This document shows, piece by piece, positions 1 to 62,912 of a stretch of DNA of 62,912 nucleotides; position 1 is the stretch's first letter, and each line of letters starts with the position of its first letter. A program made the translations under genes and the position numbers. The notes below the pieces were generated by a model. That model was not told the origin of the DNA. It ran no database searches and saw only the letters and a list, made by a program, of their open reading frames with translations. The stretch is from Dysgonomonas sp. ZJ279 (GTDB taxonomy: Bacteria > Bacteroidota > Bacteroidia > Bacteroidales > Dysgonomonadaceae). The DNA lies in NCBI RefSeq assembly GCF_011039205.1, contig NZ_JAAKEL010000019.1, positions 1 through 62,912 on the forward strand. Reading direction: 5' to 3'.

Positions 1-108
1 ATTTTACCCTCTGTGTTAGTGTTTCATACACAAAGGAATTTATAATGTTAATATTTGTTAGTAAAATGCAGGGCTTTATTAGAAGCTCTAGCGGATTTTA
101 CTTAACCG

Positions 109-156
109 GTGGTATACTTTTCAATTATTTTAGTGGACTACTTTTCAATTATATTA
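109..156. repeat. two tandem 24-base repeats at the left edge of the phage module
   Basis: Positions 109-132 and 133-156 are two head-to-tail 24-base units differing at three positions; the shared 14-base core is TACTTTTCAATTAT. They lie just beyond the stop of the truncated gp37-like gene. Tandem sites of 22-24 bases are typical of transposase-binding arrays at the ends of Mu-like phages, but no transposase is in view, so that role is inference. The first 108 bases of the window hold no convincing gene. Confidence 0.5.
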
Positions 157-356
157 TACACGCATTCCTGTACAAGTGTACCCATGTCGTCAATATTAAC
201 AGTAGAAAATCCAATAAATATGGCGGGTGTATCAAAAGGTAGTTCTTCAGCTAAAAAACTTACCTGATCATGCCAAAGGTCAACGTGTCTTACCTCTTGT
301 AAATTACCTTTAATTTTATCGGCTATTTCTTTATATAATTCAGTCCAATATTGCAT
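138..356 (-). pseudogene. Mu gp37-like tail/connector protein, C-terminally truncated
   Basis: The 72-residue product follows gpG in the same direction, where Mu-like phages of Bacteroidota carry a gp37-like (DUF1834-type) protein of about 150 residues. It starts normally (MQYWTELYKEIADKI) and then runs out after VYNIIEK at the very place where the 24-base tandem repeats begin. I infer the C-terminal half was lost by recombination at this junction. If the short form is in fact complete, the family call weakens; it would then be an unknown small protein. Confidence 0.5.
142..160. repeat. left copy of edge direct repeat
   Basis: This 19-base stretch (TTTTCAATTATATTATACA) matches 18 of 19 bases, in direct orientation, with 23856-23874 at the other side of the phage module. 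It could be an attachment-site or target-site remnant. Both copies are AT-rich, which lowers the significance. Confidence 0.4.
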
Positions 357-409
357 AATATTAATTTATTTGTTTGTCAATTAAACAGCGTTTAAATATC
401 AATTAAATA

Positions 410-991
410 TCATTTCAGTTTTTCAGTTTCGGATGCAAACCAATCTTCAAATTGCTTGAATAGAGTTTTGCTTTCACCGATGTATTGTCTCTTTGGCATC
501 TTAATTTTACTACCAACTTCCATAAGGGCCATGTTCCGGCAATATTCGGCCTTAGCATTTAAGCGTTGATTTTTTGCCGAGTTTGAAGTCTTACCACCCT
601 TTGTTTTCTTGATGCTACCAGCAAATTGAAAATATTTAGCCCACCAGAATTTTTTCATCTTGGCAGTGACTGTTATAATTCCACCATCGTTGTGTATTTC
701 GGAATATTCAAGATCGGAACCAACGCGCACTTTTTTTTCACTTACCTCTAAAGGGCGGACACTCTGCATTAGATTCATTGTATTGCTACCTTGGCCGCCT
801 ATCAGTACCTTTTTACCACCTAATGGGCTTTTTCTATCTAACCACTGATGAAACACATCGTCTGTAAATCCACCCTTAACAAAACTTTCTTTGAAGAACT
901 TTTGCGACTCAATAGCGACCATTCTTGGTCGTTGGCGGATGATGTTCTTGGCCGTCAATTTAAAATTGGGTACTTTGTTTAATTTTGACAT
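410..991 (-). CDS. phage virion morphogenesis protein (Mu gpG-like)
   Basis: The 193-residue protein is basic and looks like the Mu gpG / Phage_tail_S family: an early segment on RQRPRMVAIESQKFFKESF, then the family-like RKSPLGGKKVLIGGQGSNTMNLMQSV stretch, in which a linker between W-x-R-x-S and a 'tL..tG.L..S' motif is normally found (seen here as GQGSN-TMNLMQS). These proteins act in head completion and head-tail joining. It sits directly after the portal/gpF gene on the minus strand, which is the usual Mu order. The ORF start at 991 is the only ATG near the 5' end. Fairly sure. Confidence 0.7.
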   Translation of the reverse strand: MSKLNKVPNFKLTAKNIIRQRPRMVAIESQKFFKESFVKGGFTDDVFHQWLDRKSPLGGKKVLIGGQGSNTMNLMQSVRPLEVSEKKVRVGSDLEYSEIHNDGGIITVTAKMKKFWWAKYFQFAGSIKKTKGGKTSNSAKNQRLNAKAEYCRNMALMEVGSKIKMPKRQYIGESKTLFKQFEDWFASETEKLK

Positions 992-1086
992 TCTGAAAAT
1001 ATTCCTTAAAATGCTTGTTATTAGTTATATTAAGCATTACATTTGTAATTCAAACGGTTCAAAGCCCGCAAGGACTGAGAATCTCC

Positions 1087-1123
1087 AAAATGAGCAATAA
1101 GCCCCTAAGTTTATTGCTCATTT
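1087..1123 (-). terminator. hairpin at the end of the portal/gpF gene
   Basis: Perfect 14-base stem: 1087-1100 pairs with 1110-1123 around a 9-base loop. On the minus strand the stem includes the last codons and the stop of the upstream gene. The T-run after the stem is short, so it may act partly as a 3'-end stabilising hairpin between the portal gene and gpG. Confidence 0.55.
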
Positions 1124-3663
1124 TCTTTTATCTTTTCCAAAGCCGAAAAATCACCCGATGTAATTTGTTTGCGTGTAATCTCGGCAACTTTATCTCCATT
1201 AATAATAACCACTCTTTGTATATTGGTATTTTGAGTACCAAGGCTACCAGCTAACAATCGTTTTAGTTCTGAAAAATCGTTTTGTTTACTTAGATCAAGT
1301 ATAGCATAATGTGCACCTTGTTTGTTTGCACTTTTCAATCTATTCTTAATGAAGTTCACAAAGCTACTCTCTCCGTCGAAAGTTTTCAGATCACCTAACA
1401 TTTTACTTTTTCCGATTGCAAGTTCCGGATTCTTTTGTCCGTTAACAATTCCGCCTTCTATGTGATGACGAATAAAAATATCCTTACCCATTTCTTTAGC
1501 TAACTTGCGTGCGGCTTCAATATTTTGTTCTAAATCTGATACATCGGCAAAGTCGTTAATATAAACATTATTATCACCGGATTTCATGACTTTGTTATAG
1601 GGTAAATATGCTTTTGTGAGTTCTGCTTGTTTGCGAATTTCGAGACGTACTTCTTTACTTTCTACTTTTTCATTATAACTATTATTATCGTTGAATATCT
1701 CGCCGGTCTTTCCCGGATTACCTGACCATTGCGGGTCGGGTGTATAGTCGGGTGTGAAATTGGTTAATACCTCGCGTGTTTGCTCCCACCAACAACGACA
1801 ATTAGGGTCTAGCGGCGTCATGTGTTCATCTAAGAAAGGGTCGTCGATGTCGACAACCATACCCTCCAACGCAAAATGCGCCGGGCGTACATCTTTATCG
1901 TTCATTGTACGGAATTTTACACGCTGGTAAATATCCTTGTCTAAAATCCAATCTTGGAACTGCCGGGCCGCTTGTGCCGAACGTGCCGACCATGCCGCCT
2001 GTACATTTAGATATTGCCCGTTTTGCAGGTCTAGGTATTTCTTTGCTTCCTGTTCATATAGTTTTTTACTATCTATCGAATCACTCAGCGTTTGTACTTC
2101 ATTTTGTTGCACATGGGTTTTAGTGGCTGAAAATCTTAATAAGTTCTCACGTATCTTGCGGGCGATCTCATCAGTATAGTAATCCTTACCATATCCATTT
2201 TGCGCGGCCTTATTCAATCGGTCGTATGTCTTAAGGATAAAATCCTTATTTAGTTCTTCCGGCTTGATTTCGCCCCGTCGTATTTGTTCTATCAAATCAT
2301 TGATAGCATTATCCCATGTGGCGGCATAAATAAGCCCCACGCCCTCCAAAGGAGGAGCCATCCATGCGTAAGGGGCTAATGACGAAAAACTATTTACCTT
2401 ACTCTTTTTTTTTTGAGTGTCGTCGGTTTTGGGGTCTTCCGGTTCCGGGGGCACTTGCCCTATAGCGGCCTTTAATTTTGTAATTGGTAAACCTGTAATT
2501 TTGACAAGTTCTTCAACATTAAATTCAAAATATTGAGATAGTGTACCCACCGCTTCCAATACTTCTTTCATTGATAAAGTTTCGCTCTCATCATATTCAA
2601 AAGTAAGGTTTGCCAATGGAGCATAAACAGGGCTAAGTTTAACAAGCCGCGGCATTACCTCTGAATTAAAATAGTATTTGAAAATTAGTTTATCAACTTT
2701 GTAACGATACTGCAAAATACGTTCTTGAACCTCGGCGGCACCGACAAAAGACTTTTCATCTGTAAGACCCGAACTACCAAGAATACGCTTGCTTATTTCT
2801 TTATCGCAAATGTCAGACATAAGCGACTTAAAAGTATTATGTGCATCCACATTGTAACCTTGGGGCGTTTCTATTTTCTCATTGCCTTGTAGAACTGCAA
2901 AATGATTCATTCGGAAATTTTCGAGCATTTCAAAAAGTTCATCACGCCTTGTCGAATCCATTCGATCTGTAATAGCAAAAATAGGAGGTACCCCGAATTT
3001 ATCTATATAGGACATCCACGAACCAAGGCCTAATTTTTTAGCAATAACAACCGTTGCTAGCCCCGATAATATTCCAAGTTCCCAATCGCCGCCAACTTGA
3101 AAGTAATAGTTTTTATAAACGCCCTCTTTGTAACTTGTACCTTCAGTGTCATATTCTTTATCTATGATAATACCCTTTTGAGGTATGAAATTAGATTGCG
3201 GAATTTCTGACACTCTCGCTAGTTCGCCCTTTTCGTTTATATCGTACATTTCAATAAGTTTAACCCCGTCGAATGTATATGATAAAATATGTTTTGCAAT
3301 TTCGAGGTACCACGGTCTTTCGAGCAGTTTTTTAGCTTGAATATCCTCATTATTATCGCTATCAACCAATTTAAAAGGGGCGCATTGTACAGGCATGATG
3401 CGGTTTTCGATACAACTCATCAAATGGCCGTCTAGCGACATATTTTGCCGAAATCGCAACCAACCACCAAGTCTGGGATTGTCGGGGTCAGTAGCCGCCA
3501 TGATAGCGTTAGACCAATCCCTTATCTCTTTACGTGACATGTTAGATGCTTGGCGGGTATAATCTATCTTTTTACCAATAGATCGCTTGTGGTATTCATT
3601 AAAAACATATAAGTTGCTGGCCTTGGATAATATCCATGTGGACGCTTTATCAATTATATTCAT
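1111..3663 (-). CDS. fused portal (DUF935/gp29-like) + minor head protein (gpF-like) + C-terminal nuclease-like domain
   Basis: This 850-residue protein combines functions that are usually separate. Residues about 40-400 look like the DUF935/Mu gp29 portal (DPDNPRLGGW, LSYTFDGVKLIEM, the FGVPPIFAI stretch). Residues about 560-630 carry the gpF/SPP1 gp7 head-morphogenesis signature (KFRTMNDKDVRPAH, then HMTPLDPNCRCWW). The last 160 residues form a third domain with a KNPELAIG...MLGDLKT stretch that resembles the E...(D/E)xK core of PD-(D/E)xK tRNA-nuclease toxins of the CdiA type. Portal and gpF are well supported; the nuclease idea is inference. The portal forms the DNA entry ring and gpF enters the procapsid. 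It overlaps nothing and lies 6 bases after the gp36-like gene. Confidence 0.85.
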   Translation of the reverse strand: MNIIDKASTWILSKASNLYVFNEYHKRSIGKKIDYTRQASNMSRKEIRDWSNAIMAATDPDNPRLGGWLRFRQNMSLDGHLMSCIENRIMPVQCAPFKLVDSDNNEDIQAKKLLERPWYLEIAKHILSYTFDGVKLIEMYDINEKGELARVSEIPQSNFIPQKGIIIDKEYDTEGTSYKEGVYKNYYFQVGGDWELGILSGLATVVIAKKLGLGSWMSYIDKFGVPPIFAITDRMDSTRRDELFEMLENFRMNHFAVLQGNEKIETPQGYNVDAHNTFKSLMSDICDKEISKRILGSSGLTDEKSFVGAAEVQERILQYRYKVDKLIFKYYFNSEVMPRLVKLSPVYAPLANLTFEYDESETLSMKEVLEAVGTLSQYFEFNVEELVKITGLPITKLKAAIGQVPPEPEDPKTDDTQKKKSKVNSFSSLAPYAWMAPPLEGVGLIYAATWDNAINDLIEQIRRGEIKPEELNKDFILKTYDRLNKAAQNGYGKDYYTDEIARKIRENLLRFSATKTHVQQNEVQTLSDSIDSKKLYEQEAKKYLDLQNGQYLNVQAAWSARSAQAARQFQDWILDKDIYQRVKFRTMNDKDVRPAHFALEGMVVDIDDPFLDEHMTPLDPNCRCWWEQTREVLTNFTPDYTPDPQWSGNPGKTGEIFNDNNSYNEKVESKEVRLEIRKQAELTKAYLPYNKVMKSGDNNVYINDFADVSDLEQNIEAARKLAKEMGKDIFIRHHIEGGIVNGQKNPELAIGKSKMLGDLKTFDGESSFVNFIKNRLKSANKQGAHYAILDLSKQNDFSELKRLLAGSLGTQNTNIQRVVIINGDKVAEITRKQITSGDFSALEKIKENEQ

Positions 3664-3669
3664 ATTGTA

Positions 3670-4086
3670 TCAAATAAAAAAATCATCATTAGTAGTGTTT
3701 CCATACATGAGTTTAGCCGTAGAACCGGAGTCGCTGGTTATTTCGGGTAAACCATCTAAGGTTTGCGCCCCACTTTGTATGTTCTTCAATATTTCTTTCG
3801 CCTCTTTATAGATGTCAGTGTAATCGTCGGGGACTTTACGTGCGGCATTACGGCGAACGGCGCGATATACAACAATCATTGCAATGGCTTGCACTAAAAC
3901 TGCATGCCTTAAAATCGGGTCGCCAAATATTTCTGATGTTTTATATCTTCCGGATATATACGAAGTAGCAAAAGCAATCGCCTTTTCTTCCAATCCTGTA
4001 AGTATATTATCATCCAACTGCAAACTCTCGTCTAAAAGTCTTTCTTGAATAACTTCTACTATATCTTCTTTTTCTAAGTACCTCAT
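3670..4086 (-). CDS. phage gp36-like head-tail protein (DUF1320)
   Basis: The 138-residue protein begins MRYLEKEDIVEVIQERLLDES and continues with a helix-rich body containing EEKAIAFATSYISGRY and RHAVLVQAIAMIVVYRAV. This is the pattern of the DUF1320/Mu gp36 family, small connector-type proteins found between terminase and portal or after the capsid. Its start codon overlaps the terminase stop by four bases, so the two are translated together. Its position between large terminase and portal supports the call. Confidence 0.75.
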   Translation of the reverse strand: MRYLEKEDIVEVIQERLLDESLQLDDNILTGLEEKAIAFATSYISGRYKTSEIFGDPILRHAVLVQAIAMIVVYRAVRRNAARKVPDDYTDIYKEAKEILKNIQSGAQTLDGLPEITSDSGSTAKLMYGNTTNDDFFI

Positions 4087-5624
4087 GGCATATTGTATTT
4101 ATGTTTCATGCGGCCCGTGCGATATGTTTTATCACCGGGTTTTGTTTTACGAACTGGAGCAACGTATTTTTCGAGTGCAGATAATGCCTCTCTATCAGCA
4201 TCGGGGCTATCGTCGTGCTCAGTGCTGCCCTCCTCGACGGCGCATAATTGCATTACGGCAACTTGTGTGTCGTTGTGGCTTTTAAGCCTGATATTGTAAT
4301 AAATACGTCCGTTTTTATAATACGGTACCATGGTAAGCATACGACCCAATTTGTTGACTTTGGGTGTATCTACTTTCATCATGTTTAGAGTAACATCGTT
4401 TCGGTCCTCGGCCTCATCGATGTTACGTTGTACTTCTTCATTCCAAAATTGTGACTCATATTGAAATAAGACATTGACGCCTATTGGTAAAGACTTTTTA
4501 AACTCACACATCCAATCGCATGGGAGTTTCATTTTTGCTTGTTTGACAAAGCAGTCTATTTTCCAAAACTTGTTATTCTTGCATACACCCCATGCTTTAA
4601 CTGCATTATAATCACTTGTATCATTATCAGTATATGCAATATCCCAATGAACAATGATCATTTTGAAATCAAGCCAATCGGGCAATTCCGCCCATTGAAT
4701 ATCATCCTCGCTAAAATTTTTACCCTCTAGTTTTGTTTCGTGTAGATATTCAGCATAAGCCGCTGGCAAGCCCATATCCTGCTCTTGCTCCTTATAATAT
4801 TGAGCCGTGTAATACTTCCATGCCGGTTTGTGTGTAACCTTATTATAGGCTTTAACCTGATGCACTTTCCAATGAGGGTGTTTTTCCTGTAATATAGTTT
4901 GTGTCATTACCCGTGCAAACTTATTATTTGCATATAATACACGGCGATGATGTCCTGTCATTGTCGGTATAATATCACGCTCTATTATTTCGGCTTGTTT
5001 ACGCATCCGTTTATGATTAGATATCGTGTCGGGCGTTTCCAAGTCATCAATTACCCAAAGAGTCGGGCGACGTTGTTTTACACGAATACCCCGCACTTTC
5101 TTTTTTGTACCGAATGCCATACCAATAAATCGCTGATCTATTGTTTTGAAATTTCCAACCGTCCAATCACCCTCACATTTTTGTTCTCCAAAGTCAGAAA
5201 TTAAAAGTGGGTTTCCCTCCAATTCTGCTTGTACATCTGAAAGCAGTTCCTCGGCTCTCTCTTTACTATCAGACATAAGGCAAAAAAATACATCTTCTCC
5301 ACGAATCCATAACCAAAGCGGTATAATCACATTACACCACACCGATTTTGCAAGGCCTCGCCCCCATTCTGCAAAACCTTTAAATAATGGGTCGCGTGCT
5401 ACCATATTAGCAAATTCAAGTTGAAAGGCTGCACTTTCGGCCGTGGCATAATGAGGTAAGTAAGTTTCGACCATGTACTTCACATCCGTTTTAGCCCGTT
5501 GTATGCGGTTCATCTTATCGGCGAGGGATTCAAAGGCATTCACAGTTGTAGCCGTGCGTGCAATATCCAATCGCTTCAAATATTCGTCGACCTTGTCCTT
5601 ATCTCTTTTCTTTTGTGTAGCCAT
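4083..5624 (-). CDS. terminase large subunit (Mu gp28-like)
   Basis: The 513-residue DNA-packaging motor subunit has an ATPase half and a nuclease half. A Walker A-like loop GRGLAKS is at residues 88-94 and the Walker B WVIDDLE at about 190-196. The C-terminal RNase H-like nuclease starts near IVHWDIAYTDNDTSDYNAV, giving the first acidic residue, with a further acidic motif HDDSPDADREAL near residue 480. Together with the small subunit it cuts and translocates phage DNA into the prohead at the portal. Start overlaps the small-terminase stop by one base. The length is normal for the family. Confidence 0.9.
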   Translation of the reverse strand: MATQKKRDKDKVDEYLKRLDIARTATTVNAFESLADKMNRIQRAKTDVKYMVETYLPHYATAESAAFQLEFANMVARDPLFKGFAEWGRGLAKSVWCNVIIPLWLWIRGEDVFFCLMSDSKERAEELLSDVQAELEGNPLLISDFGEQKCEGDWTVGNFKTIDQRFIGMAFGTKKKVRGIRVKQRRPTLWVIDDLETPDTISNHKRMRKQAEIIERDIIPTMTGHHRRVLYANNKFARVMTQTILQEKHPHWKVHQVKAYNKVTHKPAWKYYTAQYYKEQEQDMGLPAAYAEYLHETKLEGKNFSEDDIQWAELPDWLDFKMIIVHWDIAYTDNDTSDYNAVKAWGVCKNNKFWKIDCFVKQAKMKLPCDWMCEFKKSLPIGVNVLFQYESQFWNEEVQRNIDEAEDRNDVTLNMMKVDTPKVNKLGRMLTMVPYYKNGRIYYNIRLKSHNDTQVAVMQLCAVEEGSTEHDDSPDADREALSALEKYVAPVRKTKPGDKTYRTGRMKHKYNMP

Positions 5625-6151
5625 TAGCCTAGTTCATTACTTTTTCGTCGCAAATGCAACGTTTGAAAATCAATAGTTTTCTCGAATAAATCAAAATTGT
5701 AGGAACGCAAGGCGGTGAATATATCATCGAAAACATCTACATATAGACCAAGCGTTGCTCCCTTTTCTTTGTTGAGTTCTGCCATAGCTTTGTTTTGATA
5801 AGACATATCATTAGAAATTTGATTTGCTTCTTTTCGGAGTCTCAATTCTAAATCTTTATCACTATTATCAATTGCGTCGTTTATCTGATATTCGAGGGTC
5901 AATCGTTTTTCAGATAATAGGCTTATGATGCGTTGAATGTTTTCGCGGGCCGTACTTGCCGCCGATTGCCTTGTTTTTCGGGCTTCTTTCCATTTACCAT
6001 CCATTGCCCATTCTGACATACTTTTTTCAGTAACACCCAATAAAGAGGCCGCTTCCTTTTGTGTTTTGCCTTGCTCAACGACGAGCTCATAGGCCGAACG
6101 CCTTAATTTGCTGTAATCCGGCTTATCTGTTTTGCCTTTTTTCTTATCCAT
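5624..6151 (-). CDS. terminase small subunit with N-terminal helix-turn-helix
   Basis: This 175-residue protein has a lysine-rich start and then an HTH of the terminase-small-subunit kind (EQGKTQKEAASLLGVTEKS followed by MSEWAMDGKW), ending at about residue 60. The rest is a long charged helical region (about 70-150) suited to oligomerisation. Such proteins recognise packaging DNA and hand it to the large subunit. It is the first gene of the minus-strand packaging block, and 160 bases separate it from the divergent protease gene. Confidence 0.8.
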   Translation of the reverse strand: MDKKKGKTDKPDYSKLRRSAYELVVEQGKTQKEAASLLGVTEKSMSEWAMDGKWKEARKTRQSAASTARENIQRIISLLSEKRLTLEYQINDAIDNSDKDLELRLRKEANQISNDMSYQNKAMAELNKEKGATLGLYVDVFDDIFTALRSYNFDLFEKTIDFQTLHLRRKSNELG

Positions 6152-6311
6152 TGACTATTGAATTTTAAACAAAGATGCCTGTTTTGAGCATGTTCTAAAA
6201 GAATAAATGCAAGGGTTACATAACTATTTTACAGGAACTTATTCAATGATAATCTTTGCATAAACAATAGCACAGGAAGTGCACAATACAACAAATACAA
6301 TCATTATGTAA

Positions 6312-7400
6312 ATGGAAAAAATACCCTTTAATATCCACGCATCGACACAGGCTCAAACGGCCTTAATACGCATAACCGGAACAATCGGGTGGGATACTGA
6401 TTGCGAGTTATTTCGCGCTCGTATAGACGCTATTGCTCAACAAGGCATTACAGACGCCCATTTATATCTTAACGGTCCCGGTGGGTCTTGTTTTGATGCG
6501 GAGGAAATAGTCAATATTATTAAAAGTGTATTTACAGGCAAAGTAACGGGCGAGGGTGGTGCGCTCGTTGCTTCCGCTTATACGCGTATTGCAATGGTAT
6601 GCGAAACATTCACTATGCCCGAAAATGGCATGTTTATGATTCATAAGCCGGCCGGATATACCGGAGGTACAGCAGCAAAAATAGAATCGTATCTAAAACT
6701 TTTGAAAAATATTGAATCTCAATATATTGACTTATACACAACTAAAGCGACCGATAAAGCCGAACTAAATAAACAATGGGAGATCGGTGACTGGTGGCTT
6801 ACAGCTAAGGAGGCTAAGGCAAACGGTTTTATAACCATTGTAAAAGAAAAAGCAAAAATCGACGCGGAAACAACCGCCTTAATATCGGCATGCGGTTGCC
6901 CTGAGTCCAAAATTCCAATTATAAATAACAAAAAAGAAGTAAACGAAATGGATTTAAAAACGATGGCACTTAACCTCGGTTTGCCCGAAAGTGCAACAGA
7001 GGTGGAAATTAACGCCGCTATTGCGAAAGGAAAGAAAGCGCAAGAAGATTTACAGGCGTTGCAGTTGGTTAATGAGCAAAAGGCAAAAGCGGACAAAGAG
7101 GTTAAAATAAAAGCCACTTTGGAAAAAGCAATCGGAGACAAGCGCATCACAGCAGACATGCGTGCGAACTGGGAAAAAATGCTTAATGCCGATTTTGATA
7201 CCGCCAATGCATCTTTGACTGGATTATCTCCGGTGAAAAAAGTAAATGTAACTACATCATCGGCTGAAAGTGGTAAGTCAACCTATGAAGGTAAAACATT
7301 TGCAGAGTTGCAAGATGAGGACCCGGACGCGTTAGCCGAACTTGAAAAAAACGACCCCGAAGCATTTATTGCTTTGTATAATGCCTCTCTCAAAAAGTAA
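6312..7400 (+). CDS. ClpP-type head maturation protease with C-terminal scaffold
   Basis: Residues 1-185 are a ClpP-fold phage protease: GTIG near 24, NGPGGSCFDAEEI at 54-66, the nucleophile Ser88 in GGALVASAYTRIAM, and His111 in FMIHKP. Residues 213-362 are highly charged and helical (KAQEDLQALQ, KADKEVKIKATLE) and end in an acidic tail, as expected for a scaffold that is degraded after shell assembly. An in-frame ATG at 6948 (MDLKTMALNLG) sits exactly at the domain border and could start a separate scaffold protein, as with lambda C/Nu3. It is the first gene of the plus-strand structural operon, directly before the capsid gene. Confidence 0.88.
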   Translation: MEKIPFNIHASTQAQTALIRITGTIGWDTDCELFRARIDAIAQQGITDAHLYLNGPGGSCFDAEEIVNIIKSVFTGKVTGEGGALVASAYTRIAMVCETFTMPENGMFMIHKPAGYTGGTAAKIESYLKLLKNIESQYIDLYTTKATDKAELNKQWEIGDWWLTAKEAKANGFITIVKEKAKIDAETTALISACGCPESKIPIINNKKEVNEMDLKTMALNLGLPESATEVEINAAIAKGKKAQEDLQALQLVNEQKAKADKEVKIKATLEKAIGDKRITADMRANWEKMLNADFDTANASLTGLSPVKKVNVTTSSAESGKSTYEGKTFAELQDEDPDALAELEKNDPEAFIALYNASLKK

Positions 7401-7431
7401 TAAATAACTCTTATAATTCAAATAATATAAT

Positions 7432-8355
7432 ATGAGTACAACTTCAAACGGGCAATGGCTTAATCAATTTGTTGCCCCGCAACTCTTAGCAGAGTTCAAA
7501 AATTTCAAAGACGACTTTATTGGCGTTTTGCCCGGTGCACCAAAACAGGCTTTGACGGCCGACGGGATTCGGTTTAATAAGCTAATCAACAATGTTAACT
7601 TTTTCGTAGACAATACGGCTGAGTTTACACCTCAAAGAATGACGGGTGAAAAGACGTTTGTTGCATGGGAAAAATACGATACAGACCCAACAGCCGTGGA
7701 TGATGCAGAAATACGTTACCTACTTTACGACAAACGTAATGTTGTGCGAACAAAGCATGCGGATACCATGAAAATGGGATTACGTGACCATGTGATGTGG
7801 AAATTATGCCCTGACGACGACAAAAATGCCAATATGCCGGTCGTTCGCACAACAGGTGGAGTAACAAATGGGCGTAAACGTTTATTGTTTAAAGACCTTG
7901 TGGAGTATTTGGAGATAGTCAAAGGATTAAATTTGCCTGATCAAAATCAATTGTTTATGATCTTGAATAACCAACACCGTACAGACCTTATTCTTGATCG
8001 TGATTCGGCTCAATATTTTGCAGATAAAAATATATTCTTTGATGCTACCACCGGTGCAGTAAGAAATGTAATGGGCTTCAAATTCTTTGAAAACAACCAA
8101 GCCCCTGTATTTAATTCGGATACAGAGAAAAAGGCTAAAAATGCGGTTATGGTTACCGGTGATCAACAAGGCTCTTTGTTCTTCTATGCTCCTAATGCAA
8201 TCTATCATATTGAAGGTATGAAAATCCTGTATAAGTCGGAAACAGAGGACACACGAAATGCAGACCCGACTTCTGAATTTAGATTACAAACTTATGGTCT
8301 TGTAAATCGTGTTGTGGATTATGGCTTTGGTGCCATTGTATCTGACAACGGTTAA
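7432..8355 (+). CDS. major capsid protein
   Basis: The 307-residue protein follows the protease/scaffold gene by 31 bases, the standard place for the major head protein. The sequence looks like the Mu gpT-type / HK97-fold capsids of Bacteroidota prophages: N-terminal helix (NQFVAPQLLAEFKNF), an extended stretch EFTPQRMTGEKTFVAWEKYDTDPTAV, and a long P-domain-like helix KHADTMKMGLRDHVMWKL. It has no signal peptide or membrane segment. Call rests mostly on context and length. Confidence 0.8.
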   Translation: MSTTSNGQWLNQFVAPQLLAEFKNFKDDFIGVLPGAPKQALTADGIRFNKLINNVNFFVDNTAEFTPQRMTGEKTFVAWEKYDTDPTAVDDAEIRYLLYDKRNVVRTKHADTMKMGLRDHVMWKLCPDDDKNANMPVVRTTGGVTNGRKRLLFKDLVEYLEIVKGLNLPDQNQLFMILNNQHRTDLILDRDSAQYFADKNIFFDATTGAVRNVMGFKFFENNQAPVFNSDTEKKAKNAVMVTGDQQGSLFFYAPNAIYHIEGMKILYKSETEDTRNADPTSEFRLQTYGLVNRVVDYGFGAIVSDNG

Positions 8356-8380
8356 ATCACATTTAAATACAATTTAAATT

Positions 8381-8743
8381 ATGGCAAAATTAAATTTAAA
8401 GACTATTTCGGAAAGTGTTTTCAAACGCTATCCAAATACAGATAAAGTATTTGTTACATCCGACGGTCAAGCCTTTTTTTGTGAGGCCGATGCGAAAAAC
8501 CATGCAGCAAAAAACAGGAGCGGTAAAGAATTAGATGTTGAAATGTTTCGTAAGGACGATGGCGCAACGTTTGATCTTGGCGAACTGGACAGAATGCAGC
8601 TTGAAGCATTTGTAACAAGTAATACTTTGGATATAGTATTTGACGAAACAACATCAGACGATGACTTGCGCTCGGCCATTGTTCAAGCAATTGAAGTAGC
8701 TGGAGCAAAGAGTAAAAAATCACCTAAAAAAGCTAAGAAATGA
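8381..8743 (+). CDS. hypothetical phage head protein
   Basis: I do not recognise this 120-residue protein. It starts MAKLNLKTISESVFKRYP, has an acidic middle (FDETTSDDDLRSAI) and a lysine-rich tail (KSKKSPKKAKK). It lies between the capsid and tail sheath genes and its stop overlaps the start of the sheath gene by four bases. The position suggests a small head-completion or head-decoration protein; the sequence itself does not prove this. Confidence 0.6.
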   Translation: MAKLNLKTISESVFKRYPNTDKVFVTSDGQAFFCEADAKNHAAKNRSGKELDVEMFRKDDGATFDLGELDRMQLEAFVTSNTLDIVFDETTSDDDLRSAIVQAIEVAGAKSKKSPKKAKK

Positions 8744-9963
8744 CTTTCATAGGCGCACAAGTAAATAAACTAAACGGCGGACTTTCGGGGGGACAACCCT
8801 CCGAACGGGTCGCAGTATTGGTCGTAGGTGGAGCGGCAATAGCTGGTAAGTTAGAACTATACCGGGCTTATGAACTATTGCAAATAGAGGATGCCGAAAG
8901 TATAGGTATTACAGCAGAAAGTGATTCAGCTAATAAATTACTTTCTCATTACCATATCAGTGAGATTTTCAGACTGTCTCCCGAAACACGTGTACACTTA
9001 ATTGTAGTACCAATAGCAACCAAGGTTAGCGAACTAAAATCATTGCCCGACTTTATCCCGGCATTACGTTCTATCGAAGATATAAACACTATTGCAGTAG
9101 CCGGATTAACCGATGACGAAGAAGCCGGTATAGCGGCACAGGGCATGCAGCTATTAGTTGATAATTTCGCGAATGACTTTATATATATTGATGCCGTGTT
9201 GTTAGAGGGTAAAGGTTCTTACCTAGCAGAAAGTATTTCAGACAATGCAGATTTGCGAATTTTGGATTGTCCTAATGTTTCTCTCATTTGGGCACAAGAC
9301 CCAACTATTGCCGCACAAGATATAACCTATAAATATCATGCCGGTGTTGGTAGTGCTCTTGGTATGTTGTTAGCCCGCTATGTGCATGAGAATTTAGGTT
9401 CGGTTGACATTGAGAATAAACCTCGTGCCCGTAAGGCACAACAAGATTATCCACTAACTGATGCAAGGGCGGGTCGTTGGTTATCAGCGGCTTTAAGTAA
9501 CGGTCGTTTGTTTAGTTCGATATCTGGCCCCGATCAAAAAAAACTAGATGAATTAGGGTATATCTATGCTGGTTATTTTCCGGGATATGGCGGCTGTTTC
9601 TTATCGAACTCACACACATGTACTAAAAGTGATGATGACTATTGTTATATAGAACGCAACGCTATATGGAACAAAGCGGCGCGTATTGTTAGAAATACAT
9701 TGTTACCTCGTGTAAGATCGAAAGTTCAGTCAGACGCAACTACCGGATTAATCAGAAATACCACCATTACAGATTGGGACGGACGTGTACGTAGGGCATT
9801 AGAGCCAATGGTGACAGCACGCAACATTGCAGATTTTGACATATTTATTAACCCAAAACAAGCGGCAATCTCCGATAAACCTTTTAATATCCGTATTCAA
9901 TTGGTGGCGGACGGTATTGTACATGAATTTGAAATCGACCTTGGTTTCACTAAATCAATTTAA
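8740..9963 (+). CDS. contractile tail sheath protein (DUF2586-like)
   Basis: This 407-residue protein is followed by a tail tube gene, the sheath-tube order of myophages. The body shows the alternating beta-rich and helical pattern of DUF2586-type sheaths, with LRSIEDINTIAVAGLTDDEEAG near 110 and the C-terminal sheath-like stretch RNAIWNKAARIVRNTLLPRV near 310. A conserved feature is the late PKQAAISDKPFNIRIQLVADG segment, in the handshake region where sheath termini interlock. It makes the tail of this phage contractile. Confidence 0.8.
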   Translation: MTFIGAQVNKLNGGLSGGQPSERVAVLVVGGAAIAGKLELYRAYELLQIEDAESIGITAESDSANKLLSHYHISEIFRLSPETRVHLIVVPIATKVSELKSLPDFIPALRSIEDINTIAVAGLTDDEEAGIAAQGMQLLVDNFANDFIYIDAVLLEGKGSYLAESISDNADLRILDCPNVSLIWAQDPTIAAQDITYKYHAGVGSALGMLLARYVHENLGSVDIENKPRARKAQQDYPLTDARAGRWLSAALSNGRLFSSISGPDQKKLDELGYIYAGYFPGYGGCFLSNSHTCTKSDDDYCYIERNAIWNKAARIVRNTLLPRVRSKVQSDATTGLIRNTTITDWDGRVRRALEPMVTARNIADFDIFINPKQAAISDKPFNIRIQLVADGIVHEFEIDLGFTKSI

Positions 9964-9968
9964 CAAAT

Positions 9969-10400
9969 ATGCAAGTATCATTAATTAATAAGTTCGGCCA
10001 AATGGCCGGATGGAATAACGTAACAGTAACAATGCTGGGGCGTGACATTGAGGGTATAATAGAACTTGAATACGACGATAGTGTAGAAAAAGAAAATGCT
10101 CGTGGGGCTGGTATGTTTCCCATCGGTCGCGGTGTTGGTAACTATGACGCAAAATCCGCAATAACATTATACTTGGAAGAAGTTGTTGCACTGCAACAAT
10201 CACTACCTCCCGGCAAAAGAATAACTGATATTGCGCCTTTTGACATTGCGATAAGCTATGAATATGAGGGTATGATTTACAAAGATCGTATTCGCAATTG
10301 TGAGTTTACCGAAAAGAGTGTTGCCGTGAAGCAAGGCGACAAAACGATTGCGACAAAATTCAATCTTATAGTATCACATATCATGTGGAATGTGATTTAA
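9969..10400 (+). CDS. tail tube protein
   Basis: The 143-residue protein lies 5 bases after the sheath gene. It is beta-rich with no membrane segment and fits small tube proteins: GRDIEGIIELEYDDSVEKEN, the glycine-rich turn GAGMFPIGRGVGNYDAK, then GMIYKDRIRNCEFTEKSV. It would stack as the inner tube around the tape measure. The family assignment depends on size and location. Confidence 0.72.
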   Translation: MQVSLINKFGQMAGWNNVTVTMLGRDIEGIIELEYDDSVEKENARGAGMFPIGRGVGNYDAKSAITLYLEEVVALQQSLPPGKRITDIAPFDIAISYEYEGMIYKDRIRNCEFTEKSVAVKQGDKTIATKFNLIVSHIMWNVI

Positions 10401-10459
10401 TACAATTCCCAAATAAATAGTAAGTAAAAACAAAATTCAATAATCAAAAACAAAAGAAA

Positions 10460-10924
10460 ATGAAAAGATTTATTTTAATGGCATTCTTTGCCGTATTATC
10501 CTTTATTGCCGTGGATATGTTCGCGGGAACCGGACTAATTGATACAGCCGTCGAAACAATTTGTTTACACCCGAAAGAAAGTGTCGCAGCGTTGGCGGTT
10601 GCACCATTAACCGTCGTCGGCCTTAAGATTCCACAAGAAAAGTTTGACGAGTTAAAAGCCAAATACAGGCACTTGTACATTGTAAATGTAATAATTGACG
10701 AGAACGAATCCTATCAGTTTATTATCCGCCGGCCCAACAAAGAAATAATATCAGCAGTATCGGCCAATAAAAATGACATTACAAAATCAAATGATATACT
10801 AATTAAGAATATGGTTGTCGGGGGCGATCTTGATTGTTTGGATGACGGTATTGTTTATTCTCGCTTAATGGGCGAGTTGGGTAAAATAATGAAGCAAGGC
10901 TCCAGCGATTTTACGAAAGCATAG
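10460..10924 (+). CDS. tail assembly chaperone, short form
   Basis: This 154-residue protein lies between tail tube and tape measure genes, where tailed phages carry a chaperone made in two forms. Residues 55-154 (KIPQEKFDELKAKYRHLYIV, then FIIRRPNKEI, DDGIVYSRLMGELG) look like the DUF6848-type chaperone of Bacteroidota phages. The first 55 residues are unusual: MKRFILMAFFAVLSFIAV is a strongly hydrophobic, signal-like or membrane segment, followed by a second hydrophobic run. The stop at 10922 lies inside an overlap with a -1 reading frame that continues for about 80 codons (see the next entry). Confidence 0.7.
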   Translation: MKRFILMAFFAVLSFIAVDMFAGTGLIDTAVETICLHPKESVAALAVAPLTVVGLKIPQEKFDELKAKYRHLYIVNVIIDENESYQFIIRRPNKEIISAVSANKNDITKSNDILIKNMVVGGDLDCLDDGIVYSRLMGELGKIMKQGSSDFTKA

Positions 10925-11163
10925 AAGATGCCTATACATCATTCAAAGAAAACGATATCGGGCAAATTGATTTAGTTATAAAACAAACATTCAATATAGA
11001 CCCCAATAAGTTGAGCGAGGAGGAGTGGTGTAACTTCTATGCAAAATATAGGTTTTTAAAAGAATTAGACAGGGAAATCGCCGTAACAGCAACATTAGAA
11101 GCGATACTTAAAGCGACTAAAATTATATTAGATGGGCACAATAATAACACAATGGGTAGCTAA
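10885..11163 (+). CDS. tail chaperone C-terminal extension read by -1 frameshift
   Basis: A frame with no start of its own is open from 10885 to the stop at 11161-11163, -1 relative to the chaperone. It encodes a plausible helical domain: SIEDAYTSFKENDIGQIDLV, then NKLSEEEWCNFYAKYRFLKE. Slippage at the T-run GAT TTT (10907-10912) would join DF to YESIEDAYTSF and give a product of about 233 residues (10460-11163). The heptamer is T TTT ACG, weaker than the ideal X XXY YYZ. This matches the G/GT chaperone arrangement of tailed phages. A plain frameshift mutation is the alternative. Confidence 0.62.
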   Translation, partial: NNEARLQRFYESIEDAYTSFKENDIGQIDLVIKQTFNIDPNKLSEEEWCNFYAKYRFLKELDREIAVTATLEAILKATKIILDGHNNNTMGS

Positions 11164-13168
11164 GTTTATCGACGAAATATCATCGCCGGTAGATGGTGTG
11201 ACGGATGCCGCTAACGAAGCATCGGAAGCCGTTGAAGATATTGGAAAAGCCGCTAATGGTGCCAACGATGAAATAAAGAAGTTGTCGGCAATGGATTTAA
11301 GAGCCTCGGCCGATGCGATAAAAGATTTGGTTAATCAGTTTGAGCAACTTATGCAACCGGGTATGGATTTTGAAGTACAAATGAAAGAAGTACAATCCAT
11401 TACCCAGATGGCCGACGAGGAAATGAACAAACTCGGTGATAGTGCCCGCGAACTAGCCTTGATTTATGGTGGTGATGCCTCGGCCCAATTGGAAAGTTTC
11501 GGAGCAATTATTGCGAGATTTGGACCCGATATTGCAAAGGATAATGATGCAATGGCCTCTATGGGTGATAATGTTTCGACACTTAGTAAATTAATGAAAA
11601 ATGATGCCGTGGGGGCAATGGATGCCTTAACTACATCTATGCTTCAATTTGGCGTTGATCTTACTAACCCTCAAAATGCAGCCGCCGAAATGACCCGCAT
11701 GATGCATGTTATGGCCGCGGCTGGTAATGAGGGTGCCTCAGAAGTTTCAGATACGGCCGAGGCTTTGAAAAATTCGGGTATTGCAGCAAAGAATGCCAAT
11801 TTATCATTTGAAGAAACAAACTCGGCATTACAGGCATTGGCACAAGCCGGGAGTAAAGGGAGCGAAGCCGGTGTTGGTTTGCGAAATGTTCTTGGGAAAA
11901 TGGGTGGGTTAGATATTATTCCACGTAAAGCACGGGAGAAATTACAGCAATTAGGGGTTGACTATGATATAGTATCTAATAAAACACTTCCATTTACAGA
12001 ACGATTGCGCGAACTGAAAAAAGCACAAGGCGATGCTACTCTTATTGCCCAAATATTCGGTATTGAAAATGAAAAGTCGGCAATGGCTTTACTCGACAGT
12101 ATTGACGCGCAAGAAGAAATGACCAAGAAAATAACCGGCACAAATGCAGCAACAGAAAGTGCCGCTATCGTGATGGAAAGTACCAGTGAAAAAATTGGAC
12201 GCATGACGGCTTGGATTAACGATCTTAAGATTAGTTTTTTTGATGTTGCCGGTAGTATTACGCCCTTTGTCACAGGACTTGGAACAGTCGCATTTACAAT
12301 AGCCAACCTAGCCGCTGCAACATCCGGCATAAGTCAACTTATTGTATTTGTCAAAAGCCTAACAATTGTAACACATCTGCAAACCGCCGCTCAATGGCTT
12401 CTTAATATCGCTATGGATGCCAACCCGGTAGGCCTAATAATATTAGCTATTGGAGCATTAGTCAGTATTATATATGTAGCTATTGAGAATTACAACGAGT
12501 TCGGCGCAACGTTATTAATGCTATCCGGGCCAATAGGGATGTTTGTCAATTTAATAATGACAATCCAACGTAATTGGGATAGTGTTGTGGCGGCTTTTGA
12601 ATCTGATGGTATTCTAGGAGCAATAAAGAGAATAGGTATCGTGATATTTGATTTTATCCTTTATCCTATCCAACAAATGTTGGAGTTGCTAAGCAATGTT
12701 CCCGGCTTGGGTGATTTAGCGGGTGATGGTGCAAACGCTATTATCAAACTTAGGGAAAGTCTAAATCTAACAAGCCCGGAAACTGATTCCATGCAAAAGG
12801 TAAATAATGCCGACCCCGATTCCACACCTATAAGAAACATATTTGAATCACCAACGATAGAACCTATTGTTATTGTTCAGCAAGGAAATACAGGCGAATC
12901 ACAAAAAGCAATTGGTCCGCTTGCTATTTTCCAGCAAGGAAAAACAAGCGATGCAAAAGTTAGTAGTGGAGGAACTAAAGGTATAAAAGGTGCTAAGGAT
13001 GATAAAGATGGGGTTAAGCTATCGGGCGGTGGTGGTTCGGGTTCCGGCAAAGTAATAAATATGACTGTAAATATGCGAAATACATTTTCGGGAAGTGAAC
13101 GCGATTCCGCACAAGATGTAGCACAACAGATATGTGATAAGTTATCGGATGGTTTAGCCGCTATATAA
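11132..13168 (+). CDS. tail tape measure protein
   Basis: The 678-residue protein is the longest tail gene and overlaps the chaperone extension by 32 bases. Residues 1-330 are helical and match the TP901 tape-measure core (LGDSARELALIYGGDASAQL, MMHVMAAAGNEGASEVSDTA, LAQAGSKGSEAGVGLRNVLG). Residues about 375-540 contain hydrophobic segments as found in other tape measures (PFVTGLGTVAFTIANLAAAT; ANPVGLIILAIGALVSIIYV). A glycine-rich linker (GGGGSGSGK) precedes the last 40 residues. At about 0.15 nm per residue the tail tube would be near 100 nm. It sets tail length and is ejected ahead of the DNA. Confidence 0.88.
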   Translation: MGTIITQWVAKFIDEISSPVDGVTDAANEASEAVEDIGKAANGANDEIKKLSAMDLRASADAIKDLVNQFEQLMQPGMDFEVQMKEVQSITQMADEEMNKLGDSARELALIYGGDASAQLESFGAIIARFGPDIAKDNDAMASMGDNVSTLSKLMKNDAVGAMDALTTSMLQFGVDLTNPQNAAAEMTRMMHVMAAAGNEGASEVSDTAEALKNSGIAAKNANLSFEETNSALQALAQAGSKGSEAGVGLRNVLGKMGGLDIIPRKAREKLQQLGVDYDIVSNKTLPFTERLRELKKAQGDATLIAQIFGIENEKSAMALLDSIDAQEEMTKKITGTNAATESAAIVMESTSEKIGRMTAWINDLKISFFDVAGSITPFVTGLGTVAFTIANLAAATSGISQLIVFVKSLTIVTHLQTAAQWLLNIAMDANPVGLIILAIGALVSIIYVAIENYNEFGATLLMLSGPIGMFVNLIMTIQRNWDSVVAAFESDGILGAIKRIGIVIFDFILYPIQQMLELLSNVPGLGDLAGDGANAIIKLRESLNLTSPETDSMQKVNNADPDSTPIRNIFESPTIEPIVIVQQGNTGESQKAIGPLAIFQQGKTSDAKVSSGGTKGIKGAKDDKDGVKLSGGGGSGSGKVINMTVNMRNTFSGSERDSAQDVAQQICDKLSDGLAAI

Positions 13169-13176
13169 ATAATAAT

Positions 13177-13821
13177 ATGACAGGAGAACAAAGAAACAAG
13201 GCCCTATTCGTTGCTGATGCAATACGGAACATTTTCGGAATAAACAGTCCGATATATATTCCGTGGGGTACTAAATCACATTATTATGCTCCCGACTATC
13301 CTAATATTGAACTTTTGCCGGAAGAAGAACCGGAGGGAGTGATGTCGGAATTTGGCACACCTGTTTTCGGGTCTATAATTTTTGAGGGTGGAGAGTATAA
13401 TATGTATAACCGTATAACCGGTGCAGTAGAAAAAGGGAGGCATGGCGACTATACGCTACCGTATTCGTGTATTGTTGAATTTTCGCGCGATGCTAATCTA
13501 ACCAAAACAGAGGTGTTAGGTAGTACAGGAAGTGTAAAAGAACTTTATGGCATAGGCGATTGGAGAATAACGATCAGAGGTATTGCCATGAACAGAAGGA
13601 ACGGTAGCGGCCCAACGGCTAAAGAGCAAATTGAAACATTGGTAAGATGGTCCAATGTAAGTGACTCTATTGGTGTGCAGGGTTCTATATTTAGGGGTAA
13701 AGGCATTTATAATATTGTGATAGAATCCTTATCAATCCAACCTATTGTGGGGCGTTGGAATGCTATTCCTTTTCAGATAGAGGCTCTAAGTGATGAACCT
13801 ATTGAATTTTATAATGTATGA
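13177..13821 (+). CDS. phage DUF6046-type baseplate/tail protein
   Basis: The 214-residue protein follows the tape measure and overlaps the next gene by four bases. It looks like the DUF6046 family common in Bacteroidota phages (YNRITGAVEKGRHGDYTLPY, YGIGDWRITIRGIAMN). Placement before the hub gene suggests a tail-baseplate link, comparable to Mu gp43. The precise role is not shown by sequence. Confidence 0.7.
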   Translation: MTGEQRNKALFVADAIRNIFGINSPIYIPWGTKSHYYAPDYPNIELLPEEEPEGVMSEFGTPVFGSIIFEGGEYNMYNRITGAVEKGRHGDYTLPYSCIVEFSRDANLTKTEVLGSTGSVKELYGIGDWRITIRGIAMNRRNGSGPTAKEQIETLVRWSNVSDSIGVQGSIFRGKGIYNIVIESLSIQPIVGRWNAIPFQIEALSDEPIEFYNV

Positions 13822-14780
13822 GTGCCTTAACCATGGCCGCCGATATCACATTCACAGAATCACGCGGGCGCGTTGGATTCGGATTTAAACGTGTATCTGA
13901 AATTCGGGTAGAGAAAGGATGGAAAGATTTTACAGGTATTGCCGAAATTGTGCTCCCTCGAAATGTCCGCGATTTTAACCGAATTGAAGCCGATCGACTT
14001 TTTGAGCTGGGCGACCCCATTCAAATAAAATTTGGATATGATGCCGGAGAAATACCGATAGAATTTGAGGGCTACATTTCAGATGTTGCCGACGGTGTAC
14101 CATACCGTCTCAAATGTGAAGATGAAATGTTCAAACTTAAACGTGGTTCGGTTACAGTCAGCAGAAAGGGCACAACTTTAAAACAGTTGTTAGAGATAAT
14201 CGCCCCCGGCTATAAAATAGAATGCCCCGATGTACCACTTGGAACGGTGAAATATACAAATGTTGCTCCTATTGAAATATTGGAAAACCTAAAAAAAGAA
14301 CTAGGTATCTATACCTATTTTATTGGTAAGGTACTGCATTCAGTTGATGGCAATTCGCAAGGCGGTGATACTGTCAACATACTGTTAGAGAGAAATGCTG
14401 TTAGTGAAAACTTGAACCGAAAAGCCAAAGCCGATGAAAAAATACTTGTACGCTTTAGATCACTTCAACGCGATGGCAAATACATAACGTTTGAACAAGG
14501 TGATAAATTCGGCACAGTTCAAATACGAAATTGGCCGTATCTGACAAGAGCAGAAATAGAGATACGCGCCCGGAGAATTATTGAGCAGCAAAAGGCCAAA
14601 GGATTTGACGGTACGATTACTCTATTTGGTATTCCACGGATTGAGCATGGTATGCGCGTGAATCTTAAAAGCCTCTTTTATAAAAATATTGAGGGTACAT
14701 ACTATATTGATAAAGTAGTTAAAACATTTTCGCCCGGTGGTATTAGACAAGAAATTACACTCGGTAATAAATCTATTTGA
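13818..14780 (+). CDS. baseplate hub protein (Mu gp44 / gpD-like)
   Basis: The 320-residue protein has an N-terminal beta domain (ITFTESRGRVGFGFKRVSEI, FTGIAEIVLPRNVRDFNRIE, DPIQIKFGYDAGEIPIEFEG), a swapped segment similar to late-control gpD/gp27 hubs, and a C-terminal domain ending in GTYYIDKVVKTFSPGGIRQE. That last motif is widely seen at hub C-termini, where shape and rotation are matched to the spike. It lies between the DUF6046 gene and the spike gene. Confidence 0.75.
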   Translation: MSALTMAADITFTESRGRVGFGFKRVSEIRVEKGWKDFTGIAEIVLPRNVRDFNRIEADRLFELGDPIQIKFGYDAGEIPIEFEGYISDVADGVPYRLKCEDEMFKLKRGSVTVSRKGTTLKQLLEIIAPGYKIECPDVPLGTVKYTNVAPIEILENLKKELGIYTYFIGKVLHSVDGNSQGGDTVNILLERNAVSENLNRKAKADEKILVRFRSLQRDGKYITFEQGDKFGTVQIRNWPYLTRAEIEIRARRIIEQQKAKGFDGTITLFGIPRIEHGMRVNLKSLFYKNIEGTYYIDKVVKTFSPGGIRQEITLGNKSI

Positions 14781-14781
14781 T

Positions 14782-15300
14782 ATGGATGCAATTGATAGGC
14801 TCACAGAAGCTATAAAAGAAAGGGTAAATGGGGCAAAACAAGCACAAATGCGCTATGTTGAATGTATTTCGGTGGATTGGGAAAATAAAACCATGGATGC
14901 CAAAGGAACGGCGGACGACTCAGACTATTTAGATATAATTCTTGGATTCGGATATATTGATATAAAACCCAAAGTAGGCACGATTTGCCTTATTGGTATA
15001 ATTGACGGGCAAGAAGTGGTAACATTCCTTATCAATGCCGAGGAGGTTGAGTTAGTTGAGATAACCGGAACAAAAATTGTATTTAATGGTGGTGAAAATT
15101 TGGGGCTGGCCAAGATCAAAGAATTGACGGATAAATTAAATGTTATTGAAACGGCGTTTAATTCCTTATTAAGTGATTACAAATCGCATAATCACCAACA
15201 CCCACAAGGCCCGACAACCTCCTTTGTGATTCCTCCAACTATCAGAGACTTAACAAAAACAGAGGTAAGCGATATAGAAAATAAAATAATAACACACTGA
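14782..15300 (+). CDS. baseplate spike protein (Mu gp45 / gpV-like)
   Basis: The reading frame is open from 14737, but the ATG at 14782, immediately after the hub stop, gives a normal start (MDAIDRLTEAIKERV). The 172-residue product has an N-terminal OB-like beta region (MRYVECISVDWENKTMDAKG, GYIDIKPKVGTICLIGIIDG) and a tail with HNHQHPQGPTTS, the His-rich PAAR-less tip seen in gpV-like spikes, which can bind a metal ion. The spike punctures the outer membrane. Its stop codon overlaps the next start by one base. Confidence 0.7.
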   Translation: MDAIDRLTEAIKERVNGAKQAQMRYVECISVDWENKTMDAKGTADDSDYLDIILGFGYIDIKPKVGTICLIGIIDGQEVVTFLINAEEVELVEITGTKIVFNGGENLGLAKIKELTDKLNVIETAFNSLLSDYKSHNHQHPQGPTTSFVIPPTIRDLTKTEVSDIENKIITH

Positions 15301-15587
15301 TGAGTAGAGGTATATTACTTGACAATGAAAATGAGCTTACAGTTGCCAATGGCACACTAAAGATAGCAGACTGTACAATACAGGATGCGTTCACGGTTCT
15401 ATCTATCAATCAAGGTGAACTAAAAGAAGACCCTATTGCGGGTGTTAATCTCGAACAAATGATACGCGCTCGCTTTGATAGAGAAAAGATAAAAAAAGCC
15501 GTCGAAATAGGATTAGAACGTGTCGGAGTAAGATATGAAGACATAAAGGAGCAAATAGATACAATTATTAATGGAGAAAGTAGATAA
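15300..15587 (+). CDS. small baseplate protein (gp46/gpW-like)
   Basis: The 95-residue acidic protein lies between spike and holin genes. The sequence (GTLKIADCTIQDAFTVLSIN, then REKIKKAVEIGLERVGVRYE) resembles small wedge proteins of the gp25/gpW/gp46 kind that connect the hub to the J protein. Both ends overlap neighbouring genes by one base, so it is translated as part of the operon. Confidence 0.5.
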   Translation: MSRGILLDNENELTVANGTLKIADCTIQDAFTVLSINQGELKEDPIAGVNLEQMIRARFDREKIKKAVEIGLERVGVRYEDIKEQIDTIINGESR

Positions 15588-16102
15588 TGGTAAGAATATT
15601 TAATCATGCAGTATCACATTTGATTGCCAAAATATGGCAATATATTATAAGCATCGCGGGCGGCTTATTAGTTGCTTTTGAGTCTTCTATCCCGTTTTTT
15701 ATCCCGTGCCTAATATTGACGGTAATAGATATATATGCGGCTTTGTGTTTGGCCCGTAGGGTACACCAAAAGCACCCCGATCGATCGGACGGTAAATTTA
15801 AAAGTGAATACAAGTTCAAAATAATGAAAACAATGCTTATTGCTTTAGTCGCAATAATCGTTGCTCAGTATGCCGATATGTATGTAATAAAAGATTCTGA
15901 TCTAGCCGTTCGGTCGGTTGTCGGTTTTTTCCTCTTTTACCAATTATGGAGTATATCGGAGAATTGGAGTTCAGAGAACGACAATAAAATTGCAAAAGCC
16001 TTTCAACGTATTATGGTGAACAAAGCCGAACGGCATTACAATGTGACATTAAGTGATATTTTACTAAACGAAGAAAAAAAAGAAGATAATGGCGAAAGTT
16101 GA
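15587..16102 (+). CDS. phage holin
   Basis: The 171-residue protein has hydrophobic segments at about 18-47 (including [20 protein letters not shown]) and about 78-112 ([18 protein letters not shown] and [18 protein letters not shown]), then a charged cytoplasmic tail. The DxYxALxxARRxHxK pattern between segments is typical of Bacteroidota phage holins. It overlaps the endolysin gene by 14 bases. Holins form membrane holes that start lysis and set its time. Confidence 0.78.
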
Positions 16103-16616
16103 ATTATTAGCCCCATTTATTTTGAGTTGGGAGGGTGGTTTTGTTAATGATCCCGTCGATTTGGGCGGCGCAACAAATAAAGGTGTAACGATTGCCACAT
16201 GGCGACAAGTAGGCTATGATAAAGACGGCGACGGCGATATAGATGTCGACGATCTGAAATTGTTAACCGTTGATGATGTGGTTAAAGGAGTTTTAAAACC
16301 TCATTATTGGGATAGATGGAAAGCCGACCGCATAAATAATCAATCAGTGGCAAATATACTTGTTGACTGGGTGTGGGCATCGGGTAAGCATGGTATTGTA
16401 CGACCGCAAAAATCACTTGGTGTTGTGGCTGATGGTCTTGTCGGAAATAAAACATTATCCGCACTAAATGACTATCCCGATCAAAAAATGCTTTTCGATC
16501 TGATAAAAGCCGATCGTATAAAATTTATAGATGAGATTGTTGCAAGTCGTCCAGCAAACAAACGCTTTGAAAAAGGATGGAAGCGACGAATAAATGATAT
16601 TAAATACACTACATAA
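16089..16616 (+). CDS. endolysin, glycoside hydrolase family 108 N-acetylmuramidase
   Basis: The 175-residue enzyme cleaves the cell-wall glycan. Family 108 hallmarks are the catalytic Glu15 in [18 protein letters not shown], the KGVTIATWR stretch and the [20 protein letters not shown] segment. A C-terminal binding domain ([20 protein letters not shown]) matches the PG_binding_3 type. Residues 44-55 ([12 protein letters not shown]) form an EF-hand-like calcium loop inside the catalytic domain, so activity may depend on calcium. No signal peptide is seen, so it needs the holin. Confidence 0.9.
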
Positions 16617-17131
16617 TGAAACAACTATTTTATATACTGATTCTATTTTTTGTATTTACCGGTTGTCGCTCCTTTCAAAATAGCAAGGCCGAATTATCAG
16701 AAAAAAAGGAAATTCATTTAGATAATGACATCACGTCATCGGATGATAGGTATTTGTATGAAAATATAGAGCGTGCTATAAAACAAGTGTTAAGTGAACG
16801 GCTTAATATAAATATTAAACAAAAGAAGTATGACACGGATAAGCCGATAAATCCCGAAACAGGGAAACCCCCACTTTTGGAAGAAAACGAAATAGAAATA
16901 AGCAAAGCTACTGATCTGTCAATTAATGATTCCACTCATACTAATAAATCGGAGTTATCTAATAAGTTGAATATTGATAAAGGTAAAACGACAATAAGAA
17001 GTGATACACTAAAAAAGTCAATGTTAGAAAAGAAAATAGATTCCGGGGTTAGTAATTGGGTGATTAAGATAGTTGCAATAATAATTGTAATTGGTGCAAT
17101 AATATTATTTGTAAGATGGAAACTAAAGTAG
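16616..17131 (+). CDS. unimolecular spanin (u-spanin) candidate
   Basis: The 171-residue protein has a lipoprotein signal ([17 protein letters not shown]; lipid-bearing Cys at residue 17) and a single C-terminal membrane helix at about 147-166 followed by RWKLK. Lipid in the outer membrane and a helix in the inner membrane is the u-spanin design; the middle is polar and charged. Holin, endolysin and this gene are consecutive and joined by small overlaps. Spanins fuse the two membranes in the last lysis step. No separate i-spanin/o-spanin pair is present. The role is inference from topology and position. Confidence 0.7.
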   Translation: MKQLFYILILFFVFTGCRSFQNSKAELSEKKEIHLDNDITSSDDRYLYENIERAIKQVLSERLNINIKQKKYDTDKPINPETGKPPLLEENEIEISKATDLSINDSTHTNKSELSNKLNIDKGKTTIRSDTLKKSMLEKKIDSGVSNWVIKIVAIIIVIGAIILFVRWKLK

Positions 17132-17388
17132 TTGCAAAACAATGTGTTTTAGACTTAGCGATACAGTTGGGAGGTTCGGCCGAATCTGTTTTTTTATTGG
17201 CTATTGCTAATGGAATAGATATTACCAGCGAATTAGTAACCGGATTAACAATAACGGCTCCCGTGACAATAGATGCAAGTATATATAATTATTACAGGGT
17301 AAGAGGTATCATCCCAGCCACGGAAATAGAGAAAGGGCCGGAGGGTATAGAGTTTTGGCGAATTGAATATGATTTTATAGTAAGTTGA
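17116..17388 (+). CDS. hypothetical small baseplate-region protein
   Basis: The 90-residue protein overlaps the spanin gene by 16 bases and lies 4 bases before the J-like gene. It contains LDLAIQLGGSAESVFLLAIA and LTITAPVTIDASIYNYYRVR, which look like a LysM-like small fold as in tail protein X. I cannot assign it more closely. The gene order (lysis, then baseplate wedge) suggests a role in attaching the baseplate to the tail. Confidence 0.5.
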   Translation: METKVVAKQCVLDLAIQLGGSAESVFLLAIANGIDITSELVTGLTITAPVTIDASIYNYYRVRGIIPATEIEKGPEGIEFWRIEYDFIVS

Positions 17389-17392
17389 AAAT

Positions 17393-18268
17393 ATGGCAAG
17401 GACAGTAAGCGAAATTAAACAGCAAATGACTGAGATATTTATGGCCGATGCAGCCGTAATGTTCTTATATGATTTGCAACCGGGGCAATCATTCGATGAA
17501 AGGTTCCCAAGAGTCAGAATAGAAAGTATTTTTTTCTATATCGTAGCCTTTGCAATATGGACGCTTGAAACTCTTTTCGATATACATCGGCAAGAAACGG
17601 CGGATATAATAAGTAATCTTAAGCCTCACTCACCCCGGTGGTATCGCAACATGGCCCTTGCTTTTCAATTTGGCTTTAACCTTTTACCTGATAATGACCA
17701 ATACGACAACGAGGGTAAAACACAGGAACAAATTGATGAAAGTAAAATAGTATCGTATGCCGCCGTCCGCAAGCAGGGAGGTGACAAACCATTATTAATA
17801 AAAGTTGCGAAAGATGTTGGCGACAACCTTGGCCCTTTAAATAATGACGAACAACTTTCATTTTCTGAATATATGGAACGTGTTGGCGATGCCGGCGTAG
17901 AGATTGAAGTATTAAGTACAACGGCGGATAAACTAAAGTTATCACTTGACATTTATTACAATCCTTTGGTACTGAATGCAAACGGACAACGCTTGGACGG
18001 CTCATCTTTTACGCCGGTTCCCGATGCCGTTCGGGCTTATCTTAAAGTCTTGCCTTTTAATGGTGAGTTGGTACTTGCGTTTCTAACTGATGCACTACAA
18101 AGAGTTGATGGTGTTGTTATACCTCATTTATCCTATGCCGCTTATCAATATGGAGCACTTAATTGGATAAATATAATTGTGAAGTATCAGCCTTATTCGG
18201 GTTATTTTCAAATAAGTGATGCCGATTTGAGTATTAATTATATAGCACAAAGCGAAATATTGCAATGA
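17393..18268 (+). CDS. baseplate J-like protein
   Basis: The 291-residue protein fits the gpJ/Mu gp47 baseplate wedge family of Bacteroidota phages: an N-terminal helix (MARTVSEIKQQMTEIFMAD), a membrane-like stretch FFYIVAFAIWTLETLFDI, the HSPRWYRNMALAFQFGFNL motif, and a C-terminal PVPDAVRAYLKVLPFNGELV / GALNWINIIVKYQPYSGYF. It is followed by a gpI-like gene and the fibres. Its stop overlaps the next start by four bases. Confidence 0.75.
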   Translation: MARTVSEIKQQMTEIFMADAAVMFLYDLQPGQSFDERFPRVRIESIFFYIVAFAIWTLETLFDIHRQETADIISNLKPHSPRWYRNMALAFQFGFNLLPDNDQYDNEGKTQEQIDESKIVSYAAVRKQGGDKPLLIKVAKDVGDNLGPLNNDEQLSFSEYMERVGDAGVEIEVLSTTADKLKLSLDIYYNPLVLNANGQRLDGSSFTPVPDAVRAYLKVLPFNGELVLAFLTDALQRVDGVVIPHLSYAAYQYGALNWINIIVKYQPYSGYFQISDADLSINYIAQSEILQ

Positions 18269-18747
18269 AACATTTTACTATAAACTATTCACGGCTAATA
18301 CAACAATTGTTGCCGATTATTTTTCGCACTTCATCTGTAACGGCATTTTTAGAGGCTTTTCTTTCTCCTATCCGTTACATATACAGTTTATTCCAACGCA
18401 ATAGGGATGATAATTTGTATCACTTAAATATAACACCTCAGGTGTGTTTCATTGAAAAAGCGTTGAATGATCGTTTTGATTTTGGTGGCCGACGTATTTA
18501 TATAAGCAGTGGGAAATATAACAGGCAACTGTATATACATACCCGGAGTGAAAACAAGCCTGTTTTTATATATAAACGTGAAGAAAACAAGCCGGTATAT
18601 TTAAGAAAACGAGATGAAGTTGGTGTCGAACGGTTCAATTTTATAGTAAATGTACCTAAAGGCCTACAATACAATAAGGCTGAGTTAGAAGCAATAGTAG
18701 AGATGTATAAATTACCAACTAAAACATTTATAATAAACGAATATTAA
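18265..18747 (+). CDS. hypothetical baseplate protein (gpI-like position)
   Basis: The 160-residue protein overlaps the J-like gene by four bases and precedes the first fibre gene, the slot of gpI/Mu gp48 that joins fibre to baseplate. The start MKHFTINYSRLIQQLLPII is helical; the middle has near-duplicate motifs (HTRSENKPVFIYKREENKPV, then YLRKRDEVGVE) that look like a short beta repeat. I do not recognise a family. Confidence 0.55.
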   Translation: MKHFTINYSRLIQQLLPIIFRTSSVTAFLEAFLSPIRYIYSLFQRNRDDNLYHLNITPQVCFIEKALNDRFDFGGRRIYISSGKYNRQLYIHTRSENKPVFIYKREENKPVYLRKRDEVGVERFNFIVNVPKGLQYNKAELEAIVEMYKLPTKTFIINEY

Positions 18748-18748
18748 T

Positions 18749-19861
18749 ATGCACAAAAAATATGATTTTTCACAACTAGGTGGTGCCCCATTTGATCAAC
18801 AAACGCTCGAATTTATGCAATCCGCATATTCTGAAATAACAGGAGGCTTAGCCGCCATGATTGGTAATAATGTTATAGTTTCGGGTTGTATAGTTTCGGG
18901 GCAAAATGTTACAGCGGGGTGGATTATTGTTAATGGTGAATTGTTGCCTTTTTCCGGTTCATCTACCGGAGTACAAACAACATTCGTAATTCGGGAATTA
19001 AAAGAAACTTTGATTTTTGAGGACTCAACATCACAAGCAATAGAAATAAGTCGTTTTGCCCAATTCGGGTCGGGAACTGGTGCGATTGCATGGTCAAGCC
19101 TTACCCGCTTAAATTCGTTGTTGACAATCTCTAATCACCTCGCTAGGGTTGATAATCCGCACGGAGTAACCAAAACACAAGTAGGACTTGGTAATTTGCC
19201 GAACGCTAAGACCGACGACCCAGCGGTGAACGATACTAATATTTTAGCGACGAGTAAAGCGGTTGCCACTCACGTTTTAAATAAAAGTAATCCGCACGGA
19301 GTAACCAAAACACAAGTAGGACTTGGTAATTTGCCGAACGCTAAGACCGACGACCCAGCGGTGAACGATACTAATATTTTAGCGACGAGTAAAGCGGTTG
19401 CCACTCACGTTTTAAATAAAAGTAATCCGCACGCAGTAACCAAAACACAAGTAGGACTTGGTAATTTACCGAATGCTAAGACCGACGATCCAAACGTGTC
19501 GAATAGTGAAGTTTTAGCAACAAGTAAAATGGTTTCTGCTGCTACTGCTGGCGTTCTGTCAATTTTCCAACAAGGCTTTGTTGAACTAGTCTATAATCAG
19601 TCTGGGCCGCGCATTAATATTAATAAACAGTTGGCACTGGGTAAGATTGGCGTTATAGCCAATATTTATGTGTATCAAAAAACCGATGATACATATAGTG
19701 ATTTATATTTTAATACTAAAGAGCATCTGTTGTCGGCGGTGTCGTTCCGTTTCTCAAATGCTACTGGGATGGCTGAATCTGTGCGGTTTGGCTTTGATGT
19801 GACGCAAACAAATGCCAGCACAAAATATTACTTGGAATATATGATCTATCAAAAACCCTAA
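18749..19861 (+). CDS. tail fibre protein with tandem repeats
   Basis: The 370-residue fibre has three 45-residue copies (residues about 136-270) of a Phage_fiber_2-like unit with NPHGVTKTQVGLGNLPNAKT and AVNDTNILATSKAVATHVLN. Copies one and two are identical at the DNA level (135 bases each, 19154-19288 and 19289-19423); the third has drifted. The residues before them carry the baseplate end; residues 280-370 form a terminal knob-like domain. It would bind the host surface. The identical repeats can recombine and change shaft length. Confidence 0.82.
   Translation: MHKKYDFSQLGGAPFDQQTLEFMQSAYSEITGGLAAMIGNNVIVSGCIVSGQNVTAGWIIVNGELLPFSGSSTGVQTTFVIRELKETLIFEDSTSQAIEISRFAQFGSGTGAIAWSSLTRLNSLLTISNHLARVDNPHGVTKTQVGLGNLPNAKTDDPAVNDTNILATSKAVATHVLNKSNPHGVTKTQVGLGNLPNAKTDDPAVNDTNILATSKAVATHVLNKSNPHAVTKTQVGLGNLPNAKTDDPNVSNSEVLATSKMVSAATAGVLSIFQQGFVELVYNQSGPRININKQLALGKIGVIANIYVYQKTDDTYSDLYFNTKEHLLSAVSFRFSNATGMAESVRFGFDVTQTNASTKYYLEYMIYQKP
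19154..19423 (+). repeat. two identical 135-base tandem repeats in the fibre gene
   Basis: Two consecutive in-frame units with no base difference; a third, diverged copy begins at 19424. Synonymous positions are unchanged, so the duplication is recent or kept uniform by gene conversion. Changes in copy number would add or remove exactly 45 residues. Confidence 0.9.
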
Positions 19862-19863
19862 TT

Positions 19864-20409
19864 ATGGCAACAACGGATATAAATACTATAAAAAACTGGT
19901 TTACACGTGGCTCTAAACCTTTGGCGGCTCAATTTGCCGCATGGCTTGATTCGTATTGGCATAAAGACGAGCCTATACCAATCGAAAACATTGATCGGCT
20001 GGATGAAGTTTTAGGCAATTTCGCCACGACTCAGCAATTAGACAATACACTCACTGAAGTTAACAGGGTTGTAGGTGATGCACTCACAGAAGTTAACAGG
20101 GTTGTAGGTGAAGCCCTCAAAAAATTGGAAAATGCCGCCTCGAGTCTGCAATTAGAGCGCCGTATATCTTTCGGGATGGAAGACAATACAATGAGTATGT
20201 TCTTTGCAGAGGCACTTACCATCTATAAAATAGCTGGTATCAATGTAAATACGTTGGATTTGGTAATAAACAATGTCTCTCAAAGCGTTGCAGTGAACCA
20301 AACGATTGACTTTAAAATACCAGCAAACGCGTTGGTAACATTTTCAGTAACCCGACAAACGATTGATAATGATTTGTTTCTTTATCTGTTTGGCAAAATA
20401 ACAATGTGA
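19864..20409 (+). CDS. second tail fibre protein, short coiled-coil shaft
   Basis: The 181-residue protein follows the fibre gene by 2 bases. Residues about 63-84 are two 11-residue copies of a coiled-coil unit (LTEVNRVVGDA, LTEVNRVVGEA). The N-terminus has TRGSKPLAAQFAAWLDSYWH, a common fibre-attachment start in Bacteroidota phages. The C-terminal 90 residues are beta-rich and probably trimeric. A host-binding or fibre-joining role is inferred. Confidence 0.65.
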   Translation: MATTDINTIKNWFTRGSKPLAAQFAAWLDSYWHKDEPIPIENIDRLDEVLGNFATTQQLDNTLTEVNRVVGDALTEVNRVVGEALKKLENAASSLQLERRISFGMEDNTMSMFFAEALTIYKIAGINVNTLDLVINNVSQSVAVNQTIDFKIPANALVTFSVTRQTIDNDLFLYLFGKITM

Positions 20410-20410
20410 T

Positions 20411-20611
20411 ATGATATATACAATAAACAAAGATCAAGATACATTCGAGATAGACGACAATGTGTTTTTTCGCAATCAGTCACCGAAATTTCAAAAAGTC
20501 TTTTCAGAAAATCAACGTACATATAATGTTGCACTGTTCGATAATTGTGAAGTGATGGTTTTGAGTACTGATAAAATAGTAGTTAATGATAAAATAGAAG
20601 ATTATGAATAA
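20411..20611 (+). CDS. small hypothetical fibre-operon protein
   Basis: The 66-residue protein is acidic and starts 2 bases after the previous stop; its stop overlaps the next start by 8 bases. It has no recognised family (MIYTINKDQDTFEIDDNVFF, then VMVLSTDKIVVNDK). The close fit in the operon supports that it is translated. It could be a fibre chaperone or short connector. Confidence 0.5.
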   Translation: MIYTINKDQDTFEIDDNVFFRNQSPKFQKVFSENQRTYNVALFDNCEVMVLSTDKIVVNDKIEDYE

Positions 20612-22469
20612 TAAATTTAAAGACTACTATATAAACTATGATCAGCTAAATATTTATGATGTTGATTATAGATATATTTACTATTTCAGTCAGATAGCGA
20701 CCTCAAAAAGTGGTGTAGGTACACGCGATAATCCTTATCACGTTGCAGTGTCTCACCTCAATGTCGGTAATGGTGGCGGTAAGACTTGTAATCTGCTTTC
20801 GGGCGGTGAGTATCTTTTGCGTCTTGCTGTAAGTGGTGATGGTCATTACCGCGATCTTATCGGTATGGGTATGCACGCAACAAAAATAAACTTCTCGCTT
20901 ATATCCGATAATTTCACTCATATACGGTTTAAGGATTTAACGTTAAACGCTCTCGATCTTGTATCTGCAACACAAACGGTTACATATCGCTTTGACAATT
21001 GTGTGATTGAAAGTGGTTTTAACAAAACGGTTAATAATGCAACCAAATGTCTTGTCAAAATTCAAAGTAGTATTGTTGGTACGCGCGGAACAAACAATAC
21101 ATTTTCAAATACGGTGATACAAACATTATTATTTACAAATCTTTCGATTGTAAATAAATGTGACGTTGTTGTTTCGCAAGCAGATTTAACGAGTTATAAT
21201 ACAAGTTATAAAGGCTTCGATTCATGCCGATTCAAAATAGGCGGTGAGTTGGGTTTTACGCCATTAATCGGAAATACAGAGGCGACGTTACGTGCTGATT
21301 TTGTTAGCAGATGCGAGGCGCAAGGTTTGACCGTTCCAAGTGTGACCGATTATGATATTACCAATAAGGTTGGGCGCTGGGTGTTCGATAACGGATCGAC
21401 GATCGAGGGTGCGATTATTAAAGGTTCTATCTTTCATCTTTTTGAAGAACGTTTATTTATCATTCTAGGACACACAATCAACCGAATAGAACGCATACCG
21501 ATTACATTGTCTAAAAATAAACCAGCCTCGATCAGTACGGCAAATCCTAACAGCGGTTTACTTGTTGGTGAAAACTCGTTACAGTTACCCGCGAATGTAG
21601 ATATAACAGACGCGGCAAGCGGTTATATAGAATCAAATGTGATGTGGCTGGGTGGTAAGAACAAAATAAACGAGGTCGGTATATTTGGTAATTTACCGAT
21701 GTATTTAGGTGTGACAAGTGATGGCACGCGAGATATAGGCTCAACGCCTGTAACTGTTATTCGCGCGGGCTGGGTTTATTTGGTGCGTTCGTCCGATAAG
21801 CAATTCGCGTCAATAACCTATAACGGTTCGACCTATTCGACTTCATTAACGACTCGTAATAATACATTTATCGGTGTTGCTGGTGTGGCTTCTTTTGCTG
21901 TTGTTAGCGGTAATGTACAAGTATTTGAAGTGTTAGACCTTGCGCGGGCGCAAACGGTCAAAATGCGCGTTGTGAATGACTTACCCGACGGTTTAATCAC
22001 CAGCGGGAACTTACAGGCTGATTATTGGTACTTCGTTGCTCCGAATAACTTAAATGACACAAGCGGAACTGTAACTTATAACAATGTTGTATATCCGTGT
22101 TTTGGTTCATTCTTGGTTACTAGTGCTACATTGACATTCGCTATTACTGGTAATTGCCATTTGCGCCGATGCTGGAATAAGAACTATGCAGAAAGTGACG
22201 CAACCGACAAAGCATTTTGGACTAACAGGCAAAAACCGTTTTGGTGTGATGTTGTTCCGAACGATACGCGATGCCTGATGCAAAATAATAATGACTTTGC
22301 CAACGAAATGAAGCGCGGGGCTGATGGTAATTACTTGACCTCTGGTCATAATGATTTTTACGCACTGGCTGGCGGTGATGGCGGCGTGATCGTTCCATCG
22401 TTTACAATACATGGTTCATTTGTTCAGTATCGCATTGATATTTCAACGCTAAACCCTATTAGAATTTAG
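20604..22469 (+). CDS. large receptor-binding tail fibre/tailspike-like protein
   Basis: The 621-residue protein has a beta-solenoid-like N-terminal half (VGNGGGKTCNLLSGGEYLLR, then repeated strands to about 280) of the kind found in tailspikes. Residues about 380-520 hold two similar domains (AGWVYLVRSSDKQFASITYN and ADYWYFVAPNNLNDTSGTVT, each ending in a GxFxV..TxxFxxxGN pattern). The end has WTNRQKPFWCDVVPNDTRCL and a glycine-rich tip. No catalytic motif for a depolymerase is obvious. It is the main candidate for host recognition. Confidence 0.7.
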   Translation: MNNKFKDYYINYDQLNIYDVDYRYIYYFSQIATSKSGVGTRDNPYHVAVSHLNVGNGGGKTCNLLSGGEYLLRLAVSGDGHYRDLIGMGMHATKINFSLISDNFTHIRFKDLTLNALDLVSATQTVTYRFDNCVIESGFNKTVNNATKCLVKIQSSIVGTRGTNNTFSNTVIQTLLFTNLSIVNKCDVVVSQADLTSYNTSYKGFDSCRFKIGGELGFTPLIGNTEATLRADFVSRCEAQGLTVPSVTDYDITNKVGRWVFDNGSTIEGAIIKGSIFHLFEERLFIILGHTINRIERIPITLSKNKPASISTANPNSGLLVGENSLQLPANVDITDAASGYIESNVMWLGGKNKINEVGIFGNLPMYLGVTSDGTRDIGSTPVTVIRAGWVYLVRSSDKQFASITYNGSTYSTSLTTRNNTFIGVAGVASFAVVSGNVQVFEVLDLARAQTVKMRVVNDLPDGLITSGNLQADYWYFVAPNNLNDTSGTVTYNNVVYPCFGSFLVTSATLTFAITGNCHLRRCWNKNYAESDATDKAFWTNRQKPFWCDVVPNDTRCLMQNNNDFANEMKRGADGNYLTSGHNDFYALAGGDGGVIVPSFTIHGSFVQYRIDISTLNPIRI

Positions 22470-22473
22470 TATT

Positions 22474-22704
22474 ATGGCAGAGTATGAAAATGGATTGCCG
22501 CCTATAACCGATATATCGGACACATCTGTTTCGAGTGTGTCTATAACCAAAGCGGTTTTTAATGATGTAGAGGTTAGAAATGAAGTTACGGCGGTTAGTA
22601 TTAATACAAGTGTATTCGAGTCAGCTAGTGAGTTGAGCGAATTAAATACTATATCAATCACGAAAGGCGATGCCGTTGGTAGAAATTTTGGTACGTTCTT
22701 GTAA
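22474..22704 (+). CDS. small hypothetical protein, last gene of the fibre operon
   Basis: The 76-residue acidic, serine/threonine-rich product (TSVSSVSITKAVFNDVEVRN, then TSVFESASELSELN) starts 4 bases after the tailspike stop. It has no recognised family. The alternating polar pattern suggests a beta-helical or fibre-tip segment. Followed directly by the structured intergenic element. Confidence 0.5.
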   Translation: MAEYENGLPPITDISDTSVSSVSITKAVFNDVEVRNEVTAVSINTSVFESASELSELNTISITKGDAVGRNFGTFL

Positions 22705-22725
22705 TTAAAATAGGAGGGATAAATA

Positions 22726-22851
22726 AGCCCTCAGTCGTTAGTAGTATCTCACCACGTACTAACGTATTCGTTAAAATAAATGCGAAGCAACGCATAACTG
22801 AGGGCTGATGCCTTTAGTTACGTTGCTTCGTTTTTTTTGTACGTGGTGAGA
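22726..22851 (+). other. structured intergenic element with four interlocking inverted repeats
   Basis: Pairs that can be read directly: A 22726-22735 with 22797-22806 (10 bases, AGCCCTCAGT); B 22747-22759 with 22839-22851 (13 bases, TCTCACCACGTAC); C 22783-22792 with 22821-22830 (10 bases, CGAAGCAACG) extended by 22795-22799 with 22816-22820; D 22736-22743 with 22757-22764 (8 bases). C plus the T-run at 22831-22838 forms a terminator. A cuts across C and B, and D cuts across B, so the pairs cannot all form at once. This is the layout of an attenuator or of a small structured RNA. It fills the gap between the fibre genes and the methylase. No family recognised. Confidence 0.75.
22783..22838 (+). 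terminator. terminator hairpin after the tail fibre operon
   Basis: A 10-base stem (22783-22792 / 22821-22830) plus a further 5-base stem inside, followed by eight T. It would end the long structural operon. Its inner stem competes with pair A of the structured element. Confidence 0.75.
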
Positions 22852-22892
22852 ATACAAAGATAAGTTTTAAACACTAATTAAATAGAAATTAA

Positions 22893-23753
22893 ATGGAATT
22901 TAAGAAACAAAAAAGCTACAAAGTAGCACCGCTACCTTTTCAAGGACAGAAAAGGAGATTTGTAAATGGTTTTGGAATCGCATTACAGGAACTCAAAGCT
23001 AATAAGGAAGTGAGTATAATAGTCGATCTGTTTGGAGGTAGTGGTTTGCTATCACATACGGCAAAGAATATATTTACTAATACTAGGGTCGTCTACAATG
23101 ATTTTGACAATTATAGCGAAAGACTAAGAAATATAGATCGTACTAATAAATTATTGGCTGATATCAGATTGATATTATCAGATTATCCGAGAGAAAAGAA
23201 ATTAGACGATAAATCTAAGGCCCATGTTCTTGAATGTATTGAAAAAGCAGATAAAACCGGATATGTAGATTATGTTACATTGTCATCATCTATCCTATTT
23301 TCTGCACAGTATGTAACTAGTCTTTCACAACTGAACAAAGAAACGTTATACAATAATGTTAAGGCCACAGACTACGACTTTAGCGCGGATGAGTATCTTG
23401 GCGGCTTGGAGATCGTTCGGTGTGACTACAAGCAACTATATGAGCAATACAAGGATGTGCCGGGGGTGTTGTTTTTAGTTGACCCTCCATACCTATCAAC
23501 TGACACAAAAACTTATCTCTCAGACAAGTATTGGAAGCTTCGGGATTATTTGGATGTATTGAACGTTCTCACAGGCTCTAACTATGTATTCTTTACTTCG
23601 AATAAGAGTTCATTAATTGAGTTATGTGAGTGGTTTGCAGACAATCGAAGTATTGGTAACCCGTTTGAAAATTCAGTATTGAATACACAGAATATTACAA
23701 TCAATAAGAGTGCAAGTTATACCGATATGATGTTGTATAAGTTTGTGAAGTAA
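22893..23753 (+). CDS. dam: D12-class DNA adenine methylase
   Basis: The 286-residue enzyme adds a methyl group to adenine N6 (probably in GATC-like sites) using S-adenosylmethionine. Motif I VDLFGGSGLLS is at about residues 44-54 and the catalytic DPPY at residues 197-200, with the LSTDTKTY loop after it. The N-terminus has the family start VAPLPFQGQKRRF. It lies after the structured element and before a terminator. A phage-borne methylase would protect its DNA from host restriction. The target site is not shown by sequence. Confidence 0.85.
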   Translation: MEFKKQKSYKVAPLPFQGQKRRFVNGFGIALQELKANKEVSIIVDLFGGSGLLSHTAKNIFTNTRVVYNDFDNYSERLRNIDRTNKLLADIRLILSDYPREKKLDDKSKAHVLECIEKADKTGYVDYVTLSSSILFSAQYVTSLSQLNKETLYNNVKATDYDFSADEYLGGLEIVRCDYKQLYEQYKDVPGVLFLVDPPYLSTDTKTYLSDKYWKLRDYLDVLNVLTGSNYVFFTSNKSSLIELCEWFADNRSIGNPFENSVLNTQNITINKSASYTDMMLYKFVK

Positions 23754-23775
23754 ATTTTATTTTGTGCAATAATAT

Positions 23776-23800
23776 AGCCCCTTTCGGGGCTTTGTTTGTT
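23776..23800 (+). terminator. terminator after the methylase
   Basis: AGCCCC (23776-23781) pairs with GGGGCT (23786-23791) around a TTTC loop, followed by TTGTTTGTTT. It closes the phage module on the right. Confidence 0.7.
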
Positions 23801-23842
23801 TTAGTGCGTGCGTGTTTTTATGTACATTTCGTTTTAAAAATT

Positions 23843-24304
23843 GTGAGATTTGGATTTTTCAATAATATTATACAGAAAAATCAATTAATTGATAAAAAAT
23901 TTAAAACATCTGACATTCCATATTCAATACAACAAATTAATATTGAGAATTTTAATTCAATATCTACTTTTTGGGATTTTTGTCCATCATGGCAAAATAG
24001 TTTCGATTCCATCAAAAGGACAGCCAAAGGCTTTGTTAGTATAGGAGTTTTTATCGAAAACTCACTCATCGGATATTGCGTTTTTGAACCTACTTCAGGA
24101 GATATTACTCAAATAGCAGTTGACAAACAAAACAGAAGAAAAGGAGTTGCATCACTACTGCTTAAAGAAATAGTCAGACTCAATGAAAATAATGTTGTAA
24201 AAATTATAAATACTGATATTTCATGTAGTTCGATTACTAAATTCTTAAAATCAAAAAATATTGGAATTACAGGTATGCAGTTTGAAATGATAAAAGAAAT
24301 ATAA
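23843..24304 (+). pseudogene. GNAT acetyltransferase, N-terminal half missing
   Basis: The readable part is the C-terminal half of a two-domain GNAT protein of about 280 residues: FNSISTFWDFCPSWQNSFDS, then SGDITQIAVDKQNRRKGVAS (acetyl-CoA loop RRKGVAS) and a final NIGITGMQFEMI. No ATG start is available; the frame runs back to TTG at 23762 through the phage terminator, and a GTG lies at 23843. Break point and phage edge coincide, so I infer that phage insertion or later deletion removed the 5' half. If translated from the GTG it would be a free single GNAT domain. Confidence 0.6.
23856..23874. repeat. right copy of edge direct repeat
   Basis: TTTTCAATAATATTATACA matches positions 142-160 at 18 of 19 bases in the same orientation. 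It lies inside the truncated GNAT reading frame, between phage terminator and recognisable GNAT sequence. Confidence 0.4.
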
Positions 24305-24429
24305 AATTCTTGCAAATTGATAATTACACGACGGAGTATAGCACTGAAAACTTGAACTCTCTTGTTAAAGATTTTGAGAAAATTATTAGTTTTATGGAAA
24401 TTTCAAATAATGGGCAGCTTTATACGTGA
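24301..24429 (+). pseudogene. possible gene remnant
   Basis: A frame without start codon encodes a protein-like tail (QIDNYTTEYSTENLNSLVKD, then FEKIISFMEISNN) and ends at 24427-24429 within the next gene. Codon use looks genuine, but there is no family match and no start, so it is listed as a remnant with low confidence. Confidence 0.25.
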
Positions 24430-24634
24430 ATTAGCTCAATACATTGGTGTTCGTTTTAGATACAGCTTTTTAAGGTTTGTTAAAGTACCTAAATCCTTAG
24501 ATTATTTAAGAGGTAATTCTGATGATGGTGCTAACAATCTGAGTCATGGTTGTATTAATACTCTCATAGGTTTGCCAATCGTATTTCTAATAATATTAGG
24601 GCTTGCTTATTTATATTTTACTTTCCTCAACTGA
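24410..24634 (+). CDS. small membrane protein
   Basis: The frame is open from 24362, but the ATG at 24410 gives the more natural start MGSFIRELAQYIGVRFRYSF; the 74-residue product then has KSLDYLRGNSDDGANNLSHG and one C-terminal membrane helix (about 52-71). Similar small proteins with a GNSDD...NNxSHG motif are common in Bacteroidales. Function unknown. Confidence 0.6.
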   Translation: MGSFIRELAQYIGVRFRYSFLRFVKVPKSLDYLRGNSDDGANNLSHGCINTLIGLPIVFLIILGLAYLYFTFLN

Positions 24635-24838
24635 AAAATAATAAATCCCCAAACAATTCTGTCTGAAGATTATATTTTTTGTGGAATGAAGATCGAAATT
24701 TAGGACTCATCTAGTGAATGTATGGATAACAATGCCAAAAACATAATTAGATAATTTAAAAGAGTAAAATAGTAAATACGAGGAAAAGTATCAATCTTAA
24801 TATGCGATTATACAAATAACAAGTTAATTATAAACAAC

Positions 24839-25249
24839 TTAATCACGAAAAAGTTTCTCTATTATTACAGGTTCACTTTTTGTTTCAAAATTATCTATCC
24901 CTACTGTTACCATATCACCTAAAAGTGATTCAAAGTCATAAATATAAGAAGTGTAATCTCCAATCTTTCCGTTGATAACTCCACTAGCATTTGCTTCAAA
25001 GACATATTTAGGATAAATAATCGTACCATCTTTTTTTTCTACACAGCGCTGAGGTTGAGCCCGATATATCCATCCAACCGTATCTTCACCTTTTGTCTCA
25101 TATATCCATATTCTTGAGTTAGGTCTTGGTATTATATTACCATCTTCAGTATAACTTTTAAATGTAACAGTTAAATCAACTTCATTATCATCTGATGAAC
25201 AAGCAAAAACAAAAGGAATCAATAAAAGTAGTGTAATAAGTTTTCTCAT
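24839..25249 (-). CDS. small secreted lipoprotein
   Basis: The 136-residue protein has a lipoprotein signal (MRKLITLLLLIPFVFAC; lipidated Cys17), followed by SSDDNEVD, the acidic stretch that directs lipoproteins to the surface in Bacteroidota. The rest is beta-rich with VTFKSYTEDGNIIPRPNSRI and GWIYRAQPQRC, like a small transthyretin-type domain. Function unknown. It stands alone, 86 bases from the tRNA gene. Confidence 0.7.
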   Translation of the reverse strand: MRKLITLLLLIPFVFACSSDDNEVDLTVTFKSYTEDGNIIPRPNSRIWIYETKGEDTVGWIYRAQPQRCVEKKDGTIIYPKYVFEANASGVINGKIGDYTSYIYDFESLLGDMVTVGIDNFETKSEPVIIEKLFRD

Positions 25250-25334
25250 AAATATTATAGATTAAGGTTAGGAATAATCCTCTCAATAATAAAGAAAATC
25301 CTCAAACACTTCTGTATGAGGATTTCTAATTCTG

Positions 25335-25408
25335 TGGAGAATATCGGACTCGAACCGATCACCTCAACACTGCCAGCGTTGCGCTCTAGCCAGATGAGCT
25401 AATTCCCC
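25335..25408 (-). tRNA. tRNA-Ala (GGC)
   Basis: The 74-base sequence folds as a tRNA: acceptor GGGGAAT with ATTCTCC, D arm GCTC/GAGC, anticodon stem CAACG/TGTTG with loop CTGGCAG (anticodon GGC), and T arm with TTCGAGT. It has the G3-U70 pair that marks alanine tRNAs. CCA is not encoded. Confidence 0.95.
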
Positions 25409-25434
25409 GGTGCGGATGCAAAGATAATAAAGAA

Positions 25435-26376
25435 TTAAATATCCACAACAAATTTCTTCAAATCTGGATTTAATAATTCTTTAGGCACAGATTCTTTCAC
25501 TTCCGAAATAATTATATCAAGTACGCGCTCGCGCAAAAATTCGCGACGGGTAATAAGACTGATCTCACGAACAGGATTCATCCCTTTTAATGGACGAATA
25601 TTCTTCTTTTGTTTTTCAGACAGTTCTTCAATCGCCATTTCGGGTATTATAGTCAATCCACTATTGTTGTCGACAATGTTTACCAAAGTCCCGATACTTC
25701 CAGCCTCATACGAAAACAAAGAATGAGAACTCTTACGTTTTCGAGTGTTGCAAATACGTAATATCTGACTACGGAAACAATGAACCTCTTCGAGTAACCA
25801 AAGACGATTAACATTCAAATCATCCTCTTCCAATTCTTTCTTGGCATATAGTGAAGTCTCGCGAGGAGATACATATGCATAGAATCGTTCATAGTAAATC
25901 GGATGCTCGCTAATCTTATCATTTTTCAAAGGTGTGGCCAATATAGCGCCATCAAGTGCACCATTCAATAGCTTATCTATTATCTGCCCTGTCGTAGTTT
26001 CTTCTATCACAAGTACTATATCGAAACCATTCTTGTCATGAATCTGCATTAATTTTGGCAAAAGGTAAGGAGCAATCGTCGGGATTATACCCAACTTGAA
26101 TATCCCTTGCACAACACCTTTTTCTTCCTGAATAATTTCTCTTATTTGTTTAACCTGCGAAACGATAACACGTGCCTGATTGATAATCTGCGTACCAATA
26201 ACAGTCGGTTGAACAGGTAGCTGGCTACGGTCGAATATTTTCACCCCCAACTCATCCTCAAGCTTCTGAATCATCATACTCAGGGTAGGTTGAGTCACAA
26301 AAGACGCTTCAGCAGCCTTAGCGAAATGCCGATGATTATCTACGGCGATAATATATTCCAACTGTTGTATATTCAT
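25435..26376 (-). CDS. oxyR: OxyR peroxide-sensing LysR regulator
   Basis: The 313-residue regulator has an N-terminal LysR HTH (residues 1-60: LEYIIAVDNHRHFAKAAEAS, then TQPTLSMMIQKLEDELGVKI). In the sensor domain, Cys200 and Cys209 (VHCFRSQILRIC) have the same spacing of nine as the redox pair Cys199/Cys208 of E. coli OxyR, so a disulfide switch is expected. It activates catalase, Dps and peroxidase genes. It is 20 bases from the YggS-like gene. Confidence 0.9.
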   Translation of the reverse strand: MNIQQLEYIIAVDNHRHFAKAAEASFVTQPTLSMMIQKLEDELGVKIFDRSQLPVQPTVIGTQIINQARVIVSQVKQIREIIQEEKGVVQGIFKLGIIPTIAPYLLPKLMQIHDKNGFDIVLVIEETTTGQIIDKLLNGALDGAILATPLKNDKISEHPIYYERFYAYVSPRETSLYAKKELEEDDLNVNRLWLLEEVHCFRSQILRICNTRKRKSSHSLFSYEAGSIGTLVNIVDNNSGLTIIPEMAIEELSEKQKKNIRPLKGMNPVREISLITRREFLRERVLDIIISEVKESVPKELLNPDLKKFVVDI

Positions 26377-26396
26377 AATCTATTTTGTATTTTGCA

Positions 26397-27065
26397 TTAA
26401 TACTCCCGATTTCCGAAAATGGACGAACCTATGCGCACCATAGTTGATCCCTCTTCTACAGCAATTTTATAATCACCTGACATTCCCATCGATATTTCGG
26501 AGAACGAATCATCCTCTGAAAAATAGTTAGCCTTCAGTTCATCAAAGAAAGATTTTAGGTTTTTAAACTCCTTTCGTATCAGAGTTTCGTCTTCAGTATT
26601 AGTAGCCATTGCCATCAAACCACCAATATAAGCATATTTGTGCTTCTTCCACTCGCCTTGCTCCATAAATTGCCGACAATCGTTGAAAGAAAAACCATAT
26701 TTACTATCCTCCTTTGCAATATGCACTTCTAGCAGACAGCATATAGGCTTCTCAAATACTGCAGCCTGCTTTTCTATTTCGGCGAATAGCTTCCAGCTAT
26801 CTACACTGTGTATTGTATGAGTGTATGGAATTATAGCTTTTACTTTATTTGTCTGTAAATGGCCTATGAAGTGCCACTCTATATCATCGGGTAGTTGCTG
26901 ATGCTTCTCACTCAGTTCTTGCATTCGGCTTTCGCCGAAAATACGATGCCCGGTATCATAAGCTTCGCGGACAGTATCTGCCGTGTGAAATTTAGATACA
27001 GCAACAAGCTTTACATTCGCCGGTAAGTCTTTTTTTATTTTTATTATATTTTCAGCAACACTCAT
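26397..27065 (-). CDS. YggS/PLPBP family pyridoxal-phosphate homeostasis protein
   Basis: The 222-residue single-domain TIM barrel has the PLP lysine in LVAVSKFHTADTV (Lys25 region), FGESRMQEL, WHFIGHLQTNKVK and the end SMGMSGDYKIAVEEGSTMVR that binds the phosphate. It buffers cellular PLP and binds it without known catalysis. It is between the DUF4494 gene and oxyR and probably shares a transcript with them. Confidence 0.9.
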   Translation of the reverse strand: MSVAENIIKIKKDLPANVKLVAVSKFHTADTVREAYDTGHRIFGESRMQELSEKHQQLPDDIEWHFIGHLQTNKVKAIIPYTHTIHSVDSWKLFAEIEKQAAVFEKPICCLLEVHIAKEDSKYGFSFNDCRQFMEQGEWKKHKYAYIGGLMAMATNTEDETLIRKEFKNLKSFFDELKANYFSEDDSFSEISMGMSGDYKIAVEEGSTMVRIGSSIFGNREY

Positions 27066-27081
27066 CTACCAAATACTAAAC

Positions 27082-27537
27082 TTAAGTCAATATAATTTTC
27101 CTCTTGGCATCTTCCGAATATGGAAAAACATCCATTATCAATGTTTCGGCTAATGATCCAATAGTATAATCGGCCATCGTTCCCTCCATACCTTTTTCAA
27201 CTACTCGAAGAGCTTCCTTAAGGTCAGAAGCCTGAGCCAACATTTGCACTGCTGTTTTCTTTTCTGATCCGCTTTTTTCATCCAGTGTGATAAAGAAAAC
27301 TTTAGCTTTAAAAAAGCGGTCTCCGTTATCATTAAAAAACAACTCTGATAGCTTTGCTCTTTTTATATCTGCTATTGTAAATTCGCCTGTGATATATGGT
27401 CTTATTTCTTCTGTAATGCGAGCTTCTGCTTCAGTGAAAGATAAAGCATCAACCAAATAAGGTTCTGTTACTTTCTTTTGCATTCCATTTTCGAGCATTT
27501 TTTCGTAACTCACCTTACATTCAAACCAATTGTGCAT
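27082..27537 (-). CDS. DUF4494 family protein
   Basis: The 151-residue protein matches the DUF4494 pattern common in Bacteroidota: start MHNWFECKVSYEKMLENGMQ, KVTEPYLVDALSFTEAEARI, then KVFFITLDEKSGSEKKTAVQ. No signal or membrane segment. The function is unknown; conserved linkage with the YggS gene is common in the order. Confidence 0.8.
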   Translation of the reverse strand: MHNWFECKVSYEKMLENGMQKKVTEPYLVDALSFTEAEARITEEIRPYITGEFTIADIKRAKLSELFFNDNGDRFFKAKVFFITLDEKSGSEKKTAVQMLAQASDLKEALRVVEKGMEGTMADYTIGSLAETLIMDVFPYSEDAKRKIILT

Positions 27538-27646
27538 ATAAACTTAATTAAAATCGTGATTATTTATAATTTCTTGTACAAACTTAATAAATAAACGTGA
27601 TATAACATTTGTTTTATTTATTAAAAGAGCTTTATTTCTCAAAATA

Positions 27647-27681
27647 AAAAGGGTCTGCAATATTGTATTGCAGACCCTTTT
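27647..27681. terminator. terminator between sigma factor and DUF4494 genes
   Basis: A 16-base stem: 27647-27662 pairs with 27666-27681, closing on a three-base loop, with A-run before and T-run after, so it can work on both strands. It ends the sigma factor gene on the minus strand. Confidence 0.9.
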
Positions 27682-27699
27682 GCGAACTTATATCGGAAG

Positions 27700-28236
27700 T
27701 TAGTCTTTATCTTGATATCTGTAATCTTTCAACAATTCTTGCAGTCTTTTTCTTGCAAAGAAAATACGGCTTTTTACTGTACCGATAGGTAAAACAAGAT
27801 TTTGAGCAATCTCTTCATATTTATACCCTGAAACATGCATTGTAAAAGGCACCTTGTACTCGTCAGAGAAACTATTGATCACTTTTGTAATCTCAGCCAC
27901 TGTATAAGCACCATCAGGAGTATCAAAGCCTGAATCCTGAGGCATATTCAAATGGTACAGGTTTTCGGTTTGGTCTATCATTGTTTGGCTACGAACCACA
28001 CGACGATAGTTATTCACAAATATATTGTGCATAATAGTAAACACCCAACCTTTGAAATTTACGTTTTCATAATATTTCTCTTTATTATCCAGCGCTCTTA
28101 GTGTTGTTTCTTGTAGCAAATCTTTTGCTTCCTCTCTGTTAGATGTAAGAGTTAATGCAAAATTCATCATATTGTTTTGAAGATCGACTAATTTATCTTC
28201 AAACTCTTTATTATTTTTGTGATTAGTTGTGTTCAT
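27700..28236 (-). CDS. ECF-type RNA polymerase sigma factor
   Basis: A sigma-70 region 2 (LTSNREEAKDLLQETTLRAL, FKGWVFTIMHNIFVNNYRR) and a region 4 (FTMHVSGYKYEEIAQNLVLP, GTVKSRIFFARKRLQELL) are present. The frame extends to 28278, but the ATG at 28236 gives MNTTNHKNNKEFEDK and is preferred. The sigma factor is in the family widely found next to core genes in Bacteroidales, without an adjacent anti-sigma factor here. Its regulon cannot be read from the sequence. Confidence 0.88.
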   Translation of the reverse strand: MNTTNHKNNKEFEDKLVDLQNNMMNFALTLTSNREEAKDLLQETTLRALDNKEKYYENVNFKGWVFTIMHNIFVNNYRRVVRSQTMIDQTENLYHLNMPQDSGFDTPDGAYTVAEITKVINSFSDEYKVPFTMHVSGYKYEEIAQNLVLPIGTVKSRIFFARKRLQELLKDYRYQDKD

Positions 28237-28278
28237 AATTTCAGTATTTAGCGTGATAAATAATCCATTAGTTTTCAA

Positions 28279-28629
28279 GTCATAAGAATCTTTATTTCTT
28301 ATTAATTATAAAGCAAATGTAACGAGTTTTTTTAGTTAAAATGAAATAAATATAGTTTTTTTAAGAAACAATTGTCAAAACAACTAATAGCTACAAATTA
28401 ATGTATTGATTAATAGATATTTAACACATGCAGAAAACATGTTAAATATGACATAAAAAAAATCTATCAGCCAAAATAAGCCTATTTTTAACAATTTAAG
28501 CCCTCAATAATTTATTCATTTTAAGAACATTAAGGATCTAACAAGACAATATGACACGTCCGATCTGTCTGGCATCTTATTTGCTTTAATAGAATCAAAA
28601 TAATATAACTAATAACTTAAAATATCATT
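28279..28629. promoter_or_regulatory. divergent promoter region of the sigma factor and htpG genes
   Basis: 351 bases without a gene, very AT-rich. A TTATTTG stretch near 28580 resembles the -7 box but lacks the two-base spacer of the TAnnTTTG consensus. No RNA element or repeat seen. Confidence 0.35.
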
Positions 28630-30519
28630 ATGGAACAAAAAGGCAAAATTGGGGTTACAACCGATAATATTTTCCCCATCATAAAGAAATTCTTGTATAG
28701 CGATCACGAAATATTTCTTCGTGAATTAGTATCGAATGCAGTAGATGCTACACAAAAGCTAAAAACATACTCTTCTTTGGGCGAATTCAAAGGAGAACTT
28801 GGAGATATCACTGTACGTGTAAGCATTGATAAAGAGAAAGGTACACTCACTATATCGGATAAAGGTATAGGAATGAATGCCGAAGAAATTGAAAAATATA
28901 TCAATCAGATAGCTTTCTCTTCTGCAAATGAGTTTCTCGATAAATATAAAAATGACGCGAATTCTATCATCGGACACTTCGGGTTAGGTTTCTATTCTTC
29001 ATTTATGGTATCACAAAAGGTAGAAATCGTTACTAAATCATTCAGGGAAGATTCTCAGGCTGTTAAATGGAGCTGCGACGGTTCTCCCGAATATACATTG
29101 GAGAATGTAGAAAAAGCTGAAAGAGGTACCGACATTATCTTATATATAGATGATGAGAACAAGAACTTTCTTGAAGAAGGTGAAATCAGTCGTTTATTAA
29201 AGAAATATTGTCACTTCTTACCTATACCTGTTGCTTTTGGTAAAAAGACTGAATGGAAAGATGGCAAATCGGTAGAAACCGAAGAAGACAATATAATCAA
29301 TGACACGAATCCAATTTGGACACGTAAACCTGCAGACCTGAAAGACGAAGATTATAAAAAATTCTATCAGGATCTATACCCGATGTCTGACGAACCGATG
29401 TTCTGGATTCACCTGAATGTCGATTATCCGTTCAAACTGACAGGTATCTTATATTTTCCTCAAATAAAGAGCAATGTAGATCTCAACAAAAATAAGATAC
29501 AATTATACAGCAATCAGGTATTCGTAACCGATTCGGTAGAAGGAATCGTTCCTGAGTTCTTAACACTGATGCATGGTGTTATCGATTCTCCGGATATTCC
29601 GTTGAATGTATCCCGTTCATATCTGCAAAGCGATCAGAATGTGAAAAAGATATCTAATCACATCACAAAGAAGGTAGCTGACAGATTAGAGGAAATATTC
29701 AAAAACGATCGCACCCAATTTGAAGCAAAATGGGATAGCTTGAAAGTATTTATCGAATATGGCATGCTGACTGACGAGAAATTCTACGATCGTGCTCAAA
29801 AATTCTGTCTACTAAAAAATACAGATGGAAAAGCATTTACGTTCGAAGAATATAAGACACTTATATCTGCCGATCAAACAGATAAAGAAGGCAATCTGAT
29901 ATATTTGTATGCAAGCAATAAAGATGAGCAATATACCTATATTAACAATGCTACTGAAAAGGGATATGATGTAATTTTATTCGATGGTCAGCTAGATGTG
30001 CACATGGCAGGACTGCTCGAACAAAAATTCGAGAAAAGCCGCTTCGTCCGTGTAGACAGCGATACTGTTGACAATCTTATCGTAAAGGAAGACGCAGTAG
30101 AGGTTAATCTCACCGATAAACAAAAAGAAGAATTGAGCGAAACATTCACTTCTCAACTTCCTAAAATTGAGAAAACAGAGTTTACAATCGATTATAAAGC
30201 ATTAGGTGAAAAAGCGCAGCCAATACAAATCACTCAAAACGAGTTTATGCGTCGTATGAGAGAGATGTCTGCTATGCAAACCGGAATGTCGTTCTATGGT
30301 GAAATGCCCAATAATTATAATTTGGTACTGAACACCGAACATCCACTGATCAAAAAGGTAATGGCAGATATAGAGGGCAAAGAAAAAGATGCTGTAACAG
30401 CTTATGCAGCTGAAAGCAAAACTGTACGTCAGCTTATCGATTTGGCTCTATTGTCGAATGGCATGTTGAAAGGTGAGGCTCTGAACAATTTCATCAAGAG
30501 AAGCACTGATATGATATAA
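28630..30519 (+). CDS. htpG: HtpG (Hsp90) chaperone
   Basis: The 629-residue chaperone has the GHKL ATPase N-terminus: FLRELVSNAVDATQKL, the DKGIGM nucleotide loop, AFSSANEFLDKYK, GHFGLGFYSSFMV. A middle domain with KLTGILYFPQ and the catalytic-arginine stretch PLNVSRSYLQSDQNVK follows, then a dimerisation end. Length is near normal for bacteria (624 in E. coli). It refolds client proteins in the cytosol. A strong terminator follows. Confidence 0.97.
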   Translation: MEQKGKIGVTTDNIFPIIKKFLYSDHEIFLRELVSNAVDATQKLKTYSSLGEFKGELGDITVRVSIDKEKGTLTISDKGIGMNAEEIEKYINQIAFSSANEFLDKYKNDANSIIGHFGLGFYSSFMVSQKVEIVTKSFREDSQAVKWSCDGSPEYTLENVEKAERGTDIILYIDDENKNFLEEGEISRLLKKYCHFLPIPVAFGKKTEWKDGKSVETEEDNIINDTNPIWTRKPADLKDEDYKKFYQDLYPMSDEPMFWIHLNVDYPFKLTGILYFPQIKSNVDLNKNKIQLYSNQVFVTDSVEGIVPEFLTLMHGVIDSPDIPLNVSRSYLQSDQNVKKISNHITKKVADRLEEIFKNDRTQFEAKWDSLKVFIEYGMLTDEKFYDRAQKFCLLKNTDGKAFTFEEYKTLISADQTDKEGNLIYLYASNKDEQYTYINNATEKGYDVILFDGQLDVHMAGLLEQKFEKSRFVRVDSDTVDNLIVKEDAVEVNLTDKQKEELSETFTSQLPKIEKTEFTIDYKALGEKAQPIQITQNEFMRRMREMSAMQTGMSFYGEMPNNYNLVLNTEHPLIKKVMADIEGKEKDAVTAYAAESKTVRQLIDLALLSNGMLKGEALNNFIKRSTDMI

Positions 30520-30561
30520 ATAAATTAAGTAAAGCAATGAGTCCGAAGAGGGCTTAAATTA

Positions 30562-30593
30562 AGAGAGGCTGTCCCACCACGGACAGCCTCTCT
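30562..30593. terminator. bidirectional terminator between htpG and the btuG-like gene
   Basis: A perfect 13-base GC-rich stem: 30562-30574 pairs with 30581-30593, six-base loop, CTTTT follows. The two genes converge here, so one hairpin can serve both. Confidence 0.9.
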
Positions 30594-30622
30594 CTTTTAC
30601 CTATACACAAATAAAACAAGCG

Positions 30623-32026
30623 TCAATTTCTGACATCTATTCTTATATCTTTTTCTACGATCTTGCCATTTGAATTTGCTTGTAGTTTAATAACCATCTT
30701 TCCGGTCTTAGCCGAAGATTTCAGGGTCAGCATATTTTTTTGCAATTCATATTGAGCAATATCACCCTCAGCAGACGAAGTAAGCAGACTCTTAATTATA
30801 GATGATGATGCATTATCAGCATCCACAATTACTTCATTCAGATCAATAGTCTTTTCTTCGTTAGGCTTCAACACGATTTGATTAGTCAATATAGCAGGAG
30901 CGTTTACGTCTTTAAAGAATGGCATAGCCGGAAACCAATAGTAATCGGTATTATCTGCACCTCCTTTTACGTTTATCGTTTTACTCAATGCTCCTTGAGG
31001 TGTCAATAACTGTACTACATTTATATCATTACCCCATACACCTGTTGTCATTGACAAAACTATATTGTCGGTTAAAGGATCTACTCTTAATCCTGCACCA
31101 TAAAAAAGAAGCTGGTCACCATTATCATGCTTACCCAGCGTATAAAATGCTGAATTAAGCGATTTACTATTTATATCATATTTAGCAACTTTATTCCCAT
31201 CTTTCCAATACAAAACATTTTGTTGAGTACTGGCACAAAAACTCCCTACATTCCAAGAATATTCGATATGGGTATCTGAAAACGAAACTTCTGTCGTTGC
31301 TTCAAATGTATATGGATTTATCTTAATCAGTTTACTGGTAGCACCAGCCCAAATATTTCCGTCCTTGCTTTGTGCAACTGAATTTATTGTATTGTCTTTT
31401 ATAACTTTATCCACTTTATCGGTTGAAGTATCTATAACATAAATACCTTCCGAGATAACAGCTGCAAATACATATTTACCTGCAAGACACATATTAACAA
31501 CTTCGCCGGAAATACCAGCAATAGTTGTACCTACTTTCAACTGCTCAATATCAAAGAGGCTAATTCCGCTATTTGTAGATATATAACCTTTCTTACTATT
31601 CACACCTACAAAAGAACGTGCTGCATTTTCGCCTCCCGCAATATTTTCAATAGCCACCTTCTTTTTCAATGTTTTGGCATCTGCTACTACGAGCCTATTT
31701 CCGCCAAATGATACTATATAAACATTATCACCATAAATTGTTGCAAATTGCCCTGTTTTACCTAGAGTCTCTCCCGAATTTGCAGCAGCATACGCGCGAT
31801 AAGATATAGCTCCGTCATTATTGAAGAAACTTAAACTGGCATTATCTGTAGTAAAATTACCCTCATTCAAAATATAAAAACCATCGGCAGCCATAGTAGC
31901 CGGAGCTTTATCATTTTCTATTACAACCGTTTCATCAGAATTTGTTACATCGTCGTCATCAGAACATGATGCGAATGTAAAAGTCAAAGCAAAAAATGCC
32001 ACTAAACCTAAGTACTTTCTTTTCAT
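30623..32026 (-). CDS. btuG: BtuG-like surface cobalamin-binding beta-propeller lipoprotein
   Basis: The 467-residue protein has a lipoprotein signal (MKRKYLGLVAFFALTFTFAS, then C) and the acidic SDDDDVT export signal. The body (about 50-370) is a YncE/DUF5074-like beta-propeller: GFYILNEGNFTTDNASLSFF, GDNVYIVSFGGNRLVVADAK, VIDTSTDKVDKVIKDN, VAQSKDGNIWAGATSKLIKI. The last 80 residues are an Ig-like domain. In Bacteroides thetaiotaomicron BtuG2 has this fold, binds vitamin B12 with very high affinity and covers BtuB. The cobalamin riboswitch directly upstream is strong support. No btuB is adjacent. Confidence 0.85.
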   Translation of the reverse strand: MKRKYLGLVAFFALTFTFASCSDDDDVTNSDETVVIENDKAPATMAADGFYILNEGNFTTDNASLSFFNNDGAISYRAYAAANSGETLGKTGQFATIYGDNVYIVSFGGNRLVVADAKTLKKKVAIENIAGGENAARSFVGVNSKKGYISTNSGISLFDIEQLKVGTTIAGISGEVVNMCLAGKYVFAAVISEGIYVIDTSTDKVDKVIKDNTINSVAQSKDGNIWAGATSKLIKINPYTFEATTEVSFSDTHIEYSWNVGSFCASTQQNVLYWKDGNKVAKYDINSKSLNSAFYTLGKHDNGDQLLFYGAGLRVDPLTDNIVLSMTTGVWGNDINVVQLLTPQGALSKTINVKGGADNTDYYWFPAMPFFKDVNAPAILTNQIVLKPNEEKTIDLNEVIVDADNASSSIIKSLLTSSAEGDIAQYELQKNMLTLKSSAKTGKMVIKLQANSNGKIVEKDIRIDVRN

Positions 32027-32184
32027 TATAATTATCAGTTTATTTAGTATAATACTAATCCAGACTAAAGTTGAATAGTCTTAACAGAAGAAATGAAATG
32101 ATAATCAAAATGTATAAATACAAACGTGCAACCATGTGCATTTGATCTCAAGACTTTATTCCTCGAAAGTCTGAATATTTATTT

Positions 32185-32400
32185 TGTCTGGCAGGTCTCC
32201 TGACTTGTTCTCATTTTGAACGGCCTTCCCATCATATCAGTTGTCAGTCATCAGTTATCAACTAAATTGTTGTTTACTGTTCACTGCTCACTGTTTCTAA
32301 CAGTGGCGAGGGTAATGTCAAAATGTTGTTCGTTAGAACTTACAGTAGCGGGTCTGTTCAGGATTTTCACCTGATTCCCTTTTAATCAGATAATCCGAAA
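32185..32400 (-). ncRNA. cobalamin riboswitch
   Basis: On the minus strand the conserved blocks occur in order: GGGAATCAGGTGAAAATCC, ACCCGCTACTG, GCCACTG, GGGAAGGC and AGTCAGGAGACCTGCC (end near 32189). These match the AdoCbl/MeCbl riboswitch core. It lies 160 bases before the btuG-like start, so cobalamin should reduce expression. The peripheral arm between GCCACTG and GGGAAGGC is unusually long and made of short CAGT/CACTG-like repeats (32240-32300). Confidence 0.93.
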
Positions 32401-32426
32401 TGAATTATCCAAACCAAATACGTTTA

Positions 32427-32434
32427 CAAAAATA
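32427..32434 (-). promoter_or_regulatory. promoter -7 box of the btuG riboswitch transcript
   Basis: TATTTTTG on the minus strand fits TAnnTTTG; a TTG lies 19 bases further upstream. Transcription would start near 32420, just ahead of the riboswitch core. Confidence 0.55.
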
Positions 32435-32490
32435 TATATTATTTAAGAGATAACAAGTAAATGTGCAAAATATTTACAATCTTCAATATA

Positions 32491-33561
32491 TTATACAATC
32501 TGTTTAATTAAATTTTCCATCTTCTCAATGGCACTTTCCCAACTAAAACGTTGAATGTAATTATTACCCCTATGCGCCAATGAGATGCGCTCTTCATTAT
32601 TATCGATCAAATAACAAATTCTTTCAGCCATCTGCTCTGCATTTTTCACCTCAACAAGTAAAGCCGTTTCTCCATCAATAGCAAATTCACGATGTCCGGC
32701 TATATCGGTACAAATTAATGCGCATCCACAGAATAAAGCTTCGGCAGGTGTAAGTGGGAAACCTTCGGTAAAACTATTAGAAAGAAATATCGCATTACGA
32801 TTATATATATCGCAAAGATTATCTGGCGCACGATAAAACTTGATCCAGTCGGGCAAACCTTCCGGCTGAGGGCACACACCGAATAGATCGGCTTGCAACT
32901 CAGGATATCTTTCTTTCACAAGCATTAATGCTTTCAGACCATATTCAGACCCTTTTATTTCTTGTATAGAATAGGTCATCGCAACTGTTGCAAGCGTTCG
33001 CTCTTCTATTTTATCTTTTACAAAAAACTCTTTATTATTGACAGCATTATATATTAATGCAACAGGCTTAGATGTATGCTGCTCTACAATCTCTTTAAGG
33101 TAAGAGGCTACAACAACATTTGTTGTATCAGGCATATCGTACGAAGCATATAATAGGTCTTCGTGCCCTGTCCAGTTTTCAAAACCTTGAATAAGATTTA
33201 TCTTTTTACCTTTCGCCGCACCTAGCTTACCCATTTCTAAGACAGTAGACCACCATGTAGCAATTACAACATCTGCATCTACTACATATCTGTCATCTAC
33301 TTGGGGAACATAAGACATCGTAATAGACGGATCGAAATTAAACCACCTATCATTACGAAAGCCTTCTACCTTAGACAAAATATAACGAGCTACATAGGGC
33401 AAACGATATTCCATATACTGTGTACGGATAGGATATGTAAGATGAACCGAATATCCTTTCTTTGCTAATCGGTTGGCATATTCATACATTACCCGAAATC
33501 CACCTGCCGGACGGCGAGGTTTGAACGGTAGAATAAAATTTATCTTAGTCGGTTTATTCAC
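32491..33561 (-). CDS. GT4-type glycosyltransferase
   Basis: The 356-residue protein has a GT-B fold of family 4: N-terminal FKPRRPAGGFRVMYEYANRL and the C-terminal donor site SNSFTEGFPLTPAEALFCGC with ALICTDIAGHREFA. The EGFPLTPAEAL motif holds the E-x7-E-like nucleotide-sugar contacts. No signal peptide or membrane helix. Sugar and acceptor cannot be told; not part of a larger polysaccharide cluster here. 12 bases from the PhzF-like gene. Confidence 0.85.
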   Translation of the reverse strand: MNKPTKINFILPFKPRRPAGGFRVMYEYANRLAKKGYSVHLTYPIRTQYMEYRLPYVARYILSKVEGFRNDRWFNFDPSITMSYVPQVDDRYVVDADVVIATWWSTVLEMGKLGAAKGKKINLIQGFENWTGHEDLLYASYDMPDTTNVVVASYLKEIVEQHTSKPVALIYNAVNNKEFFVKDKIEERTLATVAMTYSIQEIKGSEYGLKALMLVKERYPELQADLFGVCPQPEGLPDWIKFYRAPDNLCDIYNRNAIFLSNSFTEGFPLTPAEALFCGCALICTDIAGHREFAIDGETALLVEVKNAEQMAERICYLIDNNEERISLAHRGNNYIQRFSWESAIEKMENLIKQIV

Positions 33562-33573
33562 TACGTATTTATT

Positions 33574-34467
33574 TTACTTATCACTCGTATTAAGAAAATA
33601 AGTTCCTTCTATTTTCATAGAAGCACTGCCTCCAAAAAGAACTTTTCCTTCACTCATTTTTAATTTAACTACATTATAAGCGTTTTTCTCTCCGTTTTGT
33701 TCAATAGAAATAGGTTCTCTGTTCCATAGATTATGCTTAAGCATATAGTAACCCATAGCAGAATTGCCCGATCCTGTGGCTACATCTTCCAGATAACCGA
33801 ATTTAGGAGCAAACACACGAGTTCTTATCTTATTATTCTCATTAGTTACATCTGTAGTAAAAACAAGTATAATATCAATCTCATTTGTTATACAGAAAGC
33901 TTTCAATGTTTCTTCATCTGGATTTAAGGCTAATATGTTATCCAGATTGCTAATCGGTACTATAAGAGTTCTTAAGCCGGCATTAATAAAATTGATAGGA
34001 TACTGCTTGTTCAGTACATCTTTTGCAACGCCTAAATTCTCGGAGATTTCTTCTGCTGCAACTGTCACCGATAAATACTCGGGGTTTGGAGCTGTTATGA
34101 AAACTGCATCTAAAGATTGAAGCTCGTTATAAACTACTAAACTGCCTTTCTTTGTATTTATTTTTATTTCGGGTAGTTGTTTGAGCTGTTCATCCGTTTT
34201 TAGTAAATGGTACATACACGCAATTGTACCATGTCCACAAAAATCGACTTCGCATTCCGACGAGTAATATCTCAAATTACACGAAGAGCTATCAACCATA
34301 GCACAGTAAATAACTTCGGACACAAAGCCTTTATGCTCCTTGGCTATATTCTGCATATCAGATTCAGATAAAATCTGATCCTTTTCAAGATATATGCATG
34401 CAGCAGGATTCCCATTAGACTCTCCGGCAATAAAAGCATCTATTTTTAGATATCTAAGTTTTTCCAT
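33574..34467 (-). CDS. PhzF family isomerase-like protein
   Basis: The 297-residue protein has the two-lobe PhzF fold: start LRYLKIDAFIAGESNGNPAA, the catalytic-Glu-like AKEHKGFVSEVIYC, CEVDFCGHGTIACMYHLL, then FAPKFGYLEDVATGSGNSAM. PhzF proteins isomerise acidic metabolites; most have unknown substrates, as here. It may be transcribed with the glycosyltransferase downstream. Confidence 0.87.
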   Translation of the reverse strand: MEKLRYLKIDAFIAGESNGNPAACIYLEKDQILSESDMQNIAKEHKGFVSEVIYCAMVDSSSCNLRYYSSECEVDFCGHGTIACMYHLLKTDEQLKQLPEIKINTKKGSLVVYNELQSLDAVFITAPNPEYLSVTVAAEEISENLGVAKDVLNKQYPINFINAGLRTLIVPISNLDNILALNPDEETLKAFCITNEIDIILVFTTDVTNENNKIRTRVFAPKFGYLEDVATGSGNSAMGYYMLKHNLWNREPISIEQNGEKNAYNVVKLKMSEGKVLFGGSASMKIEGTYFLNTSDK

Positions 34468-34570
34468 CTCATTGTTTTCAAGCTATGCGCAGATATTTTC
34501 GTATAAAAGAAAAAGCAAATATAATTCATATTAATTATATCTGCTTTTTATCGATAGAAAGTTTATATAT

Positions 34571-35734
34571 CTATTTCTTCCCCTTCTTTGATTTCTTTCT
34601 TTTCTTATGCCAAATGATATATCCGGTGACCGGCAAACTGGCAATACCTAAACTCGCAAGAAAAACGATTATCTTACCCGGTAGTCCGCCAATAGCTCCA
34701 ACATGAATATCGTAGGTCATACGATAAAGCTTATCACCGGCAGACGAATCTTCGTAAGCAGTGCCATAGATACCACCACCTTCGAGTTCTTCCAGCGTAT
34801 TCTGATCGAAGAAACGAAAATGTCTTTTGTAATATGTATCATCATTCGCCGGATTGAAGCAAATGCGGTAAGCATCCGCTTTCTTGTTAGGAAAATCGAA
34901 CATAAATGTACCCTGCTCTCCTATCGGATACTCTTGCTTCACCTGTTGCCATAGTCGATCATCCAAGTTGAGAGTCGAGGCTGTCAATGTCGTATCAGAC
35001 AAAGCCGGTTTCCATTGTTTCAGTTCTTCTCCGCCCGAGATAACAGTATAATAAGAATTTGCGAACCATTTGAAACTCCATGTCAGACCGGTTATAGATA
35101 TTATAAGAGCGATTAGTGCCACATAGAATCCTATAACTTTATGCAAATCGTAATTGAGCTTATATGAATTTGATTTCCGCTTGATCGTAAGAATAGATTT
35201 CAACGATTTTCTATTCCATCTTTTAGGAATCCAAAGTACGATTCCCGAAATAGTTACAATAACAAATACCAGAACCGACCAACCCACAATAGGACGCCCA
35301 ACATCGTAAGGTAGCCACAGACTACGATGTCCTGCAAGAATGATTCTGAAAAAATCGCCTTTCAATGTCTGCTTATAAATATAATCTCCCGAGTAAGGAT
35401 TCAACATTAATATTGTATATCCATCCTCGTAATGATTATACGCAAGCGTGGCAGCCTTATCCCTCTTGCCATAGGCTACACCATAGATAACATTGGCGCT
35501 ATCGGCCGCCACTGCATATACATACTGGTTAGCTTTTTCTTTTAGCTCCGAAGGTGACAAAAACGGTCTATCTTGTATCTCCACATATTGCGATTGTTGA
35601 AAAATGCTTCGTAATTCTAATTGAAAAACGTAAATACATCCTGTGACAGCTACAATAAATATTACAAGTGACGAAAGTGCCCCGAGCCAAAGATGCAACC
35701 AGTAAGCTATTTTTCTAAATGATAGTTTTTTCAT
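34571..35734 (-). CDS. PepSY-associated membrane protein (iron uptake partner)
   Basis: The 387-residue protein has about four membrane helices: near 12-36 (WLHLWLGALSSLVIFIVAVT), about 148-170, 198-222 and 355-375. PepSY-type periplasmic stretches include YTILMLNPYSGDYIYKQTLK. Such proteins (PiuB/FoxB-like) lie beside siderophore receptors and may reduce ferric siderophore at the inner membrane. It is 8 bases after the TonB receptor gene, which supports this. A lysine-rich end (KKRKKSKKGKK) is cytoplasmic. Confidence 0.85.
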   Translation of the reverse strand: MKKLSFRKIAYWLHLWLGALSSLVIFIVAVTGCIYVFQLELRSIFQQSQYVEIQDRPFLSPSELKEKANQYVYAVAADSANVIYGVAYGKRDKAATLAYNHYEDGYTILMLNPYSGDYIYKQTLKGDFFRIILAGHRSLWLPYDVGRPIVGWSVLVFVIVTISGIVLWIPKRWNRKSLKSILTIKRKSNSYKLNYDLHKVIGFYVALIALIISITGLTWSFKWFANSYYTVISGGEELKQWKPALSDTTLTASTLNLDDRLWQQVKQEYPIGEQGTFMFDFPNKKADAYRICFNPANDDTYYKRHFRFFDQNTLEELEGGGIYGTAYEDSSAGDKLYRMTYDIHVGAIGGLPGKIIVFLASLGIASLPVTGYIIWHKKRKKSKKGKK

Positions 35735-35742
35735 TTCAACGA

Positions 35743-38106
35743 TCAGAAATTATAGGTAATACCCATTCTGAAGTTACGTTTAGGTTCGGACTGCCAATAA
35801 TATACATTACCCGACACAGAACCACTGTATAAATATCTATCGAAGACATTAAATACATTCAATCCTATTATCAAATTTCCTTTGCGCCAACCTGCAACCG
35901 CATCAAACTTATAATAATCAGGTAAACCCGACTTGCCATCGACAAGCCCTCCCCATGTACTACGATCAAGCATCGATGTCTGACCTCCACCAATATTGAA
36001 GCCTTTAAGAATACCTTCTGAAAACTGATATTTCAACCATATATTGAAAAGATGCTTAGCATGTCCTGGTAAACGCATACCAACAGGTCGTTTTTCGTTT
36101 ATCGATTTTGTCACTTTATAATCGGTATAAGCATAGTTGGCAACAACGCTCAACCCCTTAACGATTTCGCCCATCATATCGAATTCTACCCCTTGAGCTT
36201 TCGATTGACCAACTTGAATAAGGTAAGTTTCATCTCCTTTGTTATCAGGGTCAGAAGTTGTTTCATTATTTTTCATTATTTGATATACCGAAAGACTTGT
36301 ATTCCATCGACCACCAAACCACATACGTTTCAAACCTAATTCCCAATTACTACCGGTTATCGGTTTCACTTTATCTCCGCCACGGAGCAATCCCATTTGC
36401 GGACTGAAAGTTTGATCGAAAAGAGCATACACTGACGAGTTTTTATCCATAGAGAAACTAAGACCGACACGGGGTGAGAAATGTTTCTCATCAGTCACAG
36501 TAGTTCCATACGAATCATCTTTCACAAATGTGTAACGACCGGCAAGAGTTAATCTTAGTCTTTCGTCAAAGAAACCTAATTCGTCTTGCACATACAATCC
36601 TGTATACGATTGCGAAATTTGAGTAGTATTAGCTCTCTCTTTCATACTTCGGGTTCTGTCGAATTGAGGATATCCCCAATATGGATTACCCGATTTACGA
36701 TTTGTGTCATAAATATTATATGTACCAACTGAATCCAATGCATGAGTTTGGCTCCAGTCTCCCCAAAAATGTTTATCACCAATATCCAAACCTCCTAATA
36801 TACGATGGTTGACGGCTCCCGTTTTCACTTCTCCATTTACGAAGACCTGACCAAACTTCATCTCATTAATAGCATCACCTATACTTACGGTTCTGATCAT
36901 ATCACCATTGCTTGCCACAGATCCATACCACATCGAACTACCTTCTTTATTATAATTGAAATATGCAGCCTGAGCAGTCAACTTCCAGTTTTTACTCAAC
37001 TCATGTTGAAGATTTAGAATAAGGCTATGATCTTTTATAACTGTGGGTTCTAGCCCCGGTTCTAATATTGAGTAATCGTACGGAAGATCGGCATATCCAT
37101 TTGGAGAGAAACTGTAAAACGATCCTGTATTAGAAGATTGCATATATTGTAAAGCATATTCCGCTGTCAACTTCGTTTTATCATCTATATCGTATGTAAT
37201 AACCGGAGCAACGCTATATCTCTTATTGAATTCATATTGTCTGATCGAATTCATTGTTTGCCCCATCAGGTTTAAACGATATAATAGCTTACCTTCTTTA
37301 TCCATTACACCATCTAGGTCTAATGTAGCACGATACAGATCGTTGCTACCGAACATAAACGAAGCTTGTCCTCTTCTCTGTCCTGTGGGTTTCTTCATTA
37401 CCACATTATAAATACCACTGGGTTCACCGTTCGACATCATAAAGCCGGCTGGTCCTTTTACAAATTCGATACGTTCTACAAAGCTCATATCCTCCGTTAG
37501 AGGCCCCCAGTTGGACGTTACATTCATACCTTCGCGAAATGCAGCAGCACGGCTACCACGCATGTTTACGCGCGTATACGAATCGCCCCAGTGCTCAAGA
37601 CGGGTTACCCCGCTGACATTACGGGTAATACCGTCGCTCATACTGGTTATTTGCTGATCGAGCATTATATCGCTATTGATAACTTGTATATTCTGAGGAA
37701 TCTGAATCAATGGTTCATTGAGACGAATAGAACCCGATATACGTTGAGTAGTATATTTATGAGCTTGAGCCGAGACAACAACCTCACCCAAATTCTGAGC
37801 AGATTCTTCCAATATAATTACCGGAACATCCGTTATCTCCGTATTTGAACGGACAGCTACATCGATTGTCCTTGTTTTATAATTGAGTAAAGAAACTGTC
37901 AATTTATAATTACCGGGATTTATATTTTTGATCATAAATACACCTAAAGAGTCGGTTATGCTACCACTCTGGGTACCAACTATATGAACAGCTACATATT
38001 CGAGATTTTCACCGTCCGAACTTTTTACTGATCCCCGAATATCTTTGGCCTGACAAAAAACAGTAATACAGCACAGAATAAGTAGCAAAATGCTATTTTT
38101 TTTCAT
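35743..38106 (-). CDS. TonB-dependent siderophore receptor
   Basis: The preferred start is the ATG at 38106, which gives a signal peptide (MKKNSILLLILCCITVFCQA); the frame runs upstream to 38208. A carboxypeptidase-regulatory-like domain follows (DIRGSVKSSDGENLEYVAVH), then the plug (LIQIPQNIQVINSDIMLDQQ, MRGSRAAAFREGMNVTSNWG) and a 22-strand barrel ending in the expected aromatic (FRMGITYNF). The FhuE/FoxA-like sequence suggests hydroxamate-type ferric siderophores. It forms an operon with the PepSY gene. No Fur box was identified by eye. Confidence 0.92.
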   Translation of the reverse strand: MKKNSILLLILCCITVFCQAKDIRGSVKSSDGENLEYVAVHIVGTQSGSITDSLGVFMIKNINPGNYKLTVSLLNYKTRTIDVAVRSNTEITDVPVIILEESAQNLGEVVVSAQAHKYTTQRISGSIRLNEPLIQIPQNIQVINSDIMLDQQITSMSDGITRNVSGVTRLEHWGDSYTRVNMRGSRAAAFREGMNVTSNWGPLTEDMSFVERIEFVKGPAGFMMSNGEPSGIYNVVMKKPTGQRRGQASFMFGSNDLYRATLDLDGVMDKEGKLLYRLNLMGQTMNSIRQYEFNKRYSVAPVITYDIDDKTKLTAEYALQYMQSSNTGSFYSFSPNGYADLPYDYSILEPGLEPTVIKDHSLILNLQHELSKNWKLTAQAAYFNYNKEGSSMWYGSVASNGDMIRTVSIGDAINEMKFGQVFVNGEVKTGAVNHRILGGLDIGDKHFWGDWSQTHALDSVGTYNIYDTNRKSGNPYWGYPQFDRTRSMKERANTTQISQSYTGLYVQDELGFFDERLRLTLAGRYTFVKDDSYGTTVTDEKHFSPRVGLSFSMDKNSSVYALFDQTFSPQMGLLRGGDKVKPITGSNWELGLKRMWFGGRWNTSLSVYQIMKNNETTSDPDNKGDETYLIQVGQSKAQGVEFDMMGEIVKGLSVVANYAYTDYKVTKSINEKRPVGMRLPGHAKHLFNIWLKYQFSEGILKGFNIGGGQTSMLDRSTWGGLVDGKSGLPDYYKFDAVAGWRKGNLIIGLNVFNVFDRYLYSGSVSGNVYYWQSEPKRNFRMGITYNF

Positions 38107-38268
38107 TGTTAAGAGTGTTTTTATTGAATTTATTTTTACGTTGGTAAAACGACGCAAAGGAAAAGAAAGATCAACACTGCGGCAATCCCTAAATATTGCT
38201 ATATTCACTAATAAAAATCATTATAATTAGTGAGTGCATTCTTTTTAGCGGTATATGAATATTTTTTA

Positions 38269-38276
38269 TAATTTTG
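38269..38276 (+). promoter_or_regulatory. promoter -7 box of yebC-like gene
   Basis: TAATTTTG matches TAnnTTTG; a TTTT stretch lies about 20 bases before it. Start codon at 38320. Confidence 0.6.
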
Positions 38277-38319
38277 CATACAGAAAATTTATTACCGTAC
38301 ATATATATATAGAAAAACT

Positions 38320-39045
38320 ATGGGAAGAGCTTTTGAATATCGCAAAGCAACTAAGATGAAACGCTGGGGCAATATGGCTCGTGTGTTCACTAAACTTGGT
38401 AAACAAATTACAATAGCAACTAAAGAGGCTGGTCCTGAACCTGATACAAATCCTCGTCTTCGTGTATTGATGCAACAAGCGAAGAAAGAGAATATGCCGA
38501 AGGAAAATGTCGAGCGCGCTATAAAGAAAGCTACAGCCAAAGACGGTGCCGACTACAAAGAGGTTTTGTATGAAGGATATGGCCCTTATGGTATTGCTAT
38601 CGCTGTGGAAACAGCTACCGACAATCCGACCCGTACTGTTGCCAACATACGCAGCTACTTCAATAGACTTGGTGGTTCGCTAGGGACATCGGGTAGCCTT
38701 GAATTCTTGTTCGATCATAAATGTGTTTTCAAAATAGCACCCAAAGAAGGTGTTTCGCTCGAAGATCTGGAACTGGAACTTATCGATTATGGTGTAGATG
38801 AAATAGAAAACGATGACGAGGATATCATTCTTTACGGAGAATTCAAGTCGTATTCTGATATTCAAAAATATCTTGAAGAAAATGAATTTGAAATTCATAG
38901 TGCAGAATTCGAACGCATCCCGAATGATCTGAAAGAGCTTAATAAAGAACAACAAGAGCAAATACAGAAACTTCTCGACAAATTTGAAAATGACGAAGAT
39001 GTTCAGAATGTATTCCACAATATGAAAGAAGATATAGAGGAATAA
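38320..39045 (+). CDS. YebC/PmpR family protein
   Basis: The 241-residue protein matches the family over the full length: MGRAFEYRKATKMKRWGNMA, PEPDTNPRLRVLMQQAKKEN, MPKENVERAIKKA, YEGYGPYGIAIAVETATDNP, RTVANIRSYFNRLGGSLGTS. YebC proteins act as DNA-binding regulators or, as shown for some members, help ribosomes through proline-rich stretches. A terminator follows. Confidence 0.95.
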   Translation: MGRAFEYRKATKMKRWGNMARVFTKLGKQITIATKEAGPEPDTNPRLRVLMQQAKKENMPKENVERAIKKATAKDGADYKEVLYEGYGPYGIAIAVETATDNPTRTVANIRSYFNRLGGSLGTSGSLEFLFDHKCVFKIAPKEGVSLEDLELELIDYGVDEIENDDEDIILYGEFKSYSDIQKYLEENEFEIHSAEFERIPNDLKELNKEQQEQIQKLLDKFENDEDVQNVFHNMKEDIEE

Positions 39046-39068
39046 TAACTCTGTTAAATTATATAACT

Positions 39069-39098
39069 AAAACTGCAAGAATTACACCTTGCAGTTTT
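39069..39098 (+). terminator. terminator after yebC-like gene
   Basis: AAAACTGCAAG (39069-39079) pairs with CTTGCAGTTTT (39088-39098), with eight T from 39095. Confidence 0.9.
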
Positions 39099-39104
39099 TT
39101 TTAT

Positions 39105-39112
39105 TACATTTG
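39105..39112 (+). promoter_or_regulatory. promoter -7 box of T9SS plug gene
   Basis: TACATTTG matches TAnnTTTG, 24 bases before the start at 39136. Confidence 0.6.
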
Positions 39113-39135
39113 CGTATACCCATTTCTATATCCCA

Positions 39136-40392
39136 ATGAATAGATTCAAACTTACTGTCATCTTTCTATTGACCTGTATTACAGCATGGTCGCAAGCTTA
39201 TAGAACACTAGCTATATCGCCCGAAATACATACTATTGAGGTGAATATAAATGGCGATTGGAATAGAGAGCCTATCATGAAGCTAAACAGCAATGAATAT
39301 GTCCATATTGGGTTTGACCGGATTTCAGAAAATTCGTTTCACAGACTGAGATACCGCATTACACACTGTGATGCCAATTGGAAAAAATCGAAAGAATTAT
39401 CCGATATAGAATATCTCGATGGATTTAACGATAATCCGATAGAAGATGACGCTCCATCTATAAATACGACAATGATATATACACATTTCAATCTGGATAT
39501 TCCAAATAGAGATGTGAAATTGAGGTTTGCAGGAAATTATGCAGTAGAGGTATACGAAGAAGATAATCCTGATAACATACTGCTAATGGCATGTTTTTCG
39601 GTACTCGACACAAAGGTAAATGTCGGTTATGTGATATCGACAAATACAGATATAGATTCAAATAAGGAACACCAGCAATTAGGAATCACCGTCAATTTTC
39701 CCAATCTAAGTATTCGGGAGCCACTGTCTGAACTAAAAGTATTCGTTCAACAGAATAACAGAATAGATAATGAACGACAATTGACCAAACCAAGCTTTAT
39801 AAATACCAGTAGAATGATCTATGAGCACAGTCGTGATCTCATATTTGAAGCAGGAAACGAATATCGCCGATTCGAAACCGGTAGTTACAGAGCTAATGGC
39901 ATGAATGTTGCGCATATCAAATACGACAAGCCTTATTATTCGATGTATATAGCTACTGACAATGTACGGGCAAATCGCTCTTACAGTTACGACCAAGACC
40001 AAAACGGACGTTTCGTAATACGTAGCCGAGAAAGCAATTTCAGCGACACTGAGGCCGATTATTTCTTCACTCATTTTACGTTAGCGATGAACGAACCTCT
40101 ACTTGAAAGTATCTATATAAACGGAGACTTTACAAATAATACATTCTCTGATAAATATGAGATGAAATACGATTATAATACAAAAGAATACAAACTCACT
40201 TTATTACTAAAACAAGGATTGTATAATTATCAATACCTCACCAAAATGGGGAATAATTATTCAACAGGCACAATCGAAGGGAATTACTTCGAGACAGAAA
40301 ACGAATACACTATTTTTGTCTATTATCGACCTATCGGAGAACGATATGACAGCCTTATTGGATTAACAAGGCTACAATCGAGAGAGAAATAG
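39136..40392 (+). CDS. type IX secretion plug protein (DUF5103)
   Basis: The 418-residue protein has a signal peptide (MNRFKLTVIFLLTCITAWSQ). The body matches DUF5103: LAISPEIHTIEVNINGDWNR, FHRLRYRITHCDANWKKSKE, IPNRDVKLRFAGNYAVEVYE, then YIATDNVRANRSYSYDQDQN. The plug blocks the SprA translocon from the periplasm when no cargo is passing. Standing alone from other T9SS genes is normal. Confidence 0.85.
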   Translation: MNRFKLTVIFLLTCITAWSQAYRTLAISPEIHTIEVNINGDWNREPIMKLNSNEYVHIGFDRISENSFHRLRYRITHCDANWKKSKELSDIEYLDGFNDNPIEDDAPSINTTMIYTHFNLDIPNRDVKLRFAGNYAVEVYEEDNPDNILLMACFSVLDTKVNVGYVISTNTDIDSNKEHQQLGITVNFPNLSIREPLSELKVFVQQNNRIDNERQLTKPSFINTSRMIYEHSRDLIFEAGNEYRRFETGSYRANGMNVAHIKYDKPYYSMYIATDNVRANRSYSYDQDQNGRFVIRSRESNFSDTEADYFFTHFTLAMNEPLLESIYINGDFTNNTFSDKYEMKYDYNTKEYKLTLLLKQGLYNYQYLTKMGNNYSTGTIEGNYFETENEYTIFVYYRPIGERYDSLIGLTRLQSREK

Positions 40393-40477
40393 TGAGCTCA
40401 TGTACTTAAATATTCTTAATAGCTAAATTATAGTAAAATATAGCAAGCGATAAACTGGTGCAAACCCTTTTTTTTAA

Positions 40478-40485
40478 TAAATTTG
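40478..40485 (+). promoter_or_regulatory. promoter -7 box of TamB-like gene
   Basis: TAAATTTG matches TAnnTTTG. The transcript would start close to 40492, which is only about 15 bases before the ATA at 40507. Confidence 0.5.
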
Positions 40486-40551
40486 TAGTACTAAAAATAT
40501 CGCGCTATAAAACGATTTAAGCATATATTTCTAACCTTTCTGGGTGTAATC

Positions 40552-43500
40552 TTGGGACTGATCACGTTAGTATTCGGATTACTGAATATGCCGGCAGTGC
40601 AGGAATATGCCAAAGGTATTATTGTTGACGAGCTTAAAGCTAAGATAGGCACAGAATTAGGCATAGGAAAACTTAGCTTCCAACCGTTCAACTCCATCCA
40701 GTTGGATAGCGTTTACCTTTACGATCAATCGAACGAAAAAGTATTAATGGCAGATAGAATATCAGCCAGCATCGATCTTTTTGCTTTAGCTAAGAGTAAG
40801 ATAGTTATTACCTCTGCATGGCTGTCTGACTTCGAAGTCCATTTATCAAAAGATTCTACGAATGCGCCATTGAATATTCAGTACATTATCGAAGCATTCA
40901 AATCAAAAGACGATAAACCTAAAAGTCAGCTCGACATCAAGTTGAGTGCTGTTAATATTTCGAACGGACAATTTTATTACAATGTAAAAGACAAACCCGC
41001 TAAAGAGAATATATTCGATGAAAATCACATACAGGTTTCGAATCTAAACGCAAAACTCGCTCTAAAATCACTCCTACCCGACTCTCTCAACATCCAGATA
41101 AAGAGTATAAACCTAAAGGAGAAAAGCGGACTTGAAATCACAAATCTTACCGGTCGGCTTATCACTCAAGACAATAAAGCGTACCTGAGAGGGTTCAGAC
41201 TCGATATGCCTTCATCATTTCTACAGTTCGACAAATGCGAAGTCAATCTTGCTCAACCTGCGGATTCGATACATGCAGACATTCTCGATTACGCGAACCT
41301 AGATCTTATAATTGCACCATCGTACATAGCGCCCAAAGATGTATCAGCCTTTGTACCGCTTCTGAAAAACTTCAACAATTATGTGACATTGAGAGGGCAT
41401 ATATCGGGAACGATAGACAATCTACAAGTAGAAGATTTCTCACTCGACTTAGGCGATAAGATGCACCTCATCTCGAATGTAGAAATAAAGGATCTAAGAC
41501 AGTCTGATAAGATGTACATACTCGGAAGCATAGATAACCTGACTGTTAGTAGTGAAGGAATACAAGAAATAGTCGGCAATCTTTCCAAAAACAAAAATAA
41601 ACTGCCAAAGCAAATAACCAATCTGGGGACTATCTCGTTCCAAGGTGATATATCGGGATATCTCAACCAATTGACTGCATTTGGTAGCCTAGATACACAA
41701 CTTGGCATCGTCAAGACAGATATACTTTTTGGAATCAATCCGACAAAAGGAATAAACTCATACGCAAAAGGAAAAGTATATACCTCAAATTTCGATTTAG
41801 GCAGGCTATTAGACAATAAAGATATTGGCAAAACATCTCTAAATATTACTGTTGACCTCGAACAACCCAAATACGGAAAGCTAAGGGGCAATGCGCAAGG
41901 TATAATTCACGATTTTGCATATAAAACTTACGAATATAAAGATATCACGTTCGACGCGGATTATGATGGTCTGCGTGTGGATGGAAAGTTACATGCAAAC
42001 ACGCCCAATGGAGAATTAAATATAAAAGGTTTATTCGATTTATCGGATAAAAATTTACCGGAACTCAATTTCGAAGCCCACGCATACAATCTGGAATTAG
42101 ACGATTTGAAGTTGGCAGATAAATTAAAAGACTCTAATCTGTCTTTCGTTATGCGTGCTAATTTCAAAGGAGCAAATATAGACGATGCAGTAGGCTACCT
42201 TAAAATAGATACGTTGGATTTTGTGAGTGGAGATAAACATTTCCATATGAATCAGTTTTTGATAGAAGCGTCGAAAGATTCTGCTATGAATCAATTGAAT
42301 ATAAAATCGGATATACTAAATGGTGAAGTTAGGGGGGCGTATTCTTTCACCACGATGGCTAATAGTGTATTGCAAACACTGCATCCTTATTTACCAGCAT
42401 TAATCAACGCTCCGCAAAAAAAGAAGCCGGACGAAAAAGAAAATAATCTGACATTCGAGTTTCAGATAAATAATTCAGAGAGCCTGAGTAATATTCTCAA
42501 TTTACCTGTAGTGGTACTTAGCCCTGCCAAAATTATAGGATTTTATAATAATGTTCAGGATAAATTTAAAGTAGAGGTATTTGCTCCATCAATTAAAGCT
42601 GCAGGATCAAATATAAAATCGGGATATGTTGTCGCTGACAATCAGAATAACTTGATTACGACTAAAGTGAATCTACTGATGGCCGGCAAAAATAATTCGA
42701 TTAACGACATTGCACTTACAGCAACTGCATCAAATAATCTTGTTACCACTAACATAACGTTTGCAAACGATGGAAAACAGAAAGCCAAAGGAGAATTTGC
42801 AATCTCAACTTTGTTTACAAGAGAAAATAAAGAGCCATTGCAAATCGATGTAGATGTATTACCGAGTGAACTAGTCCTAAACAATGCCGTTTGGAAAATG
42901 GAACAATCACACATCCATATACAGGAAAACATTGTCGGAATTGATAATTTTCTGGTATATAATGATGATGGTAGTCAGGAAATAAAAATCAACGGGAAGT
43001 ACTCGAATAACAGTCCTAAAGAAATTTTAAAGACTGAACTCAAGAATATTAATCTTGAATATATATTTCAAACACTTGCTATCGATGTCCTGAAATTTGG
43101 CGGAAAAGCAACGGGTAGTTTATTTCTTTCGAGCATAGAAAAGAAACCTTATGCTAATACGAATCTGGAAGTAGAAGATTTCAAATTTAATGGCACTGAA
43201 CTCGGTAAACTGAAACTATTCAGTGAGCTTGACGACGAAACGAATAAAGTTATTCTTAGCGGAGCAATAATAAGTAAAGAAAACAAAACGACGAATGTAG
43301 ACGGATCCATCGATCCGATAAAACAAGCCTTGTCTATCAACTTTGACGCTGATAGTATTGATATCGGCTTTTTAAAGACATATGCAGAAACCATATTCAG
43401 CAACATAAGTGGCAGGGGAACAGGGAAAGTACATTTATTCGGTAATTTCTCTAAAGTTACAGTCGAGGGAGATGCATATATTCAAGACGGAAATATTGGC

Positions 43501-45018
43501 ATTTCCTTCTTAAATACGAACTATTCGTTCTCCGACACAATCCATCTTAAAAAAGACTTGATCTATTTTAATGATATAGTATTTACCGACGATAATAAAA
43601 ATACAGCCATAGGAACAGGAAAAGTAGCACATGATTTCTTTGCTAATTTTATGTACTATGTCGATTTATCGGCAAATAAATTTATGGTTTACAATGCTAC
43701 CGAAAAACAAAATCCATTATTTTTTGGTAAAGTATTTGGTAGTGGTAAAGGAACTATAAGTGGTGATGAAAGTGCAGTGAATATAGATATCAGTATGCGA
43801 ACTGAAGAAAATACAGCTGTTCGTATGAACTTTATGGATAATATTGTAAATGAATATACATTTATCACATATAAAGATAAGAATGCACCTACCGATTCAC
43901 TAACGGCTGAAGCTCCTATTTTACTAGCTCCGATCAAAACAGAATCGGGGATGGAAATAAATATGAATTTCTATATTGACGCTACGCCCGATGCTGTTGT
44001 CGAATTAGTAATGGACCCTGTTGGTGGAGATATTCTTCGCGGTGTTGGAAACGGAACAATGCAGTTTCAATGGAACAGTAACGCATCTCCACGCCTTTAT
44101 GGAACTTATAATATCAACCGTGGAAATTACAATTTCACGTTCCAACGACTGATGGAACGTAACTTTGCTATTCAGGATGGTAGCAGTGTACAATTCAGAG
44201 GTGATCCATTCGAAGCTATTCTGGACGTGAGTGCGGTATACAAAATAACAGCAAGTCTAAATGACCTCGATAGACAATTAGCTGTGCAATCGGGACAAAC
44301 AACTATCCCTGTTAATTGTATATTGAAGTTATCCGGACCATTAAAGCATCCGAATGTTGGGCTAGACATATCGTTCCCAACGGCAGACGCCGAAGTAGAG
44401 CGTCAGGTAAAGAGCATTATCAATACAGAAGATATGATAAACAAACAGGTAACATATCTGCTGCTGCTGTCTAAATTCTACAGTCCCGATTTTGCTAATA
44501 CCGATCAAAAGACATCCGATTTTGCGGCTGTCGCTTCCGCAACTCTCTCTAACCAACTAAGTAAAATAGTAAACCAGATAGATAAAAGATGGCAATTGGG
44601 CACTAATATCCGCACAAGTGATTCTGAATTCACAACTACCGAGGTCGAATTGATACTTTCGAGCCAGTTGTTAAACGACAGACTACTTCTCAATGGAAAC
44701 TTTGGTTATCGGGATGACCCATATATTAAAAGTGAGGCTGCACTTATTGGTGATGTTGACTTAGAATATCTACTGGACAATTCGGGTAGTTGGCGTGTAA
44801 AAGCTTATAATCACTATAACGAGAAATACTATTATACAGGTAACGCATCGCAAACACAAGGTGTAGGTATTGTCTACAAAAAAGACTTCGACAAATTAAA
44901 AGACTTATTTATCAAACCTAAAAATAGACTTAATAAGAAAGATTCAATAAAAATAATCGTTCCCGATTCCATAACAAAAGGAAGCACATTAAGCCCTTTC
45001 ATTAAAATAAAAGAATGA
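40552..45018 (+). CDS. TamB/AsmA-like outer-membrane biogenesis protein
   Basis: The protein has an N-terminal membrane anchor, long repeated beta-strand AsmA/TamB segments (about 20-1150), and a C-terminal DUF490/TamB domain (MQFQWNSNASPRLYGTYNIN, then LDISFPTADAEVERQVKSII and a late barrel-like end). TamB-like proteins bridge the membranes and carry lipid or help outer-membrane protein assembly. The coordinates use the TTG at 40552; the true frame runs back to 40495, adding KRFKHIFLTFLGVI in front. No ATG is available there, only an ATA at 40507. The stop overlaps the methyltransferase start by four bases. Confidence 0.85.
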   Translation: MGLITLVFGLLNMPAVQEYAKGIIVDELKAKIGTELGIGKLSFQPFNSIQLDSVYLYDQSNEKVLMADRISASIDLFALAKSKIVITSAWLSDFEVHLSKDSTNAPLNIQYIIEAFKSKDDKPKSQLDIKLSAVNISNGQFYYNVKDKPAKENIFDENHIQVSNLNAKLALKSLLPDSLNIQIKSINLKEKSGLEITNLTGRLITQDNKAYLRGFRLDMPSSFLQFDKCEVNLAQPADSIHADILDYANLDLIIAPSYIAPKDVSAFVPLLKNFNNYVTLRGHISGTIDNLQVEDFSLDLGDKMHLISNVEIKDLRQSDKMYILGSIDNLTVSSEGIQEIVGNLSKNKNKLPKQITNLGTISFQGDISGYLNQLTAFGSLDTQLGIVKTDILFGINPTKGINSYAKGKVYTSNFDLGRLLDNKDIGKTSLNITVDLEQPKYGKLRGNAQGIIHDFAYKTYEYKDITFDADYDGLRVDGKLHANTPNGELNIKGLFDLSDKNLPELNFEAHAYNLELDDLKLADKLKDSNLSFVMRANFKGANIDDAVGYLKIDTLDFVSGDKHFHMNQFLIEASKDSAMNQLNIKSDILNGEVRGAYSFTTMANSVLQTLHPYLPALINAPQKKKPDEKENNLTFEFQINNSESLSNILNLPVVVLSPAKIIGFYNNVQDKFKVEVFAPSIKAAGSNIKSGYVVADNQNNLITTKVNLLMAGKNNSINDIALTATASNNLVTTNITFANDGKQKAKGEFAISTLFTRENKEPLQIDVDVLPSELVLNNAVWKMEQSHIHIQENIVGIDNFLVYNDDGSQEIKINGKYSNNSPKEILKTELKNINLEYIFQTLAIDVLKFGGKATGSLFLSSIEKKPYANTNLEVEDFKFNGTELGKLKLFSELDDETNKVILSGAIISKENKTTNVDGSIDPIKQALSINFDADSIDIGFLKTYAETIFSNISGRGTGKVHLFGNFSKVTVEGDAYIQDGNIGISFLNTNYSFSDTIHLKKDLIYFNDIVFTDDNKNTAIGTGKVAHDFFANFMYYVDLSANKFMVYNATEKQNPLFFGKVFGSGKGTISGDESAVNIDISMRTEENTAVRMNFMDNIVNEYTFITYKDKNAPTDSLTAEAPILLAPIKTESGMEINMNFYIDATPDAVVELVMDPVGGDILRGVGNGTMQFQWNSNASPRLYGTYNINRGNYNFTFQRLMERNFAIQDGSSVQFRGDPFEAILDVSAVYKITASLNDLDRQLAVQSGQTTIPVNCILKLSGPLKHPNVGLDISFPTADAEVERQVKSIINTEDMINKQVTYLLLLSKFYSPDFANTDQKTSDFAAVASATLSNQLSKIVNQIDKRWQLGTNIRTSDSEFTTTEVELILSSQLLNDRLLLNGNFGYRDDPYIKSEAALIGDVDLEYLLDNSGSWRVKAYNHYNEKYYYTGNASQTQGVGIVYKKDFDKLKDLFIKPKNRLNKKDSIKIIVPDSITKGSTLSPFIKIKE

Positions 45019-46190
45019 ATCTGTCATCTGCCACAAAACTCTTTATCGAAGAGCATGAAAACGATGATATCCGTAAACTCGCACTACAAGCCAAGCGGTA
45101 TCCTGAAATTGATATGCAAATGGCTATTCAACAAATAGCCGGCAGACAGACAGCTAAAGAGAAAATTCCGAATTGGCATAAGAATGACGAGTTGCTTTAT
45201 CCTAAGCACATATCTATGGAGCAATGTTCCTCAGAACATACAGCCCAATTCAAAGCCGATTTATTTCACGGAGGCACAATGGTAGATCTGACGGGTGGTT
45301 TCGGTATTGATTTTTCATTTATTGCCAAAAATTTCAAGCAGGCTACATATGTAGAACAACAACCTGAACTTGTCGATATTGCTGCGCATAATTTTACCAA
45401 ATTAGGCTTAAATAATGCAGATGTTGTAAATACAGATGCAATCGCTTATCTGGAAGCAATGCAATCCGTAGATTTGATTTATATAGACCCGGCACGCCGT
45501 AGTTCTACCGGACGGAAAACGGTTTTAATAGAAGATTGCACTCCCAATATTATAGAAATAGAGGAACTATTAGAGCAGAAAGCTAAATATACAATGATCA
45601 AGCTGTCGCCTATGCTCGACATATCTCTTGCCATAAGATCGATGCGTAACATATCGGATGTCTATATAATCAGTGTTGCAAATGAATGTAAAGAGCTTTT
45701 ATTTATCAAGTCTCATGAAAGTAAAAAAACTCAACTACATTGCATCAATATATTAAACAATAAGATCGATCAATTTATTTTTAGTAAAGAGGATGAAGAA
45801 TCAACAACCGTAAACTTTGCTTTCGAATTGGGTAAATATCTCTACGAACCGAATAGTTCCATTACTAAAGGCGGTGCATACAAAAGCATTGCAAAAGCTT
45901 TCGATCTGAACAAACTACATGTTAGCAGCCATCTGTACACATCAGACGAATTACATACAGATTTCTATGGACGTAAATTTGAAATAACGGGCATGTGCAG
46001 TCTTAACAAAAAGGAACTGAAAGAACATTTGCTAAATATAAAACAAGCTAATATAACGACACGCAATTTTCCTCTGTCGACCGATGAACTAAGAAAGCGA
46101 ACCGGTCTTAAGGATGGAGGTGATTTATACATTTTCGCTACTACGCTAGCAGATGATAAAAAAGTACTTATATTCTGTAAAAAATTATAG
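45015..46190 (+). CDS. class I SAM methyltransferase with THUMP-like domain
   Basis: The 391-residue protein has a SAM-binding Rossmann core: MVDLTGGFGIDFSFIAKNF (motif I), YVEQQPELVDIAAHN and VDLIYIDPARRSSTGRK (DPAR catalytic loop). The start (about 1-90) and the end (about 320-391, LNKKELKEHLLNIKQANITT and TGLKDGGDLYIFAT) resemble the THUMP-like domain found on RNA methyltransferases. rRNA or tRNA is the likely substrate; not proven. It is coupled to the TamB-like gene by overlap. Confidence 0.82.
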   Translation: MNLSSATKLFIEEHENDDIRKLALQAKRYPEIDMQMAIQQIAGRQTAKEKIPNWHKNDELLYPKHISMEQCSSEHTAQFKADLFHGGTMVDLTGGFGIDFSFIAKNFKQATYVEQQPELVDIAAHNFTKLGLNNADVVNTDAIAYLEAMQSVDLIYIDPARRSSTGRKTVLIEDCTPNIIEIEELLEQKAKYTMIKLSPMLDISLAIRSMRNISDVYIISVANECKELLFIKSHESKKTQLHCINILNNKIDQFIFSKEDEESTTVNFAFELGKYLYEPNSSITKGGAYKSIAKAFDLNKLHVSSHLYTSDELHTDFYGRKFEITGMCSLNKKELKEHLLNIKQANITTRNFPLSTDELRKRTGLKDGGDLYIFATTLADDKKVLIFCKKL

Positions 46191-46226
46191 AGAGAACTAT
46201 TTTAATCGATATACAATATATTCTAT

Positions 46227-46234
46227 TAATTTTG
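46227..46234 (+). promoter_or_regulatory. promoter -7 box of tilS, almost touching the start codon
   Basis: TAATTTTG matches TAnnTTTG. The tilS ATG follows only 7 bases later (46242), so the message would be leaderless or nearly so. Confidence 0.55.
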
Positions 46235-46241
46235 CAAGAAT

Positions 46242-47561
46242 ATGATTCTATCGAAAGTAAAACAATATATACTTAATCATCAATTACTCGATTCAGGAGA
46301 TAAAATAATTGTGGGTGTAAGTGGCGGAGCTGACTCTGTAGCTATACTCGATATGCTACATCAACTTGGCTACGAATGTATTGTTGCTCACTGCAACTTT
46401 CATCTGCGTAATGAAGAATCGAATCGTGATGCTCTTTTCGTAAAAGACTTATGCAAAACTTATAATCTGAAATTCGATAGTATTGACTTCGATACGAACA
46501 AATACGCGGCAGATAAAGCTATCTCTATTGAAATGGCTGCAAGGGAATTGCGGTATAATTGGTTTGAAGAATTAAGAATTAAGCATAAAGCTGTAAGTAT
46601 AGCGGTAGCTCATCATCAGGATGATTCGGTAGAAACCATTCTTCTCAATCTTATCCGTGGAACAGGTATTCGTGGATTGACAGGTATTTCGGCACAAAAC
46701 GGAAGTATTATCCGTCCATTACTCTGCTTGACAAGAAATGATATAACAAGTTATTTAAGCCAAAGAAATATATCGTATGTCACAGACAGTACTAATAACG
46801 AAGATATTTACACACGTAATAAGATCAGGTTAAATGTAATTCCGCTACTCGAAACAATTAATCCATCTGTAAAAGATTCGATTAGTCAGACAGCCGAATA
46901 TTTACTGCAAGTACAAAATATTTATCTTGACTACATAGATAAAGCAAAGTCAGAGATTCTTAACGGGAATAAAATCGACATAGAAAAGCTCATTAAATAC
47001 AATGAGCCTAAAGCAATTCTGTTCGAAATACTTTCCGTTTATAAATTCAATTCCGAAACTATTGACGGCATTTTCAATGCGTTGAATGGTATATCCGGAA
47101 AAATATTTTACTCGAATACCCATAGGGTATTAAAAGATAGAGGCCAACTTGTTATAAGTGAAAAAGAAGAAACCAACACGAGTAATAACAACTTTGAAAT
47201 AAATGAGGCAACCACCACCCTATTCTCTCCGGTAAATTTCAAAATAGAAACTATCTTCAATAGCCCCAATCTCAATATTGAAAAGGACAAGAATATTTTA
47301 TATATAGATAAAAACAAACTACATTTTCCTCTCACTATCAGACGATGGCAACAAGGCGATTGGTTTATACCTTTCGGCATGAAAGGCAAAAAAAAGGTCA
47401 GTGATTATTTCACCGACCAAAAATTAAGCCTTTTCGAGAAAGAGAATATATGGCTGCTTTGTTCTAAGGATGCTATTGTCTGGATTATCGGACATCGTTC
47501 AGATGACAGGTATCGCATCACAACCACTACCTCAGAAATAATTAAAATAACTCTTATTTAG
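46242..47561 (+). CDS. tilS: tRNA(Ile)-lysidine synthetase
   Basis: The 439-residue enzyme converts C34 to lysidine in tRNA-Ile(CAU) so that it reads AUA. The N-terminal PP-loop ATPase motif is VGVSGGADSVAILDML (about 22-37), followed by AHCNFHLRNEESNRDA and AHHQDDSVETILLNLIRGTG. The C-terminal domain with IRRWQQGDWFIPFGMKGKKK binds tRNA. Stop overlaps the convergent zinc-exporter gene by four bases. This is an essential gene in most bacteria. Confidence 0.96.
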   Translation: MILSKVKQYILNHQLLDSGDKIIVGVSGGADSVAILDMLHQLGYECIVAHCNFHLRNEESNRDALFVKDLCKTYNLKFDSIDFDTNKYAADKAISIEMAARELRYNWFEELRIKHKAVSIAVAHHQDDSVETILLNLIRGTGIRGLTGISAQNGSIIRPLLCLTRNDITSYLSQRNISYVTDSTNNEDIYTRNKIRLNVIPLLETINPSVKDSISQTAEYLLQVQNIYLDYIDKAKSEILNGNKIDIEKLIKYNEPKAILFEILSVYKFNSETIDGIFNALNGISGKIFYSNTHRVLKDRGQLVISEKEETNTSNNNFEINEATTTLFSPVNFKIETIFNSPNLNIEKDKNILYIDKNKLHFPLTIRRWQQGDWFIPFGMKGKKKVSDYFTDQKLSLFEKENIWLLCSKDAIVWIIGHRSDDRYRITTTTSEIIKITLI

Positions 47562-48478
47562 CAACCACATTTGTCAGCGGCAGTGCATAATTCCCGCCCT
47601 TCTGTCTGAATAGTTATATGTTTTATTCCAAACTCTTTATTAATAGTATACTTTGCTCTCTCTAATATAGAATCCCTATCCGCATCAGGTTGTACACGCA
47701 AATGAACTGTCATAGAAATAAACTCGGAAGTGATCATCCAGATATGCAAATCGTGCACTTCTATAACACCATCTAGCGATTTTAATATATCCATTACTTT
47801 ATCCGAATCTACACTTCTCGGTTTAGCTTCCATCAGTATGTTTACCGACTCTTTCAGGACATTCCACCCACTATAAAGTACGAGTAACGATACAATCATA
47901 CTAGCAATCGGGTCAGCAATATACCAGCCAAATGCAATGATAAGAACAGCTGCAATAATAGCACCTACAGAACCTAACAAGTCGCCAAGTACATGTAAGA
48001 AAGCACTGCGAACATTTAGGTTATCTTTTGTCGATCCCTGCGAATATAGAATCCAAGCAACGAGAATATTAATAAGCAAGCCAATTGTAGAAATGATTAT
48101 CATACCCTTACCCATTACACTGGGAGGTTCTGATAGCCGCCCTATGGCTTCGTGGAAAATATAAACAGAAAGTACGATTAGTACGATTCCATTTAGTAAT
48201 GCTGCTAAAATCTCGAATCGCTTATATCCATAGGTTTTAGAAGCGGTTGCTGCCCTAGCACCAAAAATTAAAGCACTCAAACTTAAACCCAAGGCTACTG
48301 CATCACTCAACATATGCCCTGCATCAGACAGCAAAGCCAAGCTATTGGTTAAAAATCCTCCAATAAATTCGACAACCATAAAACCTGCAATCAGAATAAA
48401 ACTAATTGTCAGTGCTTTTTTATTTGCATTATGCGTATGATTGTGTCCACCACTAGAATGGTCGTGATTGTGTCCCAT
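47558..48478 (-). CDS. CDF-family zinc/cation exporter (CzcD/ZitB-like)
   Basis: The 306-residue transporter has six membrane helices (from about 23) with the metal-site pattern HxxxD (SLALLSDAGHMLSDAVALGL) and a second in helix V (LHVLGDLLGSVGAIIAAVLI). The start is His-rich (MGHNHDHSSGGHNHTHN). A cytoplasmic domain (about 205-306) ends in LCTAADKCGC, which may bind metal. It exports zinc and related ions in exchange for protons. Confidence 0.92.
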   Translation of the reverse strand: MGHNHDHSSGGHNHTHNANKKALTISFILIAGFMVVEFIGGFLTNSLALLSDAGHMLSDAVALGLSLSALIFGARAATASKTYGYKRFEILAALLNGIVLIVLSVYIFHEAIGRLSEPPSVMGKGMIIISTIGLLINILVAWILYSQGSTKDNLNVRSAFLHVLGDLLGSVGAIIAAVLIIAFGWYIADPIASMIVSLLVLYSGWNVLKESVNILMEAKPRSVDSDKVMDILKSLDGVIEVHDLHIWMITSEFISMTVHLRVQPDADRDSILERAKYTINKEFGIKHITIQTEGRELCTAADKCGC

Positions 48479-48508
48479 TATAATTTCATTTATTATTTAT
48501 AAGTAAAA

Positions 48509-48545
48509 AGAGCAAGAGTAAAGATATAATCCTTTCCCTTGCTCT
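48509..48545 (-). terminator. terminator after rho
   Basis: On the minus strand AGAGCAAG (48545-48538) pairs with CTTGCTCT (48516-48509), then TTTTT. The loop is long (21 bases), so efficiency may be moderate. Confidence 0.55.
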
Positions 48546-48570
48546 CCATAATATTTTAGTCGAAATCTTC

Positions 48571-50490
48571 TTAATCGTCGTTCATAGAGATAAGGAATTC
48601 ATCATTATTTATCGTCTTTCTCAATCTGTTTTCTAAAAACTGCATTGCTTCTACAGAATTCATATCAGACAAGAAGTTACGAAGTACCCACATACGGCTT
48701 AATGTATCTTTACTCAACAGCAGATCATCGCGACGTGTACTAGATGCTATTATATCAACAGCCGGGAATATACGTTTGTTCGATAATTTACGGTCAAGTT
48801 GCAATTCCATATTACCTGTACCTTTAAATTCTTCGAATATCACATCATCCATTTTAGATCCTGTTTCGGTCAATGCTGTTGCAATGATCGTTAATGAACC
48901 TCCGTTTTCGATATTACGTGCTGCTCCGAAAAAGCGTTTAGGCTTGTGCAATGCATTGGCATCCACACCACCGGTCAATACTTTACCCGATGCCGGCTGT
49001 ACTGTATTGTATGCACGTGCAAGACGTGTAATAGAGTCAAGTAGAATAACAACATCATGACCACACTCTACCATGCGTTTTGCTTTATTGAGTACAATCT
49101 CTGCAATTTTCACATGACGGTCGGCCGGTTCGTCAAATGTAGAAGCAATCACTTCTGCATTCACGCTACGTTCCATATCAGTAACCTCTTCGGGACGTTC
49201 GTCGATCAGAAGTACAATCATATATACTTCCGGGTGATTGTTTGCAATAGCATTAGCTACGTCTTTCAATAGAGTCGTCTTACCTGTTTTTGGCTGAGCT
49301 ACGATCAAACCACGCTGACCTTTACCTATCGGAGAAAACAAATCAACTACACGACACGATAAATTATCGTTACGTCCACTTGTCAATGTGAATTTCTCAT
49401 CAGGAAAAAGCGGTTTCAAATGATCGAAAGGAACTCGGTCGCGAACTTCGTCCGGAGTGCGTCCGTTTATTCTATCTACTTTAACCAACGGGAAAAACTT
49501 CTCTGATTCTTTAGGAGGGCGAATTGGGCCTTCTACCACATCACCAGTTTTCAATCCGAATAAACGGATTTGAGATTGTGATATGTATACATCGTCAGGC
49601 GAAGACATATAATTGTAATCCGATGAGCGAAGGAAACCATAGCCTTCCTGCATTATCTCAAGCACACCCGAAGCAGAAAGAATACCCTCAAAGTCAAATA
49701 GCTTTTCTTGAGGTTGATTATTTTGTCTTTGGTGTTGGTTGTTATTTTGCGATTGCTGTTTATTCTTCGATTGATTTACAGGTTCTTGTACTATTTCAAT
49801 CGGTGCAACGTCCTGATCGACTTCGAGTGGTGCTAATAAAGGCAATCCTTCTACAATCGGAGCAGGCTCTTGTTCTCTTTGTTTGTTTGAACGGAAAACC
49901 AGCTGAGTTGGTTTGCTTCCCGATTGGGGTTGTACCTGCGGTTGAACTGGTTGCGGTTGTGGCTTATTCTCTATTACAGTCGAAACCGGTGCAGTATTTT
50001 CTTTCACTTCAGAAGTATTTTTCTTTACAATAATATCTTTCTGAGCTTTTTTCGCTTCTTGCGGTTGAACAGATTTTTCAGCAGGAGCTTTAACTTCTGG
50101 TTGAATTTCCGTTTTAGCCTCCGGTTGAATTATTTTTTCCTGTACAGGCTTAGCTTCTGCTTGTGGTTGAGCCTTTGCTTTTTCTTTATTTTCGGTCTTA
50201 ACCTCTTTTTTCTCAGCAACAACAGGTGTCTTCTTTTCCTGAGGTGCTGGTTTTGCAGGCTTATTCTTGCCTGCTGCAAAAGCTTTTTTCTTTTGCTCTA
50301 TTCTGTCTTCACTTTGATAGCTTTCGGAATTCTTGTTGCGAGCTTCAGAAATAGCTTGCTCATCGAGAATTTTATAGATAAGCTCATCCTTTTTGTATGC
50401 ATCAGGACGTCTTATGCCAAGCTCTTTTGCGATAGTTCTTAGTTCGATGGTGAGCTTTTCGTTAAGCTCAAGAATATTGTATATACGCAT
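48571..50490 (-). CDS. rho: transcription termination factor Rho with a long insert
   Basis: The 639-residue hexameric RNA helicase is about 220 residues longer than E. coli Rho (419). The N-terminal helical domain (1-50: [20 protein letters not shown]) is separated from the RNA-binding domain (about 265-350: [32 protein letters not shown]) by a low-complexity region rich in K, E, P and Q (about 55-260). The ATPase core has Walker [11 protein letters not shown] and the [16 protein letters not shown]-type stretch, and [20 protein letters not shown] forms the Q/R loops. Inserts of this kind are known in Bacteroidota Rho and can promote phase separation. Standalone gene. Confidence 0.97.
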
Positions 50491-51230
50491 GTATAACTAT
50501 GTTTATATTTATTTGATTCATTTATTGGGAAAGAGGATATACTTTGGTAAAAGCTTACGATATAATTAATTTGAACAAAAAATTTAAGGACTAAAATCGA
50601 GACAATCTTATAATTGATTTCTATTCATCTCAAAAGTTTGTAAGGAAGTCTCAGCGATCACTACTTCGTGAACATTAAGAGAAACTTTGTATTTATGGTT
50701 CTTATATAAAATTTCAGTACTATGCTATATCAAAATAGCGCATTACCTAAATTGATATTGATAACCAATACTTAAATCTTCGGATAAAAATAAATGAGAG
50801 AGCCTTCTGTTTTCACCAAAATAGAATATAGCTCCTTTAAAATTACAATATCTAGCTTTACCAAATTACAAATGATTATAAGTATTCATTTATATTATTT
50901 ATGTAATGGTAATATATATAATGGAGTTTAATTATTCATTTGGAATTGCAAAGCTATTACATTTTTTTCTTATTTCAAAATTAATGCACAACATGTTTAG
51001 TTATAAATATGACAATTTTGACATTTTCTTTATAATTATTGTAAAAAATGAATTTACACATGTAATACTTCTATACTTAGCTCTTTAGCCGGAGTGTTAT
51101 TTACGACACAACAATCGTTCCTTTCCGTAAAATAGCTATAAATTAGAATTAAATAAATGGAAATTGTGGTTTAACATATACGATTTTCAGATATAACTTA
51201 TTATTATCGGTATATTGTGCAACAACCATG
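50491..51230. other. 740-base intergenic region without a supported gene
   Basis: Very AT-rich. A 60-codon frame at 50906-51088 is mostly F, I, L, Y and K and does not look like a real protein. It contains the rho promoter side on the left. No repeat or RNA structure was recognised by eye. Confidence 0.5.
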
Positions 51231-51995
51231 TTATTTATCTTTTAATTGATCTTTAATTTCACTTATTTCTTTACGCAATGACTTATTTTCCTTATCCATC
51301 TCTATCACATACAAAGTCAACTCTTCTATTTTTTGCAATAATTTTATTTGCATATTACCAACATCGATTCCGGTTTCTCCCACTTCTGCTTCAGAAGGAA
51401 TATTAGGCAAATGTCCGTATTTACTGATGTGTGTCTCCACTTCAGAAAGAGTTTTCAGATCGTAATTTGGTTTGAAAACAAAATCAGCCCATCCTGTAGC
51501 TTCTATTTTCACTTCTTTGGCTCGGATAGTGCCATTGACATCTAATTCATGTAAAGGCTTAGATGTATTTATTCCTATTTTGCCATCATGGGTAATACGC
51601 ATTCTTTCTTCTAATCCTATAGTTTCGGTAGTCCATCCACCCAAATGATTAGTGTAAAAAACTAGGTGTGTTTTTTGCACCAAAGCTCCCATTGCATTTT
51701 CACCTTCATATATGTTATACCTTTCTCCTGCAATACGGGCTCCGACTTGATATTGTACTCTATCCCGGAATCCCGAAAAATCTAAATATAAGGTACCGCT
51801 TCTAGCCCCAACAGGGACATATCTATTTCCAAGAGTATTCCCCTCCTGCCATCCACTTCGTCCTATTATGATTCCTGCTTCATAATTACTATTCCAAGTA
51901 CCATTCACTTGTACATTTCCATTAATTATCTGATTTTGGCCATATCCAACCAAACATACCATCACAAGAATCAAAAATATTACCGTTTTTTTCAC
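51231..51995 (-). CDS. secreted fibre-like protein with C-terminal coiled coil (paralogue 1)
   Basis: Preferred start is the GTG at 51995, giving a signal peptide (MKKTVIFLILVMVCLVGYGQ); the frame extends to 52082. The 255-residue product has beta-rich strands, then the widespread Bacteroidota module with KPLHELDVNGTIRAKEVKIE, TGWADFVFKPNYDLKTLSEV, GHLPNIPSEAEVGETGIDVG and a coiled coil (LLQKIEELTLYVIEMDKENK). It resembles tail-fibre trimer tips but is secreted by the cell itself. It is about 75% alike with the second copy over the C-terminal part by eye. Function unknown, probably a surface fibre. Confidence 0.72.
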   Translation of the reverse strand: MKKTVIFLILVMVCLVGYGQNQIINGNVQVNGTWNSNYEAGIIIGRSGWQEGNTLGNRYVPVGARSGTLYLDFSGFRDRVQYQVGARIAGERYNIYEGENAMGALVQKTHLVFYTNHLGGWTTETIGLEERMRITHDGKIGINTSKPLHELDVNGTIRAKEVKIEATGWADFVFKPNYDLKTLSEVETHISKYGHLPNIPSEAEVGETGIDVGNMQIKLLQKIEELTLYVIEMDKENKSLRKEISEIKDQLKDK

Positions 51996-52111
51996 ATCAT
52001 TAAAATTTAAGGTTTGTACTATACTTGATATTTTCTCGCTATATATAATTAATTTTACTGCAATGTACAAAAGTGTATGCAATCTTAAAGTTTAAAATAT
52101 AAAGATATGTA

Positions 52112-52144
52112 AAAAGACAGCTACTGCTAAGTAGCTGTCTTTTT
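52112..52144 (-). terminator. terminator after DinB-like gene
   Basis: AAAAGACAGCTAC (52112-52124) pairs with GTAGCTGTCTTTT (52132 region to 52144), six- to seven-base loop; A-run and T-run on the two sides make it usable in both directions. Confidence 0.85.
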
Positions 52145-52162
52145 ATAATACCCAATTATGTT

Positions 52163-52642
52163 TCAGTTATTGATCAATTCATCAATCTCGTCAAGATGAA
52201 GTTCTAAATGCCTAAGATAGTCCATAATCATATCTTTCAGACTTACTTCTTTTCCCAGAGCAGAAATCCATTTACAATCAAGTTTATCCGGATCGACATT
52301 CTTCATAACATGTATTATATGCAGATTACTATATTTCCATAATTGTACTAATAGAAACCAGTCTTCTTTCTGATAATTTTGTATTGCAATCCACCTGTCG
52401 TTATTTCCATTTGTAGCATAATTCGGAAAGATTAAAGGATTTTCATTATACTGCAAATGAATGATACGATGGAGATTATTAGATGCCGAATCAATCATAT
52501 GACCAGTAATCTGTTTTATTGTGCGATTCTGACAATTTCTTTTCAACGCTACAACTTCTGCATCTAATGCGGATAATTTAATTTCCCATTTCGAAACCAG
52601 TTCAAAAACCCCTTCAGTTATTACTGCAAATTCCTGTATCAT
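52163..52642 (-). CDS. DinB-like four-helix metal-binding protein
   Basis: The 159-residue protein is a DinB/YfiT-like four-helix bundle. Metal-site histidines appear in TGHMIDSASNNLHRIIHL and at the end in RHLELHLDEIDEL. Members include bacillithiol-type transferases and stress proteins; this one cannot be assigned to a substrate. It stands between the two fibre-like paralogues, separated by terminators. Confidence 0.75.
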   Translation of the reverse strand: MIQEFAVITEGVFELVSKWEIKLSALDAEVVALKRNCQNRTIKQITGHMIDSASNNLHRIIHLQYNENPLIFPNYATNGNNDRWIAIQNYQKEDWFLLVQLWKYSNLHIIHVMKNVDPDKLDCKWISALGKEVSLKDMIMDYLRHLELHLDEIDELINN

Positions 52643-52701
52643 ATTGTTATTAATTAGAGAGTGAATTTATGCTACAAATATAATTATCTATACAAATAGT
52701 A

Positions 52702-52732
52702 GTGTCAGAAATTATTGAATAATTTCTGACAC
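52702..52732 (-). terminator. palindrome after the second fibre-like gene
   Basis: A 15-base perfect palindrome (52702-52716 with 52718-52732, GTGTCAGAAATT...). T-run after the stem is weak. It lies between two minus-strand genes and may end the upstream one or act as a protein site. Confidence 0.5.
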
Positions 52733-52791
52733 ACCCTAAAATATATAAACTGGAATTTTATGCGCAAACAATGCGCAAGTTTTAAGTTTGG

Positions 52792-53466
52792 TTACTTATC
52801 CTCCAACTCTTTTACTCGTTTCTCCAATTCTGAGTTTTTTTTATCCTGCTCTATTATGTACAAAGTTAGCTCCTCTATTTTTTGTAAAAGTTTTGCTTGC
52901 ATCTCTCCTATACTAATGCCATTCTCTTTTACTTCTATTTCAGAAGGAATATCCGGAAGATGTTTATTTTCTATTATATGATTTTCTACTTCTGACAATG
53001 TAGGTAATTTATAGTCTTCAGCGAAAACAAAGTCTGCCCATCCTGTTGCTTCGATCTTTACTTCTTTGGCACGGATAGTACCGTTGACATCAAGTGTAGA
53101 TGACGGTTGGGCAACTCCAATACCAACATTACCATCTGACCTAACAATAAACCATTCATGAAAATATTTTGTATCCCAACGTGTTGTACCAACAACCAAA
53201 CGATCTGTTTTATCTGTAGTATCTCCTATATTTATCTTTAGATCAGTAATCTCCCTTTCTGATGTATATTTAGCAAACCATATAGGGTCATTACTATAAT
53301 CGGTTCCCTGTAGATACAACCTTGAGCCTTCACCCCATTTTCCATTAACATGCCTCCCGATCACAATATCGCCTGTTGTTGTTAACGATCCGTTGATCTC
53401 TTGGCTTTGAGCCACTATTCTACAAGCAATTACCAATAAAGCTGTAAATAACATTATCTTTTTCAT
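52792..53466 (-). CDS. secreted fibre-like protein with C-terminal coiled coil (paralogue 2)
   Basis: The 224-residue protein starts with a signal peptide (MKKIMLFTALLVIACRIVAQ). The C-terminal half repeats the module of the 51231-51995 gene: STLDVNGTIRAKEVKIEATG, WADFVFAEDYKLPTLSEVEN, KHLPDIPSEIEVKENGISIG and a coiled coil. N-terminal halves differ, so the two share a tail but carry different heads. Function unknown; surface fibre is an inference. Confidence 0.7.
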   Translation of the reverse strand: MKKIMLFTALLVIACRIVAQSQEINGSLTTTGDIVIGRHVNGKWGEGSRLYLQGTDYSNDPIWFAKYTSEREITDLKINIGDTTDKTDRLVVGTTRWDTKYFHEWFIVRSDGNVGIGVAQPSSTLDVNGTIRAKEVKIEATGWADFVFAEDYKLPTLSEVENHIIENKHLPDIPSEIEVKENGISIGEMQAKLLQKIEELTLYIIEQDKKNSELEKRVKELEDK

Positions 53467-53817
53467 CTTATTAAAATTTAAAGTTTTAGAAAAAAAATAG
53501 CTTTAAAGATCTTAGAAAAAAATAAAGCCTTGATAATAAAATTATCAAGGTTTGAGGTTCCTGGCGGAGCTTTGAGCTCTGATGTAACCTATTTATTTTC
53601 AAAGAAATAGTTCAATTTTTCGTTTGCTACTGTAAAACAAATGTAAAACAGTGGGTTTTTACATTTATACGCTACAAAGATAATCATAAATATCATATAT
53701 ACAAAGAGTTACGATAGTTTTTAGTTCGAATACCAAAGAAACCCTATTGTGATTTTAATTGCCTCATAATCAGATAATTAGAAATATTCTTTTTGTCACT
53801 GTAAAACAAATTGAAAA
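53467..53817. other. intergenic region, possible left junction of the mobile island
   Basis: It holds a terminator hairpin at 53528-53550, then an unexplained palindromic patch GAGCTTTGAGCTC (53568-53582 region), and two direct copies of ACTGTAAAACAAA at 53629-53641 and 53798-53810. Repeated TGTAAAAC-type words are common near attachment sites of tyrosine-recombinase elements in Bacteroidota, but no recombinase gene is visible. Confidence 0.4.
53528..53550 (-). terminator. terminator at the end of the Fic gene transcript
   Basis: CCTTGATAAT (53528-53537) pairs with ATTATCAAGG (53541-53550); on the minus strand a CTTTATTTTTTT tract follows. Confidence 0.7.
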
Positions 53818-55335
53818 TTACATTTTTACTAGCGATGCCAAGAAGAGTGTAAAATCACTAATATCTTCATTTACGCTAGCTTTTTCTAGAGCAGCCATAT
53901 ATTCCAGGCGCCTTTCTACCGGAATGATTGTCCAGTCATAGCCTCCTGAAATGAGCATTGTGTTCATTAAAAAACGTCCGATCCGTCCATTCCCATCCAT
54001 ATAGGGGTGAATATATACAAAAATAAAATGCCCCAAAACGGCACGTACCCTTGCATCTGGTTCATTATTCAATAACTCAAAAAGCACAGGCATTGCATCT
54101 CTTACTGCTTCAGGGTTTAACGGAGTGTGCATGGAACCGCGGATATAAACCTGATTTGTGCGATATCCAGCTAAATCTGTTGGTTTTAATAATCCGATAG
54201 CTACGCTTGGGGCAAATAACTCACGATACCAAATCCGATGTCCGTTATCGGCCACTTCTCCTGGACTCACTCCCTCTAATATTTTCGCCACACTTTCCTT
54301 TACCGCCTGAAAGGCTTGCCAGTAACCTCTAGCTGCCATCGCATTACGTTGTTCTGAATCAGTAGCATCTTCATCGGGCTTCCAGTTTCCACTCCTTACT
54401 TTTTCAATAAGGTCGTCTGTAACCTTATACCCCTCAATGGATAAAGAATGATAGGCATCTAGTTTATACTGTGCTTCTATCTCGTTCATACAGGCATTGA
54501 TGTCTGTATGTATATGTTCTGTTTTTGGGAAATGGTCGATAACAACCTCGCGCATCTTGTGCCACATAAGTTTTAACCGTACAGCATAAGGCGAAGATGC
54601 TCTCGAATAATTGATACCACTTGGCTCAGTAAAAGGATCTTCCTCTCGGATATCATAACCTAGGCTTTTCATTGTATTGATGATTTCATCCGCTGCTATT
54701 ATATTCCCTATATTACGAAAAGCTCCGGCAAGTCTTCCTGCTTTAACCGTTTGTCCTTTTTCAAGCACTATTCTCAATACATCGGAAATATCGGAAACTA
54801 ATGATAAACAGGTACGGGCAGCTACGCTGTCCATCCTGAAAAAATCAGGACTACATTCTAATAATGCTTCCGGCAACGAGTAGATGTTGAGCCCGAATTG
54901 AGGTTCTTTATATATACTTCCTGCTACAGAGGCTTTCAAATCAAATAAAGAAGTATTGTACGGCAATTGTATCAGGTTATTTGATCCTTGCATAGAACGT
55001 ATAATAATTTGTCTGGGAACCGTCCTGATTCCACTGTATATAGACAACGATTGCTCTGGAGTTAAACACCATTCCACACCAAATCGGATAGAAGCATATT
55101 CTGCCACAAAATACCAAAATGAAGTGTACCAACTGGTAGTATCTCCTGGTGCACTATCAGGACGAGATGTAATATACCAACCTCGGACAACTTCCTGAAG
55201 GAAACCATTATTCACAAGTCGGTTCAGATGAACTCTTGATATGTCAGAAGATTTCACAATGGCTAATCCATTTTTATTTTGGAATTGCTTTAATATGGTT
55301 AGTGAATCTGCTAATCTTTCCTGTATTGTTGCCAT
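53818..55335 (-). CDS. Fic AMP-transferase-like protein with AbiEi-type winged-helix N-terminus
   Basis: The 505-residue protein has two parts. Residues 1-60 are a winged helix of the AbiEi/type IV antitoxin kind (IVKSSDISRVHLNRLVNNGF, LQEVVRGWYITSRPD), followed by an AbiEi-like middle (GVEWCLTPEQSLSIYSGIRT). Residues about 280-480 are a Fic domain with an inhibitory motif SLSIEG near 290 (S-x3-E-G) and the catalytic HPYMDGNGRIGR near 445. Fic enzymes transfer AMP to protein hydroxyls; the Glu of the inhibitory motif blocks ATP. The gene is divergent from an HTH/AbiEii toxin pair, with a tandem repeat array between them. Self-contained toxin-antitoxin behaviour is an inference. Confidence 0.88.
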   Translation of the reverse strand: MATIQERLADSLTILKQFQNKNGLAIVKSSDISRVHLNRLVNNGFLQEVVRGWYITSRPDSAPGDTTSWYTSFWYFVAEYASIRFGVEWCLTPEQSLSIYSGIRTVPRQIIIRSMQGSNNLIQLPYNTSLFDLKASVAGSIYKEPQFGLNIYSLPEALLECSPDFFRMDSVAARTCLSLVSDISDVLRIVLEKGQTVKAGRLAGAFRNIGNIIAADEIINTMKSLGYDIREEDPFTEPSGINYSRASSPYAVRLKLMWHKMREVVIDHFPKTEHIHTDINACMNEIEAQYKLDAYHSLSIEGYKVTDDLIEKVRSGNWKPDEDATDSEQRNAMAARGYWQAFQAVKESVAKILEGVSPGEVADNGHRIWYRELFAPSVAIGLLKPTDLAGYRTNQVYIRGSMHTPLNPEAVRDAMPVLFELLNNEPDARVRAVLGHFIFVYIHPYMDGNGRIGRFLMNTMLISGGYDWTIIPVERRLEYMAALEKASVNEDISDFTLFLASLVKM

Positions 55336-55358
55336 GCTGTTTATATCATCATTATTAA

Positions 55359-55628
55359 TTATTCTACTATCTGTATATTCATCAGTGTCTTTGCAAGTAT
55401 AACTTGTCGTGTTGTTGCAAATATTACGTGTTGTGCTATTGCAAGTATAATACGTTGTGCTATTACAAGTGTAATACGTTGTGCTATTACAAGTGTAATA
55501 CGTTGTGCTATTATAAGTGTAGTTCGTTGTGTTATTACAAGTATAATAGGTTGTGCTATTGCAAGTATAGTACGTTGTGCTATTACAAGTGTTAAGTGCA
55601 AAAGTAATATTTCCTTTCCATCTACCAT
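55359..55628 (-). CDS. repeat-encoded open frame upstream of the Fic gene
   Basis: This 89-residue frame arises from the 24-base tandem repeats and reads as an 8-residue repeat (TLVIAQRI and variants). The opposite strand also has an open frame (NTLCYYKC repeats), because 24 is a multiple of three, so openness proves little. It ends 23 bases before the Fic start. Real translation is doubtful. Confidence 0.25.
   Translation of the reverse strand: MVDGKEILLLHLTLVIAQRTILAIAQPIILVITQRTTLIIAQRITLVIAQRITLVIAQRIILAIAQHVIFATTRQVILAKTLMNIQIVE
55391..55592. repeat. 24-base tandem repeat array (eight full copies plus a partial)
   Basis: Units start at 55391, 55415, 55439, 55463, 55487, 55511, 55535 and 55559; a partial ninth begins at 55583. 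Units four and five are identical. The core ATTACAAGTGTAAT is an inverted repeat (ATTAC/GTAAT), so each unit is a small palindrome. The array is in the shared upstream region of the Fic gene and the HTH antitoxin gene. It looks like an operator array or a length-variable spacer. Confidence 0.9.
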
Positions 55629-55772
55629 TATTTTTGAAAATCTATTTTTGAAAATTTTATTTATACAGATTTTATCACCGCAAAATAAATTTAAATATAC
55701 TTCTATTTTGCGATAAACATTTTTGTTTACTGATTGAATAGTATTATCTTTACTCTATAAAATAAATAAGCC

Positions 55773-56312
55773 ATGTTACCAGAGATAACCAAAATAAGAG
55801 GCGTACATCCGGGAGCAGTTCTCAGCCGAGAGTTGAGAAAGAGAGGATGGGAAAGTAAGCAGTTTGCTCTTTCTTTGGGCGAATACCCTCAGACGATCAA
55901 TGCGATCAGCAAAGAACGCAGAGGGATTAATCCTGCTTTGTCGATTAAGCTAGGTCACGCTTTAGGTACTGATGAAGAATATTTCATGTTACTTCAGGCA
56001 TATTATGAAATAGAGAAAGAACGCAAAGCATTATTGAAAAATCAGCAAAAGCCCGATTTAAGCAAAATCCGAAATGTTTTATTTTGGGACACAGATATTA
56101 ATAAGATTGACTGGCAAAAGCAAAAGAAGGCAATTATTCGAAGAATTTTTGAACGAGGTAATGATCTTGAAATAAAAGAAATAATTTCTTTCTATGGTAG
56201 AGATCTAATAATAGAAGAGGTAAAAACTATTCCTCAGTTTTTACCTTCATTAGCTGAAAATGTAGAAAAATATTTAGGTATTCATATTATCCCGACAAAT
56301 GAGATCAAATAG
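55773..56312 (+). CDS. HigA-like HTH antitoxin with C-terminal DUF6922-like domain
   Basis: The 179-residue protein has a HigA/VapI-like HTH at residues 8-80 (VHPGAVLSRELRKRGWESKQ, then NAISKERRGINPALSIKLGH) and a second domain (about 95-145: DLSKIRNVLFWDTDINKIDW, then KKAIIRRIFERGNDLEIKEI) that is found alone upstream of AbiEii toxin genes elsewhere. It overlaps the toxin gene by 14 bases. It likely binds the toxin and represses the shared promoter. Confidence 0.82.
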   Translation: MLPEITKIRGVHPGAVLSRELRKRGWESKQFALSLGEYPQTINAISKERRGINPALSIKLGHALGTDEEYFMLLQAYYEIEKERKALLKNQQKPDLSKIRNVLFWDTDINKIDWQKQKKAIIRRIFERGNDLEIKEIISFYGRDLIIEEVKTIPQFLPSLAENVEKYLGIHIIPTNEIK

Positions 56313-56952
56313 CTTATATACTGAAACTGTTTCCAAAATCCTATGGGATGTCTTGAACAAATTAATGAAGCTGAAAATTCTGTCTCCCTTTCGGCTTGTT
56401 GGTGGTACAGCATTAAGTTTACAGTTGGGACATCGGATGTCTGTAGATATTGATTTGTTTACCGATGCAGAATATGATAGTATCGATTTTCATGCAATAG
56501 ATAAAAAGCTGCAAGAGAAATTTCCTTTTGTTGAGATGCAATATGCAGGTAACGATAGCTTTGGCAAGAGTTATTATGTAGGTAAAAATAAAGATGATCT
56601 AGTAAAGGTCGATTTGTTTTACACGGATTCATTTATTCAGCCTATTATAGATATTGATTCTATTCGGATGGCTACTATTGAAGAAATTTCGGCTATGAAA
56701 ATGGAAGTCATTGGACAGAATGGCAGGAAGAAAGATTTTTGGGATGTCCACGAATTAATGGAGCACATTAGTCTCGAACAAATGATGAAGCTTCATGCTG
56801 AACGTTATCCTTATTCTCACACGCAAAAGGAGCTAAAAGATAAATTGATTGATTTTCAATATGCTGATGTTGATTTTGACCCGAAGTGTTTAAAGGGTAA
56901 ATATTGGGAATTAATCAAAGAAGATATTATCGAAATAGTAGATAACTGCTGA
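56299..56952 (+). CDS. AbiEii/AbiGii-type nucleotidyltransferase toxin
   Basis: The 217-residue protein has the nucleotidyltransferase pattern of AbiEii toxins: FRLVGGTALSLQLGHRMSVD followed by IDLF (the GG...DxD metal site), then SIRMATIEEISAMKMEVIGQ, NGRKKDFWDVHELM. AbiEii-type toxins add nucleotides to tRNA ends and stop translation, and protect against phages. The overlapping antitoxin gene upstream completes the pair. Confidence 0.88.
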   Translation: MRSNSLYTETVSKILWDVLNKLMKLKILSPFRLVGGTALSLQLGHRMSVDIDLFTDAEYDSIDFHAIDKKLQEKFPFVEMQYAGNDSFGKSYYVGKNKDDLVKVDLFYTDSFIQPIIDIDSIRMATIEEISAMKMEVIGQNGRKKDFWDVHELMEHISLEQMMKLHAERYPYSHTQKELKDKLIDFQYADVDFDPKCLKGKYWELIKEDIIEIVDNC

Positions 56953-57124
56953 TTACTGGATTGATTTATAGTTGATTGAATAGTTTTAGCCAAAATCTAA
57001 AGAACATCTCCTTTCACATACGACTCATATAAATAATCAGGACTTTCATAGTATAAGCTACTGTTAAAATCCTCAATCTTTCGGGAAATCCACGAATAAA
57101 AAAGTCTTGGTTTTACCACGAAAA

Positions 57125-57313
57125 TTAGAAAGGTTGTCCCGGATAACTATTAGGTCCATATGGGGTATATCGGCCTGTTTTAAAAGCCCAAAAACCTATT
57201 AATCCAAGAAACAGTAGAACGAAGAATACAAAAATGATTTTAGTTAAAGTTGAATGATTCTTGACATCCTCCACTCTCTTTTTGTTAGTCTTTCTCTTTA
57301 CTCTATTGCTCAT
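57125..57313 (-). CDS. small single-helix membrane protein
   Basis: The 62-residue protein has a basic start (MSNRVKRKTNKKRVEDVKNH), one membrane helix (about 24-45), and a proline/tyrosine-rich end (RYTPYGPNSYPGQPF). Unknown function. It lies between the toxin gene and the XRE regulator gene on the opposite strand. Confidence 0.5.
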   Translation of the reverse strand: MSNRVKRKTNKKRVEDVKNHSTLTKIIFVFFVLLFLGLIGFWAFKTGRYTPYGPNSYPGQPF

Positions 57314-57442
57314 GGTGTAGATCCGCTAAATCATAAATATGTTGTAATTTTTCTTTGCCTATGGCATTAACGACAACATTTCGATGATTCTTTGTTTTTC
57401 TGTCAATATATTACTATCAAGTCAATCGTAAATATAATAAAT

Positions 57443-58102
57443 CTATTTAGTAGTCCCAATAATACTTTTGGACTCATAATATTTAATCTGGTCTTTTAAT
57501 TCCTGCATATCTTTCTTTATGGAATCAGTTATCGGAATATTATGTTTGCTGATGAAAGAAGAAAACTTCTGTAATTCCTCCTGTACTTCCATCTTGCGTG
57601 TACTGTAATAATAAGTCGATGTAAAGTCAAACTCGTCTTTTGTCATTAACAGCTTGGATATATCCTTAGGAGTTGTTTCGTCCGTAATATCGATTCTAGT
57701 CTCCAGTAGTGAAGAGATATATTCCAAATCTTTCTCATCAGGGCTATATTGTTTATTCAGCACATCAAAGTATGAATTGAATTTCTTCTCCTTTGCATCC
57801 CATTCCAGTTTTACCATTCCGAAGCCATGAATCGAATAGGCTAGTACCTTTTTTATCAAGCCGTATAATTCCTCTTTACCTACCTTGATATATTCTATAG
57901 CATCATCCGAATAAGAATCAAAGAAATAAGCAGGCTCAACTTTAAAGTAGTCGGCTATGGCTATGAGTGTATCTATTTTTGTCGAATTGGCTTTGATGAG
58001 TTTATGAAGGCTTTGTTCGGTCATTCCCAAATCTGATGCGGCTTGCTTCATTGTCACGTTGTTCTTTTCGCACAACTCACGAATCTTAACTAAATGAACC
58101 AT
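57443..58102 (-). CDS. XRE-family regulator of the island
   Basis: The 219-residue protein has an XRE HTH (about 5-60: IRELCEKNNVTMKQAASDLG, MTEQSLHKLIKANSTKIDTL) and a long charged C-terminal domain with a coiled-coil end (LQKFSSFISKHNIPITDSIK, then MQELKDQIKYYESKS). It is divergent from the excisionase-like gene and an inverted-repeat site lies 18 bases before its start, so it probably represses itself and the neighbouring genes. Confidence 0.8.
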   Translation of the reverse strand: MVHLVKIRELCEKNNVTMKQAASDLGMTEQSLHKLIKANSTKIDTLIAIADYFKVEPAYFFDSYSDDAIEYIKVGKEELYGLIKKVLAYSIHGFGMVKLEWDAKEKKFNSYFDVLNKQYSPDEKDLEYISSLLETRIDITDETTPKDISKLLMTKDEFDFTSTYYYSTRKMEVQEELQKFSSFISKHNIPITDSIKKDMQELKDQIKYYESKSIIGTTK

Positions 58103-58119
58103 AAAGTATAATTATTATT

Positions 58120-58146
58120 AAATACTAAACTAATTGTTTAGTATTT
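58120..58146. promoter_or_regulatory. inverted-repeat operator for the XRE regulator
   Basis: AAATACTAAAC (58120-58130) and GTTTAGTATTT (58136-58146) are perfect 11-base arms around five bases. A half-site TTTAGTATTTA recurs at 58190-58200. Position between two divergent genes fits autoregulation. Confidence 0.75.
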
Positions 58147-58189
58147 ATGTTTTATTGCTAATTTTACAATGTAAATATAGATAATAAAA

Positions 58190-58200
58190 TTTAGTATTTA
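58190..58200. promoter_or_regulatory. half-operator site
   Basis: TTTAGTATTTA, identical to 58137-58147, 38 bases before the excisionase-like start. Likely a second contact for the XRE protein. Confidence 0.55.
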
Positions 58201-58237
58201 AGTAATAATCATTTTTTTCTAATTAAAATTTTGCTTT

Positions 58238-58480
58238 ATGGAAACAATCATCGTAACAACTGAATCTTCAATCGAGAAGATTATTGAAAGGGTTATTGAT
58301 AAGAAGATGCCCAAGTCTGTTGAAACGGCTATAGAGAAAACCTATAGTATTAATCAGGTAGCCAAGATGCTCAGGCGGTCACACAAAAAAATATCGGATC
58401 TGGTAGCATCGGGTATTTTGAAGAAAACCCCTGATAACAGGATTCATGAGAGTTCTATCAGGGAGTACAATCAAAAGTAA
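58238..58480 (+). CDS. excisionase-like helix-turn-helix protein
   Basis: The 80-residue protein has a MerR/excisionase-type HTH in its C-terminal half (YSINQVAKMLRRSHKKISDL, then GILKKTPDNRIHESSIREYN). Such small proteins lie beside mobilization genes of Bacteroides elements and control excision and transfer. It is divergent from the XRE gene and followed by a terminator. Confidence 0.75.
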   Translation: METIIVTTESSIEKIIERVIDKKMPKSVETAIEKTYSINQVAKMLRRSHKKISDLVASGILKKTPDNRIHESSIREYNQK

Positions 58481-58541
58481 TAGGTACAACAAAAGTTGAA
58501 ATCTATGAAGTCCTTTTTCATCCACCACATGGGAAAGTTTT

Positions 58542-58567
58542 ATAACGCCATAAGCGTATGGCGTTAT
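58542..58567 (+). terminator. terminator after excisionase-like gene
   Basis: ATAACGCCATA (58542-58552) pairs with TATGGCGTTAT (58557-58567), four-base loop, followed by seven T. Confidence 0.9.
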
Positions 58568-58681
58568 TTTTTTCGAACGATCAATTCAGTTAACTGGATC
58601 GATAAAAGTCACTTTATCAATTTCTTATCTGAACTACAATCAAATAACTTTTTATTATAAATCAACTAAACTCATTAAACT

Positions 58682-59098
58682 ATGTCAACCAAAACAACAC
58701 CTGCATCTTCGATAAACGAAGATCAATCAGCTAAGTCGAACAACAATAATCTGTCCGATGAAAACAAACTGTCTAATCAGCCTAATAATGCCAGTACAGA
58801 AACCAAAGGTAATCCACCCTCTGAACAAGCAGTACCAAGTTCAGTAAGTATGCCCAGTCGTCTAAGCACCAAACAAAAGAAAGCCACCTTAGACGAATAC
58901 CGTAATCTGTTTTTAGAAACTCCCAAAATCACAGACCGAAAAACCGTATTTATCAGCGGTAATATCCGAGACCTTCTGGACGAGATAGCACGCAAACTCG
59001 GCGACCGAAAAATGAGCGTCTCAGGACTACTCGAGAACATGGCACGCCATCACCTCCAAACCTATGAAGAAGATCTCGAAATGTGGAAAAAGCTATAA
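58682..59098 (+). CDS. DUF3408 family protein
   Basis: The 138-residue protein has a disordered, S/N/T/P-rich start (about 1-75) and a folded end: EYRNLFLETPKITDRKTVFI, RDLLDEIARKLGDRKMSVSG, LLENMARHHLQTYEEDLEMW. This is the DUF3408 pattern in Bacteroides conjugative and mobilizable elements, where the gene is close to mob genes. A ribbon-helix-helix-like DNA-binding fold is likely; its exact job is not known. Confidence 0.85.
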   Translation: MSTKTTPASSINEDQSAKSNNNNLSDENKLSNQPNNASTETKGNPPSEQAVPSSVSMPSRLSTKQKKATLDEYRNLFLETPKITDRKTVFISGNIRDLLDEIARKLGDRKMSVSGLLENMARHHLQTYEEDLEMWKKL

Positions 59099-59163
59099 GC
59101 AAAGCATATAGTAAACCCTGTTAAGTGTATACACTGTATAGCACAATTCTCAACATATCAGTA

Positions 59164-59262
59164 GGATGAACCATTTATCGAAAGTGGAAGAAGCAAGTTT
59201 GTGTTTCGGGCATACCGAAACCACTTGCTCCCCACTTTCCCGATGGTCAGGGGAGTTCATCC
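59164..59262. other. oriT-like nested palindrome
   Basis: Between the DUF3408 gene and the mob genes lies a long imperfect palindrome: outer arms GGATGAAC (59164-59171) / GTTCATCC (59255-59262), a middle arm pair around CGAAAGTGG / CCACTTTC, another around AAGCAAGT / ACTTGCT, and a perfect inner hairpin GTTTCGG (59203-59209) / CCGAAAC (59215-59221). Position and structure fit an origin of transfer; the nick base cannot be told. Confidence 0.7.
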
Positions 59263-59298
59263 CGTTGGTCTAATTTTTTAATTTAAGCATATAACACA

Positions 59299-59688
59299 AT
59301 GAAAGCAACCAATACAAGCAGTACCAAAAATAAGCCTGACAAGTTCAAAGGCGGTCGTCCCGCATTAGGTATAGGACGCAAAAAAACATACCGTATCAAC
59401 CTGAAACTCGATACCCAAGAGTACTATGCCCTACGGGCTAAAATGCTTCAGGCAGGGATAAAAACCAAAAGCGATTTTGTTCGGGAGTGTATACGCAACG
59501 CCTATGTAAAAGCACGCCTGACAGTAGAGCAGACAGACTATATCCGTAAGCTCTGTGGCATGGCAAACAACCTGAATCAACTCGCTTATCAGGCAAACAA
59601 ACAAGGCTACTTTTCAGCCTCAAAAGAATCTATATTACTTACAGAAAAGATAGATAACCTGATAAACAGTATCGAAAATGATGGCTAA
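59299..59688 (+). CDS. relaxosome accessory protein (MobC-type; Bacteroides MobA)
   Basis: The 129-residue protein has a basic start (KPDKFKGGRPALGIGRKKTY), a ribbon-helix-helix (RINLKLDTQEYYALRAKMLQ, TKSDFVRECIRNAYVKARLT) and the MobC-like end LCGMANNLNQLAYQANKQGY. It binds oriT and helps the relaxase nick DNA. It overlaps the relaxase gene by 11 bases. In Bacteroides literature the first mob gene is called mobA. Confidence 0.88.
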   Translation: MKATNTSSTKNKPDKFKGGRPALGIGRKKTYRINLKLDTQEYYALRAKMLQAGIKTKSDFVRECIRNAYVKARLTVEQTDYIRKLCGMANNLNQLAYQANKQGYFSASKESILLTEKIDNLINSIENDG

Positions 59689-60619
59689 AATAACAAGCGG
59701 ATCTGATTTTAAAGGGGTAGTCAATTACATTATAGATGCAGAAAAAGACGCTAAACTGATCGCAGCTTCAGGTGTTCGGTATAAAGATAAGGACTCGATT
59801 ATTCGAAGTTTTACCTGCCAATCCCGATTGAACCCGAAGAAAACAGTATGCGTAGGACACGTTTCTTTAGACTTTTCGGCACAGGATAAAGACGATCTGA
59901 CAAACGAAAAGATGCTGAAAATAGCAGGGGAATATTTACAAAAGATGAAAATTGTAAATACCCAGTTTATTATAGTACGGCACTTTGACAAGCCACATCC
60001 GCATATCCATATCTGCTACAACCGAATCGACAACAATGGAAAGACCATCGAAGACGGTAATGAGAGAAGACGAAGTACGGCTATCTGCAAAGAACTGACA
60101 AAGAAGCACGGTCTTTATTTCGCTTCGGGTAAAGAGAATGTAAACCTTCACAGGCTGAAAGAACCCGACAAATCAAAATACGAGGTTTACGGAATCCTCT
60201 CGGAGCATGTTCCCTTATGTAAAAACTGGCAACAATTAACGGATGTCCTGAATAAAAAAGGGATTCAGGTCAAGTTCAAGTACAAAGGGGAAACAGACGA
60301 AATACAAGGTGTCACCTTCCTGAAGAACGGTTATTCATTCAACGGCTCTAAAGTAGACAGGATGTTCAGCTATTCCAAGATCAACAGCCAACTGGAATAC
60401 AATAATAAATTCGATCAGAAGCAGCAAACCCAATATCAAGGTACAGTTTCCAACAACAACACATTTGACTCTGCTTTGGAAGATATAAAAGGTAGCGGTC
60501 TTATAAATCGGCACGGAGACGATTTTGAAGAAATCGAATTTGCCCACCGTATGCAATCCGAGGAAAAGGAAAGGCAATGGAACAATAAGAAAAAAAAGAA
60601 AAGCAGAGGAATCGGATAA
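59678..60619 (+). CDS. relaxase/mobilization nuclease (MOBP-type; Bacteroides MobB)
   Basis: The 313-residue protein has the relaxase domain in its first 200 residues. The three-histidine metal motif is HPHIH (His107, 109, 111), preceded by KIVNTQFIIVRHFDKP; the tyrosine candidate lies in VVNYIID near 15. The C-terminal part is polar and shorter than in many relaxases. It would cut oriT and pilot the strand to a helper conjugation system. It lacks its own type IV system in view. Confidence 0.9.
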   Translation: MMAKITSGSDFKGVVNYIIDAEKDAKLIAASGVRYKDKDSIIRSFTCQSRLNPKKTVCVGHVSLDFSAQDKDDLTNEKMLKIAGEYLQKMKIVNTQFIIVRHFDKPHPHIHICYNRIDNNGKTIEDGNERRRSTAICKELTKKHGLYFASGKENVNLHRLKEPDKSKYEVYGILSEHVPLCKNWQQLTDVLNKKGIQVKFKYKGETDEIQGVTFLKNGYSFNGSKVDRMFSYSKINSQLEYNNKFDQKQQTQYQGTVSNNNTFDSALEDIKGSGLINRHGDDFEEIEFAHRMQSEEKERQWNNKKKKKSRGIG

Positions 60620-60672
60620 TAATAAAAATGTTTATAAAATCAATTTAGTATTCACATTAAAATAGTCAGATT

Positions 60673-61272
60673 ATGGCAAACGATACACCTACATACATCA
60701 TGTTCGAGGAGATCAAAGATATGCTAAAAAAGATAGTGCAGAAAAACGATCAACAGGAAAAACAGCACCAGCAACCCATTATTCAGGTAGACACTACCCG
60801 GATAGAATCATTGATTGAAAATATCAAACCAACCGAAACGGATAATCAACCGCTTTGGGATAAACTGGAACTGATAGAACGAACCTTGCAGAAACCACCT
60901 AAGCAGAAAGTATTACACCACATATCGATAGATATAAAATCTTCGTGGGTAGCCTGTACCTTGGTCAGTCTGTTTCTGCTGTTGATTGTGACAATATCTT
61001 ATATTTATAAGCAACATGAGAAGATCGACAGGCTTTCGGATAATGATATTAAATACAGGCATATCAAGGCAGCTCAAGGTATTGATTCTTCTAAAATTCA
61101 TCGGATAGAAAATATTTTTACATATAACAGGGACGAGAAGGCTGTAAAAGAAATTAGAAAGAATGTGGAGGAATATGAGCGGAAGGTAATAGAACGAGCT
61201 CAGAAGTTGGAGCAGGCTGAGTTTAAGGAACTGGAGGCGAAACAGCTAAAGGTGGAAGCCGAGGGGTTGTAA
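60673..61272 (+). CDS. membrane-anchored coiled-coil protein of the mob operon
   Basis: The 199-residue protein has an N-terminal polar part with coiled-coil potential (about 5-90), one membrane helix at about 97-116 (WVACTLVSLFLLLIVTISYI), and a C-terminal coiled coil rich in E, K and R (about 145-199). The gene follows the relaxase by 53 bases, the place where mobilization units carry a third gene (mobC-like). Its role in transfer is not proven. Confidence 0.7.
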   Translation: MANDTPTYIMFEEIKDMLKKIVQKNDQQEKQHQQPIIQVDTTRIESLIENIKPTETDNQPLWDKLELIERTLQKPPKQKVLHHISIDIKSSWVACTLVSLFLLLIVTISYIYKQHEKIDRLSDNDIKYRHIKAAQGIDSSKIHRIENIFTYNRDEKAVKEIRKNVEEYERKVIERAQKLEQAEFKELEAKQLKVEAEGL

Positions 61273-61515
61273 ATTCAGAAAAAGAAAAAACAGAGAGAAT
61301 ATCGTTGGCTAGTTTAAGGAGCAATATGCACGGTTCAAATAAGGTCTAAACTCCTGTGTCAATCCCTATATCAATAAGCGTAAAGGAATTAAGATGTAAT
61401 CGTTGCTGTTTCCTTAATATTTAGTAATATTGTATTCACTATGAATAGCCTATACGGATGGCAGTAAAAACATATCCCATTTTGACGATTTGAAACTATA
61501 GACCAAAGATAGATT

Positions 61516-62280
61516 ATGGAGGACAAAATGAATAGCAATTATAAAGTTGGGAATTTAATTTATGATGCGAGTATTTATGATGGAATGAATACCCAAACAG
61601 ATGATTTGCAATTTTACAAACGGTGGCTACCAAAGGATAAGGATGCCTGTATACTGGAGCTTTGTTGTGGCACAGGCAGGCTTACTATTCCAATAGCAGA
61701 GGATGGATATGATATTAGTGGGGTGGATTACACTTCTTCTATGCTTGAACAAGCGAAAATAAAAGCTTCTGAAGCAGGATTAAAAGTTGAGTTTATTGAA
61801 GCTGATATTAGAACTCTGGATTTGCAGAAAAAATATGACTTCATTTTTATTCCTTTTAATTCCATCCATCATTTATATCAAAATGAAGATTTGTTTAAGG
61901 CATTTAATGTTGTTAGAAATCATCTCAAGGCAGGAGGTTTATTTCTGTTAGATTGCTTTAATCCAAATATTCAATATATTGTAGAGCATGAAAAAAAGCA
62001 AATAGAAGTTGCTGATTATACAACCGACGATGGAAGAAATGTATTGATAAAGCAGATAATGCGATATGAAAGAAAGACTCAGATTAATCGCATAGAGTGG
62101 CATTATTTTATTAACGGTGAGTTTGATTCGATTCAAAATTTGGATATGAGATTGTTTTTCCCTCAGGAATTGGACTCATATCTGGAATGGGCTGGTTTTA
62201 ATGTTATGCACAAGTTTGGAGGCTTTGATGAAGAGGCATTTAACGATAATTCGGAAAAACAGATATTTGTTTGCCAATAA
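61516..62280 (+). CDS. class I SAM-dependent methyltransferase
   Basis: The 254-residue enzyme has motif I LELCCGTGRLTIPIAEDG near residue 45, the acidic VDYTSSMLEQAK near 69, and motif III region YDFIFIPFNSIHHLYQ. The end is a variable substrate domain. The type is the small-molecule or tRNA methyltransferase kind of the UbiE/Tam group; the substrate is unknown. Independent transcription unit inside the island. Confidence 0.8.
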   Translation: MEDKMNSNYKVGNLIYDASIYDGMNTQTDDLQFYKRWLPKDKDACILELCCGTGRLTIPIAEDGYDISGVDYTSSMLEQAKIKASEAGLKVEFIEADIRTLDLQKKYDFIFIPFNSIHHLYQNEDLFKAFNVVRNHLKAGGLFLLDCFNPNIQYIVEHEKKQIEVADYTTDDGRNVLIKQIMRYERKTQINRIEWHYFINGEFDSIQNLDMRLFFPQELDSYLEWAGFNVMHKFGGFDEEAFNDNSEKQIFVCQ

Positions 62281-62342
62281 GCTATTAATTAATGATATGA
62301 AGAGGGTTCTGATATAAACTCAGAAAAAATAGGATGAAAAAT

Positions 62343-62372
62343 ATTCAGCATGCCATTTTTGGCACGCTGAAT
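62343..62372 (-). terminator. terminator after the last minus-strand gene
   Basis: On the minus strand ATTCAGCGTGCC pairs with GGCATGCTGAAT (one G-U pair), then TATTTTTC follows. On the plus strand the same position is an A-C mismatch, so the minus orientation is favoured. Confidence 0.7.
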
Positions 62373-62386
62373 TTGTAAATATCCAT

Positions 62387-62779
62387 TCAATAGAAAGACA
62401 CAAAGTAAATATCGTCTTTCGTCCTTTTTATGGAAATAAAAGAGTCAGGTAATACCCAACAACTGAGAGTGTAGTCATAATCGTACTGTTCGTGGAGATA
62501 AGTGATATAGTTATCCATCTCGTCTAAGTTATCAAGGAAGATATAGGAGGTATTACAGTTATTGTTTTCATCAAAGGTGCAGGAGAGGGTTGCTTTTTCG
62601 TCATCGAACAGAAGCTCGATTACATTCTCCGTCATTCCTTTTTCAATGTATTCGGCTACATACATCGGATTGTCGGAATAACCTTCTTTGATTTCGTCAT
62701 GGGATAGCCTGAGCACTAAAGAAGAACAATTTATCAGTATTGCACAATATTCCGTTGAGATTGTTTGCTGTGTTGTCAT
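62387..62779 (-). CDS. hypothetical island protein
   Basis: The 130-residue acidic protein is not recognised. It has MTTQQTISTEYCAILINCSS, a helical EYIEKGMTENVIELLFDD and a C-terminal beta-rich stretch (SCWVLPDSFISIKRTKDDIY). No signal or membrane helix. The acidic profile is compatible with an anti-restriction or regulatory protein, but that is a guess. Confidence 0.55.
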   Translation of the reverse strand: MTTQQTISTEYCAILINCSSLVLRLSHDEIKEGYSDNPMYVAEYIEKGMTENVIELLFDDEKATLSCTFDENNNCNTSYIFLDNLDEMDNYITYLHEQYDYDYTLSCWVLPDSFISIKRTKDDIYFVSFY

Positions 62780-62912
62780 ATATACGTCCGCTTTTAAGCC
62801 TGATTAGTTAATCAAGCCGATATAAATATTAAGTGATTAATTTATATCTCTGCGGTATTGAGTCGTCAGTTATAATTTTTAGTCAAACTGACAAGAAGCA
62901 GGATGTAAATAC

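Follow-up and report, generated by a model that had tools for sequence, protein, structure and literature searches.

Between the tail genes and a DNA methyltransferase gene of a Mu-like phage in Dysgonomonas sp. ZJ279, several inverted repeats overlap within 126 bases, which raises the question of whether this DNA controls the neighboring gene, is itself a rearranging segment, or encodes an RNA. We analyzed it within a 62,912-nt stretch of contig NZ_JAAKEL010000019.1 (hereafter the window), for which an initial annotation had offered three options: an attenuator controlling the methylase, a phage small RNA, and a short invertible segment. Comparison with homologues makes it probable that this DNA encodes, on its minus strand, a structured noncoding RNA ~135 nt long, and that the gene lies at the right end of the prophage.

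Overlapping arm pairs and their homologues

The window phage is Mu-like (Portal_Mu, Phage_Mu_F; tail sheath). Upstream of the element are two plus-strand ORFs of 621 and 76 aa (20604..22704), initially described as fibre genes; their position behind the tail genes agrees with this, but neither has a family match in Pfam or PHROGs. Directly after the element comes the plus-strand DNA methyltransferase gene (286 aa, 22893..23753; phrog_56, E 1.4e-26). Elsewhere in the window, Portal_Mu and Mu F-like parts are combined in one 850-aa minus-strand ORF (1111-3663), towards the end of which CdiA_C matches weakly, below the cut-off. A cobalamin riboswitch (96 bits) lies at 32173-32433, also on the minus strand.

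The four arm pairs that the initial annotation had listed can be read directly from the sequence, and all are perfect: helix A (22726-22735/22797-22806, 10 bp), helix B (22747-22759/22839-22851, 13 bp), helix C (22783-22792/22821-22830, 10 bp, plus an inner 5 bp at 22795-22799/22816-22820), and helix D (22736-22743/22757-22764, 8 bp). Together they exceed chance. Bases 22757-22759 are common to D and B, the inner part of C overlaps A, and eight T follow C on the plus strand (22831-22838). To these we add helix E (22714-22718/22728-22732), an alternative partner of arm A that is probably used on the plus transcript, and a minus-strand -7 promoter box, TATCTTTG (TAnnTTTG; 22862-22855), beside arm B. 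The plus-strand order of the family is E - A - D - B - D' - C - A' - C' - B' - CAAAnnTA - next gene. Folded as RNA, positions 22705-22838 of the plus strand reach a z of -6.9, and positions 22705-22892 reach -8.9 (plus) and -7.1 (minus), with 0 of 200 shuffles as good in each case.

The predicted RNA would run on the minus strand from ~22851 (5' end) to ~22718 (3' end), as judged from a covariance model match and from the promoter and T run conserved in homologues. Read in this direction, it would comprise the 5' arm of B (22839..22851), the 5' arm of the hypervariable stem C (22821..22830), the arm of A that sits inside the C loop (22797..22806) and covaries with 22726-22735 in homologues, the 3' arm of C (22783..22792), the first arm of D (22757..22764), the 3' arm of B within the D loop (22747..22759), the second arm of D (22736..22743), the 3' arm of A (22726..22735), and a T-rich end, TATTTAT (22719..22725), which is weaker here than in most copies. 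The D arms are supported by their local helix score, and B is paired in homologues despite changed sequence. On the plus strand, hairpin C with its eight T (22783..22838) may be an intrinsic terminator of the late (tail) operon in the window copy, judging by sequence and fold. The genome also has a second copy (G000:C3:98454-98652), 85% identical, whose C stem differs yet still pairs. This copy and a methylase occupy a contig end (G000:C3:98386-98652), probably representing a related second prophage in this one genome.

In viral contigs, a pattern derived from the first homologues yielded 85 stretches with 56 distinct cores; in contigs of bacterial genomes, it yielded 73. Three of these 73 (L181, L194, and L205) come from outside the phylum, have neither T run nor box, and look like chance; by their titles, the remaining 70 are nearly all from Bacteroidales, plus one Kiritimatiellae MAG and one uncultured bacterium. 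L074 and L075 were rejected as chance matches of a 17-base pattern. Covariance model R2, built from 26 sequences and limited to the CTCACTTA type because MAFFT misaligned the B classes, matches the window at 22724-22862 on the minus strand (40.1 bits, E 9.2e-8); model R1, with only one helix (8 pairs), was left out of the searches. The methylase protein alone, with the element unused, retrieved 65 viral loci. The covariance model located the element in 58 of them, all on the same strand, and these hold 45 distinct element sequences; in seven of the 58, the element exactly repeats one of the 26 sequences of the model, and in 51 it does not. The other seven loci were negative even with filters off, three of them having ~1 kb or less upstream of the methylase gene.

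R2 gave 107 matches, of which 38 were set aside; two of the 38 were weak hits (window 16904-16985, L067 916-986), and the others were reverse-strand echoes of the same elements. The remaining 69 were used for wobble counts and the local test of helix D. For the covariation of A and the test of helix E, L077 and L158-L164 were left out, which gave 61 matches. R2 confirmed the element in phages p00, jmh47, jmh72, BKO1-TP1, and P. gingivalis phage012a. BLAST matches to parts of the element, taken as a list, fell in 22 phage records with one query and 26 with another, including further jmh, TP, and P. gingivalis phages; a phage collection queried with the window's own DNA gave no match. Matches occurred in 12 of the 295 genomes searched from the window's order and in 2 of the 296 from its phylum (its own genome in both). 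These counts are lower bounds, as the window's own copy did not pass the strict filter. Within the genus, 3 of 25 genomes matched the DNA, two by part of the query. Rfam 15 gave no match over the element at the gathering threshold, either in the window or at 11 loci; Rfam relatives were rejected, in agreement with the initial view that no known family matches. The weak below-threshold matches on the window are at chance level (best by E-value SSRC38, 22.2 bits vs 80).

Crossing helices and the transcribed strand

Helices A and D covary in homologues beyond every shuffle. Helix A, although left out of the model structure, has 28 double-change cells that pair in homologues (500 shuffles: mean 8.4, max 20), for example GCCCCCGG/CCGGGGGC, GCCCTCAG/CTGAGGGC, and GTCCTCC/GGAGGAC. 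Helix D has a local helix score of 14.6 (shuffled partners: mean 10.6, max 11.4, n=200), with CGCAAGTAG/CTACTTGCG as its pair in P. gingivalis; on the model alignment its 51.2% pairing lay within the range of the controls (shuffles 47.3%, max 53.4%; slides up to 61.6%), and the local search was used instead. Helix E is weaker than A and D: its mean score is 11.6 (shuffled mean 10.2, max 10.8, n=200), but only the mean exceeded the shuffles, since the 40 of 43 copies scoring at least 8 equal the best shuffle (40). E covaries and fits the plus strand, making a plus-strand function likely as well. Pair counts for B and C on the model alignment lean towards these two helices, because the alignment was fitted to them.

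Since A crosses both B and C, and D crosses B, the RNA would either form a double pseudoknot or alternate between B+C and A+D. An RNA-level structure with crossing helices, as initially proposed, is thus supported. The helices do cross, but the stricter claim that A+D and B+C exclude each other does not follow, because pseudoknots allow coexistence, bar the 3-base B/D overlap in this copy. A and E, which have an arm in common, are mutually exclusive. In nested folding of the window copy, B+C (-49.6) is ~16 kcal/mol better than A+D (-33.5), so A would have to form as a pseudoknot or only transiently, or be retained for some other reason. The comparisons support a minus RNA built on hairpin C, in which the 5' end (B) would pair with the D loop and the 3' tail (A) with the C loop; A may form last and act as the terminator. 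By eye, many homologues also have a small plus-strand hairpin with GGGGG in its loop (window 22705-22735, L158 6025-6065), followed by an A-rich stretch and CCCCC in the shape of an H-type pseudoknot close behind the preceding stop codon; in the window, this hairpin is weak or absent.

Promoter sequences point to the minus strand. According to PMC7366714, TAnnTTTG is the Bacteroides -7 consensus. Of 98 distinct copies for which 90 nt were available, 96 have CAAAnnTA, as a minus-strand box reads on the plus strand (29 letter-permuted controls: mean 3.7, highest 19), and 2 have TAnnTTTG on the plus strand. Among genome contigs, the box is present in all 65 measurable copies, a count that leaves out L181, L194, and L205 and five copies cut by contig ends. 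It is also present in 54 of the 56 viral cores, where 0-4 nt separate it from the helix B end that follows; in the two others (L089 and L148), the sequence after A3 departs from the family. No -33 box was recognized by eye. Comparison supports a model in which the -7 box would start transcription at arm B (~22851) and the RNA would end at A and its T run.

The T runs differ in constancy between the strands. On the minus strand, all 70 family copies in genome contigs have at least 5 T in 8 nt after A. On the plus strand, a run of at least 5 T follows C in 64 of 97 copies (4 or fewer T in 33) and in 42 of the 61 rows of the helix E set. A small RNA gene is expected to have a promoter of its own, here the predicted -7 box (96/98, without a -33 box), and an intrinsic terminator, here A and its T run (70/70), with the difference that A is a long-range pairing, unlike the usual terminator hairpin.

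Wobble pairs were counted with symmetric scoring, as minus:plus ratios. In the pattern-found set, these were 59:13 for B, 38:14 for C, and 9:0 for D. A first attempt on the methylase-derived set gave 68:39 (B), 40:74 (C), 17:8 (A), and 31:18 (D) with over-long helices, as the finder ran into the loop or B; the second attempt gave 56:28 (B), 30:9 (A), 45:46 (C), and 8:8 (D). A strict test on 96 RNAs, in which only distinct contexts with flanks were counted for A, B, and C, gave 45 GU on the minus strand vs 21 on the plus (p 0.004), divided into 26:15 for C (p 0.12), 13:5 for B (p 0.10), and 6:1 for A (p 0.13). The wobble bias favors the minus strand, with doubt for C. Altogether, promoter, T run, and wobble bias indicate the minus strand and support the small RNA option of the initial annotation.

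The same data bear on the attenuator, in which read-through RNA on the plus strand would pick either A+D or C (with or without B) and so set the amount of methylase mRNA. C with its eight T is a good terminator in the window copy, T runs of five or more follow C in about two thirds of copies, and E covaries and, by occupying arm A on the plus strand, would free C. However, the plus T run is short in a third of copies, the downstream gene is inconstant and often not a methylase, and the near-invariant signals (-7 box and minus T run) and the wobble bias point to the other strand. We consider attenuation unlikely as the main function, and possible as a second one; where the plus T run is present, E and C may form the 3' end of the tail operon. 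A bidirectional terminator or insulator between the tail operon and the right-end genes, with no functional RNA, would explain the T runs on both sides of many copies, but it has no need of a conserved -7 box or of compensated changes in A, B, and D, and we regard it as quite improbable. The element looks like one copy of a previously unannotated RNA gene of ~135 letters, which Mu-like phages from bacteria of the gut and mouth encode against the direction of their late genes.

A hypervariable stem

Stem C often differs between closely related phages. From 105 copies with flanks, we obtained 127 pairs whose downstream flanks are at least 88% identical. Where this flank is 96-99.5% identical, the C arms are <70% identical in 11 of 31 pairs, which share members and are not independent, while the A-to-B stretch averages 96%; the upstream flanks in this band average only 82%, with three listed pairs at least 95% identical on both sides. 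Where the downstream flank is at least 99.5% identical, C is identical in 9 of 9 pairs. Across the right 4.6 kb, phages p00 and jmh47 share 95% identity and differ in their C stems, and a near-identical C stem occurs in different B types (L078, L142). Replacement of C between close relatives, both arms together, hints at conflict or type specificity.

A DNA element would also fit C stems that vary as whole blocks among relatives, and like C stems joined to different B stems; it would be a recombination site or a short invertible segment, with the 13-base B arms on either side. The invertible segment, an option of the initial annotation, is not supported by the full-length R2 matches (E <= 0.001), which in 58 loci all have one orientation relative to the gene, although assemblies may miss a rare inversion; moreover, the wobble bias and the promoter imply RNA. 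We therefore rejected the inverton and consider a DNA element of either kind highly improbable.

For the minus-strand RNA, the hypervariable C hairpin might serve as a type label that keeps the RNAs of co-resident or competing phages from cross-acting. Among genomes with more than one copy, the C stems differ in 6 of 8 and are identical in 2 of 8, the latter on short contigs; among random copies, C is the same in 47 of 2415 pairs. Multi-copy genomes thus differ in C no more than random copies do, which lends no support to a type label. In B. fragilis S82, the same element recurs near the end of three short contigs (L191, L195, L225), which looks as though several copies of the prophage had interrupted the assembly at this point.

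The same minus-strand RNA might instead be a trans-acting prophage small RNA, with the C stem or its conserved loop directed against a gene of the host, a superinfecting phage, or a defence system. It would have its own promoter box and T run, the frequent replacement of C suggests conflict or specificity, and the element is retained where neighboring genes change. However, the variation lies in a paired stem and not in a free seed, and C arm targets elsewhere in p00, jmh47, jmh72, and the window were not above chance in any of these four genomes. The longest self-matches of the C arms are 8-10 nt (shuffled C arms: mean 9.3-10.0), so self-targets in the own phage were rejected. We regard a trans-acting role as rather doubtful.

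Position at the phage right end and possible roles

In hankyphage p00 (BK010646), the element occupies a gap at 40,530-40,708 in which the record has no feature. On one side is the last gene of the diversity-generating retroelement (DGR) side (annotated as Avd in jmh72 and as DUF4376 in BKO1-TP1), and on the other an 80-aa ORF, followed by thymidylate synthase and an N6 methyltransferase. The 80-aa ORF is Mor-domain by the BKO1-TP1 annotation and belongs to PHROG 17790, where its function is unknown. In P. gingivalis phage012a, the element lies between a tail gene and an acetyltransferase, and across phages the 80-aa Mor-like ORF, ThyA, or an acetyltransferase often replaces the methylase that follows directly in the window. 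Since neighbors differ among phages, the constant feature is the junction of the tail module and the right end, and not any one neighbor. In BK068093 (L161), the annotated acetyltransferase CDS (33292-34161) begins inside the RNA element, and its start may be too far upstream.

A DGR template or target element was rejected: the P. gingivalis phage record lists no reverse transcriptase (RT), and L083 has a serine recombinase-like ORF instead. This ORF (2915-3508, reverse strand), like one in L228, was recognized by eye upstream, where others have DGR genes. No RT was seen among the window ORFs scanned, which are part of the upstream ORFs. The RT-3 and RT-17 RNAs (Rfam RF03068, RF03020), known from the DGR loci of the same phages, precede the element by ~1.9 to 7.3 kb in 5 of 11 loci. 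The element differs from them in place and structure, and it also occurs where no RT was seen upstream (the P. gingivalis phage, L083, and the window ORFs scanned).

This position suggests how the minus-strand RNA may act. A host-type promoter would fire in the prophage state, in the lysogen, and the RNA would be complementary to any plus transcript running from the tail operon into the right-end operon, which would consist of the Mor-like ORF, ThyA, and methylase in hankyphage and begins directly with the methylase in the window. The right-end operon might then be held down by antisense pairing or by convergent transcription. Position alone argues for the counter-transcribed antisense class, and we put forward an antisense role on this operon tentatively, as one possibility.

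Counter-transcribed regulatory RNAs include ColE1 RNAI, IncFII CopA, and IS10 RNA-OUT. Like these, the element RNA would be small, carry a promoter and a terminator of its own, have complementarity to a transcript from the same element, and show fast-changing, compensated stems. It differs in that its effect on a sense RNA is putative, that the variable part is a stem while the conserved loop is tied to the 3' tail, and that it lies at a phage right end and not at a replication or transposase gene. The right end of phage Mu carries com-mom, a DNA-modification gene behind the tail-fibre module. The arrangement here is similar, but comprises the 80-aa ORF (Mor-domain-annotated in one record), ThyA, the N6 methylase, and a minus-strand RNA. 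Another comparison is with the GibS-type intergenic small RNAs of B. thetaiotaomicron, which according to PMC7366714 have their own start, an intrinsic terminator, and TAnnTTTG-type promoters of the phylum; there the 5' end of GibS is mainly single-stranded, whereas that of the element RNA is predicted to be paired.

Among the papers listed by literature searches, no title or abstract opening names the element, and the available portions of PMC12135933, PMC6199706, and PMC10367356 make no mention of it; candidate lists in supplements (e.g. PMC8040213) may contain it. By the titles of papers, hankyphages are ubiquitous or widespread phages of Bacteroides, and RNA-seq of strain jmh43 is published (PMC12135933). 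A candidate RNA gene in these phages, left unmarked in the records and papers examined, can be tested directly with the jmh43 data. For an RNA to exchange an entire paired stem among close relatives is an unusual mode of evolution. As a speculation that we consider unlikely, transposable prophages of Bacteroidales may carry a double-pseudoknot RNA in which C is a fast-exchanged label, each RNA silencing the right-end operon of its own kind only and so providing an RNA-based incompatibility or immunity.
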